DNA from: Phycisphaerales bacterium
GTDB taxonomy: Bacteria; Planctomycetota; Phycisphaerae; Phycisphaerales; UBA5793
Direction of reading: 5' to 3'
Length of the DNA: 64,000 bases
Assembly (NCBI GenBank): GCA_020852515.1
Contig: JADZAS010000016.1
Coordinates: 62,001-126,000, forward strand
Part shown: piece after piece, positions 1 through 64,000 of the stretch
How positions within the stretch are numbered: position 1 is the stretch's first letter
Layout: each line of letters starts with the position of its first letter
Notes under the pieces: model-generated
Seen by the model: only the letters and a program-made list of their open reading frames with translations
Told to the model about the DNA's origin: nothing
Database searches by the model: none
Program-made: the position numbers and the translations under genes

Positions 1-2854
1 CCGTAAATCCGCCGCCGAGCACGAGAGAGCGGGCGCGGAAGCTGTTCACGTCGCACAGCGTGATGCTCCCCGTCGTGTTCACATCGCGCAGCGTCAGATC
101 GGCGCATTGCCCTTCGATCGAAGCGCTGCCGGTGAGGTCGCCGAACGTCGCGCGGTTGACGTTGCACAGCCAGGCCCCATCACCGACGAGATCGACCTGC
201 GCGAAGTTGATCGTGCCGACGCGGACGAACAGATCGCCCAGCGCGATATCGCCCTGGATGCGGCCGATCTGGATGCGCCCGTCTCCGCCGACGGCCTGAA
301 CGACCGTCACGTTCAGCGAGCCGACGCTTGCGGCCTGTGCGGCGACGTAAAGCGTGTCAATGCCGCCGCCGTCGCCGAATGACGTGTAAGTGATCGAGCC
401 GCCCACGCCCACGAGGGTGAAGATGGCGACGTCGCCGTCGCCATCGACGATTTCCGACCGCCGACCCCCGCCCTGCGCGGAGGAGGTGGTCGCGCCGGCG
501 ACGTTACTCGGATCGGAGTTGCCCGCTGCGTTGTAGGCGCGGACGCGATAGAACCACGTCGAATCCGCCTGCAGATTCATGTTCACGTACTGCGTCTGAT
601 TCGGCTGGACCGTATCGATCTGCGTCCACGTGAGGCTGGGGTCGGCGGCGCGCTCGATGATGAAGCCCTGCTCGTTGTCTGAGTTGTCCATCCAGTTCAA
701 CCGAATCTCGCTCTGGGAGATCGCCACGGCGACGAGGCCGGTTGGCGCCGCCGGCGTGAGGAGCACGCCGCCCTGCGTGTACGCGAAGGCGACGTTGGAA
801 TCGCCGGATTCCCCGGCGTCGTTGTAGGCGCGCACGGTGTAGTAGTACGGCGTATTGGGCATGAGCATCGTGTCGTCGAAGGTGCTCACATTGGCGCCGA
901 CGGAACCGACCAGCGTCATGAACTCGCCTTCAAGGCGATAGATGTTGAAGCCGTCTTCGTCCGTTGAGTTGTCGTCCCACGTGAGCCTGATCTCCGATGA
1001 CGAGAGCGCAACCGCCTGCAGATTGCCCGGATCCAGCGGGGGAACCTGCGTGATGGCGCTGGCCACGTTGGAGTACGCGGAGTTTGTAAGCGAGTTGTAG
1101 GCCCGTACACGGTAGTAGTAGCGCGTGTTGGGGTTCAGACTGCCGTCGGGATACGTGACAAAGCCGCCCGTGCCGCTGGAGGGCGGGGTCAGCGTCACCT
1201 GCGTCCAGCCAGTCACCCCGTCCAGCGAGCGCTCGAGTTCGAATCCGTCCTCAAAGAGCGTCGTGTCTTCCCACTGCAATTCGATCGACATGCCGTCGAG
1301 CGCTGTGGCGGTCAAGTTGACGGGTGCGCTGAGGTTGGTGATGGAAATGCCGAAGAGAACGTACGCCTCGCCGGTGTTCTGATTCGTGGCGGCAGCGCCG
1401 ATGAGCAGGTCGTCGCGGCCGTCGTTGTTCACATCCTTGCCCAGCGAGATCGGCTCGCCGATGATGCCGCTGATGAGCGACACGCCCTGGATGATGAAGC
1501 CGTTCTCGCCATCGACCATGGACACGTCGAACGTGCCGCTCGATCCTACATCGGGCCCGCCGACGAAGACATAGACCTCGTCGAGGGCATAGCCGGCGAT
1601 GGCGACGTCGTCGACGCCATCGTTGTTGAGATCGCCCGCGTGCGTGGCGAAGGCGCCCGAGCCAAGCGGCACGAGCACGGTATACCCGTTCGAGCCGTTG
1701 AGCGTGCTGAGGCTGAAGACTCCGCTGCCGCCGATGCCCGCGGCGCCGAAGATGACGTAGGCGTTCTGGGTGATGCTGCCGACGATCAGATCGTCGATCT
1801 CATCGCCGTTCACATCGCCGCCGCCGGACACGCTGAACGAGAACAGGCTGCCGACGCTGGGGCCCTGTACGACGAAACCGCTTGACCCGTCGAGGCCCGC
1901 CAGATCGATGAAACCTGAGGTGTTCTGACCGAGTCCGGACTTGCCGAAGATGACGTACGCCGAGCCGGCGCCGTTCGAATCCACCTCGAGAGCGCCGACG
2001 ACGAGGTCCGCGATGCCGTCGTTATTGAGATCGCCCGCTCCGCCGACGCGCCAGCCGAGGTCGTCATCGACAGCCAGACCGGGAATGAACAGGCCAGTGA
2101 ACCCATCGAGATCAGTCACGTTTACCGGGCCGTCGGTCCCCAGATTCGGGTCGCCGAAGACGACATACGCAGCGCCCGCGGCGTTGAACGCGGTGATCGA
2201 TCCCAACGCCACGTCGCCATAGCCGTCGTTGTTGAGATCGCCGATTCCGGCAACAGACAATCCGATGGAGTCGTCGATTCCTCCGAGGATCTCGACGCCG
2301 TTGGCCCCGTTGACGATGTCGCCGAGCGAGAATGCGCCGCCGGCGCCGATTCCGCTCCTGCCGTAGAGGATGTAGGCCTTATTGGCGAAAGGCGTGCCGA
2401 TGATCAGATCGGCGATCATGTCGCCATTGACATCGCCTGCCGATGAGAGGCTCCAGCCGGCGTGCCCGGCGGTCTCGACGCCGTTGATGACAAAGCCATT
2501 CGAACCATCGAGCGATGCAAGGTCGATCTGGCCGCTCGCGCCCAGACCCGTGGCTCCGAAAACGATGTAGACGCGACCGTTCTGCAGGAGGTCGCCCGCG
2601 GCGGGAGCGCTGACGGCGAGATCGGAAATGCCATCGGCGTTGAGATCGCCGATGGCCGTGATTGAGAAGCCCAGTTCGCCACCGGCTTCGACGCCCGGGA
2701 TGCGAAAGCCGTTGGATCCATCGAGCGCGCCGACATTGAACACGGGGTCGCCGAAGAGCAGTTTCCGCGGTTCGAGCGGGTGAAAGGCGATGCGGCCGAG
2801 CAATCCCGGATGCGCGGGCCGTCGCAGGCAGCGGGCGCCGGTTCGTCTGAACAT
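1..2854 (-). CDS. LEPR-XLL / FG-GAP repeat / fibronectin type III surface protein (partial, C-terminus off window)
   Basis: The frame is open from the ATG at 2854 to the left window edge, about 951 codons. The start is preceded by a GAGGAGAG ribosome site. The N-terminus has an Arg-rich stretch ending in FHPLEPRKLLFGD, which matches the LEPR-XLL sorting motif known from planctomycete exported proteins. Residues of roughly 25-500 hold repeated blocks of the type ITAIGDLNADGISDLAVSAP followed by GRVYIVFG, which are FG-GAP/integrin-alpha beta-propeller blades with calcium-binding DxNxDG loops. About three fibronectin type III domains follow (nt 480-1350), each with the RYYYRVRAYN signature. The visible end contains short repeats of the type ITLCDVNSF. 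A secreted or surface adhesin-like role is inferred; the ligand is unknown. The C-terminus is not visible. Confidence 0.85.
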   Translation of the reverse strand, partial: MFRRTGARCLRRPAHPGLLGRIAFHPLEPRKLLFGDPVFNVGALDGSNGFRIPGVEAGGELGFSITAIGDLNADGISDLAVSAPAAGDLLQNGRVYIVFGATGLGASGQIDLASLDGSNGFVINGVETAGHAGWSLSSAGDVNGDMIADLIIGTPFANKAYILYGRSGIGAGGAFSLGDIVNGANGVEILGGIDDSIGLSVAGIGDLNNDGYGDVALGSITAFNAAGAAYVVFGDPNLGTDGPVNVTDLDGFTGLFIPGLAVDDDLGWRVGGAGDLNNDGIADLVVGALEVDSNGAGSAYVIFGKSGLGQNTSGFIDLAGLDGSSGFVVQGPSVGSLFSFSVSGGGDVNGDEIDDLIVGSITQNAYVIFGAAGIGGSGVFSLSTLNGSNGYTVLVPLGSGAFATHAGDLNNDGVDDVAIAGYALDEVYVFVGGPDVGSSGTFDVSMVDGENGFIIQGVSLISGIIGEPISLGKDVNNDGRDDLLIGAAATNQNTGEAYVLFGISITNLSAPVNLTATALDGMSIELQWEDTTLFEDGFELERSLDGVTGWTQVTLTPPSSGTGGFVTYPDGSLNPNTRYYYRVRAYNSLTNSAYSNVASAITQVPPLDPGNLQAVALSSSEIRLTWDDNSTDEDGFNIYRLEGEFMTLVGSVGANVSTFDDTMLMPNTPYYYTVRAYNDAGESGDSNVAFAYTQGGVLLTPAAPTGLVAVAISQSEIRLNWMDNSDNEQGFIIERAADPSLTWTQIDTVQPNQTQYVNMNLQADSTWFYRVRAYNAAGNSDPSNVAGATTSSAQGGGRRSEIVDGDGDVAIFTLVGVGGSITYTSFGDGGGIDTLYVAAQAASVGSLNVTVVQAVGGDGRIQIGRIQGDIALGDLFVRVGTINFAQVDLVGDGAWLCNVNRATFGDLTGSASIEGQCADLTLRDVNTTGSITLCDVNSFRARSLVLGGGFT

Positions 2855-2931
2855 GAATCGTCTCTCCTCATGACGGGTTGGCACAACTCACTGCCACCCA
2901 GACTCTTACTCGCAATCCGACGGCGAACCGG

Positions 2932-3420
2932 TCAACGCGGCTGCACGACCCAGGGGTTCCATTGCCAGTCGTGGCTCTGCCGCTGCTCGTCGGGGCGGCT
3001 CGGGTCGTATTCGTGGTCCACGTAATACAACAGGCCCGCCTGAGCCGGGCCGATGGTCATGGCCCCGTGCCAGAGGCTCGGGGGAATGACCAGCACTCCT
3101 GGATTCCGCTCGCCCAGCGCCGCCGTCCATCGCGCCCCGCCATCACGCGTCATGACGGCTGCCTTGATGCAGCCGTGCAGCAGGCACCACACATCCGTCT
3201 GGCGCTCGTGCAGATGCCAGGCTTTGATCACGCCGGGCTGCTGGACGGAGTAGTTGATCTGTCCGCCGCTGAGAATGCCGGCCATAAGCCCCATGAACGA
3301 CCAGCCGCGGTCGTCCACCCACGCGCTGAGCGGAAAGAACCCGGGTGCGGCGGCGGCCTCGCATCTCGACTTGAAATCGGCCAGAGATTCACTCCGCTCG
3401 GGTCGCAGCAGTTCGCTCAT
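2932..3420 (-). CDS. RmlC-like cupin, dTDP-4-dehydrorhamnose 3,5-epimerase family
   Basis: 162 aa from an ATG. The protein resembles the dTDP-4-keto-6-deoxysugar 3,5-epimerase (RmlC) cupin fold: SVQQPGVIKAWHLHERQTD carries the conserved His of the family, and the C-terminal half has the PPSLWHGAMTIG beta-barrel strand and a YYVDHEYDP segment like RmlC's Y-x-P-ExE-x-x-I/D region. It is shorter than classical RmlC (about 180 aa) and the standard catalytic His-Asp dyad is not fully conserved by eye, so it may be a sugar isomerase or epimerase of related specificity. An rmlD-like gene lies 2 kb away, which fits deoxysugar synthesis for a surface glycan. Confidence 0.7.
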   Translation of the reverse strand: MSELLRPERSESLADFKSRCEAAAAPGFFPLSAWVDDRGWSFMGLMAGILSGGQINYSVQQPGVIKAWHLHERQTDVWCLLHGCIKAAVMTRDGGARWTAALGERNPGVLVIPPSLWHGAMTIGPAQAGLLYYVDHEYDPSRPDEQRQSHDWQWNPWVVQPR

Positions 3421-3528
3421 GGGGACGGGCTCGCACAGTCTGGGGACAGTCTCACGCGATCGACGATGATGCCACGGCTGACTCGACCGCAGCCGGCGGG
3501 CATTGTATATCCGGGGGTGAGCAATCGC

Positions 3529-4161
3529 TCAGGGATACTCGATGCCCGGCGGCGAGGGCGGATCGGTATCGCAGCGGAAGCGGCGCTGAGCGAGGACTTC
3601 ATCCGTGACGCCAAGTCGTTCAAGGCCCCGCCGGCCGGCGAGCCGCAGAACCATCAACTCGAAATCGAGCCGGATGATGGCGACGTGGTCATTGGCGCGG
3701 CGCATCCAGGCGTGGTATTCGACCATCCCTCGCTTGGGGTGACTTGACTCCGACTTGCCCACGACGTGCATTTCGAGATAGAGCCGGTCGCCGACGTAGG
3801 ACGGCTGGAGGAAGCGCGTGGCGAGCGTCGAGAGCGCGAGAATCGTGCCGTAGGTGTAATCGCAGCGATGGTACTGCCCGATGGCCAGCGAGGTGAGAAA
3901 TGCCCCGTGCGTGATCGTCCGCCGATAGACACTACGCATGGCAAACTCGTGATCCACGTGCAGCGGATTGAGATCGCCGGTGAGTTCGGCAAAGCGCACG
4001 ACCATGTCTTCAGTGATCGTGACGACGCAATGGGGGAAGTCCGTGAGGCGGTCGCCGACTTCGATCTCATCCCAGAATTTGCCGACACGGTGGGGTTCAA
4101 AGCGCGCAAGGCGGCCGTCCTGCATCGCCTGCCGTGCTGAATTGGTCGCCGAGCGGGTCAT
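3529..4161 (-). CDS. MaoC-like hotdog-fold dehydratase
   Basis: 210 aa. The ATG at 4161 was chosen because GGGAGAGG lies just upstream; longer in-frame starts would overlap the divergent glycosyltransferase. The core, from VGKFWDEIEVGDRLTDFP to about residue 150, is a MaoC-type (R)-specific enoyl-CoA hydratase domain: DLNPLHVDHEFA contains the catalytic Asp/His pair (D-x-N-x-x-H) and RTITHGAFLTSLAIGQ is the following conserved helix. The C-terminal 50 residues have no obvious family match. It may act on a fatty acyl-CoA or hydroxyacyl substrate; the neighbours give no pathway. A TATAAC hexamer on the minus strand near 4222-4227 could be its -10 box. Confidence 0.8.
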   Translation of the reverse strand: MTRSATNSARQAMQDGRLARFEPHRVGKFWDEIEVGDRLTDFPHCVVTITEDMVVRFAELTGDLNPLHVDHEFAMRSVYRRTITHGAFLTSLAIGQYHRCDYTYGTILALSTLATRFLQPSYVGDRLYLEMHVVGKSESSHPKRGMVEYHAWMRRANDHVAIIRLDFELMVLRLAGRRGLERLGVTDEVLAQRRFRCDTDPPSPPGIEYP

Positions 4162-4284
4162 GCGCCTCTCCCTGGCCCACCGGCCCCCCACTGCCTGGTC
4201 GCCTTCTAGAATCCCACGGTTATAGTCGCGCCACGCCGCCGGCGGCAACTGGCCGCCTTGCTTCTTTACACCGACTCCACCCGC

Positions 4285-5181
4285 ATGGGCAGCGAAATCG
4301 AAATCCTCATCGTCGCCAACGGGGCGGCCGCTCCCGACCTGTCGCGCCTGCTTTCCTCGATCGAGCACCAGCGCGATGAGGCTTGGGACGTAGTTGTGCG
4401 CGTCGTTACCAACGAATGCACTGACACAACCATCGAGTGCCTCCAGACATTCCCGTGGGCCCGACGCATCGACTTCGGCGCCAACGCCGGCTACGGCGGG
4501 GCCGTCAACCGCGCATGTTCCGCGGGAGACGGCAGTTCCGAGTGGATTCTCGCCTGCAATTGCGATCTCGATTTTCCCGCGGGCTCGTTCGAGGCCATGC
4601 AGACGGTCATCGGCGCTGTAGCTCGCGACGTCGGGTGCATCGCGCCGATGCTGCTCGATCCGCCCGATCAGGGCGGCGGCATCCAGCCCAGCGTCGGCGA
4701 CTTTCCGACGCTGCCTGGCCTGCTGCTGGGGCGGCTCAAGCCGCGCCGTACGCGAAAGTACCGGATGACGCCGACAGTCGCATGCAATGTGCCATGGGCG
4801 ACCGGTGCGTGCCTGGCGCTTCGACGCAGCGCCTTCACAGCCGCGGGAGGATTCGACGAGGGCATGTTCCTCGACTACGAAGACACCGACCTGTGCAAGC
4901 GACTGGCTGATCGCGGCTGGCGCACCCGCTTTGAGCCGTCGTGGCGGGTGATGCATCGCTCGCCCAACGCGCAGCGGGCGGCCGACCCCGTGCGGCAGGT
5001 GCACACGCGGCGCAGCCTCGTGCGCTACCTCGCCCGGCACCGCCCCGGCTGGGAGGTGGTGGTGTTCGGCCTGCTCCTCCGATCGACGCTGGCGCTGCAC
5101 CGCTCGAGCCACCCCTTTGCTCCGAGTTGGCGGGCCGCGCTGGACACGCAGCGGCAACTCCGCAGGCGGCCCGCTTCGTGA
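4285..5181 (+). CDS. Glycosyltransferase family 2 (rhamnosyltransferase-like)
   Basis: 298 aa from the ATG at 4285; a TTG at 4258 is an alternative nine codons upstream. GT-A fold features are visible: the N-terminal strand EIEILIVANGA, the FGANAGYGGAVNRA loop typical of GT2 rhamnosyltransferase-like enzymes, ILACNCDLDFPAGS as the D-x-D-like metal site, and ATGACLALRRSAF followed by GFDEGMFLDYEDTDLCKRL, the acceptor-side ED motif. It probably transfers a sugar from a nucleotide donor in the cytoplasm during surface polysaccharide synthesis. Its TGA overlaps the GTG start of the downstream rmlD-like gene (GTGA), so the two are translationally coupled, and dTDP-rhamnose is a plausible donor. 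Confidence 0.88.
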   Translation: MGSEIEILIVANGAAAPDLSRLLSSIEHQRDEAWDVVVRVVTNECTDTTIECLQTFPWARRIDFGANAGYGGAVNRACSAGDGSSEWILACNCDLDFPAGSFEAMQTVIGAVARDVGCIAPMLLDPPDQGGGIQPSVGDFPTLPGLLLGRLKPRRTRKYRMTPTVACNVPWATGACLALRRSAFTAAGGFDEGMFLDYEDTDLCKRLADRGWRTRFEPSWRVMHRSPNAQRAADPVRQVHTRRSLVRYLARHRPGWEVVVFGLLLRSTLALHRSSHPFAPSWRAALDTQRQLRRRPAS

Positions 5182-6044
5182 GCGGTCGAACCATCGTTCT
5201 CGGAGCCGGCGGCATGCTCGCTACTTCGCTCGCCGATCTGGTGCAGCGGCGAGGTCTGTCGAACGAATGGACGTTCCTGACCCAGGATGATCTTGACATC
5301 ACCATCGACTCTCGCGTTGAGGCGGTGGTTCGTGAATCGAAACCCAATTGGGTGATCAACGCGTCGGGGTACACCAACGTGGACGGCGCGGAAAGCGATG
5401 CCGCGGCCGCTCACCGGCTCAATGGCGACGCCGTCGGCAGCCTGGCCCGCGCCTGCCGACAGCACGGCTCGCTACTCGTCCACTACTCCACCGACTACGT
5501 CTTCGACGGATCCGCCCATCGACCTTGGCGCGAGGACGATCCAACCGGCCCGATCAATGAGTACGGCCGATCTAAATTCGCGGGCGAGCGGGCGGTCGTC
5601 GAGAGCGGCTGCGAGCACCTGCTGATTCGCAGCTCGTGGCTGTACGCCGCGCACGGCCGCAACTTTGTCCGCACGATCCTTGGCCGGCTTCGCAGCGCTG
5701 GAAAGGTGCGCGTCATCGACGATCAGCGCGGCCGGCCGACGTGCTGCGATGATCTGGCGGAATTCACCCTCGCGCTCATCGATTCGCCTCTGCGCGGCAC
5801 CATCCACGCGGCCAATGATGGCGAGGCGAGCTGGTGCGAATTCGCATGCGCGATTCGCGACTTCGGCGCGCCGGAGGCGACCGTTGAACCATGCCGAACG
5901 GAGGATTACCCCACGCCCGCCCGGCGACCCCGGTATTCGACGCTCGATCTCACCCGGCTCCAACACGCGCTGGGACGTCCGCCGCGCCACTGGCGCGAGG
6001 CGCTGCGCGAGGTCATCGGGCAACTGAACGCGCGCGGCGGCTGA
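5178..6044 (+). CDS. rfbD: dTDP-4-dehydrorhamnose reductase (RmlD family)
   Basis: 288 aa from a GTG that overlaps the upstream stop by 4 nt (GTGA). The sequence is typical RmlD, an extended short-chain dehydrogenase: Rossmann GAGGML near residue 10, INASGYTNVDGAESD near 55-70, YSTDYVFDG near 100 with the catalytic Thr/Tyr region, YGRSKFAGE near 128 containing the YxxxK dyad, and IRSSWLYAAHGRNFVRTIL. It reduces dTDP-6-deoxy-L-lyxo-4-hexulose to dTDP-L-rhamnose with NAD(P)H. Length matches the family (about 285-300 aa). RmlA and RmlB are not in this window, so the remainder of the pathway must be encoded elsewhere. Confidence 0.9.
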   Translation: MSGRTIVLGAGGMLATSLADLVQRRGLSNEWTFLTQDDLDITIDSRVEAVVRESKPNWVINASGYTNVDGAESDAAAAHRLNGDAVGSLARACRQHGSLLVHYSTDYVFDGSAHRPWREDDPTGPINEYGRSKFAGERAVVESGCEHLLIRSSWLYAAHGRNFVRTILGRLRSAGKVRVIDDQRGRPTCCDDLAEFTLALIDSPLRGTIHAANDGEASWCEFACAIRDFGAPEATVEPCRTEDYPTPARRPRYSTLDLTRLQHALGRPPRHWREALREVIGQLNARGG

Positions 6045-6051
6045 GCCGCCG

Positions 6052-7452
6052 TCAGTCCTTTCCGAAACTGATCGTCTCGCCTTCGCGAGGCATGGCGGGC
6101 CTGACGTGGCGGCGCTTTTCGAGCGCGTCAGCCAACGCTTCCATCGACTCCTCTTCGCCGTGCACGAGCAGCGTCTGCGGGTTGCCCTTGGTGAATGCAT
6201 CGTGCCAGCGGATGAGATCGGTGCGTCCTGCATGGGCCGAGAAGCCGTTGATGGTGTGAATCGCGGCCTTGACGCTGACCTCCTTGCCGTAGATGCGAAC
6301 CGTCTTCGCCCCATCAACGAGTTGGCGTCCCAGCGTGCCGCGCCCCTGGAAGCCCACGAAGACGACGTGCGCCTCGGGCCGCCAGAGGTTGTGCCGGAGA
6401 TGGTGCAGCACGCGCCCACCGGTGCACATGCCGCTGGCGCTGATGATGATGGCCGGCCGCTTCAGTTCGTTGAGCGCTTTCGAATCATCCACGCTGTGGG
6501 TGAAGTGCACGAAATCGAGATCGCACAATTCGAATCCCTGCTCGATGAGTTCGAGCGTCTCTTCATCAAAGAGCCCGGCGTTGCGGCAGTACAGTCCCGT
6601 CGTGGTCAGAGCCATGGGGCTGTCCACGTACACCTCGCGGAACGGCAGTCGCTTCTCCCGATCGAGTTCGGCCAGTCGGTAGATCAGCGATTGAATGCGG
6701 CCGACGGCGAAGGCAGGGATGACGACATGCCCGCCCGTCTGGGCTGCTTCGTTCAGCACCTGCTCGAACTCCGCCAGTGTCTGCGCCTTGGTGCGATGAT
6801 CCCGATCGCCGTAGGTCGATTCCATGACGACGGCGTGGGCGTGCTCGAGTGTTTCCGGATCGCGAATGAGCGCCTGGCCGTCGGGTCCGATGTCGCCGGA
6901 CATGACCAGCCGGCGCATGTTGCCGCCGCTCCCGATTTCGAATTCGGTGATGGCCGAGCCGAGGATGTGCCCTGCGTCGTGGAAGCGAAACCTGACTTCA
7001 TCCAGAACCTGGCAGTCCTTCCAGTACGGGACCGGCTTGAAGAGGGGGAACACTTTCTCTGCGTCCTGCGTCGTGTACAGCGGCTCGACGGCGCTCTTGC
7101 CCTCGCTCGCCCGCCAGCGCGTTTCACGCTCGGCGTCGGACTCCTGTATGTGGGCCGCGTCGCGCAGGAGGATCTCGGTGAGCGCGATGGTGGCGGGTGT
7201 CGCGTAGATCGGCCCGGCATAGCCGGCCGCGGCGAGCTTGGGCAGCAGGCCGCAATGATCGATGTGCGCGTGCGAGAGGACGACGGCGTCGAGTTCGCCG
7301 ATGTCAAACTGGAAGCGGCGCCGGTTTTTCTTGTCGGCTTCGAACGTCCCCTGCCGCATGCCGCAGTCGAAGAGCACCCGGCGATCCCGATAGCGGATCA
7401 GAAAGCACGAACCCGTAACCTCGCGCGCCGCGCCGTAGAAGGTGATGTCCAT
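6052..7452 (-). CDS. MBL-fold beta-CASP ribonuclease-like protein
   Basis: 466 aa from the ATG at 7452 (MDITFYGAAREVTGS); a TTG 12 codons upstream is less likely. Domains in order: a metallo-beta-lactamase core with the zinc motif SHAHIDHCG near residue 60 and further metal ligands (DAGHILGS, MSGDIG), a central beta-CASP domain (VIPAFAVGRIQSLIYRL, ISASGMCTGG), and a C-terminal RMMBL segment (FSAHAGRTDL and LVHGEE). This is the architecture of the YSH1/CPSF73-like exonucleases of bacteria. An RNA 5'-3' exo/endonuclease role in the cytoplasm is inferred from the family. It is convergent with the rmlD-like gene, 7 bp apart. Confidence 0.9.
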   Translation of the reverse strand: MDITFYGAAREVTGSCFLIRYRDRRVLFDCGMRQGTFEADKKNRRRFQFDIGELDAVVLSHAHIDHCGLLPKLAAAGYAGPIYATPATIALTEILLRDAAHIQESDAERETRWRASEGKSAVEPLYTTQDAEKVFPLFKPVPYWKDCQVLDEVRFRFHDAGHILGSAITEFEIGSGGNMRRLVMSGDIGPDGQALIRDPETLEHAHAVVMESTYGDRDHRTKAQTLAEFEQVLNEAAQTGGHVVIPAFAVGRIQSLIYRLAELDREKRLPFREVYVDSPMALTTTGLYCRNAGLFDEETLELIEQGFELCDLDFVHFTHSVDDSKALNELKRPAIIISASGMCTGGRVLHHLRHNLWRPEAHVVFVGFQGRGTLGRQLVDGAKTVRIYGKEVSVKAAIHTINGFSAHAGRTDLIRWHDAFTKGNPQTLLVHGEEESMEALADALEKRRHVRPAMPREGETISFGKD

Positions 7453-7567
7453 GACAGTAGACGTAGCAACGGCACGCGCCTCGGGCAAGTGCGGCAGCGC
7501 GGAAGTCTGCGACAGATTGACCGCCGCCGGGTTAGAATGAGCGCGAGCCTGGACGAGCGGAGTCGCG

Positions 7568-8353
7568 ATGATTCACGTCGCCATCCTCTACGAAACGTAC
7601 CTTCGCGCGATCCTCGACGGCCGCAAGACCGTCGAGATCCGCCTGACGATGACCAACCGGGCGCCCTTCGAGGCGATCGAAGCCGGCGAGCGGCTGTATC
7701 TGAAACGATCCGGCGGCCCATTCCGCGCCACGGCCATTGCGGAGCACGTCATGTTCATGCGTGACCTGAGCCCCGGCGACATCGACCGCATCCGGCGCGA
7801 CTACAACGAGTGGATCGGCGCCGACGGCGCTGCCTGGAGCGCCCGCAAGCAGGCTCGCTACGGCACGCTGATCTGGCTGCGCGACGTCGAGGCGATCCGC
7901 TTCGGCCCGAGGATGAAGCCGCACCACGGCGTGGCGTGGCAATGCCTGCCCGAGCGCGAGGATGTCTATCCCGCCTGTCTCGAGGAGCTTCTGCACGCGC
8001 CGGCGGAGTCAACCGGCGCCAGCAGCGCGGCCCATGAAATGGTCATCCCCCTCACCGCCGCCAACATCCGCCATGGTCACGTCTACCTCACCGGCCTGAC
8101 CGATCGATTTCCCGCCGCGTCGCTGGGCGGCCGGACGCGCGCCGAGGCCGGCATGCCGCTCACGCTTCGCTTCGCCCGCGGCGCCACGGTGCACACCGAC
8201 ATCGTGCGGCACCGCAATATCTTCCGCAGCCGGGCATGGCGCGCCTGGTTCGCCCAGCACGGCGCGCGGGAGGGCGACCGGGTATGCCTGCGGCCGCGCG
8301 GGGCCGGTGAGTTCGACGTGACGCTGCTGCGCCGCGCCGGCGGGCGCGACTGA
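7568..8353 (+). CDS. ASCH domain protein with C-terminal B3-like pseudobarrel
   Basis: 261 aa. Residues 1-110 resemble an ASCH domain: the opening HVAILYETYLRAILDGRKTVEIRL is the typical ASCH strand-helix with the G-x-K-T-x-E-x-R signature, a PUA-like fold that binds RNA or modified nucleotides. After a linker, residues 155-258 form a second domain with IPLTAANIRHGHVYL, FRSRAWRAWFAQHGAREGDRV and a terminal beta strand, strikingly like the plant B3 / EcoRII-N DNA-binding pseudobarrel (W-x-x-F-x-x-x-x-x-x-x-x-GD-x-x). Function is unknown; nucleic-acid recognition is inferred. A GCGGAG ribosome site and a TAGAAT hexamer lie upstream. Confidence 0.8.
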   Translation: MIHVAILYETYLRAILDGRKTVEIRLTMTNRAPFEAIEAGERLYLKRSGGPFRATAIAEHVMFMRDLSPGDIDRIRRDYNEWIGADGAAWSARKQARYGTLIWLRDVEAIRFGPRMKPHHGVAWQCLPEREDVYPACLEELLHAPAESTGASSAAHEMVIPLTAANIRHGHVYLTGLTDRFPAASLGGRTRAEAGMPLTLRFARGATVHTDIVRHRNIFRSRAWRAWFAQHGAREGDRVCLRPRGAGEFDVTLLRRAGGRD

Positions 8354-8367
8354 CGAACCGCGGACAC

Positions 8368-8373
8368 TACACT
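8368..8373 (+). promoter_or_regulatory. -10-like TACACT immediately upstream of nadC
   Basis: TACACT ends 6 nt before the nadC ATG, so transcription would start at or next to the start codon. No Shine-Dalgarno sequence and no clear -35 box are visible. Confidence 0.4.
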
Positions 8374-8379
8374 TGGGCG

Positions 8380-9309
8380 ATGGGTGAGACGCTGCCGGAC
8401 ATCAATGCCATGCCCCTGGAGCCGGCGTTCCACGCGCTGAATCCCACTGAGTCGCTGCGCACGCTCTTTCGCTTGGCGCGCGAGGAGGATCTTGGCGCAG
8501 TGGGCGACGTGACGACGCAAGCGCTGCTGCTTGGCGGCGAGCGCGTGCAGGCGCAAGTCGTCGCGCGCGGCGCCGGCGTCATCTGCGGCTGGCGCGCGAT
8601 GCCGGCGCTGATCGAAGCCTACTCGAGCGCCTGCTCGGTCGACGCCCTGACGCCCGACGGCGGGGAGATCGATCCGGCCATTGCAGCGGGAATCGTCCGC
8701 GGCCCGCAGAACGATCTGCTGGCGCTCGAACGGCCGATGCTCAATCTGCTCTGCCATCTCAGCGGCATCGCCACGCTCACGCAGCGCTTCGTCCGTGCCG
8801 TCAGCGCCACCGACGCGCGCATTTTCGACACGCGCAAGACGACGCCCGGTTGGCGCGGGCTTGAGAAATACGCCGTGCGCTGCGGCGGCGGATTCTGCCA
8901 TCGCCTTGGCTTGTATGACGCCGTGCTCGTAAAAGACAATCATCTCGCGGCCGTGAATCCTTCGGAACTCACTCTCTGGCTCAGCGAGCGGCTCAGCCAG
9001 GCCCGCGGGCAGTTCGCGCTTCGATTCGTCGAGGTTGAGGTGGACTCGCTCGACCAGTTGCGCGCGGTTCTGGCCTGCTCGCCGGGCATCGTTGACGTCA
9101 TTCTGCTCGACAACATGGCGCCGGCTGACATGCTCCGGGCGGCGGCGCTGCGCGATGATCTCAATAGGAGCGTCGAACTCGAAGCATCGGGCGGAGTAAC
9201 ACTCGACACCATCGGCGCGATCGCCGCCAGCGGAGTCGATCGCATCGCCATCGGCGCCTTGACGCACTCGGCTGCGCATCTCGATCTGGGCCTGGACTTT
9301 CTACCGTGA
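8380..9309 (+). CDS. nadC: Nicotinate-nucleotide pyrophosphorylase (carboxylating), quinolinate phosphoribosyltransferase
   Basis: 309 aa. NadC makes nicotinate mononucleotide from quinolinate and PRPP in de novo NAD synthesis. Diagnostic segments are the N-terminal EEDLGAVGDVTTQAL, the NLLCHLSGIATLTQRFV helix, DTRKTTPGWRGLEKYAVRCGGG (PRPP and quinolinate-binding Arg/Lys), LYDAVLVKDNHL, VEVEVDSLDQLRA, and the C-terminal LEASGGVTLDTIGAIAASGVDRIAIGALTHS. The usual GGGxNHR has Cys in place of Asn (GGGFCHR). The N-terminus is about 20 residues longer than many homologues; an internal ATG at 8410 is an alternative. The last bases overlap the birA start (GTGA), indicating coupled expression. Confidence 0.93.
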   Translation: MGETLPDINAMPLEPAFHALNPTESLRTLFRLAREEDLGAVGDVTTQALLLGGERVQAQVVARGAGVICGWRAMPALIEAYSSACSVDALTPDGGEIDPAIAAGIVRGPQNDLLALERPMLNLLCHLSGIATLTQRFVRAVSATDARIFDTRKTTPGWRGLEKYAVRCGGGFCHRLGLYDAVLVKDNHLAAVNPSELTLWLSERLSQARGQFALRFVEVEVDSLDQLRAVLACSPGIVDVILLDNMAPADMLRAAALRDDLNRSVELEASGGVTLDTIGAIAASGVDRIAIGALTHSAAHLDLGLDFLP

Positions 9310-10067
9310 GCGAGCCTGCGCATCAGATTGAGGTCGCTCGCTGGCGCCGAGCGCTGGCGCCGCTCGTGCAGCAACCCGACTCCATCGTTGATCGGATCGT
9401 CGTGCTGGACGAAACGCCCTCGACGCAGGATGAATGCCGCCGCCTCACCGATCGACCGGGACTGCTGGTGACGGCGCTGAGGCAGACCGCCGGCCGCGGC
9501 CGGCTCGGCCGGCAATGGGCGGACGATCGCGGCGAAGGTGTGGCGCTGACCATCGCCGTCGCCCCGCAACCTCCCGAGCGCCTCTCGGTCGCATCGGCCA
9601 TCGCCGCGTGCGAGGCGGCCGAGCGCTTCGTGGGCAGACGCCTGAGTATCCGCTGGCCCAATGACATCATGGCCAGCGGTCGCAAACTCGCCGGCATTCT
9701 CATCGAGCAGCACGGGCCGCTCGCACTCATCGGCATCGGCGTCAATGTGAACCAGCCCGCCTGGCCCGAGAGCCTTGAAGAGATCGCCATCAGTCTGAGG
9801 GAGTTGCTGGATTCTCCACAGGACCGAATCACGGTAATACACCGCATCGTGAGTCAACTCGGCGACGCACTCGGACGCGATGACGATCGACTGACCGCCG
9901 CGTTTCAGGATCGCGATCTGCTCGCCGGCACCACGCAGCACTTCACGATCGGTCGCGAGCGCATTACAGGCACAGTGGAGCGGATTGATCCGCTTCGGGG
10001 CCTGCTCGTGCGGACAGTACACGGCCAGCGCTTTCTACCGGCGGCGACGACTTCCCTGGCGCGCTGA
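9306..10067 (+). CDS. birA: Biotin--[acetyl-CoA-carboxylase] ligase
   Basis: 253 aa from a GTG overlapping the nadC stop by 4 nt. The catalytic domain of biotin protein ligase is clear: DETPSTQDECRRL, GRGRLGRQWADDRGEG (the biotinyl-AMP binding loop, GRGRxGRxW), SIRWPNDIMASGRKLAGILIE (Lys that contacts biotin) and GIGVNVNQPAWP, with a C-terminal SH3-like domain near residues 205-250. There is no N-terminal helix-turn-helix, so this is a monofunctional class I ligase rather than a BirA repressor. It attaches biotin to the carboxyl carrier protein in the cytoplasm. Pairing with nadC suggests a cofactor operon. Confidence 0.93.
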   Translation: MSEPAHQIEVARWRRALAPLVQQPDSIVDRIVVLDETPSTQDECRRLTDRPGLLVTALRQTAGRGRLGRQWADDRGEGVALTIAVAPQPPERLSVASAIAACEAAERFVGRRLSIRWPNDIMASGRKLAGILIEQHGPLALIGIGVNVNQPAWPESLEEIAISLRELLDSPQDRITVIHRIVSQLGDALGRDDDRLTAAFQDRDLLAGTTQHFTIGRERITGTVERIDPLRGLLVRTVHGQRFLPAATTSLAR

Positions 10068-10070
10068 ACG

Positions 10071-11666
10071 TCACGGAAACATGTGCATCACCAGATTCGA
10101 CACGTTGCAGTCGGTCCGCTCCAGCGCCTGCAGCAGCACGGTGCGGCCGGCGAGCCCGCCCGGCACATTCGCGCTCAGTCGGGCGTTGCCCAAACCGTCG
10201 GCGATAGCCGTCCCCGCGATCTGCACATTGCGGATGCTGATCACCACGCCGGGACAGCCGGGCACGGACATCGAGCCGCCGCTGAATCCATAGCCGAACT
10301 GAATGCGGTTACCCGGCGCTGCGCCGTTTGCGACAAGCCTGTTTCGCGCACCGGCGCTGCCGGGATCGGGCGTCTGGAGCGTCAGTCCGCCGGAGATGAG
10401 GTAGCACTTGCCCGCGCGGAATCCGTTGCTCGGGTTGTACGCGGCGGTCACGAAAAAGTCGAGACGACCGTCGCCATCCACGTCACCGATTCCATGGGCG
10501 TCAAAGCCGAAGCCCTCGCCCGCCGTCGTACTGGTGAAGGATCGGATGACGGTGCCATCGGCGCCGGAGATGATGTCCGCCTTGCCGGCGTTGATGGCGC
10601 CTTCGTCGTTGACCCAGCCGCAGATGATCAGATCACCCCGGCCGTCGAAATTGACGTCGCTGCACCCGCGCCCGATGCCATACCCTTCGCCCGCGGCGGC
10701 GCCGGTGAGCGTGAGCAGGCGCGAGCCATCGACCCCGCTGAAAACGTACGCCTTACCCGTTCCGGTTCCATGCGTGTTGTCGCTGAAGTCGGCGACGTAG
10801 AGATCGCCGACGAGATCGCCATTCGTGTCGCCGACTCCCGCCACAAAGAACTGGCCGAATCCGACCGCCGTCGAATCCGGAATCATCTCGAAGCGCCGCG
10901 CCTGCTCCTTCACGGAGAACAGATACGCCCGGCCGCGATTGCTCGGCCCCGCCGCCGGCGCCCCGACGATCAGATCATCAAACCCGTCACCGGTGACATC
11001 GCCGGCGTCGGCCGCGGAGTTGCCGAAGCGATCGCCGGCATCCACGCCGTCGATCGTCCAGAACACCGTCGCGCCGTCGATCCCGGAGATGATGTACACG
11101 CAACCGGCGTCAGCGCCGCCTGCGTCATGCCCATCAGCACCGACGGCAAGGTCATCGTGTCCGTCGCCGTTGAGGTCGCCGACGCCGCAGACCGCCGATC
11201 CGAACCGATCTCCCGCCGAACCGATCCGGATGGAGTGAATGAGACGCCCGTCGGCGCCGGAGTAAACGTAAGCGCGCCCGATGCCGCCGGCGGCGGGCGC
11301 CCCCGAAATCACGTCGTTCTTTCCGTCGTTGTCCACGTCGCCGGCATCGCGCGCGGCGATTCCGTTCTGATCGCCGGCGACGCCATCCCAGCGGAGCATC
11401 TCTGCTCCGGTCCGACCGGAATAGACGTAGACGCGTCCCGCGCCGGCCCCGCCTGCGGAATTGAACGGTGCCGTGACAATCACTTCGTCAGCGCCGTCGC
11501 CGTCGACGTCGAGCAGCGGCGCCGACACCCAGCCAAACTGGTCATTGGCTGCTTCACCAACGAACTGGTGGATCACGCGCGTCGACTCGACGAACTGAGC
11601 CAAAGTGGACCGGCACGGAATCGCCGCCACTATCAGCCCGAACACGGGAACCAGAAAAACTCGCAT
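10071..11666 (-). CDS. Secreted FG-GAP repeat (integrin-alpha-like) protein
   Basis: 531 aa from an ATG preceded by GAGGAGAGGAG. A Sec signal peptide is visible (hydrophobic residues 3-19, cleavage near LAQ-FV at about 24). Residues 30-430 contain about seven FG-GAP blades of the pattern GDVNGDGxDDLIVGAP then GRAYVFSG, with DxDxDG calcium loops. The last 100 residues form a separate C-terminal domain, roughly NRLVANGAAPGNRIQFGYG to SNLVMHMFP, with a few conserved Cys; this tail also looks like a planctomycete extracellular protein. It has the same repeat family as the partial gene at the left edge but no LEPR motif or fibronectin domains. Function unknown, probably surface or extracellular. 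Confidence 0.88.
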   Translation of the reverse strand: MRVFLVPVFGLIVAAIPCRSTLAQFVESTRVIHQFVGEAANDQFGWVSAPLLDVDGDGADEVIVTAPFNSAGGAGAGRVYVYSGRTGAEMLRWDGVAGDQNGIAARDAGDVDNDGKNDVISGAPAAGGIGRAYVYSGADGRLIHSIRIGSAGDRFGSAVCGVGDLNGDGHDDLAVGADGHDAGGADAGCVYIISGIDGATVFWTIDGVDAGDRFGNSAADAGDVTGDGFDDLIVGAPAAGPSNRGRAYLFSVKEQARRFEMIPDSTAVGFGQFFVAGVGDTNGDLVGDLYVADFSDNTHGTGTGKAYVFSGVDGSRLLTLTGAAAGEGYGIGRGCSDVNFDGRGDLIICGWVNDEGAINAGKADIISGADGTVIRSFTSTTAGEGFGFDAHGIGDVDGDGRLDFFVTAAYNPSNGFRAGKCYLISGGLTLQTPDPGSAGARNRLVANGAAPGNRIQFGYGFSGGSMSVPGCPGVVISIRNVQIAGTAIADGLGNARLSANVPGGLAGRTVLLQALERTDCNVSNLVMHMFP

Positions 11667-11697
11667 GAAGTCTCCTCTCCTCTCATAAAGGGCCTGC

Positions 11698-11719
11698 AGA
11701 GCCGCCGCACGGCGGCTCT
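11698..11719. repeat. 9-bp inverted repeat in the 11667-11848 intergenic region
   Basis: AGAGCCGCC and GGCGGCTCT flank the tetraloop GCAC, a perfect stem. There is no T-run on either side, so it is not a standard terminator. It lies in the leader or promoter region of the secreted FG-GAP gene and upstream of cdsA. Confidence 0.5.
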
Positions 11720-11848
11720 GTCCTACATGATGTAGTTGATGCCGCCGCCTGTCCTGAAAGCTCTGATTTCCGCAAAAAACGATGCGCCGCCAACCGCCTC
11801 CCTCCGGGGCACTCCGCGGGGCGACGCTCCTCAGGCCCCCGCTATCCT

Positions 11849-12784
11849 TTGCCCTTGCTCCGATACCGAATCATCTTCGGGTCGCTGTTCATCGTGCTGG
11901 TCGGGTTCGTTTTCTGGGCCGACGACCGGCTCGATCGCATCGCGCTGAGCGGATTCTGGAGCGAACTGTTCAATGACCGCCAGTACCTGCCCTCTGGCCT
12001 GGCGCTGTTCGCGCTGTGCCTGGCGATCGTGCCGATCGCGGCGTGGGAACTGACGCAGATTCTGCGGGCCAACGACATCCGGTCCCGGACCTGGCTCAAC
12101 TGCGCCGCCGCCGAACTCGGCCTGATCATCCACTTCGCCATGCCCTACACCGCGAACGCCGCGCAAGCGGTCGCCATCGTGGGCACGATCATGGTCGCCA
12201 TGTTCATCGGCTCGCTCGTGTACCACAGCCGCGAACGCCGCGTCGAGGGCGTGGTGGCGGCGGCAGGCGGCACGATGTTCGCCATGATCTACCTCGGGTT
12301 CATGTTCGGCTTCCTCATCGCGATCCGCCGGTGGGAGTCGGCCTGGGTCGTCGCCGCCATTATCGTGATCACCAAGTGCTGCGATATCGGCGCCTATTTC
12401 ACGGGCCGGACCATCGGCCGCCACAAACTCATCGTCTGGCTCAGCCCCGGCAAGACGTGGGAAGGACTTGCCGGCGGAGTGGCGCTTTCGGTGATCGCCG
12501 CCTCGCTGCTCGCGTGGTGGGGCCGTTCGATCGAACCCGCGATCGTCGGCAACGGCCCGGCGTACGACTTTGCCTTCGGCCCCGTCGAGGCGGCCCTGGG
12601 CGGGGCGGCGCTGGCGCTGGTGGGACAGGCGGGCGATCTCATCGCCAGCCTGCTCAAACGCGACGCGGGGATCAAAGACTCATCGAGCCTGCTGCCGGGC
12701 TTCGGAGGGGTGCTCGATGTCATCGACTCGCCGCTGCTTGCCGGGCCGGTGGCCTATTGGCTGCTGACTCTGGCCAACCGCTGA
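11849..12784 (+). CDS. cdsA: Phosphatidate cytidylyltransferase (CDP-diglyceride synthase)
   Basis: 311 aa from TTG at 11849; a second TTG six nt later (11855) would give the more typical N-terminus MLRYRIIFG. No ATG is available. The protein has about eight membrane segments and the CdsA signature near the C-terminus: SPGKTWEGLAGG, GQAGDLIASLLKRDAGIKDSS and LLPGFGGVLDVIDSPLLAGP. Compared with the usual PGHGGxLDRxDS, His is Phe and Arg is Val, but the KRxxxxKD metal-binding core is intact. It makes CDP-diacylglycerol from phosphatidate and CTP at the inner membrane, the entry to phosphatidylglycerol, cardiolipin and related lipids. Confidence 0.9.
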   Translation: MPLLRYRIIFGSLFIVLVGFVFWADDRLDRIALSGFWSELFNDRQYLPSGLALFALCLAIVPIAAWELTQILRANDIRSRTWLNCAAAELGLIIHFAMPYTANAAQAVAIVGTIMVAMFIGSLVYHSRERRVEGVVAAAGGTMFAMIYLGFMFGFLIAIRRWESAWVVAAIIVITKCCDIGAYFTGRTIGRHKLIVWLSPGKTWEGLAGGVALSVIAASLLAWWGRSIEPAIVGNGPAYDFAFGPVEAALGGAALALVGQAGDLIASLLKRDAGIKDSSSLLPGFGGVLDVIDSPLLAGPVAYWLLTLANR

Positions 12785-12833
12785 AATCCGGGCTCGGCGG
12801 AACATGTTTCCGATGCCCAGCGGGCGGGGCGGC

Positions 12834-12839
12834 TATTAT
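12834..12839 (+). promoter_or_regulatory. -10-like TATTAT directly before the zinc-ribbon coiled-coil gene
   Basis: TATTAT ends 6 nt before the ATG at 12846, which would place transcription initiation at the start codon. This supports 12846 over the internal ATG at 12870. Confidence 0.4.
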
Positions 12840-12845
12840 CCCCAT

Positions 12846-13634
12846 ATGGAAGTCGCGGAGCCGCAAACGATGTCGATCACGGACAAACTCCTGAGCCTCT
12901 ATCGGATTGATCAGCAGATTCAGGGTTTGACCACACGCGTAAACGCCGCCCGCCGCTACTACGAAGCGCAGCAGCGGCAACTGACCGAACTCGAATCCCG
13001 CCGCAGCGCCGCCCAGACGCAGGCGAGGCAGCTCTCCGCCACCGCCGCCAACCTCGAAACCGACGTCAAGGGCCTCGACCAGCGCATCGAAGAACTTCGC
13101 AAGCGCATGAACGAAGCCCAGTCGGCCAAGGAATACAAAGCCGTCCTCACCGAACTCAACACCGTCAAGGCCGACCGCGAGCGCATCGAAACCGAGGCGA
13201 TCGAATCGCTGAGCAAGGTGGACGCGATGAACGCGCAGATCGCGGAAATCGAAGCCGAGATCGAGCAGCGGCGCAAGGTTCACGACGTGGCTGCCCAGCA
13301 ACTCGACTCGGAAAAGGGCGAGATCGCCAGTCGGCTCGAAGAACTGAAGTCGAGGCGTACTCAGGCCGCCGCCGCCGTGCCCGCCGAAGCCATGGCCGAG
13401 TTCGAGCAGTTGGCGCGGCGTAACGAAGGCGAAGCGATGGCGGAGATCATCGAAGAGGATCGCCGGCGTCAGGAGTACTGCTGCGGCGCGTGCAACATGA
13501 CGGTCCCGGTGGAAGTGGTCAGCGTGCTGCTCAGCCGCGCCACCACGGCGAACTGCCCTTCCTGCCGCCGCATTCTGTACTTGTCCGAGGAACTGCGGGG
13601 CGAATTCGACCGGCGCTTCGCGGGTCGATCCTGA
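12846..13634 (+). CDS. Coiled-coil protein with C-terminal C4 zinc ribbon (CT398/DUF164-like)
   Basis: 262 aa from the ATG at 12846 (an ATG at 12870, MSITDKLLSLYRIDQQ, is possible). Residues 15-210 form a long heptad-rich antiparallel coiled coil containing the family hallmark MNEAQSAKEYKAVLTELNTVKADRE. The C-terminal 55 residues carry a zinc ribbon, CCGACNMTVPVE then CPSCRRILYLSEE (two CxxC knuckles). This is the zf-RING_7/CT398 family, found widely next to type III or flagellar genes or near Nif3-like genes; its molecular role is not established, with nucleic-acid or chaperone functions proposed. No functionally linked neighbour is obvious here. Confidence 0.85.
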   Translation: MEVAEPQTMSITDKLLSLYRIDQQIQGLTTRVNAARRYYEAQQRQLTELESRRSAAQTQARQLSATAANLETDVKGLDQRIEELRKRMNEAQSAKEYKAVLTELNTVKADRERIETEAIESLSKVDAMNAQIAEIEAEIEQRRKVHDVAAQQLDSEKGEIASRLEELKSRRTQAAAAVPAEAMAEFEQLARRNEGEAMAEIIEEDRRRQEYCCGACNMTVPVEVVSVLLSRATTANCPSCRRILYLSEELRGEFDRRFAGRS

Positions 13635-13762
13635 AGCCGCGCGACCGAATCGGCCTGCGGCCCGACTCACCAGGCGGCGCCTTTGACGCTATCATGGGCT
13701 GCATTTGAACTGACCCGGCGCTGACACCGGCGCCGACTTTGAGCACCGCGGAGACGCACGAG

Positions 13763-14341
13763 ATGTCCACCGTTGCCCACGAGGGCTACTTCACCAGCAT
13801 GTACCAGATGATGAAGAGCATCCTCATCGGGATGCGCATCACGATCAAGTACTGCTTCAGCCCGGTCGTCACCATCCAGTACCCCTTTGAGCGCATCAGT
13901 TTCGCCCCGCGCTACCGCGGCATTCACGAGTTCGAAGCGGAAAAGTGCATCGCCTGCGACATGTGCGCCAAGGCCTGCCCCGTGGACTGCATCTACATCG
14001 ACAAGTCCGCCCCCCGCAAGATCGACAAGAAGACGGGCACGGCCACGGGCGGCGACCTGCTCCGCTACGCCATCGACTATCAGAAGTGCATGTTCTGCGG
14101 CCTGTGCACCGAGCCCTGCCCCACGGATTGCATCCACATGGGCAAGAACCACGACCTGTCCGCCTACTCGCGCGACGACATGATCGTCGAGTTCGCCGAA
14201 CTCGACAAAAAGGGCCTTCGCACGCCGATGCCTCTCTGGATGGAGCGCAACGCCCCCACCATCCCCTGGGTGGCCAGCGAGAAGGCGCGGCTTGAGCGCG
14301 GCGAGATCGCCACCACCGAGGCGGACATCCCCGAGCTTTAA
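13763..14341 (+). CDS. nuoI: NADH-quinone oxidoreductase subunit I (2x[4Fe-4S] ferredoxin)
   Basis: 192 aa from the ATG at 13763 (a TTG at 13739 is less likely). Two eight-iron ferredoxin motifs are visible: CIACDMCAKACPVDC near residue 65 and CMFCGLCTEPCPTDC near 110, each Cx2Cx2Cx3C, followed by the NuoI-type continuation CIHMGKNHDLSAYSRDDMIVE. The N-terminal ITIKYCFSPVVTIQYPFERISFAPRYRG is the amphipathic membrane-contact segment of NuoI. It passes electrons between iron-sulphur clusters of complex I toward quinone. No other nuo gene is adjacent, so either the complex I genes are dispersed or this is an isolated paralogue. Confidence 0.88.
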   Translation: MSTVAHEGYFTSMYQMMKSILIGMRITIKYCFSPVVTIQYPFERISFAPRYRGIHEFEAEKCIACDMCAKACPVDCIYIDKSAPRKIDKKTGTATGGDLLRYAIDYQKCMFCGLCTEPCPTDCIHMGKNHDLSAYSRDDMIVEFAELDKKGLRTPMPLWMERNAPTIPWVASEKARLERGEIATTEADIPEL

Positions 14342-14723
14342 ACAGCCCCTCCCGACCGACCCGGCGCCGCCGCGCTTTTTCCTGCGCTCCGGCCGGGGGC
14401 CGCGCCGAGCGGGAAGCGGCGGCGGCAAAAATCAGCGAAAAGCGCGCGCTTTGCGCACAGACCGGCCCGCGGGTCCATCCGGAAACCTGTGCGACTAAGG
14501 ACTTGCATCCCAGCCTTGAAGGTGGTAGCCTTTCGTCCGCAAACGGGGTGGGTGCTTCGGTCGCAGCGCCGTCCCGTGTTGAGGAGAAGAGTTGGAGATC
14601 ACGACCCGGGTCAGGGTCGCGATCGGTTTTCGCCGTTGCCTCGCAGCAAAGAGTTCGGTCCGCGTCCAGTCGCTTTCGACGGGCGAACCTGACGGGACCA
14701 CCACTGAAGGGACATCAGCCACT
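14342..14723. other. 382-bp intergenic region before the secretin gene
   Basis: No convincing gene. A near-palindrome (GCGAAAAGCG / CGCGCTTTGCGC, about 14436-14457) and a weak promoter candidate, TTGCAT at 14503-14508 and TAGCCT at 14526-14531 with 17-bp spacing, are the only structures seen. In-frame codons from 14592 extend into the secretin but precede its signal peptide, so they are probably untranslated leader. Confidence 0.4.
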
Positions 14724-17700
14724 ATGAATCAGCAGAGCACCCCCCACTGGCTTCGTCTGTGCACGCTTGGCCTTTCGATGTTCGTCGGGTCCACCGCGCT
14801 GGCGACCCCGCCGCAGCCGACTGCCGATGAACTGTTTACCGAAGGCAGCAACCTGTACCTGCAGGATCGCGTGCTCGAAGCAAGGGAACTGCTGCTTCGC
14901 GTCGATCTCACGCAACTCGAACGCGCCAAGCGCCAGCAGTTGCTCGCCACCATTGATGAGATCGACAATCGCCTGCGCCAGATGCCCGAGTCGGAACTGC
15001 GCCTGATGAAGGCGCAACTCGCGATGTCGAGCCAGGACTACCGCACCGCCACGTCGCACCTCGAAGCCATCCGCAAACTCGACTCGGCCTCGGTCGAGCA
15101 GAAGTCCCAGGCGGCGGCCATGCTCGGCGACGTCAAGACCGCGCAGGAGCAACTCGCGCCGCGAATCACCATGGTGCTGCAGAAGGCGATGTCCGACTTC
15201 GACGCGGGCAACTACGGCCAGGCCAAGGCCGGCCTCAACTTCGTGTACAACTCCGGCGTGCAGCTCGATCTCGATCAGCAGACCGACCTGAGCCGCTACA
15301 TCGCCGATCTGACTTCGCTCGAAGCGCAGCGCGGCCGGTTCACTACGCCGGTCGTCAACGCCGGCGTCATGCAGGACCAGCCGCCCGAGGAACCCGCGAC
15401 CGAGCCGCAGGAGCCCGCCGAAGAACCGGTTCAGGAGCCGGCGCAGGATGACAACCGCACCGATGATCTGATCTACCAGGCGCAGCAGGCGCAGGCGAAG
15501 ATCAATCTCGATCAGGCCCAGCAGGCGTACGCCGCCGGCAACTACGCCGCCGCCGAAGAACTCTTCAAGCGCGTGCTCGCCGTGCAGCCCGACAACGAGG
15601 CGGCCAGACAGGGCCTGCAGAACGCCCAGGACATGCTCAATCAGGGCGGGCCGCTGCGCGACGTGACGCAGACGACGAAGATTCAGCACGATCAGTTGAT
15701 CGCCGAGTTCAACAACCTGATGGAGCAGGCGCGGCAGGCGCTGGCCCAGGGCGATTTCTCGATGGCCAACAGCCTCGTCACCCAGGCCAAGATCCGCGTC
15801 GACGAAGGCCGGGCCGTGCTTGCCAGCCAAGAGCGCGAAGACCTGCGCAACCGCGCCCTCGATCTGGCCCAGAACATCGAAACGGCCCGCCGCGAAACGG
15901 AGCTGCGCGATATTCAGGAGACGGCACTGGAGGCCCAGATAGCCCAACAGGAAAATCAGCGCCGCATCGAAATGGAGCGCCAGCAGAAGATCGCCGAGCG
16001 CCTGCTCTCGATTCGCAAGCTGCAGGCGGCCCAGCGCTACGACGAAGCGCTGCTCGAAGTCCGCACGCTGCTCTTCGAGGATCCGGGCAACCCTGCCGGC
16101 CTCATCCTCCGCGACACGCTCGAAGACCTGCGCAACCTGCGCCGCTGGGATGAACTGAACCGCGACCAGGCGATTCGCTCGTCGACCAATTCACTCAACC
16201 TGCTCGAAGCAACGCTCATCTCCAACGACATCGTCGAATATCCGCTGGACTGGCCGGCGCTGAGCCTCCGCCGTAGCGACTTTGCGTACAACGACAGCGA
16301 GGCCGACCGCCGGGTCTACAACGCCCTGGCGCGGCAGCGGGCCAACGTCGAGTTCCGCGGCACGCCGGTCGGCGACGTCATCGACTGGATCGAGCAGGTG
16401 GCCAACATCAACGTGGACGTCGATTGGAAATCGCTCGAGCAGAACTTCATCGACCGCAATATGCCCATCAACCTGCGCCTCAACGATCAGGTGAACCTGC
16501 AGGTGGTGCTCGAGCGCACGCTGGCCCAACTCGGTGACGCCTCCACCCAGCCGCGCTACGACGTGCGCGACGGCATTCTGACGATCTCGACGAAGGAAAA
16601 ACTCGCCGCCAACCCGATCACGCACCTCTACCCGATTGGCGATCTGCTCGTCAACGTCCCACACTTCGACAATGCCAAGAGTTTCGATCTCGAATCCAAA
16701 CTTGAAAAGCGGAACCAGCGTGACCAGGGCCTCAAGGCGGCTCTGTTCGGCTCGGACGAAGTCGAGAAGTACGACCGCGGCCGGGACAAGCGCGAGGAAC
16801 TGCTCGAAAAGATCCGCGAAGTCATCACGACCACGGTGGACAGCGGTTCGTGGCAGATCAACGGCGGCGACGTCGGCACGATCCAGTCCATCGACTCGAA
16901 CCTGATCATCAAGACCACCGCCTCGAATCACCGGCAGATTTCCGATCTGCTCACCAAACTCCGCGAGATCCGGTCGATCCAGATCAACGTCGATTCGCGC
17001 TTCCTCATCGTCAACGAAGACTACTTCGAGCAGGTCGGCATCGACCTGGACATCTACTTCGGCGGCGATGAGTACAACCAGGCGTCGAAAATCGATCCGA
17101 ATCTGTACCCCATCGACATGTTCCGAAGTCTGCAGACCGGCAACCTGTCGCCGTTCCCGCAGCGGCAGTTCGGAAGCCTGAACTTTGTGCCGACGGGTGA
17201 AATCAACAACGGCCGCGAAACCATTGAGATCCAGTTCGGGCCCATTCAGAATCTCCCTCGCTCCACGTGGTCGCCGTCGGCTGCTCAGAACAACACGCTG
17301 GACATTGCGCGCAGCATCTTCAACCCCGGCGGCGACAGCATGGCGGCCGACGTCATCGCCGGCAATCCGGCGTTCAGCTACGGCATCTCCTTCCTCAACG
17401 ACCTGCAGGTGGACCTGCTCATTCAGGCGACCCAGGCCGACCGGCGCAACATTCAGTTGACTTCGCCCAAACTGACCTTCTTCAACGGCCAGCGAGCCTT
17501 CGTGCAGGTGACGACCAGCCGCTTCTTCGTCTCCGACCTGCAGCCGGTGGTCGGCGACTCGTCGGCGGGTCTCGATCCGGACCTGACGGCCGCCAACGAA
17601 GGCGTGGTGCTCGACGTCGAGGGCACCGTGTCGGCGGACCGCCGCTATGTGACGCTGACCGTCCTGACGAGCCTGGCCGACATCGTGGACATCACCAATA

Positions 17701-18074
17701 CCTCCATTCCGATCGTGGTCGGCGGCCAGGTGCTCAACTCGGGCGATCCGAACGACGTGCTGTCGCAGACGGGTCAGTTGCAGTCGCCCATCACCCAGGT
17801 GTCGGCGGTCAACACCACCGTCAGCGTGCCTGATCGCGGCACGATCCTGCTCGGTGGGCAGTCGATCCGCAACGACATCCAGGTGGAAACCGGCGTGCCG
17901 GTACTGTCCAAGATTCCCATCATCAACCGCTTCTTCACCAACCGCATCGACTCGGTGGAGGAGAAGACGCTGCTCATCCTGCTCAAGCCGACGATCATCA
18001 TCCAGCAGGAGAACGAAGAACTGCTCTATCCCGGTCTGCAGGACCAGCTTGGCGGGTTCAGCAACTCCTTCTGA
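14724..18074 (+). CDS. TPR-containing type II/IV pilus-type secretin
   Basis: 1116 aa from the ATG at 14724, which begins a clear signal peptide (hydrophobic LCTLGLSMFVGSTALA, cleavage near residue 27). Residues 30-480 are TPR and coiled-coil helical repeats rich in Gln/Ala, with a Pro/Glu linker near 230. An STN/secretin N0-like segment follows near residues 540-620 (TPVGDVIDWIEQVANINVDV), then N-domains (IRSIQINVDSRFLIVNEDYFEQVGIDL), and the C-terminal secretin barrel near 860-1100 with ISFLNDLQVDLLIQA, QLTSPKLTFFNGQRA and the terminal motif VPVLSKIPIINRFF. It should form the outer-membrane ring of a type II or type IV pilus-like system. The extended TPR N-terminus is unusual. A GspE-like ATPase lies 1.8 kb downstream. 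Confidence 0.9.
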   Translation: MNQQSTPHWLRLCTLGLSMFVGSTALATPPQPTADELFTEGSNLYLQDRVLEARELLLRVDLTQLERAKRQQLLATIDEIDNRLRQMPESELRLMKAQLAMSSQDYRTATSHLEAIRKLDSASVEQKSQAAAMLGDVKTAQEQLAPRITMVLQKAMSDFDAGNYGQAKAGLNFVYNSGVQLDLDQQTDLSRYIADLTSLEAQRGRFTTPVVNAGVMQDQPPEEPATEPQEPAEEPVQEPAQDDNRTDDLIYQAQQAQAKINLDQAQQAYAAGNYAAAEELFKRVLAVQPDNEAARQGLQNAQDMLNQGGPLRDVTQTTKIQHDQLIAEFNNLMEQARQALAQGDFSMANSLVTQAKIRVDEGRAVLASQEREDLRNRALDLAQNIETARRETELRDIQETALEAQIAQQENQRRIEMERQQKIAERLLSIRKLQAAQRYDEALLEVRTLLFEDPGNPAGLILRDTLEDLRNLRRWDELNRDQAIRSSTNSLNLLEATLISNDIVEYPLDWPALSLRRSDFAYNDSEADRRVYNALARQRANVEFRGTPVGDVIDWIEQVANINVDVDWKSLEQNFIDRNMPINLRLNDQVNLQVVLERTLAQLGDASTQPRYDVRDGILTISTKEKLAANPITHLYPIGDLLVNVPHFDNAKSFDLESKLEKRNQRDQGLKAALFGSDEVEKYDRGRDKREELLEKIREVITTTVDSGSWQINGGDVGTIQSIDSNLIIKTTASNHRQISDLLTKLREIRSIQINVDSRFLIVNEDYFEQVGIDLDIYFGGDEYNQASKIDPNLYPIDMFRSLQTGNLSPFPQRQFGSLNFVPTGEINNGRETIEIQFGPIQNLPRSTWSPSAAQNNTLDIARSIFNPGGDSMAADVIAGNPAFSYGISFLNDLQVDLLIQATQADRRNIQLTSPKLTFFNGQRAFVQVTTSRFFVSDLQPVVGDSSAGLDPDLTAANEGVVLDVEGTVSADRRYVTLTVLTSLADIVDITNTSIPIVVGGQVLNSGDPNDVLSQTGQLQSPITQVSAVNTTVSVPDRGTILLGGQSIRNDIQVETGVPVLSKIPIINRFFTNRIDSVEEKTLLILLKPTIIIQQENEELLYPGLQDQLGGFSNSF

Positions 18075-18100
18075 CGCCGGGCGGATTACTGAGATCGCAT

Positions 18101-18134
18101 TCGGGCGGCGGGTTTCCCGCCGCCCGATTCTATT
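18101..18134 (+). terminator. Rho-independent terminator after the secretin
   Basis: A perfect 12-bp stem, TCGGGCGGCGGG / CCCGCCGCCCGA, closes a TTT loop and is followed by TTCTATT. It lies 26 bp after the secretin stop. Confidence 0.75.
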
Positions 18135-18219
18135 GGGCCGACGCTTTCGCGCCGCGTCTTGACTACGCTTTGCCGCCGGCCCTACGCTGGAGCCCCGCAA
18201 CGACAGGAGCACCCGTCCG

Positions 18220-18579
18220 ATGAGCGCACCGGAATCGCGTTTACGCATTAGGAAACAGGACCAGATTACCATCGTCGAGTTCGTCGATCGGAACATCCTC
18301 GATGAAGGCAACATTGCGCAGATCGGCGAGGAAATCGGCGCCATCGTCAATGAGGACCCGAACCCCAAACTGCTCATCAGTTTCGCCAACGTCGATCACC
18401 TGTCCTCCGCCGCGCTGGGCGCCCTCATCACGATCAACAGCAAGATCAAGAGCAAAGACGGGCAGTTGCGCCTCGCCGATATCAACGACCAGATCATCGA
18501 GGTGTTCCGGATCACGCGCCTCGATCGGCTGTTTCAGATCCAGCCCACGGCGCGCGAAGCCCTGGCGAGTTTCAGCTGA
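18220..18579 (+). CDS. STAS-domain anti-sigma factor antagonist
   Basis: 119 aa with an AGGAG ribosome site. The whole protein is a STAS domain of the SpoIIAA/RsbV type: ITIVEFVDRNILDEGNIAQIGEEI, then NPKLLISFANVDHLSSAALGALI, where a Ser in the HLSS motif is the expected phosphorylation site, and a C-terminal strand-helix (IIEVFRITRLDRLFQI). In the family, the unphosphorylated form binds the anti-sigma kinase and frees the sigma factor. The gene immediately downstream encodes exactly such a kinase, so the two are likely partners; no sigma factor is visible in the window. Confidence 0.9.
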   Translation: MSAPESRLRIRKQDQITIVEFVDRNILDEGNIAQIGEEIGAIVNEDPNPKLLISFANVDHLSSAALGALITINSKIKSKDGQLRLADINDQIIEVFRITRLDRLFQIQPTAREALASFS

Positions 18580-18627
18580 GGCCGCCCGACGAGCCTCCGG
18601 TCCCCAGCCAGAGAGGTCGCGCCGTCA

Positions 18628-19068
18628 ATGGCCAACACGCAGCAAGCCACAGAAGGCCGCGATCCGCCGGGCGCCCAGGTGTTTGCCGTCGGCCATGAGC
18701 GGGCGGAGACTGAGAGCGTCTGCGAGCGCGTGCTGGAGGCCATGACCACCGGCGGCTATCACGAAGCGGCTCGGTTCGCCTTGAGGCTGGCGTGGGAAGA
18801 AGCAATCAGCAACGCGATCCACCACGGCAATCACAACCGCCCCGATGGTCGAATCGAGGTGGCCTTCCACGTCGATCCGCAGCGCGTGTACCTGCGCATC
18901 ACCGACGAAGGTGAGGGGTTTGACCCGCAAGCGGTGATCGACCCGACGCTGGATGAAAACCTTGAATGCACCAGCGGCCGTGGCCTGCTGCTCATGCGCG
19001 CGTACATGACGCGCGTGGAATACGAACCGCCGGGCAGCACGGTGCGGCTGGTGCTCGAGAATCCGTGA
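18628..19068 (+). CDS. Anti-sigma factor serine kinase (RsbW/SpoIIAB-like HATPase)
   Basis: 146 aa. It is a GHKL ATPase of the HATPase_c_2 family: N box WEEAISNAIHHGNHNRPDG near residues 54-72, G1 box DEGEGFDPQ near 94, and G2 box SGRGLLLMRAYMTRVEY near 118. It should bind a sigma factor and phosphorylate the upstream STAS protein, forming a partner-switching module. The gene follows the STAS gene by 48 bp on the same strand, so they are probably co-transcribed downstream of the secretin terminator. Confidence 0.9.
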   Translation: MANTQQATEGRDPPGAQVFAVGHERAETESVCERVLEAMTTGGYHEAARFALRLAWEEAISNAIHHGNHNRPDGRIEVAFHVDPQRVYLRITDEGEGFDPQAVIDPTLDENLECTSGRGLLLMRAYMTRVEYEPPGSTVRLVLENP

Positions 19069-19083
19069 GCCTGAGCCCGCGCG

Positions 19084-19398
19084 TCAGGACTGAATGGAGA
19101 TGAACTCGGCGACGGACGCCAGATCGGGCGCGATCTGCGGCCGGTACTGGAGTTGCCAGGTGGCGCCGACTTGGGGGTGCACAAACTTGGGCGGGCTCTG
19201 GCGCACAGCCCAGTCGCGGCCGCCGCGCTGGTGAACCTTGGTCGTGCGCTCGCGGGCCAGCCGGGCATCGTCGAGAACTGACTGGATCCGGCGGTCCATG
19301 CGCATGAGCCGACGGAGGGTGTCGATGTCGTCCGGCCGGGTCGGCGCCTTCGTGATGCTCAGGGTGATCTGCGATCCGGGCTTGGGTGCGTTGGGCAT
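19084..19398 (-). CDS. Small hypothetical protein
   Basis: 104 aa from the ATG at 19398, chosen because CAGGA lies 9 nt upstream; an ATG at 19422 would add eight residues. The protein is soluble with no signal peptide, Cys or recognised motif. It has a helical middle (IDTLRRLMRMDRRIQSVLDDAR) and a basic stretch (RERTTKVHQRGGRD) before a C-terminal part rich in aromatic residues (WQLQYRPQIAPDL). Not recognised. It ends 15 bp from the anti-sigma kinase, convergently. Confidence 0.55.
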   Translation of the reverse strand: MPNAPKPGSQITLSITKAPTRPDDIDTLRRLMRMDRRIQSVLDDARLARERTTKVHQRGGRDWAVRQSPPKFVHPQVGATWQLQYRPQIAPDLASVAEFISIQS

Positions 19399-19554
19399 GG
19401 TCGGGAATCCTGGGCCGGTCATTTCGGGCCAAAGCGGGCTTGATCGTGCGAGACGCGGAGTTTAGCCGCCCGGGCGGACGGGTCCACATCCAGAGCCCCC
19501 GGCGGGGCCGGAAGGCACAAAATCGGCTGTCTGCATCAATCTTGGGGGATTCAG

Positions 19555-19584
19555 TTGACAATCAGGGGTTTTTTGAGTTATGCT
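19555..19584 (+). promoter_or_regulatory. Sigma70-type promoter of the candidate small RNA
   Basis: TTGACA (19555-19560, consensus) and TATGCT (19579-19584) are separated by 18 bp. The same -10 hexamer occurs in the rplM promoter. Predicted start is near 19591. Confidence 0.65.
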
Positions 19585-19590
19585 TGAAGC

Positions 19591-19793
19591 GTCAGGCGTC
19601 CGGTGATTGGGCGGATCAGCCGATGCGGCACCCGACTCCCGGGTGGGCAGTGGCTGCTTTGCCCCGAGTATGTTCGAATTTCCGCAGCCGTCCGGCTGGT
19701 CGGTGCAATGCCTGCCTGCTGAGACATCAAGTGCTGCGGAGTTTCCCTGTGCCCGTCTCGCTGGTGGTAAAACATCGGCGAGGCGGTTTTTTT
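19591..19793 (+). ncRNA. Candidate structured small RNA, about 200 nt, unidentified family
   Basis: The interval between a strong promoter (TTGACA-18-TATGCT) and a strong intrinsic terminator contains no credible ORF with a ribosome site on the plus strand. It is rich in potential stems: CACCCG/CGGGTG at 19629-19645, GGGCA/TGCCC at 19646-19665, CAGCC/GGCTG at 19685-19698, and a long-range GCGGCAC/GTGCTGC pairing (19625-19631 with 19731-19737). Conserved sequences of SRP RNA, tmRNA or RNase P were not found. Size would suit 6S RNA, but this is not demonstrated. The minus-strand GspE gene ends 69 bp beyond. Confidence 0.55.
19757..19793 (+). terminator. Intrinsic terminator of the candidate small RNA
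   Basis: CTCGCTGGTG (19757-19766) pairs over 10 bp, two of them G-U, with CATCGGCGAG (19773-19782) around a GTAAAA loop. After GCGG comes a run of seven T (19787-19793). Confidence 0.8.
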
Positions 19794-19861
19794 GGCGGAA
19801 GGCTCGCCGGACACATCGGCTCGCGCGCGGCCTGCGAAGATGCGGCGCCCGAAACCGGGCC

Positions 19862-21658
19862 TCACTCCACGCCGGCGACGCGCTCAACCTCATCCACCGA
19901 AGTGATGCCGTCGGCCACGAGTTGGTACCCGGCCTGCGCCAGGGTCGTGAACATCGTCAGCTGGAGCGCCTCGCGGATGTCGGCAATCGTCGCACGCTTG
20001 AGGATAATGTCGCGCAAATCGTCGGTCATGACGAGCAACTCAAACAGCGCCCGCCGTCCGGCGTAGCCCGTCTCGAAGCAGCGCGAACAGCCCACGGGGT
20101 AGTAGATCTGGCTCACGCCCTCGACAAAGCGGCCCATGCGCAGCGTCTGCTGGGGCGTCGGCCGGCGCTCCGAGCGGCACACCGGGCACAACTGCCGGAT
20201 CAGCCGCTGGGCCAGAATGAGATTGAGGCTTGATGCGACGAGGTATGGCTCGACGCCCAGGTCGAGCAGGCGGAAGATCGTGCCGATCGAATCCTTGGCG
20301 TGCAGCGTCGAGAGCAGCAGGTGTCCGGTCATCGCGGCCTGCATGGCGATCGCGGCCGTCTCCTGGTCGCGGACTTCGCCGAGCAGAATGACATCCGGAT
20401 CCTGTCGCAGCACCGATCGCAGCAGCATGCCAAAGGTGTTGCCCTTGTGCTGGTCGATGGGGATCTGCGTCACGCCTTCGAGGTGATACTCGACGGGATC
20501 TTCGATGGTGATGACGTTGCGCTGCCGGGCGTCGATCTCGCGCAACACGGCGTAGAGCGTGGTGGTCTTGCCCGAGCCGGTGGGACCGCAGGCCAGCAGC
20601 ATGCCCGAATCCTGCCGGCTGATGCGCTTGACCTTCTCAGCCATCCAGCCGGGCAGGTTGAGGTCGGTAATGAACTGCGGCGCGTTGGCGAGATCGAGGA
20701 TGCGCAGGACCAGCTTCTGGCCGAACATCGAGGGAGTGAAACTCACACGATAGTCGATGCGGCGACCATCGAGCCGGCTGGAAAAGTGCCCTTCCTGAAC
20801 GATGAGTCGCTGGGCAATATCAATGTCGCTGAGCACCTTGACGACTCCGACGAGCTTGGCGGCCATTGCTTTGGGCAGCGTGACGGCGTCCACCATCGTG
20901 CCGTCCACGCGCAGGCGGCAGAGGAAGTCGTCGGTGCGCGGCTCGACGTGCAGATCGGTCGCGGCGACCTGCTCGGCGGCCAGCAGCAGCAGGCGCAACA
21001 GGTTCACGCCGCCGCGGCTGTTGGTCTCGGCCTCTCCTTTGCGCGCCGCCTTGCGCTCAGGCTCCTGATCCGCGGCACGAAGCAACCGACCGGAAGCGCC
21101 GATGAACTCGACGTCGCGGCGATCGGCCTCCGGCCGATGCGCACTGCGCGCCAGGTCGCGCAGGACGCTCTCGTAGGCTCGATTGTCGGGGCCCTCAGGC
21201 GGCGCCGCCAGACCGGCGAGCAGCGCGTTGTAGTCGATCTCTTCGCCTCCGCCCAGCAGCGCCACGCGCTCCTGCGGCTCGCCGCCGCTCGTGGGCCGGT
21301 GCAGTTTCGGCGAGCGGCGGATGCTTTCGATCTCGCGCTCGGCGTCGGGAAGGTCAAGCACCTCGGTGTCAGGATCGACGAAGCGAAATCGCGTCTTGCC
21401 GATGCGCACGACATCGCCGCTGCGCAGAGCGGCGCGTTGCATCGCCCGTTCGTTGACTTTGGTGCCGTTGCGCGAGTCGAGGTCGCGGACGACGTACCCG
21501 CTGTCGCCGGGCTCGATAACGCAATGGAACCGGCTCGCGCGGTCGTCGTCGATGGGAACGACGTTGTCGGGATGCCGGCCGATGGTGATCGCCCGCCCGT
21601 CGAAGTTGAGGCGACGGCTCTCGCCGTCCACATCGATTTCGAGATAAGGCGTCGACAT
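19862..21658 (-). CDS. FHA-domain GspE/PilB-type secretion ATPase
   Basis: 598 aa from an ATG. Residues 1-95 are a forkhead-associated (FHA) phosphothreonine-binding domain (ITIGRHPDN, SRFHC, LDSRNGTKVNERAM). After a linker, residues 205-595 are a type II secretion / type IV pilus ATPase: GPTGSGKTTTLYAVLREID (Walker A), the Asp box, DPDVILLGEVRDQET (Walker B), TGHLLLSTLHAKDS (His box), and a four-Cys zinc site (CPVC and CSRCFETGYAGR). It probably powers pilus or pseudopilus assembly at the inner membrane. The usual T2SSE N-terminal domain is replaced by FHA, implying control by Ser/Thr kinases. The zinc site and motifs are intact. Confidence 0.92.
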   Translation of the reverse strand: MSTPYLEIDVDGESRRLNFDGRAITIGRHPDNVVPIDDDRASRFHCVIEPGDSGYVVRDLDSRNGTKVNERAMQRAALRSGDVVRIGKTRFRFVDPDTEVLDLPDAEREIESIRRSPKLHRPTSGGEPQERVALLGGGEEIDYNALLAGLAAPPEGPDNRAYESVLRDLARSAHRPEADRRDVEFIGASGRLLRAADQEPERKAARKGEAETNSRGGVNLLRLLLLAAEQVAATDLHVEPRTDDFLCRLRVDGTMVDAVTLPKAMAAKLVGVVKVLSDIDIAQRLIVQEGHFSSRLDGRRIDYRVSFTPSMFGQKLVLRILDLANAPQFITDLNLPGWMAEKVKRISRQDSGMLLACGPTGSGKTTTLYAVLREIDARQRNVITIEDPVEYHLEGVTQIPIDQHKGNTFGMLLRSVLRQDPDVILLGEVRDQETAAIAMQAAMTGHLLLSTLHAKDSIGTIFRLLDLGVEPYLVASSLNLILAQRLIRQLCPVCRSERRPTPQQTLRMGRFVEGVSQIYYPVGCSRCFETGYAGRRALFELLVMTDDLRDIILKRATIADIREALQLTMFTTLAQAGYQLVADGITSVDEVERVAGVE

Positions 21659-21743
21659 GCGGGTGGATCCGTCCTGAACCGGCGCGCGTGCGCGCCAGCA
21701 GTCTACGCTCCCGCGAGCCCGGATGGTAGAAGGAAGCCCTCCC

Positions 21744-23210
21744 CTATCCGAAGAGGACGATCATAAGCAGCACGAGAAAGCCATTATGCACAGCGTGCGC
21801 GGTCATGCAGGCGATCAGCGAGCCGCGCCGCCAGATGCGGATAAGTGCAAAGGCGATCGCCAGCGACATCAGGGCGGGAATGGCCAGCCAGCCCTGCGGG
21901 TGTATGGCGGCGAAAATAAACGCCATGACGAGAATGCCGGCGGCCAGGCCGATGGTGCGGGCCGCCCCGCCCAGCAGGGCGCCGCGGAACATGATCTCCT
22001 CAAAGAGCGGCGCGAAGCCGGCCGCGAGCAACAGCACGCCGAGACGGGCATAGAGCGGTCCATGGGCGATCCACTGCACGACGGGGTGCGGCGCCACGGG
22101 GCCCTCGGCATCAAGGTCCCACCCGAATTGCCTCGCCAGAGAGACGTACAGCGTCATGACGCCGATGGTCACAAGCACTCCCACGAAGAAGACCGGCGAT
22201 GCGGCGACGTAGCCGATGATTCCCGCCCCGATCTCCCGCCACACGCCGCGCCCGCGCGTCAGGCCCAGATCGCTGGCCACTTCCCGCGCCGAGCGGTGCC
22301 GAACAAACGGCCACGCCACGCCGGCTATAGATGCAAAAGCCAGCAGCGCCATGCTCAGCGCGATCGAATCGGCCGCCCCGGGAATGAGGCCGACGCCCAC
22401 CGGCAGTATGAACGCGAGCAGCAGGTAGGCGGCAACGGCTTCAAGGTAGATCGCCGGAGGCGCGTGCATCTGGTGCATGACGATGCGAAGTTCGCCATAT
22501 CGAATGACATGAGTGACGAGTTTCCAGAAGAACAGCACGCTGCCGGCGAGCAGCAGGAGCACGGCGCCGAAAAACACGCCGACGCCGATCCACATCACGC
22601 GAAAGGCCTCGTGTTCGGCGGCGATGCGATGCGGATGTTGCGAGCCTGCGCTGTGCGCGAGCAGCAGATCGCCGAACCACCCGAGGTGATCGATCACCAT
22701 CTGCCGCTGGCGCGGATCGAGTTGATCCGGATCGCGCAGAGCGGTCTTGACTGCTTCGTGCAGAAGTTCGGCGTCGCCGCCCAGCGCTGCCGCCTGGTCG
22801 TCGTACGTCTGGACGAAGGAGAGGATCCCTTCGCGATCGGGCGAATCGTGCGGCTCCATCCCCGCCAGAAGCGCTGCGACGCGCCAGGCCATTCCCAGCG
22901 GCTGAGCCAGCGTCATGAACGTTCGGGCCTGGACCAGGCCCGAATCCCCGCCGAGCGCATCTGCCGCGTAGAGCACCTTGGCCTGCATTTCGAACAAGGC
23001 GTCGCCGGCGAGCGGGTCCGCTGCGGGAGGGTTCGATCGCTCCAGTTGGGCCAGCCCGAACAGTCCGACGACGGCCACGAGGATGGCAATCCACCCGGCG
23101 GCTACGGAGGGCCTAGGACCTCTCCATTCATGGCGGGCCGCCGCCGCGGCCATCCAGGGGTTGGAGCCGTCCGGCGAAGCGTCGGGGCGGGTTTCAGCGG
23201 ACTCGGGCAC
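21744..23210 (-). CDS. CPBP-family intramembrane glutamic endopeptidase
   Basis: 488 aa from the GTG at 23210 (alternatively ATG at 23153); extension beyond this would run into the rplM promoter. One membrane segment lies near residues 40-58, followed by a soluble region of about 150 residues, then seven or so further segments. The Abi/CPBP motifs are all present near the C-terminus: APLFEEIMFRGAL (EExxxR), FIFAAIH (FxxxH) and HAVHNGF. These make the glutamate/histidine active site of the Rce1-like fold. Substrates are unknown. The large soluble insert between the first and second membrane segments is longer than in most CPBP proteins. Confidence 0.85.
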   Translation of the reverse strand: MPESAETRPDASPDGSNPWMAAAAARHEWRGPRPSVAAGWIAILVAVVGLFGLAQLERSNPPAADPLAGDALFEMQAKVLYAADALGGDSGLVQARTFMTLAQPLGMAWRVAALLAGMEPHDSPDREGILSFVQTYDDQAAALGGDAELLHEAVKTALRDPDQLDPRQRQMVIDHLGWFGDLLLAHSAGSQHPHRIAAEHEAFRVMWIGVGVFFGAVLLLLAGSVLFFWKLVTHVIRYGELRIVMHQMHAPPAIYLEAVAAYLLLAFILPVGVGLIPGAADSIALSMALLAFASIAGVAWPFVRHRSAREVASDLGLTRGRGVWREIGAGIIGYVAASPVFFVGVLVTIGVMTLYVSLARQFGWDLDAEGPVAPHPVVQWIAHGPLYARLGVLLLAAGFAPLFEEIMFRGALLGGAARTIGLAAGILVMAFIFAAIHPQGWLAIPALMSLAIAFALIRIWRRGSLIACMTAHAVHNGFLVLLMIVLFG

Positions 23211-23290
23211 GGAGCCAATGGTACCCCATCCGCCCCGGGAGGACGGGAGGCGGGATGCCCTTCGCGCTGCGGCGGGCTCGTGCCAAGCCG

Positions 23291-23318
23291 TTGACGGTGC
23301 GGGCGGAAGCGCTATGCT
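23291..23318 (+). promoter_or_regulatory. Promoter of rplM-rpsI
   Basis: TTGACG (23291-23296) and TATGCT (23313-23318) with a 16-bp spacer, 67 bp before the rplM start. Confidence 0.6.
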
Positions 23319-23385
23319 TCCCGTCTCACCGTTTCGGGCTCCCGGGCCCCGGACGGCAGGCTTTCTGCACCCAAGGATCAGTCTT

Positions 23386-23820
23386 ATGCCACGGCAAACG
23401 TACATCGCCAAGACGGGCGAGATCAAGACCAACTGGCACCACGTCGATGCCGACGGACAGGTGCTCGGCCGGCTGGCGGCGCGGCTCGCCACGGTCCTGC
23501 AGGGCAAGCACAAGCCCGGCTACACGGCTCACATCGACTCGGGCGACTACATCGTCGTGACCAACGCCGAGAAGATCGTTCTCACCGGCCGCAAGGCTGA
23601 GCAGCGCCTCCGCACCGACTACTCCGGGTACCCCGGCGGGCTGCGCGTGCGCAACTACGGCGAACTCATCCGTACGCAACCCGAATCGGTCGTCGAGCGG
23701 GCCGTGAAGCGCATGCTTCCCAAGGGCCGGCTCGGTCGCCGCATGGCCAAGAAGTTGAAGGTCTATCGCGGCCCGGAACACCCCCACCATGCACAACAGC
23801 CGGCCGCCATGTCCATCTGA
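23386..23820 (+). CDS. rplM: 50S ribosomal protein L13
   Basis: 144 aa from the ATG at 23386 with AAGGA upstream; a longer open frame exists but lacks homology. L13 signatures are clear: WHHVDADGQVLGRLAARLATVLQGKHKP, DSGDYIVVTNAEKIVLTGRK, HSGYPGGL-like DYSGYPGGL, and the C-terminal VKRMLPKGRLGRRMAKKLKVYRGPEHPHHAQQP. It is an early-assembling large-subunit protein. As in most bacteria it is followed directly by rpsI. Confidence 0.97.
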   Translation: MPRQTYIAKTGEIKTNWHHVDADGQVLGRLAARLATVLQGKHKPGYTAHIDSGDYIVVTNAEKIVLTGRKAEQRLRTDYSGYPGGLRVRNYGELIRTQPESVVERAVKRMLPKGRLGRRMAKKLKVYRGPEHPHHAQQPAAMSI

Positions 23821-23855
23821 GCGACGGCGTTTCACCACTCATAGAGCGCATCAAC

Positions 23856-24341
23856 ATGACTCAAACGACCACAGGTCTTGGCATCCCTTCGACAGCCGCC
23901 CCGGCGCCCGCGCCGCAAGTCGTCACCTTCAAGCATGGCCCCGAAGCGCAGAAGTTCGGCTGGTGGTGGGGCACCGGACGGCGCAAGACCGCCATCGCCC
24001 GCGTGCGCATCCGCCCCGGCGACGGCACGTTCAAGGTGAACGGGCGCGATGTGAACGAGTACTTCACCGAAGAGCGGGATCGCGGCGACGTGGTCGCGCC
24101 GCTCAAGTCCACGGACATGCTCGGCAAACTTGAAGTGCAGGTAACCACCAAGGGCGGCGGATACATGGGACAGGCCGGCGCCATCCGCCTCGGCCTCGCC
24201 CGCGCCCTGCGCGTCTACGACGCCAACGTCGAGCCGATCCTCCGCGAGAATAACTACCTCACGCGCGACCCGCGCGAGGTTGAACGCAAGAAATACGGTC
24301 AGGCCGGCGCTCGCCGACGATTCCAGTTCTCCAAGCGCTGA
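23856..24341 (+). CDS. rpsI: 30S ribosomal protein S9
   Basis: 161 aa. The conserved body starts near residue 35 with WWWGTGRRKTAIARVRIRPGDG and continues with FKVNGRDVNEYF, GGGYMGQAGAIRLGLARAL and the tRNA-contacting C-terminal tail REVERKKYGQAGARRRFQFSKR. An N-terminal extension of about 30 residues, Ala/Pro-rich, is added relative to E. coli S9. It lies 35 bp after rplM in the usual L13-S9 operon. Confidence 0.97.
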   Translation: MTQTTTGLGIPSTAAPAPAPQVVTFKHGPEAQKFGWWWGTGRRKTAIARVRIRPGDGTFKVNGRDVNEYFTEERDRGDVVAPLKSTDMLGKLEVQVTTKGGGYMGQAGAIRLGLARALRVYDANVEPILRENNYLTRDPREVERKKYGQAGARRRFQFSKR

Positions 24342-24374
24342 ATCACGGACAGCACCCGACTGCATCCAACACCG

Positions 24375-24413
24375 GCGATCCGGGGCCCACGCCTCGGATC
24401 GCTGTGCTTTTCT
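24375..24413 (+). terminator. Probable terminator of rplM-rpsI
   Basis: GCGATCCG (24375-24382) and CGGATCGC (24395-24402) form a perfect 8-bp stem, followed by TGTGCTTTTCT. It lies between the convergent rpsI and the secreted-protein gene. Confidence 0.5.
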
Positions 24414-26394
24414 ACGGCGTTCTGGTCCACTCGCCGTGCGCGAGGCGCTCGCCGAGGTATTGTGCGTATTCAACCGCCGGTCTCGGCGCAGGGCCGTCGG
24501 CATCTGTGCGGCGGGCAACCTCGAACTGCAGCACGCACCACTGCATCACGCGGCGCTGACCGGAGTCGATCCCACTCGTCTGGATGCTTCTGGCAGCCGC
24601 CAGCAGCGGCGCGAGGGCGCGTGGCGCATCGGACGTCTGGCCGGCCGGCACTTGCGCGAGTGCGTCCGCGATCACGGCGCCCGCGCTCTGTCGCCGAGCC
24701 TCTTCGACAGCCCGCACGAATGAGGTGCCCCCCTGCGATAATGCCAGGGCGCGCTCAACGGCGGATTCGAGGCGCCGCCGCTGGGCGCCCACGAAGCCGG
24801 CGGGCAGCAGCGCATCGCCTCGCCGGTTGAGCGCGTGCTCGACCTCCTCAGATGAAGCGAGTCGGCGCCACAGTTCCACGAGTCGAAACACATCTCGCCA
24901 CGACTCGAGTTCTTCGGATGCGCTCGACTCGGCGCTGCCGGCGATGAGTTCCGCCGCACGCAGCCGCCGCACGGAATCGAGCCGCGCCAGGGCCCCGCGC
25001 CGCGAGTCTCCGACGATCTCACTGATTGGCGTGGCGCTGGAGCGCCAGTCAGCCTCGCCCGGCAGGTCGTGATGGCGCGTATCGAATCGAACCAGCAACT
25101 CGGCGGCCTGAGTGAAGCGATCCCGGGCGAGCGGATCCTCAATCTGCCTCGCATCCTGCAGGAGGTGCGGCCACAGCGCCGCCGTCGCCCGGCGGTCGTA
25201 CTCGGCGAGGCGCTCGACGGCGCCGGGCAGGTCCAGCAGCACCTGCTGCAGTTCCGTGTTGCGGCGGTGCTGACCGATCAGCGTGGCCCAGTTCGGATCG
25301 CTTGCAGGGCCGTCGAACGTTCCACTGGCGAGCAGTTCGCCCATTCGACGCTCGATGGCGTCGCTCTGGCGGTCGAGCGCAGCGCTGGCCGCTCGAAGTT
25401 CTCGCTGCGTCGGAGCGCTTTGCTGCCGGCGCCGGCTGAGCATCGCATCCAGAGCGCTGATGAGCAGCGGCCACGGGCGCTCGCGCCCCGTAAGCAGCGC
25501 ATCGTTCATCCACCGCAGCAGCGCCTCGCGGTGTGCGTCCAGCCGCGGACGATCGGCCGGTCCAAGCCCGAGCAGCGCATCCATCCGGCGCACGCACTGC
25601 TCGATGCAGACGATCCGGCTGTCAATCTGCACGCGCCCGTCCCGCGGGTGAACCAGCAGTTCGACGCACTGCGCCAGTGCATGCTGGCGGTTCTGCTTCC
25701 AGACGGCGCCAATCCATGCCGTCTGGTCGAGGTGCTCGACGATCTCGACGAACCCGATGCAGGAGTCAAGAGCGGCGTTGGCGGCGAGGCGAGACTCAAC
25801 CTGTTCGCTCAACAACCTGAGCCGGATCAACTCGTCGTGCACCGATGCAAGATCCGCATCGCCGGCGGCGATCGCTTCGGCGTGCGCAAAGCGCTCGCCG
25901 GCGCCGACGCCAGCCGGCAGCCAGCCCGAGTCGGCCATCGTCAGCACGCCGATCAATGATTCGAGAACGCGGGCGCACTCGGCCGGGGAGACCGGCCGGT
26001 GAGCGGAAGCGAACGGCCCGGCCGCGGCCTGCACGGCCTGGTCAATCGCATCGGCAGATTCCCACATCGCCCAGCCGCGGAGCACGAGATCGGCACTGGC
26101 GAGCGGATCTGGCTGATCCAGCAATACGGCTGCGACTTCACGCCACTGCGCCCTGGCGAGCCGCGCCGACGCCTCCGGCTCGGGCGATGAATCCGCGCGA
26201 GACCGCCACTGGGCCGCCTCCTCGCGCAGACGGCGCGCCTGCAACCGGCTGATGGTCAGTTCTGCTGCGGCGGGCGCCTCCGGATCGCCCAGCCGCAACG
26301 TCTGAGCATGAGTTATGCTCTCGACTGACGCCGCAAGTGCGGCGCTGATGAGCAGCAGCCAAAGCGTCAGCGGCCTTGACCGTGGGTGGTTCAT
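24412..26394 (-). CDS. Large secreted hypothetical protein
   Basis: 660 aa from the ATG at 26394, which overlaps the upstream stop by 4 nt (ATGA). The N-terminus is a signal peptide ([25 protein letters not shown]). The remainder is almost entirely alpha-helical and rich in Ala, Arg, Leu and Glu, with many short helix pairs such as [20 protein letters not shown] and [18 protein letters not shown], suggesting a helical-repeat or scaffold protein. No catalytic motif or known family was recognised. It is the last gene of a four-gene chain with 4-8 nt overlaps, so it is co-expressed with the dehydrogenase, HAD and alpha/beta hydrolase genes. Confidence 0.7.
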
Positions 26395-27293
26395 GGGTGC
26401 CTGACGGCTGACAGGCTCTCGAGCGCGAGCATCAGCGCCTGCGTGCCGCCGCGGGCGTGTCCTTGCGCTCGCACTGACTGATACAACTGCTCGGCCAGCG
26501 CCAGGCCGGGCAGCGCGAGGTTCATCCGTCTCGCTTCGCCCAGCGCGATTCCCATGTCCTTGAGAAAGTGCTCGACGTAGAAGCCCGGTGCAAAATCGCG
26601 GTGCGCGATGCGCGGCCCGAGGTTGTTGATCGACCACGACCCGGCCGCCCCACTGCCGACCGCCTCGATCACGCGCAACGGATCAAGGCCTGCGCCGTGC
26701 GCATAGATGAGGCCCTCGCACACGCCGATCATCATCGTGGCGATGAGGATCTGATTGACCATCTTCGTGTGCTGTCCCGCGCCCGGCCCGCCCATGAGCG
26801 TGATCTTCTTTCCGAGGTGTTCGAGCATCGGCCGCAACGACTCGAGCGCCGCCGCGTCGCCGCCGAGCATGATCGACAGCGTGCCGCCCTTCGCGCCGAC
26901 GTCGCCTCCAGAGACGGGAGCGTCCAGCGCCGCGACGCCGCGGCCCGCCGCTTCGCGCCAAATGCGCTGCGCGAGATCAGGGCTGCTCGTGGTGAAGTCG
27001 ATGAGGATGCGAGGAGGCTGCGACGCCGCGAGAACGCCCGTTTCGCCGAGGATCACTTCCTCCACGTCGTGCGGGTAGCCGACGATCATGGCGGCGACAT
27101 CGGCGCCGTGCGCCGCTTGCGCTGGCGTCTCCGCCCACTGAGCGCCGCGATCGAGCAGCGGCTGCGCCTTCGCGCGCGTGCGGTTGAAAACGCGAAGCCG
27201 GAATCCCGCATCCAGCAGCCGCCCCGCCATCGACGCGCCCATGACGCCTGTGCCGATCCAGCCGATCGTTCGCACGCCTCCGTTTTCGCTCAT
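26391..27293 (-). CDS. NAD(P)-dependent beta-hydroxyacid dehydrogenase (HIBADH/GarR family)
   Basis: 300 aa from the ATG at 27293. Family features: N-terminal Rossmann [16 protein letters not shown] (GxGxxG), [13 protein letters not shown], the substrate-binding [23 protein letters not shown] (D-x-PVSGG), and the catalytic Lys in [14 protein letters not shown], with the usual C-terminal helical domain ending in [21 protein letters not shown]. Members oxidise 3-hydroxyisobutyrate, tartronate semialdehyde or similar beta-hydroxyacids, and the exact substrate cannot be read from the sequence. Overlaps of 4 nt with both neighbours show tight translational coupling. Confidence 0.9.
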
Positions 27294-28025
27294 GACGGCA
27301 CCGCCTGCCTGGAGTCGAGCAGCCAGCCGAGCACGGCGTTGCAGTCGGAGAGATCGGTCATGATCGTCGTCGCTCCCGCCTGCCTCAGTTGGGCCTCGGT
27401 GCAGCCGCCCGTGCACACGGCCAGGCATCGGCAGTTGTGAGCCGCGGCGCAGGCGACGTCATGGATTGTGTCGCCGACGATGACGACCTGTTCGAATTCG
27501 ATGTCCCGGCTGAAGGTATCGACGTAGCGCTGGCGCGCGACGGGCGGGAGGTCGTTTCGCGTCGGGCCGTCATCGCCCCACGCGCAGATGCGAAACTGTC
27601 GTGAATCGAAGCCGACCGAATCGACTTTCAGCCTCCCGTTGGGCTCCCAGTTGCCCGTGAGCAGGCCGATGGTCACTCCCGGGGCCTTGCCGAGCCTCTC
27701 GACGAGTTCGAGCGTGCCGGGAAGCGATCGCACGTTATGGCGGCCCGACTCGATCCTGCGCCGCAAGTGACGGTGGCACGCGTCGCGAAATGTGGCGTCG
27801 ATCTCCGGCGTGAGTTCGAGTCCGCTGAGTTCCATGAATCGGCCGAAGATCCAGGGATCGAGCCTGCCGGAAAGGTCGAACCGGTGGTCCAGAAAGCGGT
27901 CGCCGAACAGTTCACGGCCGGCGTCGATGAAGGCGGCGCGGCCGGTGCCGTCGCCGTGATAGAGCGTCCCGTCTATGTCAAAAAGCACAAGCATGGCAGA
28001 GGGTATGCCGGCCGCGCGCGCGGCG

Positions 28026-28033
<8 letters not shown>
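27290..28033 (-). CDS. HAD-superfamily hydrolase (phosphatase-like)
   Basis: 247 aa from the ATG at 28033, which overlaps the upstream stop by 8 nt; an ATG at 27994 would give the typical start [16 protein letters not shown]. The HAD motifs are visible: DIDGT (nucleophile Asp), LLTGNWE (motif II Thr), and [19 protein letters not shown] (motif IV GDxxxD), with a helical cap between motifs I and II. It resembles phosphoglycolate phosphatase-like enzymes; substrate unknown. Part of the four-gene overlapping operon. Confidence 0.88.
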
Positions 28034-31810
<3,777 letters not shown>

Positions 31811-31828
31811 GCCCACCGGCCGCACGGT

Positions 31829-32653
31829 TCAATCGAGCAGCCCGCTCATTTTGAGTGCCGAAAGCGTCAGCAGGCAGATGAACGCCAGGCGGACCCAGAA
31901 CAACGGCAGGCGGTGCGCCAAGTGTGAGCCGATCAAGCCGCCGACGATCGCGCCCGGCGCCAGCGAGGCGGCCAACAGCAGCGAGTCAGTGACGGTCCGC
32001 TCTCCATGCGTGGCGGCAACCAGCGTGGCGTTCTTGGCCACGGCTCCGATCAGTCCCGTGATGAGGATGACCGCCGTCGAGGTCCCGATGGCTTCGCGCA
32101 GCGTCACTTTGCAGATCGATTGCTGGAGCGGCACCGCGATGGTGCCCCCTCCCACGCCGATCCACCCTCCAACCAGCCCCATTGCCGCACCGACGAATCC
32201 GCTGCGGCCCAGGGGCACCGGCGTGCGGGGCGATCCGGGCACACCGGCCGCGGCGGCCTTTCGGTCATGGCGCCCGATCCACTCCGTGCGGAGCCGCGCT
32301 GCATCCATGGCGATGACGTAGACGAGAAAGATCGCGAAGATGCGTCGAAGGGTGTATTCGCCGAACTGATTGCTCAGCCAGACGCCGATGAGAATGGTGA
32401 TCACCGACGCGGGTACGAGCCCCTTGAGCACGTCCGCTCGCACCGCGCGGGCCCGCAGGTGACGCCGCAGCGCCGCCAGCGCGACGACGACGTAGATGAT
32501 CATCAACGCAGCCTGGTAGAGGTGCTGGTCCGGCCCGCGGATCAGCGTCAGCGCGGGAATGATGACGATGCCGCCGCCCAGGCCCAGCATCCCTCCCACG
32601 CAACCGCCCAGCAGGCCCAGCGCCGAGGCAATGAGCAGTTCAGGCAGACTCAC
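31829..32653 (-). CDS. TauE/SafE-family membrane permease
   Basis: 274 aa from a GTG. Seven to eight membrane segments arranged as two similar halves, each opening with the family signature: GLLGGCVGGMLGLGGGIVIIPALTL near residue 15 and GAAMGLVGGWIGVGGGTIAVPLQ near 155. The TauE/SafE family exports sulphur-containing or organic anions such as sulfite, sulfoacetate or sulfolactate. No sulphur metabolism gene is adjacent, so the substrate is unassigned. Confidence 0.88.
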   Translation of the reverse strand: MSLPELLIASALGLLGGCVGGMLGLGGGIVIIPALTLIRGPDQHLYQAALMIIYVVVALAALRRHLRARAVRADVLKGLVPASVITILIGVWLSNQFGEYTLRRIFAIFLVYVIAMDAARLRTEWIGRHDRKAAAAGVPGSPRTPVPLGRSGFVGAAMGLVGGWIGVGGGTIAVPLQQSICKVTLREAIGTSTAVILITGLIGAVAKNATLVAATHGERTVTDSLLLAASLAPGAIVGGLIGSHLAHRLPLFWVRLAFICLLTLSALKMSGLLD

Positions 32654-32746
32654 GGCATGGACACCGAGCGGTTACAAGGGCTTGGAAGGGCATGGGGCAC
32701 GACCCCATCATAGCGGCGGCTCTCGCAATTGGACCGATGGGCCCCG

Positions 32747-32752
32747 TACACT
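32747..32752 (+). promoter_or_regulatory. -10-like TACACT before the PfkB gene
   Basis: TACACT ends 9 nt before the ATG at 32762. No Shine-Dalgarno sequence lies between them. Confidence 0.35.
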
Positions 32753-32761
32753 TGTCGCGCG

Positions 32762-33721
32762 ATGTTCGCCTCCGCCACTGAAATCGTCACCGTCACGCTC
32801 AACCCGGCCATCGACCGACTGATCGAAGTGCCCAACTTCGAGGCCGGGCGGCACATGATGGGTCGCCGCATCGACGTCTACCCAGCGGGCAAGGGCATTC
32901 GCCTCTCTCGCGTGCTGGCGCGGCTGGGCACGCGCAGCATCGCCACCGGTTTTGTCGGCGATCGCGAACTTGAACTCTTCGACGCCTTTCTGAGCGCGCC
33001 CGCCGCAGGTCGCGCCGTGCCGCAGATGCTGCGCGTCAACCAGCCGACGCGCGAGAACGTGACGATTGTCGATCCGATCAACGACCGCTCCACCTACGTG
33101 CGCGAAGAGGGTTTTCAGATCAGCCTGAAGGACCTGGAGCGCATGCAGGGCAAGATCGGCCTGATGGCCCGCGATGACGCGATCGTGTGCTTCTGCGGCT
33201 CGATCCCGCCGGGTCTCAGCCCGGATGTTTTTCGCGACATGGTGAAGCGCTCGATCGACGCCGGCGCCCGCGTGCTGCTCGACACGGCCGGCGAATCGCT
33301 CGAAGTCACGCGCGATCTTCCGGTGTGGATGATCCGGATGAACCGCACCACCGCCGGTCAGATCGCCGGTCACCCCGTCGTGTCGCGCGATGAAGCGCTC
33401 GAAATGGCGCAGTTCCTCGGGCGGCACGGCGCGATGGCGGCGGTCACCGTGGGGGCCGAAGGAGCTGCCTTCTTCACGCCGAGTCAGGCCTGGACCGGTC
33501 ACGTAGGCATCCACCCGGGGCTGGTCATCAATACGGTCGGCTGCGGCGAGAGCTTCGTCGCCGGGTTGCTGCACGAATGGCGACGCACGGGCGACTGGGC
33601 CGGCGCCTTCCGCGAGGCACTGACGGTGGCGACGGTGAACGCGACCACCGTGCGCAGCGGCGAAATCGACGCGGAGAGCCGGGAGGAGTTCCGCCGCATG
33701 GCGGTGGTGGAGCCGCGCTGA
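32762..33721 (+). CDS. PfkB-family sugar kinase (1-phosphofructokinase-like) with altered motifs
   Basis: 319 aa from the ATG at 32762. The fold matches 1-phosphofructokinase/tagatose-6-phosphate kinase: VTVTLNPAIDRLIEVPNFEAG, GTRSIATGFVG, VCFCGSIPPGLSPDVF, VLLDTAGESLE, and the C-terminal ATP-site block. Two signature positions differ. The usual GGKGxN motif reads PAGKGIR (Lys at 44, Arg in place of Asn at 46), and the catalytic NTVGAGDS reads NTVGCGES (Asp to Glu at residue 263). The Asp is the base that activates the acceptor hydroxyl, so activity or substrate range may be changed. No PTS or fru genes lie nearby. Confidence 0.85.
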   Translation: MFASATEIVTVTLNPAIDRLIEVPNFEAGRHMMGRRIDVYPAGKGIRLSRVLARLGTRSIATGFVGDRELELFDAFLSAPAAGRAVPQMLRVNQPTRENVTIVDPINDRSTYVREEGFQISLKDLERMQGKIGLMARDDAIVCFCGSIPPGLSPDVFRDMVKRSIDAGARVLLDTAGESLEVTRDLPVWMIRMNRTTAGQIAGHPVVSRDEALEMAQFLGRHGAMAAVTVGAEGAAFFTPSQAWTGHVGIHPGLVINTVGCGESFVAGLLHEWRRTGDWAGAFREALTVATVNATTVRSGEIDAESREEFRRMAVVEPR

Positions 33722-33767
33722 GCCTCGGGCGGGATGCGGAATTGGGTTCCGCGAGCCTCAGCCACCG

Positions 33768-33796
33768 TTGCCGCGACGCGTCGATGGTCCTATGAA
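33768..33796 (+). promoter_or_regulatory. Promoter of tRNA-Thr
   Basis: TTGCCG (33768-33773) and TATGAA (33791-33796) with 17-bp spacing; the tRNA 5' end is 15 nt downstream. Confidence 0.5.
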
Positions 33797-33810
33797 TTGG
33801 GCCGTCGTTT

Positions 33811-33883
33811 GCCACCGTAGCTCAGTTGGTAGAGCGGCTCATTCGTAATGAGCAGGTCGCGGGTTCGAGTCCCACCGGTGGCT
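33811..33883 (+). tRNA. tRNA-Thr(CGT)
   Basis: 73 nt folding into a standard cloverleaf. The acceptor GCCACCG pairs with CGGTGGC, the anticodon arm is GCTCA-TTCGTAA-TGAGC with anticodon CGT at 33844-33846 reading ACG, and the T arm is CGGG-type with TTCGAGT. The discriminator base is T and CCA is not encoded. A TTTT run follows the gene directly. Confidence 0.95.
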
Positions 33884-33935
33884 TTTTCTCTCCACGTGCA
33901 GCCGGCCTATCGGCGACGCCGGGGCGCCCGGCACG

Positions 33936-35363
33936 TCACTCGCCTGACTCGATCGCGATCGCGAAGTCCTGACGAACGTATGTGCACGCACCGTCGGGGC
34001 CAAAGCAGATGTTGTAGAGCGCATAGCCGTGGACCGTCGTGCCGTTGGCGCGGTGATTGCCTTCTGCACTCTCGATTGCCTCATTGCGCGTCGCCTCGAA
34101 CTCGATCGTCCGTATCGCGCTATCGCCTGATCCGCCGGCCGTGGTCGGCGGCGCCAGCGTGAGCAGGCGATGCTCCACCGACCAGCCGTCGGGCGGATCG
34201 ATCCAGACCACCGATGGCCCGGCTTCATCATTCCACTTCGCCCCGGCGACTGCAGAGGGAGTGAACAGCACGTGCACGCGCACCGCGCGCTTCGCCCTGC
34301 CCGTATCGGGAACCAACACGGGCTCGATGCCCAACAGGTGCTGCTGGTCGCGATCGATCTTCCCGTCCGGGTCTGGCTCGAGCGCTTCGACCTGGCTCAA
34401 TGCATCTCGGGCGTCCGTGGCGCGCTGCGGCCGGGCGATCTCGGCGCCGGAGAGATCGACCGCAAGGGCCACTGGCTCCTCGCCGCGCGCACGGATGTCG
34501 CGCTGGGCTGATTCGACCCAGTCGTAGAATGGATAGGGCTTGTCGAGTCGCGGGCCGTACTGCTGAATTCGCCGGCGCCAGATGTACTGGTTCGGCTTCA
34601 GCGCCAGTGCGCGCCGCCAATGTTCGACTGATCTGGCAAAGTCGCCCGGCTGCCGCGCCGCCGGATCGTCGAAGCGCCGGCGAAGTGCCACGCCGAGCCG
34701 AAAGTGCGCTCGCGCGTCGTCGGGCACGTCGCCGCACCGCTGCTCGTACGTGTGAATGGCGCGATCGCGATCATCTGCATCACCCAAAAGCAGCAGCCGA
34801 TTCGCCACGTCGAGTTCATCCTGCGCTGCAGGCGCAGGCATTGGACCGGATACCTGGATCGCCGGCTCCGCAACGAACGCAGCCAGCTGCTTCTCATCAG
34901 GACGAATCGCCTTGATCACGCCAGTCTCATCAATGAGCATCGTGATCGGCACGGCACTCACGTCGAGCAGGTTAAGCGAATCGACCAGCACCGGGAAATC
35001 CATCTGCTTCCACTGCATGAACAGCCGGCAACGTTCCGGATGCTGCTCCTGGATCAGCCCGACGGTTCTGATTTGGCCTGCTGTCTCGAGCGGCTTGGTT
35101 CTCTCGTACCACACGGGCACCTGTTGTCGGCAGCCCTGTCACCACGATGCGAAGATGTGCAAGATGACTTTTTCGCCGTGGAAGTCGGCGATCGAGGCGG
35201 GGCTGGAGTCCTTGAGCAACGGCAGGGAGATCAACGGAAACGCTCGACCGACCTCGATGCGAACTTCATCATCGACGTCGAGCGCGGAGTGCGCGGGCAT
35301 CGCCGATGCCGCAAGGAGGAAGGCGCCCAGAACCGCCGCCCGGTTGCTCGGCATTCGGAACAT
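33936..35363 (-). CDS. Selenoprotein: secreted thioredoxin-like (UxxC) - TPR - DsbD-like protein, UGA at codon 75 read as Sec
   Basis: 475 aa when the in-frame TGA at 35139-35141 is read as selenocysteine. The ATG at 35363 has AAGGTGAG eight nt upstream and begins a signal peptide (VLGAFLLAASAMPAHS-A). Residues 35-165 form a TlpA/redoxin fold: FHGEKVILHIFASW-Sec75-QGC78, where other members have W-C-x-x-C, and the cis-Pro strand VSAVPITMLIDETG near 139. Residues 180-240 resemble TPR helices (AIHTYEQRCGDVPDDARAHFRLG). The last 150 residues form a beta-rich domain ending in NICFGPDGACTYVRQDF, like the DsbD N-terminal domain. Coding character continues on both sides of the TGA, and selD, selB, selA and tRNA-Sec lie just upstream on the same strand. 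A periplasmic thiol-disulfide or peroxide-reducing role is inferred. Confidence 0.88.
35112..35138 (-). promoter_or_regulatory. Candidate SECIS of the redoxin selenoprotein
   Basis: The 27 nt after the UGA can form CA-GGGC / GCCC-G-UG with an inner CC/GG pair, with AGGU at +17 to +20 after the UGA. The structure is imperfect and other folds are possible. Confidence 0.4.
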
Positions 35364-35531
35364 GTCCACACTCACCTTCCGCGTTTGTGGTGCTCGTCCA
35401 ACCCCAAGCGAGTCGGCCCCGGACCGGAGAATCACATCGCGCGATTGTCGGGGGAGACTGATTGCGTGCCGGCAAATGGTATTGATGCGAGTCATCGACT
35501 TTCTCCCGTCCGGTTCGTGCTCGCTTGCGCC

Positions 35532-36611
35532 CTACGGTACCCGATAGACGCCGACGCGGCCGTCCGCGCCGGCCATCCAGACGGCGTTTCCGTCGGGAGT
35601 GGTGTCCAGCGCGTGCCAGGGCGTGTCGTCGGCGCCGACCCAGCGCCGGCCCCCGTCGGCAGAGATGTCCAGTCCGTAGGGGCCCACCGCCAGCAGAACG
35701 TCCGGCCCAAGCGCCGGAAACGCGGCGATGCAACTGGAGTAGCCGCGCGGGCCGGTGTGCTCAGGCTGGCGCCACGTGCGCCCGCCGTCTTCGCTGACGG
35801 CCCAGTGACTCTGGGCGTACTCGGGCTGGAGGTAGTCGCCGCCGACCGCCACCGCCGTGTTCGCATCCACGAACGCGATCGAGAAGATGCCCGCCGACTT
35901 CGACGCGGCAAGCGGCGTCTCGATGATCTCCCACTGCCGTCCATAGCGATCGGCACGCGCAACGCGAGCCCGCCTCGTCGGACTCTCGCCGCCGAGGCCG
36001 ATGAGGATGCGATCGGCCGCCAACGCCATCGCGCTGTTCGACGCCGCAAATCCCGCCTCACCCGGGGCCACGGCCGGCGAGGTGTACACATCGCGCCGCA
36101 GCCACGTCGAGCCGAAATCGCTCGACGTGATCAACTGGATCTGGCCGTCGATCGGATCGCCGAACGCGATGCCGAACCCTGCCTGATCGAACTGGAGGGC
36201 GTCGAAGAAGATCTCAGGCCGCGTGTCCTCGTAGACAAGAGTCCACTGCCGCCCGCCATCGGTCGTCCTGTACAGGCGGGCCGGAGAGCCGCTGCTAAGC
36301 ACCACGGCCGCCTGCGCGTCGAACGCGTGAATGCATCGAAAGTCGAGCGATTCGGCATCGGGCACACTGACCGTTTGCCAGCGGCTTCCGCCATCGACGG
36401 TTCGCAGGACCGTTCCGGCGCTCCCGCTGGCCCAGGCGATGCGACGGTCAACACCACAGACCCCGCGCAGTGACGCGGTCGTGCCGGTGTCGAAGATGGG
36501 CCACGTCGCATCGAGCAGACGCGAGCTTCGGGCGTCACTCGTCCGCACGCTGCAGCCCGCAAGCGCGATGATGGCACAAGCGATGGCCGTGGCGATGGCG
36601 AATCGTTGCAT
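35532..36611 (-). CDS. Ycf48/BNR-repeat-like lipoprotein
   Basis: 359 aa from the ATG at 36611. The N-terminus is a lipoprotein signal (IATAIACAIIALAGC-S, lipobox LAGC). The mature part consists of repeated beta-propeller blades with BNR-like signatures: LRTVDGGSRWQTVSVP, LYRTTDGGRQWTLVYE, SSDFGSTWLRRDV, VSEDGGRTWRQPE and SADGGRRWVG, the S/T-x-D-x-G-x-x-W pattern of the photosystem II assembly factor Ycf48 and sialidase-like proteins. A role in protein assembly or binding at the periplasmic side is only inferred. It sits between tRNA-Sec and the selenoprotein gene and contains no in-frame UGA itself. Confidence 0.85.
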   Translation of the reverse strand: MQRFAIATAIACAIIALAGCSVRTSDARSSRLLDATWPIFDTGTTASLRGVCGVDRRIAWASGSAGTVLRTVDGGSRWQTVSVPDAESLDFRCIHAFDAQAAVVLSSGSPARLYRTTDGGRQWTLVYEDTRPEIFFDALQFDQAGFGIAFGDPIDGQIQLITSSDFGSTWLRRDVYTSPAVAPGEAGFAASNSAMALAADRILIGLGGESPTRRARVARADRYGRQWEIIETPLAASKSAGIFSIAFVDANTAVAVGGDYLQPEYAQSHWAVSEDGGRTWRQPEHTGPRGYSSCIAAFPALGPDVLLAVGPYGLDISADGGRRWVGADDTPWHALDTTPDGNAVWMAGADGRVGVYRVP

Positions 36612-36645
36612 GGCGTGTTCTACCGTCCAGGACGCCGACCTTGAA

Positions 36646-36742
36646 CGGGAGTGGATGGGAATCGAACCCACCTGGAGCCTGATTTCCAGACACCACAACG
36701 GGTTTGAAGCCCGTGACCGCCACCAGGCGTGCTGACACTCCC
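36646..36742 (-). tRNA. selC: tRNA-Sec(TCA)
   Basis: 97 nt, far longer than a normal tRNA. The anticodon arm is ACGGG-CTTCAAA-CCCGT with anticodon TCA at 36705-36707, which reads UGA. The long variable arm is CTGGA-(8 nt)-TCCAG, the D arm has a CGCC/GGCG stem with a four-nt TGGT loop, and the T arm is GTGGG-TTCGATT-CCCAT. The acceptor GGGAGTG pairs with CACTCCC; the eighth position is a U-C mismatch, where bacterial tRNA-Sec normally has a pair. The discriminator is G, as in E. coli SelC; CCA is not encoded. It follows selA by 71 nt on the same strand. Confidence 0.93.
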
Positions 36743-36813
36743 ATTAACAGCGCCGGCGACCAGGAAGCGCCGGCCGATGAGACTAGGTGCCGCGATGCGT
36801 ACAGGCCACCGCG

Positions 36814-38256
36814 TCATCCGCCCAGTGCGCTTCGCACCGCCTCAATGAACCGCTCGTCGTCGTCATCGAACATCGATCGCAAATCACAGATCAGAGCATC
36901 CGACTGAACTCGCGCCACTACGGCCGGCTCACCCAGGCGTAACCTCGCTGCGATTTCACGAGGGCTGAGTTCCTCCGCGCGAAGGTGCACCGCGATGCTC
37001 TCGATGGCGTGGGCGGGCATCGAGCCTCCCCCCAGAAACGCCTGCGACGGCTCCACCTGCACATCCGCGACGCCGTCGACGGCGCTCAACTGCTCCACGA
37101 GCACGCCCGCGCGCGACCGCAGGTGGTCGGTCGAGATCTCCAGCAACCGCAGGACGGGGATCTCGCGACGAGCGCGCTCCAGGTCCTGGTGAATCTGCAG
37201 CGTGGCGCCCAGCGCCGCAAGGGTGAGTTTGTCCACGCGCAGAGCGCGCATGAGCGGATTGCCGTCGATGCGGTCGATGATGCTCTTTCGGCCGATGATG
37301 ATGCCGCACTGCGGCCCGCCGAGGAGTTTGTCGCCGCTGAAGAGCACTACGTCGGCACCAGCTGCGATCGACGTCTGCGCATCGGGTTCGTGGGCCGGAA
37401 GCAGCGCTGCGTGCCGGGGCGAGAGCACTCCTGAGCCGATGTCGTGGATCACCGCCACGCCGCGCGACCGTCCGATCGCGACGAGTTCTTCGACTTCGAC
37501 GGAAGCGGTGAAGCCCTCGATGCGGTAGTTTGAGGTGTGCGCCTTGAGGATCGCGGCGGCGGTGTCGTCGATGGCGCCTTCATAGTCAGCGGGCCGGGTC
37601 TTGTTGGTCGTACCCACTTCGCGCAGCGTTGCCCCGCCGGCTTCGATGACCTCGGGCAGGCGAAACGAGCCGCCGATCTCGATCAGTTCGCCGCGCGAGA
37701 CAATGACGCGCCGGCCCCTGGCGAGCGTGGCCAGCGTGAGCAGCAGCGCGCCCGCGTTGTTGTTGACGACGACGGCGGCCTCGCAGCCGGTGAGGCGCTG
37801 CAGCAGGCGCTCGACGACGTGGCGGCGTCTGCCGCGCTCACCGGACTCGAGTTCGAGTTCGACGGGCGCGTAACCTCCCGCCACATCCGCGAGCGCATCG
37901 ACAGCCGCCTCGGCCAGCGGCGCCCGGCCGAGGCCGGTGTGGAGCAGGATTCCGGTGGCGTTGATCGCCCGCCGCAGCGGCAGACGCTCCTCGCGCTCGA
38001 GCGCGCGCGAGACTTCGTGAACCAGCCGCTGGGCCACGATCCGCTCATCGAGAGTGGACTGACTTGCCGAAACGGACGCGCGAAAGCGGTCGACGACGTC
38101 GCGGGCCACTTCGACGATGATCGCCCGGGGCACGCGCCGAGCCCAGCCGTCCGCCACCAGCGATTCGACCAGTTCATGGATGGAAGGGATGGTGCGCAGC
38201 GCCGCAGCGCCGGACTCCGATGCAGGCGGTGCGGGACGTGTCGTTTGCTCGGTCAT
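36814..38256 (-). CDS. selA: L-seryl-tRNA(Sec) selenium transferase
   Basis: 480 aa from the ATG at 38256 (MTEQTT), chosen because AAGGGAG lies six nt upstream; an ATG at 38262 would leave no spacing. SelA converts Ser-tRNA(Sec) to Sec-tRNA(Sec) with selenophosphate, using PLP. Visible features: N-terminal tRNA-binding helices (SIHELVESLVADGWARRVPR), INATGILLHTGLGRAPL, VVVNNNAGALLLTL, IVSRGELIEIGGSFRLPEVI, REVGTTNKTRPADYE, and the PLP Lys in FSGDKLLGGPQCGIIIG near residue 310. Length and motifs match bacterial SelA. Second to last of the machinery genes in the selD-selB-selA-selC order. Confidence 0.97.
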   Translation of the reverse strand: MTEQTTRPAPPASESGAAALRTIPSIHELVESLVADGWARRVPRAIIVEVARDVVDRFRASVSASQSTLDERIVAQRLVHEVSRALEREERLPLRRAINATGILLHTGLGRAPLAEAAVDALADVAGGYAPVELELESGERGRRRHVVERLLQRLTGCEAAVVVNNNAGALLLTLATLARGRRVIVSRGELIEIGGSFRLPEVIEAGGATLREVGTTNKTRPADYEGAIDDTAAAILKAHTSNYRIEGFTASVEVEELVAIGRSRGVAVIHDIGSGVLSPRHAALLPAHEPDAQTSIAAGADVVLFSGDKLLGGPQCGIIIGRKSIIDRIDGNPLMRALRVDKLTLAALGATLQIHQDLERARREIPVLRLLEISTDHLRSRAGVLVEQLSAVDGVADVQVEPSQAFLGGGSMPAHAIESIAVHLRAEELSPREIAARLRLGEPAVVARVQSDALICDLRSMFDDDDERFIEAVRSALGG

Positions 38257-38274
38257 GAACATCTCCCTTGCCGC

Positions 38275-40251
38275 TCAATCGGCGGGCGGCGCGGCCACCT
38301 GACTGGACTCAATTGTTGCGCCCGCGTTCGCTGCCGGCCCGGCGGTGCGCAGATCGCCGCGCCGGCGTGTCAAGCCCAGGCGATCGAGGTATTCGCAGAT
38401 GGGCAGCGCGTACTTGCGCGTCGTGTCGAGCAGATCGCGTATCTCGGCCACGGTCAGGCCCGCGCCGCCGCCCAGCGATTCGCCGATTCTGTGTCGCAAT
38501 TGCTCATCCCACTTCTGGTGGAGGTACAGCCCGCCGCCAAGGTGCACGAGATGCCGGCGATGAACACATAGCGCGAGCAGCTGCCGCATCTGCTCGCCGG
38601 ACAAGCCGAATTCGCCAGCCAGTTCGGCGGGATCGGGGGGCTGAAAAGCGGTCTTCTCAAAGCGCTGCACCATGCGTTCGCGGGCGGCCTCCTGCGCCGC
38701 GGTCAACCTTCCTGCGTGATCGCGCAGCGCCACGCCCGTCTCGCCGCCGACGATCTTGCCGGATCGGACCAGGCGGGCGAGCAGGCCCGCGAGCAGATCA
38801 CCATCGAGGTAGCGAACGCCCTGCGCGAGCCGCTGGCGGGGCACGGTCGGCTCGATGGGATTCTCCGCATGCAGGCGGCGGAGCGATTCCAGGAGGCGCG
38901 CCTCGATCTCGTTGCACAGATCGACGTGCATCAGCGCAGCACGCCTGGCGCCTGTGGCCAGTTCGATCACGCGCTTTTGCGCGACAAGCTGCTCGACGAG
39001 GCGCTCCGCCAATTGAACCTCAACGTCGAGTTCGCACGCCAGGTCTTCCGCGCTCCATGGCCTGGCGCCGAAGAACCGGATGGCTCCATCCGCGCGCGAA
39101 AGTTCATCCGGCGAAAGCAATGCGCTGGCGCGATCGGCTGCGGCCGCGTCGCGACGGGAGAGCCGATCCGGCGCGCATTGCAGCACGATTCCGCCACCAA
39201 GCGTCACCAGCGGCGACTCGGCGCGGATGATGAGCGGTTGGCGCCCGCGCGCGATGAAAGGCTGAGAGGAGATCAGTTGCACGATGCCTGATTCGCCGGG
39301 CTCGAGGCTCGTTCCCTCGAGCAGGCGCACCCCGGCAAGCACCTCCTGCGTGCCCAGGTGCACGCGAAGGCGAGCGCGATGGCGCACCGGCAGCGGGCTC
39401 TCGGCAAGCACTCGAAGGTGCGCCGTGATGCGGCGTGAGGACCGGAGCAGCCCAGGTGACGCTAGTTCGTGGCCGCGCATGATCTCGCTGTGATGCACGC
39501 CGATGAGATTCATCGCAGCGCGCTGCCCCGCCTGCACTCGCTCGACCGACCGCCCGTGCGACTGCAACCCGCGCAGGCGCACGCGCCGGCCGAGGGGGAG
39601 CCACTCCACCTCATCGCCGGCCGAAATCGCGCCGGACCAGACCGTGCCGGTGACCACGGTGCCCAGCCCGCCGAGGACGAACGAGCGATCCACGGGCAGG
39701 CGGAAGTGGCCAGAGGCGACTGCCTCGAGAATGGTGTGCTCGTTCTCACTCGCCAGTCGGGCGAGGGTCTGCTTGAGTTCGTCAATGCCCGCGCCGGTCG
39801 CCGCCGAAGTCCGCACGATCGGCGCGCCGTCGAGAAAGGTATCGCGCACCAGAGAGCGAGCCTCATCTTCAACGAGATCGAGCCAGTCCGGCTCGACGAG
39901 ATCACATTTGGTCAGCACGATCAGTCCCGCGGGTATCTGCAGAAGTTGCAGAATCGCCAGGTGTTCGCGCGTCTGCGGCATGATCGAGTCATCGGCGGCG
40001 ATGACGAGCATCGCCAGATCCACCCCCGCGGCGCCGGCGAGCATGTTCCTGATGAAGCGCTCGTGCCCGGGCACATCGACGATGCCGAACTGGACATCGC
40101 CGACTTCGAGGTGGGCAAAGCCGATGTCGATCGTGATGCCCCGCTGCTTCTCCTCGGGCAGGCGGTCGGTATCGACACCCGTCAAGGCGGCGACAAGAGC
40201 TGTCTTGCCGTGGTCGATGTGTCCGGCGGTGCCGAGGATGAGTTGCCGCAT
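38275..40251 (-). CDS. selB: Selenocysteine-specific elongation factor SelB
   Basis: 658 aa from the ATG at 40251. The N-terminal GTPase is EF-Tu-like: [14 protein letters not shown] (G1), [13 protein letters not shown] (G2), DVPGHERFI (G3), VLTKCDLV (G4). Domain II and III segments follow ([43 protein letters not shown]). The C-terminal 270 residues carry the winged-helix repeats that bind the SECIS hairpin, ending in [28 protein letters not shown]. It brings Sec-tRNA(Sec) to the ribosome at UGA. The gene ends 18 bp before selA and begins 19 bp after selD, consistent with one operon. Confidence 0.97.
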
Positions 40252-40270
40252 GCGGACAACTGTACGAGCC

Positions 40271-41332
40271 TCACGGCGTGATACGCAGCCGCTTGCCGCT
40301 CGGAGGCAGCACCCGCCCCACCACCGTTGCCATGCCCGCGCCGCCGGCCCGGCAGCGCTGCACGAACTCGCCCGCCGCTCCCGGCGGCACGGCGACGAGC
40401 AGCCCGCCCGACGTCTGCGGGTCGTACATGAACGGCAGCAGGTCGCATTCAGCGGCGCCGGCGGCTGTCTCGGTGCGCTCGATCGTGAACTCGCGATTGC
40501 CCGCGACGGCGCGAGTGAAGTTTGCCGCCGTGGCCAGTTCAACGGCGCCGGGAAGCAGCGGCAGGCGCTGCAGGCTCAATTCGATGGTGACGTTGCTCGC
40601 CTCGGCCATCTCGCATGCGTGCCCCGCAAGGCCGTAGCCGGTGATGTCCGTCGCGGCGCTGGCGCCGAGGTCGACGGCCGCCTGCGATGCCGTCGCGTTG
40701 AGCGCCACCATGCTGGCGCATGCCGCCTGCAGCGTTTCAGGCGGGCAGCGATCGCCCCGATTGGCGGTGGTGATGAATCCGACACCGAGTCCCTTGGTGA
40801 GTACGAGCAGGTCGCCGGCTCGGGCTCGCTCATTGGTCAGCAGTCGCTTGGGATCCACAGTGCCCGTCACCGCCAGGCCATACTTGATCTCGCTGTCTCG
40901 CACGGAATGGCCGCCGACGATCACCGCACCGGCGGCGATGACGCGCTCGGCGCCGCCGCGCAGGATTTCGTTGAGGATCGAGAGATCGAGGTCTTTGTCC
41001 GGAAAGCCGACGATGTTCAGCGCTGTGCGCGGCTGGGCTCCCATCGCGTAGACGTCGCTGAGCGCGTTGGCGGCGGCGATCTGGCCGTAGACGAACGGAT
41101 CATTCACTACCGGCGGGAAGAAATCGGTCGTCTGCACGATGGCCAAATCGTCGGCGAGGCGATACACACCCGCGTCGCTGAAATGTTCAGCGCCGATGAG
41201 CAGGTTTGGATCCTGGAACCGGGGTAATCCTTGCACAACCTGTGCAACGGCCTGAGCCGAGAGTTTGCCGGCTCAACCCGCGCAGTTGGCGTAGTCGAGC
41301 AATCGCTTCATGCGCCCGCTGGGATGATCCAT
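40271..41332 (-). CDS. selD: Selenide, water dikinase, Sec-containing form (UGA at codon 20)
   Basis: 353 aa from the ATG at 41332, which has AAGGGAGG four nt upstream. The frame contains one TGA at 41273-41275 (codon 20), in YANCAG-Sec-AGKLSAQ. This aligns with the catalytic Cys17-x-x-Lys20 of E. coli SelD, where Sec or Cys occurs in different organisms; Lys is present as residue 23. The rest is typical: [78 protein letters not shown] and [15 protein letters not shown]. It makes selenophosphate from selenide and ATP. Without Sec readthrough the product would be a 19-residue peptide, so SelD needs its own pathway to be made. Confidence 0.95.
41231..41247 (-). promoter_or_regulatory. SECIS hairpin of selD
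   Basis: TTGCACA / TGTGCAA form a perfect 7-bp stem around GGT, inside the selD coding region. The GGU loop starts about 33 nt after the UGA, and the upper stem-loop resembles the E. coli fdhF SECIS. Confidence 0.65.
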
Positions 41333-41353
41333 CGCGCCTCCCTTCGTGGCAGG

Positions 41354-41359
41354 ATCATA
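41354..41359 (-). promoter_or_regulatory. Possible -10 box of the selD-selB-selA-selC transcription unit
   Basis: TATGAT on the minus strand ends 21 nt before the selD ATG, between the tricorn-gene terminator and the selD ribosome site. No good -35 was found. Confidence 0.35.
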
Positions 41360-41361
41360 CC

Positions 41362-41401
41362 TCCAGAAAACGAACCGCAGAGGCCGCGGGCGCCTCTGCG
41401 G
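41362..41401 (-). terminator. Terminator of the tricorn protease gene
   Basis: CCGCAGAGGC and GCCTCTGCGG pair over 10 bp with a 7-nt loop. On the minus strand the stem is followed by TTCGTTTTCT. Confidence 0.6.
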
Positions 41402-41423
41402 GGGATTTCAATCTCAGATCGGC

Positions 41424-44400
41424 TCAGCGCCCGTCCGGGCCGGGGCCGATGCCCGAGCGGTCCGGATCGATCGGTCGCTGCGGCCGCTTGAAGCCGTTGG
41501 TGTCGGCGGCCTTGAGCATGAGTTCAATGGCCTTGTCGAGTTGGGGATCGCCGCCGTTCACCATGAGGGCGGGATCGTCGATGACTTCGTAGTCGGGATC
41601 GACGCCGTGGCCTTCGACATCCCACTTGCCGTCTTTGGTGTAGAAGCCGAAGGTTGGAACGGACGTGTAGCCACCGTCGATGAGGCCTGGGTTGCCCGAG
41701 ATGCCCACGAGACCGCCCCAGGTGCGCGTGCCGATGAGCGGCCCGAGGCTGTTGTAGCGGAACAGCCACGGGAACATGTCGCCGCCGGAGCCGGAAGGCC
41801 CGTTGATGAGCATGCACTTGGGGCCGTGCTGCGCATCAGGCGGCCACTTCCAGTCGATCGTATCGCGCGTCGCCCAGTAGTTGGTCACGGGCCGGTTGAG
41901 CAGTTCGATGAAGCGAGTGGGAATCTGCCCGCCGCCGTTCCAGCGTTCGTCGATGATGAGCGCTTCCTTGCCGATCTGCGGGTAGAACTGGCGCACGAGT
42001 TCGTTCTGGCCATTGACGCCAGTGTCGGGCACGTGGATGTAGCCGACGCGGCCGCCGGTCTTCTCTTCGACGTACTTCCGGTTGGCCTCGACCCAGGCGC
42101 GATAGCGCAAAGCGCCGTCGTCGCCGACGGGCTCGATGACCACATCGCGAGCCTCTTCATCGCGCTGCGGTTTGGCGCTGACGGTGATGGTGATCGTCCG
42201 GCCGGCAAGGCCCTGGAATGCGGCGTAAGGATCCTGCGTCGGGTCAACGGGCACGCCGTTCACCTCCAGCAGGTAATCGCCTTCTTTCACATCAATTCCC
42301 GGCTGGCTGAGCGGGCCGCGGCCGTCGAGATCCCATGGACCCGCTTCGATGATTCTCGAGATGCGATAGGCGCCGGCCGCTTCGTCGAGTTCGAAGTCGC
42401 AGCCGAGAACGCCGACGCTGGATGTCGGCTCGCTCTCGGTGTCGCCGCCAAAGTAGTACGCGTGGCCGATGTTCAGTTCGGAGATCATCTCGCTGATGAT
42501 GAAACTCACATCCTCGCGGCTGGCGGCGTCATCCACCATGGCGAGGTAGTGATCGCGGATCTTCGGCCAGTCCACGCCGTGCATATTCTCCACGTAGAAG
42601 TAGTCTCGCTGGATGCGCCAGGCGTCGAGCACGAGCTGTTTCCATTCGGTGCGCGGGTCGATGGAGGCCTGCATGCCGCCGGTGGGCACGTTTTCGCCGC
42701 TGGCGCCCGCAGCGGCGTTCTGGATGGACGCCGAGTCGCCGCGCGCGGTGAGGATCTTCTTGCCGTCGGGCGTGATGTCGAAGTTGGTCGCCCCCGCCGC
42801 GACCGACTGCTCCTGCTTTTTCTCGTCTTCAAAGTCGAAGAGTTTGATGCCGTCCGTCGCCGACGAACCGGGCGTCTTAAAGCGAACGAAGAGCAACTGG
42901 TTCTTGTCGTTGACGGCGAGTTGGCCGAAGCGGCCAGGCGGAACGGGAATCTGAATCGCCCGGCGCTCAAAGCCGTCGAAAGCGATCTCGACCGGCTTGG
43001 ATTCCTCCTTCTTCTTGGCGCCATCGTCTTCTTTCGTGTCCCCGGCAGGTCCTTTGCTCGTTCGCTGCAGCGTGATCTCGACGGAATTATCGTCAGAGGT
43101 CGCCAAGCCGGTCATCGTGTCGCCTTCGACCTTGAGATCCAGGTTGATGGTGCCCATGTCGGGCGTCGAGCCAGAGAGCGTCAGGCGCTTGCCGGCGGCG
43201 TCGTACGTGCCGCTGATGGCAAACGTCGCCATCGGCGAGGTCGCCGTGCCCGTCACCGAACCGTCTGCGCCGAGTGCGAGCGTGAGCGAGACTTTCATGC
43301 CGCCTTCGACTTGCTCGACATGCACTACGCCTTCCCAGGTGCCTGTGATGCCGTCGTCGACCGCCGCGGGTTTCTCGTCGCCGTCCTTCTTCTCGCCGTC
43401 CTGCTCGTCCTTCTTTTCCTCCGCCTTTTCTTCCTCGTCCTTCTTCTTCTCGTCTTTGCTCCACTTCTCCTCATCGCTCTTGGGCAGCCAAGGGCTCTTC
43501 ACATCCTCGCGAAGCGGCACGGCGACGAGCACCTGGCTTCCTGAGTAGATCCAGGTCGTGTCCAGGTCGGAATACTGCGGACTGCCGATCGAGCGGCTTG
43601 ACACAAAGAAGAACCAGTCGCCCTTGCGGTCGAACGTCGGGCTTCCGTCGGCGAAGTAGCCGCTGGTGAGTTGACGCGGCTCGCCGGTCTCCATGTTGTA
43701 GACCCAGATGGCGGTGCTGCCGTTGTTGGGATCATCGTGGCTCTTGACGTAGGCGAACCACCTGCTGTCGTGCGACCACGACACCCCGCTGCCGCCGTTG
43801 CCCCACGGATCGTGATCGATCTTCCTGGTTTCGCCGGATTCGATCGTGTGCAGCCAGAGCGTGCTCGTCTTGTCGGCAAAGACGATGTGTTTGGAGTCGG
43901 GCGACCACTGCGGGCTGGTTTTGAACGGGCCGTTGTCGCTGGTGAGTTGTTTCGTCTCGCCGCGGCCGTCTGACTGGGTGATGTAGAGTTCGTATTCGCC
44001 GGTGGCGTCGCTGAAATAGGCAATCCACTGCCCGTCGGGACTCCACGACGCCGACCGCTCGGCCACGCCGCTGGTTCTCGTCAGGTTTCGAGGCGAACCG
44101 TCCTTGGCCGGCAGCGTCCAGAGATCGCCGCGCGCTTCGACCCCGACGCGCTTGGCGCTGGGCGAGATAGACCACGAGGAGATGAAGTCCGAGGCGTCCA
44201 CGTCCTGGTCCATCAGTTTCGGCCGATCGCCGGGGATCGTGACCTTCACCTCGCGCGGCGCCTTTGTGCGCAGATCCAGCAGATACAGGCTCGCGCCGTT
44301 CTGATAGACGATCTCGCCCTGGCCGCGGTCGCCGGGACCGATGGACGGCCACTTCACATCCCATTCGGAATAAGTCGTGACCTGCTCTCGCTTGCCGCTC

Positions 44401-45128
44401 TTCGTGTCGTAGACCCAGATGTTGAGGCGATGCTCCGGCCCGGCGTCAGAGAGGAAGTAGACCTTGTCGCCGTGCCACATGGGAAGCGTGTCGCTGCCCT
44501 GCCAGTCGGTGGCTCGCTTCGACGTGTGGTCCTTGAGGTTGAACAGCCAGATATCCGAGGCCCAGCCGCCGGCGTAGCGCTTCCAGGTTCGGTTGTTGGT
44601 GTTGTACGGCGTGTAAGCGAGCCACGTGCCGTCGGCGCTGATCGCCGCATCGTCGCCGTAGGGCACGGGCAGGCGCTGTGGCTGGCCTCCCTCAGCGTCG
44701 ATCGTGAAGATCTGCGCAGCTCGGCGCTGGCCGGCCAGGAAGTTGCTCGCATAAACGATGCGCCCGTCCGCGGTCCAGCCGTTGAGATTCATCGAGCCGT
44801 GGTGGTAGGTGACGCGATAGGGAACACCGCCCTGCACGGGAATGGTGTATACGTCGCGCCGACCTTCGTAATTGCCTACGAACGCGATCGTCGCGCCATC
44901 GGGCGAGAAGCGCGGCGTGACTTCGACTCCCGGCGGGCTCGCCAGCGGCGCGGCCGTACCGCCGGCGCGGCTCACGGTCCAGAGATCGTTCGCGTAGACG
45001 AAGACGATCCGGTCCTTGCTGACGGCCGGATACCGGAGCATTCCGGCGTTCGGATCGACCTGCGCCGAGGAGAACTCAGCAGCCGCCAGAATCAACGCGA
45101 GTGCCGCCACGCGAATCGTTCGCACCAT
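41424..45128 (-). CDS. Tricorn-type protease (S41 family, periplasmic)
   Basis: 1234 aa with a signal peptide (VAALALILAAAEFSSA-Q). Residues 30-550 form WD40/PD40-like beta-propellers (PRFSPDGATIAFVGNYEGRRDVYTI, SWSPDGQWIAYFSD). A Lys/Glu-rich acidic-basic linker (residues near 550-590) and an inserted beta domain follow, near 590-690, with GITGTWEGVVHVEQ. The C-terminal protease half contains the TricornC1 helix region (ELNIGHAYYFGGD, catalytic His), a PDZ domain (GIDVKEGDYLLEVNGVPV) and the S41 core with NGPSGSGGDMFPW (catalytic Ser) and GHGVDPDYEV. It degrades peptides, presumably in the periplasm. The inserted domain is not part of classical tricorn. No in-frame UGA. Confidence 0.92.
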   Translation of the reverse strand: MVRTIRVAALALILAAAEFSSAQVDPNAGMLRYPAVSKDRIVFVYANDLWTVSRAGGTAAPLASPPGVEVTPRFSPDGATIAFVGNYEGRRDVYTIPVQGGVPYRVTYHHGSMNLNGWTADGRIVYASNFLAGQRRAAQIFTIDAEGGQPQRLPVPYGDDAAISADGTWLAYTPYNTNNRTWKRYAGGWASDIWLFNLKDHTSKRATDWQGSDTLPMWHGDKVYFLSDAGPEHRLNIWVYDTKSGKREQVTTYSEWDVKWPSIGPGDRGQGEIVYQNGASLYLLDLRTKAPREVKVTIPGDRPKLMDQDVDASDFISSWSISPSAKRVGVEARGDLWTLPAKDGSPRNLTRTSGVAERSASWSPDGQWIAYFSDATGEYELYITQSDGRGETKQLTSDNGPFKTSPQWSPDSKHIVFADKTSTLWLHTIESGETRKIDHDPWGNGGSGVSWSHDSRWFAYVKSHDDPNNGSTAIWVYNMETGEPRQLTSGYFADGSPTFDRKGDWFFFVSSRSIGSPQYSDLDTTWIYSGSQVLVAVPLREDVKSPWLPKSDEEKWSKDEKKKDEEEKAEEKKDEQDGEKKDGDEKPAAVDDGITGTWEGVVHVEQVEGGMKVSLTLALGADGSVTGTATSPMATFAISGTYDAAGKRLTLSGSTPDMGTINLDLKVEGDTMTGLATSDDNSVEITLQRTSKGPAGDTKEDDGAKKKEESKPVEIAFDGFERRAIQIPVPPGRFGQLAVNDKNQLLFVRFKTPGSSATDGIKLFDFEDEKKQEQSVAAGATNFDITPDGKKILTARGDSASIQNAAAGASGENVPTGGMQASIDPRTEWKQLVLDAWRIQRDYFYVENMHGVDWPKIRDHYLAMVDDAASREDVSFIISEMISELNIGHAYYFGGDTESEPTSSVGVLGCDFELDEAAGAYRISRIIEAGPWDLDGRGPLSQPGIDVKEGDYLLEVNGVPVDPTQDPYAAFQGLAGRTITITVSAKPQRDEEARDVVIEPVGDDGALRYRAWVEANRKYVEEKTGGRVGYIHVPDTGVNGQNELVRQFYPQIGKEALIIDERWNGGGQIPTRFIELLNRPVTNYWATRDTIDWKWPPDAQHGPKCMLINGPSGSGGDMFPWLFRYNSLGPLIGTRTWGGLVGISGNPGLIDGGYTSVPTFGFYTKDGKWDVEGHGVDPDYEVIDDPALMVNGGDPQLDKAIELMLKAADTNGFKRPQRPIDPDRSGIGPGPDGR

Positions 45129-45215
45129 TCGTCACCATTCCCTTTTTTCAGTAGTAAACGTCACCATGCCGCCGCAGCGCGCCGCCGGCGGTCCTCGCCG
45201 ACTGGGCGCCATCCA

Positions 45216-47363
45216 TTATGACCGGGCTCCGGCCTCCCACGTGTTGTTGTCGCGCTCGGCATCGGGGAACGCATCTTCCGGATCGATGACGACCTTGGTG
45301 ATGCGCTGCGGCGACTGCCAGCCGTATGAGTACCGATCGGAACTGAACCACACTTCCACCGGAATTCGTTTCTGCTCGGTCGTGCCGTCTTCATAGGTGA
45401 TTTCAAGAACGACGGGCATGACAAGTTCGGCGAGATTGTCGATCTCGATGGAGATGTTGAATTCCTCGTCGTCGCGCAGCTCCTGCTTGACTTCGTAGAC
45501 CGCCTGGTCGAGATAGGCCGTCTCGTAGAACCAGCCGCGCCAGAACCACGCGAGGTCGGCCCCCGCCACGTCTTCGATCGTGCGGAAGAAGTCAGCCGGC
45601 TGGGGCGACTTGAACGCCCATCGATCGATGTACGCGCGGAAAGCGCGATCGAATCGTTCGGGTCCGAGGATCTGCTCGCGCAGCAGGACGAGACCCGTCG
45701 CGGGCTTGTCGTATTGCGTGAAGCCGAGCTGGTTACCGGGGAGTTGGTCGGCATGAGTCATGATGGGGACCGTGCCCCGGCTGCGCATGGTCCGGCCGTA
45801 GTTCCGCCCGCCCCCGCCGCGCCCGCTCGGCTCGCCGCCGAACCAGTCGGGGCCGGAGTAGTGGTTGATGAACGAGTTGAAGCCTTCATCCATCCAGGCA
45901 TAGCGGCGCTCGTCGGTGTTCACGGTCATTGGGAACCAGTTGTGCCCGATTTCATGCGTCGTTACGCCGTAAAGCCCCGGCTCGCCGCGCCGCGCGCGGC
46001 AGAAGATGATCATGGGATACTCCATGCCGCCTTCGATGCCGTTCACGTTGGTCGCCACTGGGTATGGATATTTGTACCAGCGCTGGTTGTAGCCTTTGAT
46101 CGCAGTTCGCAGCATCTGAGTGCTCTTGGACCACAGAGGCAGCGCTTCCTTGGGATAGACGGACTGAACCTGTGTGCCGTCGAGGTTGCACGCGTCGTAG
46201 ATGAACGCGTCCGAACTCGTCCACGCGAAGGTGCGGACGCTCTCCGCTTTGAAATGCCAGGTGAGCGGCCCCTCTCCCTCGGGCCGGCTCGCCGGATCGG
46301 CAACTTCTTCGGCCGTGCGGATCACGACCGTGTCATCGCTGTGCCGGGCTGATTCGAGGCGCTCGAGTTGCGTTGGCGTGAACACGTCCCCGGGGTTCTG
46401 GAGCACCCCCGTGGCGGCCACGATGTGGCTGCGCGGCACGGTGAGGCGCACGTCGTAGTTGCCGAAGTTGGTGTAGAACTCACCGGTGCCGAGATAGCCC
46501 AGCGTGTTCCACCCGTCCACGTCATCGTAAACCGCCACCGCCGGGAACCACTGGGCGACTTGGTACACCGTACCCTGCTCGACTTTTTCGATGCCGAAGC
46601 GGCGGAACGCGCGGTCGGGAATGACGAACGACCACGCGATCTGGAATGTATACGTCGAACCCCCCGGGGCGATCGGCTCGGCCAGGTCGATTCGAGCCAT
46701 CGTGTCGTACACGTGGTACTCGAGGTCATAGCCGCCGGAGCGAAGGGACTTGATCGTGTAACCGTCGCCGAACGCCTCCGTCACGCCGATGGCGGTGTTG
46801 CGCGAGATGTACGAGCCGATGCTGTCCTCACGGAAGATGTTCTGCTCGAGGTGGAGCCAGATGTAGTCGAGAGGACTTGGCGAATTGTTCGTGTAGGTGA
46901 TCGTCGCTTCGCCGGATACTTCGTTGGTGTCCGCGTCGAGCGAGGCGTTCATGACGTAGTCCACCTGCTGCTGCCAGTAATCCGGACCCGGCGCGCCCGA
47001 GCCGAGGCGGATGGTGGTCGGGGTGGGAAGATCAAGCGGACTGAAGATGGTGCCCTGATCGCGCGTGCCGCGCTCGCGGAAACGGCTGTCGCGCCGCCGG
47101 GACTCCTCGGCAGGGGCCGGCGCCGCCGCCTGTTCGCCCTGCGCCTGCGGATCGACCACGCGCTGCGGCGGCTGGGCGGGCTGGGGCTGGGCCGGCGGCT
47201 GCGCAGATTGAGGTGACGCCGCAGCGGATTGAGGCTCTGCCGCAGCAGGATTTGTTCCCGCGCCGCCCGCCGCCTCGGGCGTGGCCTTGCCGGCACAACC
47301 GCCCGGCAGCAGCGAAGCCTGAACCGCGACGAGAAACGCACCACACATGAAGAACTTGCGCAT
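45216..47363 (-). CDS. M1-family zinc metallopeptidase, secreted
   Basis: 715 aa from the ATG at 47363, preceded by GGTGGGAG. A signal sequence with a possible lipobox (LLPGGC near residue 22) precedes a Pro/Gln/Ala-rich linker (to about residue 100). The catalytic part is an aminopeptidase N-like M1 domain: the N-terminal beta-saddle (VDYVMNASLDADTNEVSGEATITY), the GGMEYPMI substrate motif, and the zinc site THEIGHNWFP with the downstream Glu in WMDEGFNSF (HExxH-x18-E). It likely trims peptides outside the cytoplasm. It is adjacent to the tricorn protease gene on the same strand, and they may work in the same peptide-degradation process. Confidence 0.92.
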   Translation of the reverse strand: MRKFFMCGAFLVAVQASLLPGGCAGKATPEAAGGAGTNPAAAEPQSAAASPQSAQPPAQPQPAQPPQRVVDPQAQGEQAAAPAPAEESRRRDSRFRERGTRDQGTIFSPLDLPTPTTIRLGSGAPGPDYWQQQVDYVMNASLDADTNEVSGEATITYTNNSPSPLDYIWLHLEQNIFREDSIGSYISRNTAIGVTEAFGDGYTIKSLRSGGYDLEYHVYDTMARIDLAEPIAPGGSTYTFQIAWSFVIPDRAFRRFGIEKVEQGTVYQVAQWFPAVAVYDDVDGWNTLGYLGTGEFYTNFGNYDVRLTVPRSHIVAATGVLQNPGDVFTPTQLERLESARHSDDTVVIRTAEEVADPASRPEGEGPLTWHFKAESVRTFAWTSSDAFIYDACNLDGTQVQSVYPKEALPLWSKSTQMLRTAIKGYNQRWYKYPYPVATNVNGIEGGMEYPMIIFCRARRGEPGLYGVTTHEIGHNWFPMTVNTDERRYAWMDEGFNSFINHYSGPDWFGGEPSGRGGGGRNYGRTMRSRGTVPIMTHADQLPGNQLGFTQYDKPATGLVLLREQILGPERFDRAFRAYIDRWAFKSPQPADFFRTIEDVAGADLAWFWRGWFYETAYLDQAVYEVKQELRDDEEFNISIEIDNLAELVMPVVLEITYEDGTTEQKRIPVEVWFSSDRYSYGWQSPQRITKVVIDPEDAFPDAERDNNTWEAGARS

Positions 47364-47487
47364 GTGAACTCCCACCTGGATGTGAAGTTTCCAGTATAGA
47401 CGCGCGCAGACCCACCACGCCGCCGGACTAGGCGCGCCAAGCGCCAGCCCGCCGCCAGCGGCAACCGAATCCTACCGCGTGAGCGGC

Positions 47488-48189
47488 TCAGGGTTTCGCG
47501 GAGCCGCGTGCGTCGCCACCTCGGCCGGGGTCCGCGGCGCTGCTCAGCGCGTTGGCTCGCTCGACCGCGGCCGCAATCACCTCACGCAAGGGGTCCAGAT
47601 CGGGAAGTTCCGCAGCGCCTGCAGATGGATCGGCCGGCGGGCCCTCCATCGCGGCGATGGCGGCCGCGTACTGCCCGCTGACCGACTCCATCATCTGCTG
47701 CACGCGCTCAAACTCTGCGACCAGCTCACCAAGCGCGGCGCCCGCGGTGGACTCGGAGCCATCGCCCGAAAGTGCGAAGGACGGCTCACCGGCGCCCGCC
47801 GGCGCGAGATCCTTGAGCGCCTCGTCGCAGCGCTTGAGATTGAATGTCCACCACTGGCACAACTGGACGGCATCGCGACAGCGGTACACGTCCCACTCCC
47901 GCGGCTCTCCGGCGGCGGCCATTTCGCCCAGCAATGTGCCCGTCGATTCAAATTGCACCATGGCCGCTTCGTATTGGCCTGCGACCTCGCTAATTCGCGC
48001 AGCCAGACGCACTTGTGAATCCGCGTTCATCTCGCGCAGCGACTCGCGATAGGGTGAATGAGCGCAACTTAATGCACCGGCGGACCCGAGCAGCATTGCC
48101 GCGATCGGCGCAGCGACAGAACGCCGAAAGCCGAAAACGGAGTGGAATCGAATGCGTTGCGTGAAAGTGGACGGTGATGAGTCTGTCAC
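47488..48189 (-). CDS. Hypothetical lipoprotein-like protein
   Basis: 233 aa from a GTG. A hydrophobic stretch (SVAAPIAAMLLGSAGALSC) ends in a possible lipobox-type ALSC near residue 42, so an export signal is likely, although the N-terminus before it is long. The mature part is helical with Glu/Ala-rich segments and two Cys-containing pieces (YRCRDAVQLCQWW and LKRCDEAL). No known family was recognised. It is encoded upstream of, and transcribed divergently from, the membrane protein at 48307. Confidence 0.55.
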   Translation of the reverse strand: MTDSSPSTFTQRIRFHSVFGFRRSVAAPIAAMLLGSAGALSCAHSPYRESLREMNADSQVRLAARISEVAGQYEAAMVQFESTGTLLGEMAAAGEPREWDVYRCRDAVQLCQWWTFNLKRCDEALKDLAPAGAGEPSFALSGDGSESTAGAALGELVAEFERVQQMMESVSGQYAAAIAAMEGPPADPSAGAAELPDLDPLREVIAAAVERANALSSAADPGRGGDARGSAKP

Positions 48190-48306
48190 GGCATGCGTCC
48201 AATCAATTCAAAAGTACTGGTCGAATGAATCGACGGCATGTATCCTATTCACGGACCAATCGATCGGTCATTGGATTGCACCTTGTCTTGCCGGAGGCTC
48301 GATTCC

Positions 48307-49458
48307 ATGGGCGCCGCAACGAGTTTCGATCGTCGGAGTTGGACCCTTGTCATTCTACTCGTCGGCATCGCCGCGCTGCTGACCAGCCCGACCAGCCGAG
48401 CGAACGAAACAGACCAGTTTCTGCTCCCCATCGACCGCGAGATGGCCGACGTCGGCGCCTACCTCTCGAACGTCCACTACCGCGTGCTCGACGACTTCGT
48501 CACGCGCACCAACGTGCGCATCCGCGACACCAAGCGCGGCCCCGATGCTGAGACGCGCGAGGCGATTCTGCGGCAGCTCCAGTCGCCGCTCGCCGCGGCG
48601 AACCACGTCCGGGCGGCGTTCGGCCCAGGTTTTTTCGAGATGATCGAGATCGAGGGTGCGCTTCGGTCGCAGCAGGCCAAATCACACTTCGGCCGCAAAA
48701 TGACCGCGTACAAAACATCGAAGTGGATCTACTCGTCGGTTCACCTGCCTTTCGATCCTCGGCGCATTCCGCTGTCGCTGCCGTCATCGACGATTCGGGT
48801 ATTCGATCACTACATCGGCACCGACAAAATCGGACACTTTCATGATCTCGGCCACATCTACCACCGCGATTTTATCGCGCTGTGCGACGGCGGAGTCAAT
48901 CGGGACGAGGCGCTGCGGCGCGTCGTGTCCAACTATTCGCGCGGCCCGATTTCGGAAGCCGCAACGATCGGCTTCTTCGCCACCGGAGTATTCTCCAACG
49001 GCGACCTGGCCGCCAACTACCTGGGTCTCAAGTTCTACCTCAACCTCACCGAACCCGTTATTCTTGAGGGTGAAGAGCAGCCCCCGATGCTCGTCCGCAT
49101 CGGCGATTACTGGAGCCTGAACACACACGTGCGGCCGGACTCCAACTTCTTTCGCGTTTTCATCTCCGATCACCTCAATGAGGCGCTGAACCCGTGCGTT
49201 TACGAATGGGGCGCCGCGGGGCCGATCTCGAAAAAGCTTGCCCAGCACGCGGACCAGATCCTGACCTTCTACGCCGACGAGAACGGCAACAAGCGGAGCA
49301 GGCAGTGGTTCGCTGACAAGGCGCAATCCCTCGTGACCTACTACGGCGAGGATTACGGCCACTCCGGACTCGAAGCGGCCACCGTCAGCATTGCCCACTG
49401 CTGTTTCCCGGCCGAGAGCGATTCGGACTCAACGCCCTCCGACGAGTCGAGTTCGTAG
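48307..49458 (+). CDS. Secreted or membrane-anchored conserved hypothetical protein
   Basis: 383 aa from the ATG at 48307. An N-terminal hydrophobic segment (SWTLVILLVGIAALLTSPTSRA) is a signal peptide or anchor. The mature protein has a distinctive central motif, DHYIGTDKIGHFHDLGHIYHRDF near residues 170-192, rich in His and resembling the D-K-x-G-H element of DUF2279-like periplasmic proteins, and later LAANYLGLKFYLNLTEPV and a Cys pair in AHCCFPAE near the C-terminus. No enzymatic family was recognised. His-rich motif suggests a metal site (inference). Confidence 0.7.
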   Translation: MGAATSFDRRSWTLVILLVGIAALLTSPTSRANETDQFLLPIDREMADVGAYLSNVHYRVLDDFVTRTNVRIRDTKRGPDAETREAILRQLQSPLAAANHVRAAFGPGFFEMIEIEGALRSQQAKSHFGRKMTAYKTSKWIYSSVHLPFDPRRIPLSLPSSTIRVFDHYIGTDKIGHFHDLGHIYHRDFIALCDGGVNRDEALRRVVSNYSRGPISEAATIGFFATGVFSNGDLAANYLGLKFYLNLTEPVILEGEEQPPMLVRIGDYWSLNTHVRPDSNFFRVFISDHLNEALNPCVYEWGAAGPISKKLAQHADQILTFYADENGNKRSRQWFADKAQSLVTYYGEDYGHSGLEAATVSIAHCCFPAESDSDSTPSDESSS

Positions 49459-49505
49459 CTGGCCGCTGATACGCTTTGCTCCGTCCGCACGCGCAAGGAG
49501 CAATC

Positions 49506-49994
49506 ATGTCCGAGTCTGGCCAGCACGAGGCGAGCGTCGCCGGCTATGAACTTGAAGTGGAGATTGCCGGGCCTCCCGATCGCGTCTGGCGCGCCATCTT
49601 CAAAGACATCAACGCATGGTGGCTGCCGGACTTCCACATGATCGGGCCTGGATCGGTGGTCCAGTTCGAAGCGCGAGCCGGCGGCGGCCTGGTCGAGGAG
49701 CTGGAGGGCGCAGGAAGCCTGCTCTGGTGCACGGTGCACTGGATTCGCCCGGCGGAGCGCGTCGTCTACCTTGTCGGCCACCTGGCACCCGATTGGGGAG
49801 GGCCTGCGTGCAGCCACCTCAAGTTCGCCGTGGAGTCGCGCGGCCAGGGCAGCGTGCTGAAGGTGACCGATTCTCATTTCGGCCACATCAGCCAGTCGAA
49901 CCTGGCCAGCCTGCAGGAAGGCTGGAACTGCCTCTTCCGCGACGGGCTCAAGCGGTTCATCGAGTGCGGCGTCCGTCACGACGGCGCGCAATGA
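49506..49994 (+). CDS. SRPBCC (START/AHSA1-like) ligand-binding protein
   Basis: 162 aa from the ATG at 49506, with AAGGAG five nt upstream. The sequence has the SRPBCC/AHSA1 pattern: opening strand YELEVEIAGPPDRVWRAIFKDINAWWLPDFH, a GPGSVVQFEARAGG beta hairpin, and a C-terminal helix (ASLQEGWNCLFRDGLKRFIE) typical of the hydrophobic-cavity fold. Members bind lipids, co-chaperone clients or aromatic ligands; the ligand here is unknown. Confidence 0.85.
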   Translation: MSESGQHEASVAGYELEVEIAGPPDRVWRAIFKDINAWWLPDFHMIGPGSVVQFEARAGGGLVEELEGAGSLLWCTVHWIRPAERVVYLVGHLAPDWGGPACSHLKFAVESRGQGSVLKVTDSHFGHISQSNLASLQEGWNCLFRDGLKRFIECGVRHDGAQ

Positions 49995-50074
49995 CGACCC
50001 GCCGAGCGTGGTGTTCGGCGGGTCGTGCGGATTGACCGAGGCGGGTCACTGTCGCCCCGGGTTGGCAAGCATGG

Positions 50075-50443
50075 CTACGGCGCTGTCATGAACGATTGAG
50101 TCCGTGCCGTCGTCCACGGGCCGCCGTGAACCCAGCGGATCCGCAGGATGAGGACATAGCTGGTGCCGGGGTTGAGCCCGCCGACGCTGTCTGCGAACCC
50201 GCTGCTTGCGTAGTGCACGTGGCGGACCGGCGTGGCGGCCACGATGCCGACGCCCGGCTGGCGCACCAGCGCGCGATAAGCGTCGGGCGCAACGTCGGTG
50301 CTGAACTGGAAGTAGACGGTGTTGCGGTCGGCGCCGTGACCCCAGCTGATGACGGCTGCGGCCTGAGCCGCGCCGGTCAGAGAAAGCGTCAGGGCGCACA
50401 CCATGGCGAACAACGCGGTGGGAGACATCTTCACATTCTTCAT
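50075..50443 (-). CDS. Small secreted protein with a partial fibronectin-III-like end
   Basis: 122 aa with a strong AAAGGAG ribosome site. A signal peptide is clear (ALFAMVCALTLSLTGAAQA-A). The rest is beta-rich, and VGGLNPGTSYVLILRIRWVHGGP resembles the closing strands of a fibronectin type III domain. The protein ends shortly after, so only one small domain is present. Not recognised as a named family. The overlapping longer minus-strand frame at 50046-50591 is a different frame and is not used. Confidence 0.65.
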   Translation of the reverse strand: MKNVKMSPTALFAMVCALTLSLTGAAQAAAVISWGHGADRNTVYFQFSTDVAPDAYRALVRQPGVGIVAATPVRHVHYASSGFADSVGGLNPGTSYVLILRIRWVHGGPWTTARTQSFMTAP

Positions 50444-50637
50444 GACTCACTCCTTTTGCTGCGGGGCGGGCGTTGCTCGCGGTTCCGCGACCGGGAGTCG
50501 GTCGTACCTCGGCTGCGACTGCTCGCCTGTCCTGCCCACTACTCGCGTTTGGCGGGCCGACTGGACAATGCAGAATCAACCGGCGCCGCACCTTGGCCCG
50601 GACGCCTGCAAGGGCGTAACCTGATTCCCGAACAACT

Positions 50638-50660
50638 CCGACGGCCCGTTTCGCCGTCGG
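50638..50660. repeat. 8-bp inverted repeat before the PH-domain gene
   Basis: CCGACGGC and GCCGTCGG flank CCGTTTC, directly upstream of the AGGAAG ribosome site at about 50661-50667. No T-run follows. Confidence 0.4.
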
Positions 50661-50671
50661 CAGGAAGCGCC

Positions 50672-51199
50672 ATGATCACCAAACACTGCGACAAATGCAA
50701 CAGAACGCTCGAATTCCCGGATTCGCACGCCGGGCGGCGGGTGGAGTGCCCGGACTGCGGCGATGTCAACCTCATGCCTGGCGCGCCGGCGACGAGGCCG
50801 GGCGATCGGGCTCAGGCTGCCGGCCTGCCCCCGGACAGCGGTCCAGAAAAGGAAGTGATGGTCCTGGCGCCGGCGAACTGGCGGGCCCATCCGTTCCTGA
50901 TGATCTTCACGCTTGGCATCGGCACGCTCATCCTCTGGTTCCGCAATCTCGGCAACCGGCTCTACATCACCAACAAGCGCACCGTCCTTCGCACCGGCTT
51001 CTTCAGCAAGAGCACGACCGAAGTCATGCACGACCATGTGCGAAACGTGCAGGTGGAGCAGTCGTTTCTCAACCGCATCTTCAACGTCGGCACTATCGGA
51101 ATATCGAGTTCGGGCCAGGATGGCGTCGAGATCGTCGCGCACTCCGTGCCCCGGCCGATGCAGGTCAAGAAGACCATCGACCTCTACCGCCCGATGTGA
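50672..51199 (+). CDS. Zinc-ribbon plus bacterial PH (YdbS-like) membrane protein
   Basis: 175 aa from the ATG at 50672 with AGGAAG upstream. Residues 1-35 form a zinc ribbon (CDKCNRTLEFPDS, VECPDCGDVN). A membrane segment (FLMIFTLGIGTLILWF) near residues 80-95 is followed by a bacterial PH domain (bPH_2, DUF304): LYITNKRTVLRTGFFSKSTTEVMHDHVRNVQVEQSFLNRIFNVGTIGISSSGQ. This family associates with the membrane and may bind lipids or proteins. It is unlike any neighbouring gene. Confidence 0.8.
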   Translation: MITKHCDKCNRTLEFPDSHAGRRVECPDCGDVNLMPGAPATRPGDRAQAAGLPPDSGPEKEVMVLAPANWRAHPFLMIFTLGIGTLILWFRNLGNRLYITNKRTVLRTGFFSKSTTEVMHDHVRNVQVEQSFLNRIFNVGTIGISSSGQDGVEIVAHSVPRPMQVKKTIDLYRPM

Positions 51200-51233
51200 C
51201 GCTTCCGCCGCGCCTCTGGCGCTCCGTGCAGGA

Positions 51234-51239
51234 TACACT
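51234..51239 (+). promoter_or_regulatory. -10-like TACACT before the lipoprotein gene
   Basis: TACACT ends 5 nt before the ATG at 51245, compatible with a leaderless transcript. Confidence 0.4.
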
Positions 51240-51244
51240 GTCGC

Positions 51245-51766
51245 ATGACCATGACGCCTCGCGCCGACCGGACCCTGCTGGCGATGCTGTTGAGCGCAGC
51301 GCTCGGCTTATGCGCGCTGTGCACGGGGTGCGCGACTTCCGCCCCTCGCGCGGGCACGCCGGATGATTTCAGCCTCGACCTGGCGGTCCTGCCGCAGAGC
51401 GGCGCGGGCCGCAGCGACGTGGCGCAGCACTACATCCTCCACGCCGACGGCACGCTGCGCGCCGCTCGCGGTCCGGCCGGCGCGCTCAATGCCTATCCCG
51501 GCCAGGCGAGGCGGCTCTCATCGGCCCAGATGACGGAACTGCTCAATCTTGCGCGGCAGACCATCGCGATGGCGGCGCAGTCGCAGTCAATCGCGCCGAC
51601 GCAGTGGCTGCATGAGGAGCCGCTTGAGACCGGCCCGGCCATGCTGCTGTGGGTGCGCGATTCGGGAGACGAACACGCGGCGCGCTTCAACTCCGAAGGC
51701 GGCCAGTTCCCGGCGCCAGCGGAGATGATACGACGCCGCCTGCAGGAACTGGCGCTTCTGCGCTGA
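51245..51766 (+). CDS. Putative lipoprotein, function unknown
   Basis: 173 aa from the ATG at 51245 (ATG at 51251 possible). The signal peptide ends in a lipobox, LCTGC-ATS near residue 28, so the mature protein should be lipid-anchored. The rest is small and mixed, with IQ-like conserved stretch QHYILHADGTLRAARGP and LSSAQMTELLNLARQTI. A role in stress or envelope biology is not shown. It lies 28 bp before the Hsp70 gene on the same strand. Confidence 0.7.
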   Translation: MTMTPRADRTLLAMLLSAALGLCALCTGCATSAPRAGTPDDFSLDLAVLPQSGAGRSDVAQHYILHADGTLRAARGPAGALNAYPGQARRLSSAQMTELLNLARQTIAMAAQSQSIAPTQWLHEEPLETGPAMLLWVRDSGDEHAARFNSEGGQFPAPAEMIRRRLQELALLR

Positions 51767-51781
51767 CGGCGCGTTCGCCCC

Positions 51782-51787
51782 TACGAT
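51782..51787 (+). promoter_or_regulatory. -10-like TACGAT before the Hsp70 gene
   Basis: TACGAT ends 6 nt before the ATG at 51794, with no Shine-Dalgarno sequence in between. Confidence 0.35.
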
Positions 51788-51793
51788 TCAGCA

Positions 51794-53665
51794 ATGAATC
51801 AGTCCACCGATCCGGAACTCATCGTCGGCATCGATCTCGGCACGACGAACAGCCTCGTCGCCTTCTGCGGGGATCGCGGGCCGCGCGTTCTGCTCGATGG
51901 AGCCGGCCAGGCGCTGCTCCCGTCGATCGTGCGGATTGACGCCGACGGGCAAATGACCATCGGCCGCGAAGCGCGCGACCATGCCGTGGAGTTTCCGCGG
52001 CAGACGGTGCACAGCGTCAAGCGGCTCATGGGGCAGACGATCGATCAGGTGCGCGGCGATCTCGACTATCTCAGCTATGAAGTTACTGCCGGCGAAGGCG
52101 CCGCCGCGCGCGTTCGAGTGCACGATCGCCTGCTGAGCCCGCAGGAGATCAGCGCCGCCATTCTCGCGAGACTGCGCGAGATTGCCCAGACGGCCCTGCA
52201 GCGTCCGGTCGCGAAGGCGGTGATTACCGTTCCGGCGTACTTCGACGACGCGCAGCGGCAGGCGACGCGCGATGCCGGTCGGTTCGCGGGGCTTGATGTT
52301 GCGCGGATCATCAACGAACCGACCGCTGCGGCCCTGGCCTACGGCATCGGCCGCTCGGGCGAACCCGAAACCATCGCCGTATACGACCTTGGCGGCGGGA
52401 CGTTTGACATCTCCATTCTCCAGATCATCCCGCCCAGCGGCGCCGACGCCTCGATCGACAGCGCGTTCTTCCAGGTCCGATCGACCGCGGGCGACACGCA
52501 TCTTGGCGGCGACGACGTCGACCGCCTTATCGTCGAACTCGTGCAGCGCGAGATCCGCGATCAGCACGGCGTGGCGCTCGAGTTCCCGCCATCGACCCGC
52601 CAGGCGCTGCGGCGCTTTGCGGAAGCGACCAAGATCCGACTGAGCAGCGAGGATTCCGCCCCGATCCAGATCGATCTCGGCGACGGCCGCACGTACGAGC
52701 GCACCATCTCACGTGACGAGTTCGAGGCGATGATCACGCCCTGGGTTGAGCGGACGATCGAGGCGTGTCGGCGTGCCCTGCGCGACGCCAGACTCGCCCC
52801 GGGTGACATCGACCGCGTCGTGATGGTCGGCGGCTCGACGCGCATCCCGCTCGTGCGCCAGCGCGTCGGGGCCTTTTTCGAGAGCAACCCGTACACGGCG
52901 ATCGATCCGGACCAGGTCGTCGCGCTGGGCGCGGCGGTGCAGGCCGCGATACTCAGCGGCGCACATCAGTCGGCGCTTCTTCTGGATGTGATCCCGCTGA
53001 GCCTGGGGATTGAAACGATGGGCGGCGCCATGGCGAAGCTCATCATGCGCAACAGCACCGTGCCGTGCCAGGCGACCGAGCGCTTCAGTACCTCCGTCGA
53101 TGGACAGACCTCGATCAAGATCCACGTCCTGCAAGGCGAGCGCGAACTTGTGAGCGATTGTCGTTCGCTGGGTGAGTTTCACCTGCGCGGCATTCCGCCG
53201 ATGCCGGCCGGCATCCCGCAACTCGAAGTCTCGTTCCATATCGACGTAAATGGCATTCTCGATGTGACCGCCGTCGAGCGGCGCAGCGGCAAGCGGGCGG
53301 CCGTGCAGATCGTTGCCAACCACGGCCTGACGGCTCAGGAGGTCGATCGCATCGAGCGCGACTCGATTTCCCACGCGCGCAGCGACATGAAACTGCACCG
53401 CATCATCGACTTGCGCGTCAATGCGGCGCTCGATCTCAAGTGGATCTGCGATGCCATCAAGCGAGTGGAGAGCGAGATCCCGGCGGATTACCGGCGCGAA
53501 CTGGACGCCCGCATCGCGACCCTGCAACGATTCGTGGATGACAGTGAACTCGAACCGCAGTCGGTGAACGCCGACGCCTTCCACGCGGCCAAGGAAGAAC
53601 TGGACCGGGCGTCGGTGCGGCTGCACGAACTGAGCATCGCCCGGTCACTGCGCGATGAGGGTTGA
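51794..53665 (+). CDS. Hsp70 family chaperone (DnaK/HscA-like)
   Basis: 623 aa. Actin-like ATPase motifs are intact: [15 protein letters not shown] (phosphate 1), [48 protein letters not shown] (phosphate 2), [11 protein letters not shown] and [14 protein letters not shown]. The linker and substrate domain begin at [14 protein letters not shown], with [31 protein letters not shown] and [17 protein letters not shown]. DnaJ and GrpE are not adjacent and the C-terminus lacks the acidic EEVD-type or Gly-rich tail, so this may be a specialised paralogue (HscA or another) rather than the main DnaK. Convergent overlap of 21 bp with the next gene. Confidence 0.92.
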
Positions 53666-54313
53666 CTCGAGCGCCTCGGCTGCGTCGAGCAGGATCTGCG
53701 CGCTGAGCGGGTCGGGCCGGCCGTTGAGCACGATGCAGTTGCTCACGAGCGTCTCAGCAAAGTGCCTCGACTCTGCGCTGCCGTGCAGCAGAAACACATG
53801 TGCCGCCCAGGGGCGGTTGGTCGCGTTGTCGGGCTGGGTGTGCTGCAGATGCCAGGACACGGCGCTGGAGACGCGGGATGCAAGTTCCGGTCGTGATCGG
53901 CGGGCGGCGTGCCAGAGCGCGTGCAGAGCGGAGAGCTCGGTTTCGGTCCAGACCTCGATGGTCTGGTAGAGATCCTGGCGAAAGAGCGGCCCGCTGCCTG
54001 CGAGGTCGATCCAGCGGTCAATGAGCCCGGCCGCTTCATCCAGCAGCCCCCACCACAGTGCGGCATCATCTCGGGCCGGCTGCAGGCGCTCTCTGGCGAC
54101 GGCCTCGGCAAGCCCCGGCTGCGGGCCGCGACGCCGCGACGCCAGCCGCCACGCCAGGAATGCGGCGGCAGAGGAGTGCGGATGTCCGGTTGCCGCCTGC
54201 CACTGAGCAAGAAGATCGACGCCGCTGACGACAGGTGCGGCCAGAAGCCGCAAGTGTTCGACCCACCTCGGCAGGTTGCCGCCGACGGAGCAATCGCCTT
54301 GCTTTTCTGCCAT
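53645..54313 (-). CDS. Hypothetical protein, helical
   Basis: 222 aa from the ATG at 54313. It is predominantly alpha-helical, Trp- and Leu-rich, with segments [60 protein letters not shown] and a C-terminal [17 protein letters not shown]. No signal peptide and no catalytic motif. Not recognised. A TATGAT hexamer ends 5 nt before the start on the minus strand (54319-54324), suggesting a leaderless transcript, and the gene overlaps the Hsp70 3' end. Confidence 0.6.
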
Positions 54314-54318
54314 TTCCG

Positions 54319-54324
54319 ATCATA
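54319..54324 (-). promoter_or_regulatory. -10-like TATGAT before the hypothetical gene at 53645
   Basis: On the minus strand TATGAT ends 5 nt before the ATG at 54313, compatible with leaderless transcription. Confidence 0.4.
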
Positions 54325-54360
54325 CTCGATCTCCTGACTTCACGCACGAACCTGGCCGTT

Positions 54361-54366
54361 TATACT
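54361..54366 (+). promoter_or_regulatory. -10-like TATACT before the zinc-ribbon membrane protein gene
   Basis: TATACT ends 6 nt before the ATG at 54373. TTCACG lies 16 bp upstream (about 54339-54344) as a possible -35. No ribosome site. Confidence 0.5.
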
Positions 54367-54372
54367 CACCTC

Positions 54373-54729
54373 ATGGCGATCGTCGGACCCACGCACGACA
54401 CGTCGATTCACCGCCGCATGTGCGTGCGCTGCGGCTACGACGGGCGCGGCGTGCGCGAGGGCGTGTTTCGGAGCGCCGATCCGTGGTGTCCGAACTGCGG
54501 GTGCGACTTCCGCCGCCGCCCGCCCCTGAGTTACGCCGAGATGGAGGGGCTGTGCGGCATCCCGTACACGTCGGTGGAGCCGGCCCTGCCCAGCCCGTCA
54601 CGGAGAACCCGAAATGCGCGGGCGTGGCTGTGGCGCCTCGAACGCTGTCTCGCGGCGATCTTCGTGCTGCTCGTCAGCGCCGTCGTCCTGGGCCAACTCG
54701 TCTACATGGGCCTGTCGGTGATCGGGTGA
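54373..54729 (+). CDS. Small zinc-ribbon protein with a C-terminal membrane anchor
   Basis: 118 aa from the ATG at 54373. The first 45 residues carry a zinc-ribbon-like pair, CVRCGYDGRG and CPNCGCDFRRR. A short linker, LCGIPYTSVEPALPSPSRR, leads to a C-terminal membrane segment (CLAAIFVLLVSAVVLGQLVYMGL). The predicted topology is a soluble metal-binding head tethered to the inner membrane. Not recognised as a named family. Confidence 0.65.
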   Translation: MAIVGPTHDTSIHRRMCVRCGYDGRGVREGVFRSADPWCPNCGCDFRRRPPLSYAEMEGLCGIPYTSVEPALPSPSRRTRNARAWLWRLERCLAAIFVLLVSAVVLGQLVYMGLSVIG

Positions 54730-54734
54730 GGCGG

Positions 54735-59166
<4,432 letters not shown>

Positions 59167-59263
59167 TGGCTCCCGCGCGCAGCGCAACGAACATCACCAC
59201 ACGCGACGTGCGTGTGGTGATGCAAGTGTACCGGCTTGATCAGGCAGCGCGCGGCGCTGCGGT

Positions 59264-60208
59264 TCACTCGTTGCCGATTTCGCGAAGTCCCAGGCCGAGT
59301 TCCGAGAGTTTGTCGCGCACCTCGACCAGGCTCGTCGTGCCAAAGTTCTTGACGCCCAGCAGTTCCGCCTCGGTGCGGGCGCACAGGTCGCCGATGCTCT
59401 GCACGTCGAGCAGTTGCAGCGCCTTGCGGGCGCGGACGGACAGTTCGAGATCGGAGACGGGCTTGTTGAGCAGGTGCTCCTGCGGCGTGCCGCGCAGCTG
59501 TTCGTACACGGCATTGCGCAGGACGTTGTGCTGCTCGTCCAGGCCCTGGCCCAGGCGCAGGCCCTTGGCCGCGAGCATGTCCTTGATCTCCTGCAGGCTC
59601 GTCTCGCCGAAGTTTTTGTAGCCGAGCAGTTCGGCTTCGGTGATGCGAAGCAGATCGCCCAGCGAGCGGATGTTCATCTTCTTGAGGCAGTTGCGGGCTC
59701 GCACCGAGAGTTCGAAATCCGTGACCGGCGTATCGAGCAGCGCGTTGCGCTTGGTCATGTCGCGCTCGATGTCCTCATCCACTTCCATGTCAAAGGACGC
59801 TTCGACATCTTTCATGAAGCGCAGAGCCCGGGCGTGGTTGGGCTCGGTCTCAAGCACCTGGCGCAGGCACTTCTCCGCCCGGCGGTAACTGCCGCGATCT
59901 TCGTAGCAGATCGCCAGGTTCATGAGCGCGTTGATGTGGGCCGGCTGAAGTTCGACGCAGCGCTCGTAGGTCGCCATCGCCTCGTCTTCCTCGCCGACGA
60001 GATCGAGCGCGAATGCCAGTTTGAACATCGCCTCGGCGTTCTCGGGATCGTACTGCACGGCTCGGCGGAACTGCTCAATCGCGCCGTAGCGGTCGCCCGC
60101 CTTCTCGGCGTTGCTGCCGGCCACGAAATGCTCGCGACTGGCCTGCGGGTCGCGGTTGACCGCCTGTCCGGACGAGCCGATCAGAATATCCATCACATCC
60201 TGGGGCAT
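59264..60208 (-). CDS. TPR protein with two RNA polymerase alpha C-terminal domains
   Basis: 314 aa from the ATG at 60208 (GTG 60223 and ATG 60214 are also in frame; the GGAG ribosome site lies 9 nt before 60208). Residues 35-135 form three TPR repeats (AIEQFRRAVQYDPENAEAMFKLAFAL, AMATYERCVELQPAHINALMNLA, AEKCLRQVLETEPNHARALRFM). Two tandem alpha-CTD-like helix-hairpin domains follow: LSVRARNCLKKMNIRSLGDLLRITEAELLGYKNFGETSLQEIKDML and LSVRARKALQLLDVQSIGDLCARTEAELLGVKNFGTTSLVEVRDKL. No alpha-NTD is present, so it is not RpoA. Binding DNA UP elements or interfering with transcription is inferred. Confidence 0.88.
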   Translation of the reverse strand: MPQDVMDILIGSSGQAVNRDPQASREHFVAGSNAEKAGDRYGAIEQFRRAVQYDPENAEAMFKLAFALDLVGEEDEAMATYERCVELQPAHINALMNLAICYEDRGSYRRAEKCLRQVLETEPNHARALRFMKDVEASFDMEVDEDIERDMTKRNALLDTPVTDFELSVRARNCLKKMNIRSLGDLLRITEAELLGYKNFGETSLQEIKDMLAAKGLRLGQGLDEQHNVLRNAVYEQLRGTPQEHLLNKPVSDLELSVRARKALQLLDVQSIGDLCARTEAELLGVKNFGTTSLVEVRDKLSELGLGLREIGNE

Positions 60209-60367
60209 ACGCATGGTCTCCACTTGGGGCTTGGCGCCTGCCAGGGCCGCACGGCTGCGGCGTGGCGGCAGCGCTCACGACACCAATCATAGCGCGGCAG
60301 CCGCATCCGGTGAATACCCGAATCGTTCCACGGCCGACACAGGCCTGCGACGCCAGCCCCGCGGCTC

Positions 60368-60373
60368 TATACT
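60368..60373 (+). promoter_or_regulatory. -10-like TATACT before the carbonic-anhydrase-like gene
   Basis: TATACT ends 9 nt before the ATG at 60383. No ribosome site between them. Confidence 0.4.
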
Positions 60374-60382
60374 GGCCCCGTC

Positions 60383-60841
60383 ATGCCTGAGCACAACTAC
60401 GACAGCCGCATTCCCTACGAGCAGCACCGTATCCACGCCGCCGCCATCTACTGCTCGGACGGCCGCGTGGGTGAGCACTTCGACGACTTTTTGCAGAACG
60501 GCCTGCAACTGCCGCGCTACGACCGGGTCGCGCTGCCCGGCGGGCCGGCGTGCCTCGCCGGCCACCCGCAGGCGATGTTTGAGGAGAAGAGCGTCATCGA
60601 CGAATTGCAGTTCCTGGTGGATGTGCACGGCCTTAAGCGCGTAATCCTCATCGCCCACCAGGGGTGCGCGTTTTACTCCACGCGTCTGCAACTGCAAGAC
60701 CGCCGCCTCGAACTCGTGCAGAAGGCCGATCTCGTCCGCGCCACGGCGATGGTGCAGAGCGTCACGAAGGTGAACCACATCGACGCCTACTTCGCCCGGC
60801 TCATCGACAACTGCATTCGCTTCGAGCCGGTCGAGGTGTGA
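60383..60841 (+). CDS. Beta-carbonic anhydrase-like protein
   Basis: 152 aa. The zinc and active-site motifs of the beta class are present: AAIYCSDGRVGEHFDDFL (Cys-x-Asp-x-Arg) near residue 24 and LIAHQGCAFY (His-x-x-Cys) near 93, with the intervening RVALPGGPACLAG, where the usual alanine-rich helix follows. The protein is shorter than classical beta-carbonic anhydrases (about 200 aa) and matches the small carbonic anhydrase-like family. It probably hydrates CO2 or a related substrate; activity is inferred. Convergent with the cyclase/kinase gene, 6 bp apart. Confidence 0.85.
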   Translation: MPEHNYDSRIPYEQHRIHAAAIYCSDGRVGEHFDDFLQNGLQLPRYDRVALPGGPACLAGHPQAMFEEKSVIDELQFLVDVHGLKRVILIAHQGCAFYSTRLQLQDRRLELVQKADLVRATAMVQSVTKVNHIDAYFARLIDNCIRFEPVEV

Positions 60842-60847
60842 GATCGC

Positions 60848-63800
60848 TCACGGTCTTGATTGGAGTTTGCTGCGAAACCGCGCCGCATCTTCGGGCCGAT
60901 TCAGCGCTTCGTAGCAATCGACGAGTCGGGCGATGGCCTCCTGCGTCGGGGCTTTGTCGACGCCGATGGTGTTTTCGAGTCCCGTGCTGGCCAGCAGCAG
61001 TTCCGCCTCGGCGCGCTGCGTCTGACCCATGCTCAGCAGGCACATGCCGTAGCGGCCGTGGATGAACCACCGCCTCCAGAGGTCTTCGGGCAGGACGCGG
61101 TCCGCCGCCAACACCACCTGCGCGTAGATCGGCTCGGCCTCTGCGTAGCGCTGGCGGCTGCGGAAGAATGCGGCCAGGTTGTTGCCGGCAAAGATCGTCT
61201 CGGGATCATCCTCCCCCAGGGACGCTTTCGTGGCGGCGGCGACATCGGAGTACATGGCCAGCGCCTCTTCGTCCTTGCCCGCATCATCCAGGATGAATGC
61301 CAGTTCCCCCTTCACGCGCAGCGTGCGCGCATCGTCCGCACCATACACGGCGATTCGATCGGCCAGCAGCCGCTTGAACTCCTCCTCCGCCTCCTCGGGC
61401 CGCCCGCTCTGGTTGAGCAGATCGGCGTAGGTGAAGCGCGCATCCTGCACGGCCGGGTAATCGCCGCCGAGATGGTTCTGCGCATCATCGAGCACCCGCC
61501 CAAGCAGCGCCTCGGCCTGCTCGAACTCGCGCAGATCGACCATTGCCCGGGCCAGAGTGGCCGAGAACATCACCGTGTCCGCCTGGTACGGGCCAAGCAC
61601 CTCGCGCACCGTCTCGAGCAGCGGGCCGAGCAGCGCCGCTGCCTGCTCGGGCTGGCGCTGAGCGACGAGCCAGGCGCCGAGGTTGTTTGCGGCCGACAAG
61701 GTGATGATCGACTTCCCACCCCACTGCGCCGCGGCGCGTTCGTAGGCCTGCCGCAACTCCGCTTCGGCTTGCGCCACCGCGCCTGACGCCGCGAGCGCCG
61801 CGGCGTAGTTGGCGGTGACAATCACCGTCTCCGAGCCGAATCCGCCCTCGATTTCCTCGTGCGCGGCAATGGTCTCCTTGAAGAGTGCGAACGCCTCGTC
61901 AAAGCGCCGCTGCAGGGTGCGCAGCTGCGCGAGGGCGTTGGCGAACTCGAGCGTGTACTGATCCGTGGCGCCGTACTCGCGTTTGTGGCGCTCGAAGGAT
62001 TGCGTAAGCGGCGCGTCTGCTCCGTCGAGGTCATGCTGATCGAGGCGGATGAGGCCCAGTCCGTTCATGGCCTGAAGCGTCAGTCGCGCATCGGGGCCGT
62101 TGATCCGGCTGGACTCTTCAAAGGCGCGCGTCAGCAATTTCTCGGCTTCGTCGTGAAGCCCGGTGTAGCGGTACAGGCTTCCGAGGGCGAACTGCATCGT
62201 CGCCGCCACGTCCGCGTCGCGGCCCAGTTCCGCGTCGAGCGCGGCGACGGCGGGATCGAGCACCTGCACGATGCGCGCGTTGCGCCCGAGTTCGTTGATG
62301 CGCGCGCTCTTAAACATGTCCTGCAAGTAGGCGACTACGCGCTGGCTCTTGGCGGCCTCGTTCTGCGCCGTGCGCCGAAGATCGCGCTCGCGCAGGAAGC
62401 CCACGCCCAGTATCGCCAGCAGCACCGCCAGAACAACGAGCGCCGCGACGGACAGCCGCACAAGCCTCTGGCGGCGGGCCGCCTGCTCGAGACGCTGCAA
62501 CTCCTGCGCCCGCTCGCGCCGCCGCTGGGGCAACGTTTCGAGCCGCTCGGCGAGTTCTGCAGCCGTCCGGAATCGCCGGTCCGGGTCGCCTTCGACGCAC
62601 CTGGCGATGTCTTCGCGCAGCAGCGGATCATCAACATCGCGCTCCCACCCCACCGCGAGCGGTCGCTCAAGATCGCCGACGACCATCTGATAGAGCAGCA
62701 CACCCAGGGCGTAGATGTCGCCCTGCACGGTAAAAGCCTTGCCCACGAGCATCTCGGGCGGAGCGTAGAGGCGCGTGCCGGTGCGGCTGGATTCGTTTTC
62801 GGTCAGCAGGCCGGTGAAGCCCGAAATCGTGATCTGGCGCGCCTCGAGTTCGGTGCGGTCGGCGAGCATGCCGATGCCGAAGTCGGACAGGCGCGGCCGG
62901 GGCTGCCCCCCCTTGATCTGGTGAATCAGAATGTTCGACGGCTTGATGTCCTTGTGCAGCACGCCGACGGAGTGCGCCGCCGCCACGGCGCGGGCCGTTC
63001 GCGCCACGAGGTCCAGGCGCGTCTCGATGGGTACTTTGTCGATGCCGCCCTGCGCCTTGGCCCAGTTGTTCAGATCGCCCGCCTCGGTGAATTCCACTTC
63101 GAGGAAGTACGGCGCTTCGTCGAGCTGCACCTCGTACAGGCGCGCGATGTCGTCCCGGTCACCGAGCACTTCGCGCAGCACGCGAAAGAGCGTGAGTTCG
63201 CGCTTGAGCGAGCGCAGCCGATCCTGATCGAAGCAGAACTTAAAAGCGCGGTGCACGCGGGTCTTCTCGTGTACGCCGAGCCAGACTTCGCCAAAGCCTC
63301 CCTCGCCGATGCGCCGCTCGAGTTTCCACCCGCCGCGCGTCGGCACCTCAAGGCCGCTGGCCGGACGCCAGCCGAGCGTCTCATCCTCGCCGGGCGCGAG
63401 CGCGCGGTGCGCTTTCTCCGAATCGCGCGGCGCGTGCAACGGCGACTGCCCCTCCGCGCCGACTTCGAAGACCTCCAGCGGTTCATCCGTGCCCTTGAAC
63501 TTGTACGGCCCATGCGCCATCCAGCGGATGGTCAGCGCCGGCCCGTTCTCGATGGGCGGGTGCTGGCGCACGTACTGCCGGGCGCTGTCGAAGAGCGCCC
63601 GCGTGAGGAGGATCTGGCCGCCTTCGGCCAGGCCCATGACACGCGCGGTGAGGTCGATGGCCAGGCCCGAGAGTTTCGCGCCGCCTTCGGGATCGGGATC
63701 GAGTTCGGAGACTTCGCCAAGGTGCAGGCCAACGCGAACCCGCAGCGGCGAACCGGGCCAGCCTTCGCGCCGCATGGCATCCTGAAAGAGCAGGGAAAAG

Positions 63801-64000
63801 TTGACGGCGCTGCTGACGGTATTGAACCGGGCGAGAAAGCCGTCGCCCGTGTCCTTGAGGATCTCGCCGTCCCCGGCATGCTCGAACACCCGCCTGAAGA
63901 TCGCATCGTGCCGACCGATGATGCGGGCCGCCTCTGCATCGCCAAGCCGGCTCTTGAGCTGCACCGATCCGACGATGTCGGAAAAGAGCAGGACGACCAG
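60848..64000 (-). CDS. Adenylate/guanylate cyclase - Ser/Thr kinase - TPR signalling protein (partial, N-terminus off window)
   Basis: The frame is open from the right window edge to the stop at 60848, about 1050 residues. The visible N-terminus is a class III nucleotide cyclase domain (LLFSDIVGSVQLKSRLGD, ILKDTGDGFLARFNTVSSAVNFSL, VRVGLHLGEV). Next comes a protein kinase domain: RRIGEGGFGEVWLGVHEKTRVHRAFKFCFD, LHKDIKPSNILIHQ (HxDxxxxN in the form HKDIKPSN), LSDFGIGML and GTRLYAPPEMLVGKAF. A single membrane segment (LSVAALVVLAVLLAILGVGFL) leads to a long extracytoplasmic TPR region with TPR_10/12-like repeats. The catalytic Asp of HRD is the Asp of HKD, so activity is plausible. Function: receptor-like signalling; ligand unknown. 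Confidence 0.92.
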   Translation of the reverse strand: MVVLLFSDIVGSVQLKSRLGDAEAARIIGRHDAIFRRVFEHAGDGEILKDTGDGFLARFNTVSSAVNFSLLFQDAMRREGWPGSPLRVRVGLHLGEVSELDPDPEGGAKLSGLAIDLTARVMGLAEGGQILLTRALFDSARQYVRQHPPIENGPALTIRWMAHGPYKFKGTDEPLEVFEVGAEGQSPLHAPRDSEKAHRALAPGEDETLGWRPASGLEVPTRGGWKLERRIGEGGFGEVWLGVHEKTRVHRAFKFCFDQDRLRSLKRELTLFRVLREVLGDRDDIARLYEVQLDEAPYFLEVEFTEAGDLNNWAKAQGGIDKVPIETRLDLVARTARAVAAAHSVGVLHKDIKPSNILIHQIKGGQPRPRLSDFGIGMLADRTELEARQITISGFTGLLTENESSRTGTRLYAPPEMLVGKAFTVQGDIYALGVLLYQMVVGDLERPLAVGWERDVDDPLLREDIARCVEGDPDRRFRTAAELAERLETLPQRRRERAQELQRLEQAARRQRLVRLSVAALVVLAVLLAILGVGFLRERDLRRTAQNEAAKSQRVVAYLQDMFKSARINELGRNARIVQVLDPAVAALDAELGRDADVAATMQFALGSLYRYTGLHDEAEKLLTRAFEESSRINGPDARLTLQAMNGLGLIRLDQHDLDGADAPLTQSFERHKREYGATDQYTLEFANALAQLRTLQRRFDEAFALFKETIAAHEEIEGGFGSETVIVTANYAAALAASGAVAQAEAELRQAYERAAAQWGGKSIITLSAANNLGAWLVAQRQPEQAAALLGPLLETVREVLGPYQADTVMFSATLARAMVDLREFEQAEALLGRVLDDAQNHLGGDYPAVQDARFTYADLLNQSGRPEEAEEEFKRLLADRIAVYGADDARTLRVKGELAFILDDAGKDEEALAMYSDVAAATKASLGEDDPETIFAGNNLAAFFRSRQRYAEAEPIYAQVVLAADRVLPEDLWRRWFIHGRYGMCLLSMGQTQRAEAELLLASTGLENTIGVDKAPTQEAIARLVDCYEALNRPEDAARFRSKLQSRP

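Follow-up and report, generated by a model that had tools for sequence, protein, structure and literature searches.

Cys counterparts exist for nearly all selenoproteins, and families that occur only with selenocysteine (Sec) are rare. Glycine reductase protein A has been mentioned as an earlier single Sec-only case (PMC12013277). A recent review of prokaryotic selenoproteins lists over 110 families, many of which carry a UxxC motif in a thioredoxin fold (2026 review, PMC13188914). Table 1 of that review contains a 'Redoxin family protein' assigned to PF08534, with a UxxC motif and the accession HEU0032618.1, which is traced there to PMC2398784 and PMC5029168. The WAxxUGC family is also listed, as NF041054 or 'UGC-containing TlpA disulfide reductase family' (PMC13188914).

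The locus discussed here was found in the window, the 64,000-nucleotide stretch of DNA from a Phycisphaerales bacterium that was analysed. From sequence comparison, we consider it highly probable that it encodes a selenoprotein combining a ResA-like UxxC domain, a TPR region and a DsbD_N-like domain. The gene and its central positions are as follows.

33939-35363, minus strand: selenoprotein coding frame, 475 codons including Sec, with the stop TGA at 33936-33938
35286-35363, minus strand: probable signal peptide MFRMPSNRAAVLGAFLLAASAMPAHS, recognised from the sequence, with helix 9-20 in the model
35139-35141, minus strand: in-frame TGA, very probably the selenocysteine codon, U119 (P0002 numbering), first position of UxxC; TGA in 84/84 homologues and in further genomes
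35130-35132, minus strand: C122, resolving Cys of UxxC, invariant (84/84)

The sequence-only reading had placed a single TGA inside a 475-codon frame, at the first Cys position of a thioredoxin CxxC. This is confirmed on the minus strand, where the gene starts with an ATG at 35363 and has its sole in-frame TGA at 35141-35139. The codon stands in the context ILHIFASW-U-QGC, and the cis-Pro loop VPITMLID comes after it. Both 5' and 3' of the TGA the base composition at the codon positions resembles that of coding sequence, and the Pfam AhpC-TSA and Redoxin matches span the TGA (P0002 82-196).

Homologues were searched with six peptide probes, all lying outside the UGA site, and the best 80 of 130 loci, drawn from many phyla as judged from record titles, were combined with three further genomes and the window into a set of 84 sequences. 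The aligned column is TGA in every one of them, S117, W118, G121, C122 and R123 are likewise invariant, and all 84 sequences carry the UxxC motif. The TGA is not there by chance, because this column is universal and because the frame is homologous across it, in 84/84, to one protein family and not to two unrelated ones. If the TGA were a true stop, or had arisen by sequencing error or an inactivating mutation, the locus would be two pieces or a pseudogene; this would agree with the normal role of TGA as a terminator, which it also plays at the end of many genes of this family. The conservation of the TGA already refutes this explanation, since the same codon recurs in every homologue across phyla within one continuous family alignment; RNA-level constraint 3' of the TGA, described below, also argues against it, and its probability is negligible.

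In the window's phylum, a profile match was obtained in 44 of 392 genomes and the best matches covering the site have TGA; the matches in two of these 44 genomes, G151 and G206, belong to the sister UGC group. A survey of 396 genomes from the phylum to which Acidobacteria bacterium Mor1 belongs gave 21 with a match; wherever a match spans the site the codon is TGA, G616 being the exception. The match in G704, from this Acidobacteriota survey, is a UGC-group protein. Two matches without a stop were considered as Cys or other non-Sec forms of the family and rejected: the one from G616 is a conventional protein of ResA type with a CGPC motif, and the one from G169, an additional match in the 392-genome survey, is a degenerate UGC-group relative in which Asp replaces the redox residues. 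For Cys homologues at the site the picture is mixed. The ResA/TlpA relatives do carry Cys there, but no full-length Cys form was found among the best 80 of 130 loci and the 392- and 396-genome surveys of the two phyla, which are samples and not exhaustive.

The genes of Sec synthesis and insertion lie on the same strand as the selenoprotein gene and upstream of it.

40271-41332, minus strand: selD, with its own in-frame TGA (41273-41275, GUAGK motif); TIGR00476, 354 bits
38275-40542, minus strand: selB, open frame, with SelB homology starting near 40239; TIGR00475, 363 bits
36814-38262, minus strand: selA; TIGR00474, 531 bits
36646-36742, minus strand: tRNA-Sec, anticodon UCA; ARAGORN, and Rfam RF01852 at 68.2 bits
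35532-36611, minus strand: BNR/Ycf48-like putative lipoprotein gene, between tRNA-Sec and the selenoprotein gene, kept only in the closest relative, L009

Because SelD, with its GUAGK motif, is itself a selenoprotein, Sec-encoding genes stand at both ends of the cluster. A strong hairpin was observed around the UGA of selD (z -2.6). The BNR/Ycf48-like gene was considered as a functional partner and, given its conservation in a single close relative, is probably not part of the function. The proximity of selB recurs: it lies a few kb or less from the family gene in five of the six order-level genomes that have the gene, the window included. The sel genes are also found near the family gene in L009, L010, L036, L040, L050 and L079 (tRNA-Sec in 4/6). 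No conserved neighbour genes besides the sel genes were found and no neighbour hints at a substrate. Elsewhere in the window's own genome, two formate dehydrogenase alpha-like genes (G000:C5:26548-28626 and C9:79556-81634) have no in-frame stop, so FdhA, the commonest selenoprotein, apparently lacks Sec in this genome.

The distribution of the gene follows that of SelB. Among 151 relatives, SelB scored over the cut-off in 15, and the full-length gene is present in 6 of these 15 and in none of the 136 others. Of the 232 SelB-positive genomes in the window's phylum 43 have the gene, and of the 160 others one does. Fisher tests give p 3e-7 for the 151 relatives and 1e-9 for the phylum; they make no adjustment for common descent, and the two UGC-group genomes are included in the counts. 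The single exception, G332, has the gene with no SelB over the cut-off in a genome that is 88% complete. Three genomes of the window's genus (G002, G003 and G004) have SelB over the cut-off and lack the full-length gene; other selenoproteins therefore presumably maintain the Sec trait there. This distribution also bears on the residue inserted. Readthrough at UGA by other tRNAs occurs in bacteria, and the codon might be read as another residue, Trp or one inserted by near-cognate readthrough, instead of as Sec. We regard this as extremely improbable, given that the UGA takes the place of the catalytic Cys, that the Sec machinery is adjacent, that the gene is almost wholly confined to SelB-positive genomes and that TGA serves as a stop elsewhere, including at the end of the selenoprotein gene itself.

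A candidate insertion signal follows the UGA codon.

35105-35121, minus strand: SECIS-like hairpin, +20 to +36 from the UGA, proposed from codon constraint and covariation; the family stem has 6 bp and the loop 5 nt, and the window copy has 5 bp including one G-U

The hairpin has the sequence CGTGCC-loop-GGCACG. Its stem contains the codon of V126, which is GTG in 79 of the best 80 of 130 loci, with a codon entropy of 0.10 bit, whereas seven further columns of conserved Val lie at 1.35-1.86 bits; His codons within the stem are similarly restricted. In a set of 107 distinct sequences, standard pairs fill 96.0% of the pair cells, against 92.3 +/- 0.3 in shuffles, and 22 cells show a double change, against a shuffle mean of 3.8 and a maximum of 10 (1000 shuffles; relatedness uncorrected). 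One stem pair occurs as GC, GU, AU, UA and CG, and controls with a slid position gave much lower scores. An initial count, limited to 80 sequences, had given a weaker covariation signal. For the 48 nt of the window copy the minimum-energy fold is a different one, and RNAalifold likewise did not select this hairpin. A subclade with the motif WU[RV]GC (L060, L063, L065, L069, L070, L071, L081, L087 and L088) carries, in the 48 nt after the UGA, a different 7-bp hairpin at a shifted position, CCAGRCC-GTGCC-GGYCTGG with the loop GTGCC, which is possibly a SECIS switch. The GGUCU loop of some family members recalls the SECIS loop of E. coli fdhF. The UGA is very probably a Sec codon, because it occupies the active-site position and adjoins the Sec machinery, and because every relative found, across several bacterial phyla, has UGA there and never Cys. 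Together with the restriction to SelB-positive genomes and the covarying hairpin, this supports the selenoprotein proposed by the sequence-only reading.

Three further regions make up the protein.

34908-35252, minus strand: ResA/CcmG-type thioredoxin-fold domain; PF00578/PF08534 over the gathering score, Foldseek top matches ResA/DsbE
34578-34802, minus strand: TPR region; TPR models match 25/26 members, and CTPR structures match
33939-34382, minus strand: C-terminal beta-sandwich, DsbD_N-like, with a conserved Cys pair; AF2 model and hhalign against DsbD_N
34005-34007, minus strand: C497 of the C-terminal domain, invariant (84/84), aligned with the first DsbD_N Cys
33984-33986, minus strand: C504 of the C-terminal domain, 81/84, aligned with the second DsbD_N Cys

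The whole protein was modelled by AlphaFold2 with a pLDDT of 86.7. A signal-peptide-like N-terminal stretch, here and in most relatives, agrees with the earlier prediction that the protein is secreted. The redoxin and TPR domains also proposed are both supported, the former by the Pfam match and the ResA-like structures, the latter by the TPR models. The first domain shows the W-[CU]-x-x-C motif and the cis-Pro of the ResA/TlpA/CcmG type in a thioredoxin fold, and its PF08534 score is 31.9 bits against a gathering score of 26.6. The best Pfam match is AhpC-TSA and Sec would favour peroxide chemistry, two points that would suit an enzyme acting mainly as a peroxiredoxin-like peroxidase and not as a disulfide reductase. 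Such a role appears unlikely to us, since the Sec stands in a W-U-x-x-C motif of the thioredoxin type, the peroxidatic T-x-x-C/U motif is absent and the nearest structures are those of ResA, DsbE and CcmG.

The DsbD-like character of the C-terminal domain, also suggested beforehand, is supported by profile-profile comparison with DsbD_N and is not apparent from Pfam alone. At E 0.01 the Pfam model DsbD_N (PF11412) was absent from all 26 full-length members scanned, and it gave no match to the window protein; 3 of 50 isolated C-terminal domains matched, with a best E of 0.026 and scores below the gathering threshold of 25 bits. Compared by hhalign with five DsbD_N domains from the window's own genome and its relatives, the domain aligned collinearly over 120 columns with a probability of 92.5% and with both Cys in register. 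The score was 36.0, whereas 250 column shuffles averaged 12.4 +/- 2.7 and reached 21.6 at most. With the cysteines masked, a score of 26.2 still exceeded all 250. The C-terminal 148 residues modelled alone form a beta-sandwich (pLDDT 90), and structure comparison retrieved nDsbD (1vrs_A) with Z 7.2 amid many Ig-like folds. Assignment to nDsbD by fold search alone was set aside as not decisive, since many Ig-like folds score alike. The domain might instead be an Ig-like binding module whose Cys pair forms a structural disulfide and plays no part in electron input. Along with the level scores of Ig-like folds, weak NPCBM_assoc matches in some members and a Cys spacing exceeding that of the aligned DsbD_N domains speak for such a module; the collinear DsbD_N profile with both Cys aligned, above 250/250 column shuffles even when masked, speaks against it, and we hold it to be the less probable assignment, with a real though minor chance.

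Returning to the DsbD_N-like domain, its fusion to the usual partner fold suggests a built-in, assayable reduction pathway. SelB and tRNA-Sec would insert Sec at the UGA at 35141-35139, assisted by the hairpin 20-36 nt 3' of the codon. The product would be exported and act as a thiol-disulfide oxidoreductase of the ResA/CcmG type with a Sec-x-x-Cys active site. Its C-terminal Cys pair may receive electrons from a membrane DsbD system and hand them on, within the same molecule, to the UxxC site. There, envelope proteins bound by the TPR region would have their oxidised thiols reduced. DsbD is also encoded in the window's own genome and is a possible electron source. We give this relay, from DsbD through the C-terminal Cys pair and the UxxC site to a substrate, about an even chance.

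At the level of the family, we tentatively propose, at somewhat below even probability, a Sec-obligate envelope redox family that has no Cys counterpart, possesses its own fused DsbD_N-type input, occurs in Planctomycetota, Acidobacteriota, Gemmatimonadota and Verrucomicrobiota and helps to keep the Sec machinery in these genomes. A widespread Sec-only family in such little-studied phyla would, if this proposal holds, provide a test of what Sec can do beyond the abilities of Cys. Standard annotation often cuts short or overlooks genes of this kind.

The suggestion that the architecture may be new stands for one part of it. The long family bearing the DsbD_N-like domain reaches no curated NCBIfam model, and no description of it was found in the literature on WAxxUGC or on TPR- or redoxin-containing selenoproteins of these phyla; on the other hand, existing lists already contain selenoproteins of the UxxC redoxin kind as well as the WAxxUGC family (PMC13188914; NF041054), which makes the family only partly new. 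The 'Redoxin family protein' HEU0032618.1 shares with it a PF08534 match over the gathering score and the UxxC motif; compared by description only, that entry names no TPR or DsbD_N-like domain, and it may be either this long family or a short redoxin.

The nearest relatives are in the UGC group. In the proteins examined, the NF041054 family (WAxxUGC_long) resembles the window family in being a selenoprotein with a ResA-like domain followed by TPR. The UGC group differs by a WASW-U-GC (UxC) motif in place of WU-x-GC (UxxC) and by an extra N-terminal domain; its proteins stop once the TPR is complete and lack the DsbD_N-like domain. The window protein scores 69 bits against NF041054, whose cut-off is 300, and all 26 scanned members match the model below this threshold. 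In the midpoint-rooted thioredoxin-domain tree, the window family is supported at 98/99 and groups with the UGC group at 99/96, apart from the Cys proteins. In L162, a relative of the UGC group, FASWDNSR stands where the redox motif would be; this paralogue has lost Sec and Cys alike. WASWUGC (UxC) selenoproteins with an N-terminal extension, Trx and TPR were also observed in L163, L164 and L198, possibly a further unmodelled UGC subgroup; NF041054 is the model nearest to them, and L163 and L164 score 165 and 135 bits, likewise below its cut-off.

ResA, StoA, CcmG (DsbE) and TlpA share with the window family the fold, the export (predicted for the window family), the position of WC-x-x-C and the cis-Pro loop, but they are one-domain Cys enzymes, whereas the window family has Sec and adds to the thioredoxin fold both TPR and a second domain of redox type. 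That second domain is collinear in profile with the N-terminal domain of DsbD (PF11412) and has its Cys pair aligned with it; in DsbD the domain is fused to the membrane protein, while here, with a longer Cys spacing, it is attached C-terminally to a soluble protein of thioredoxin fold.
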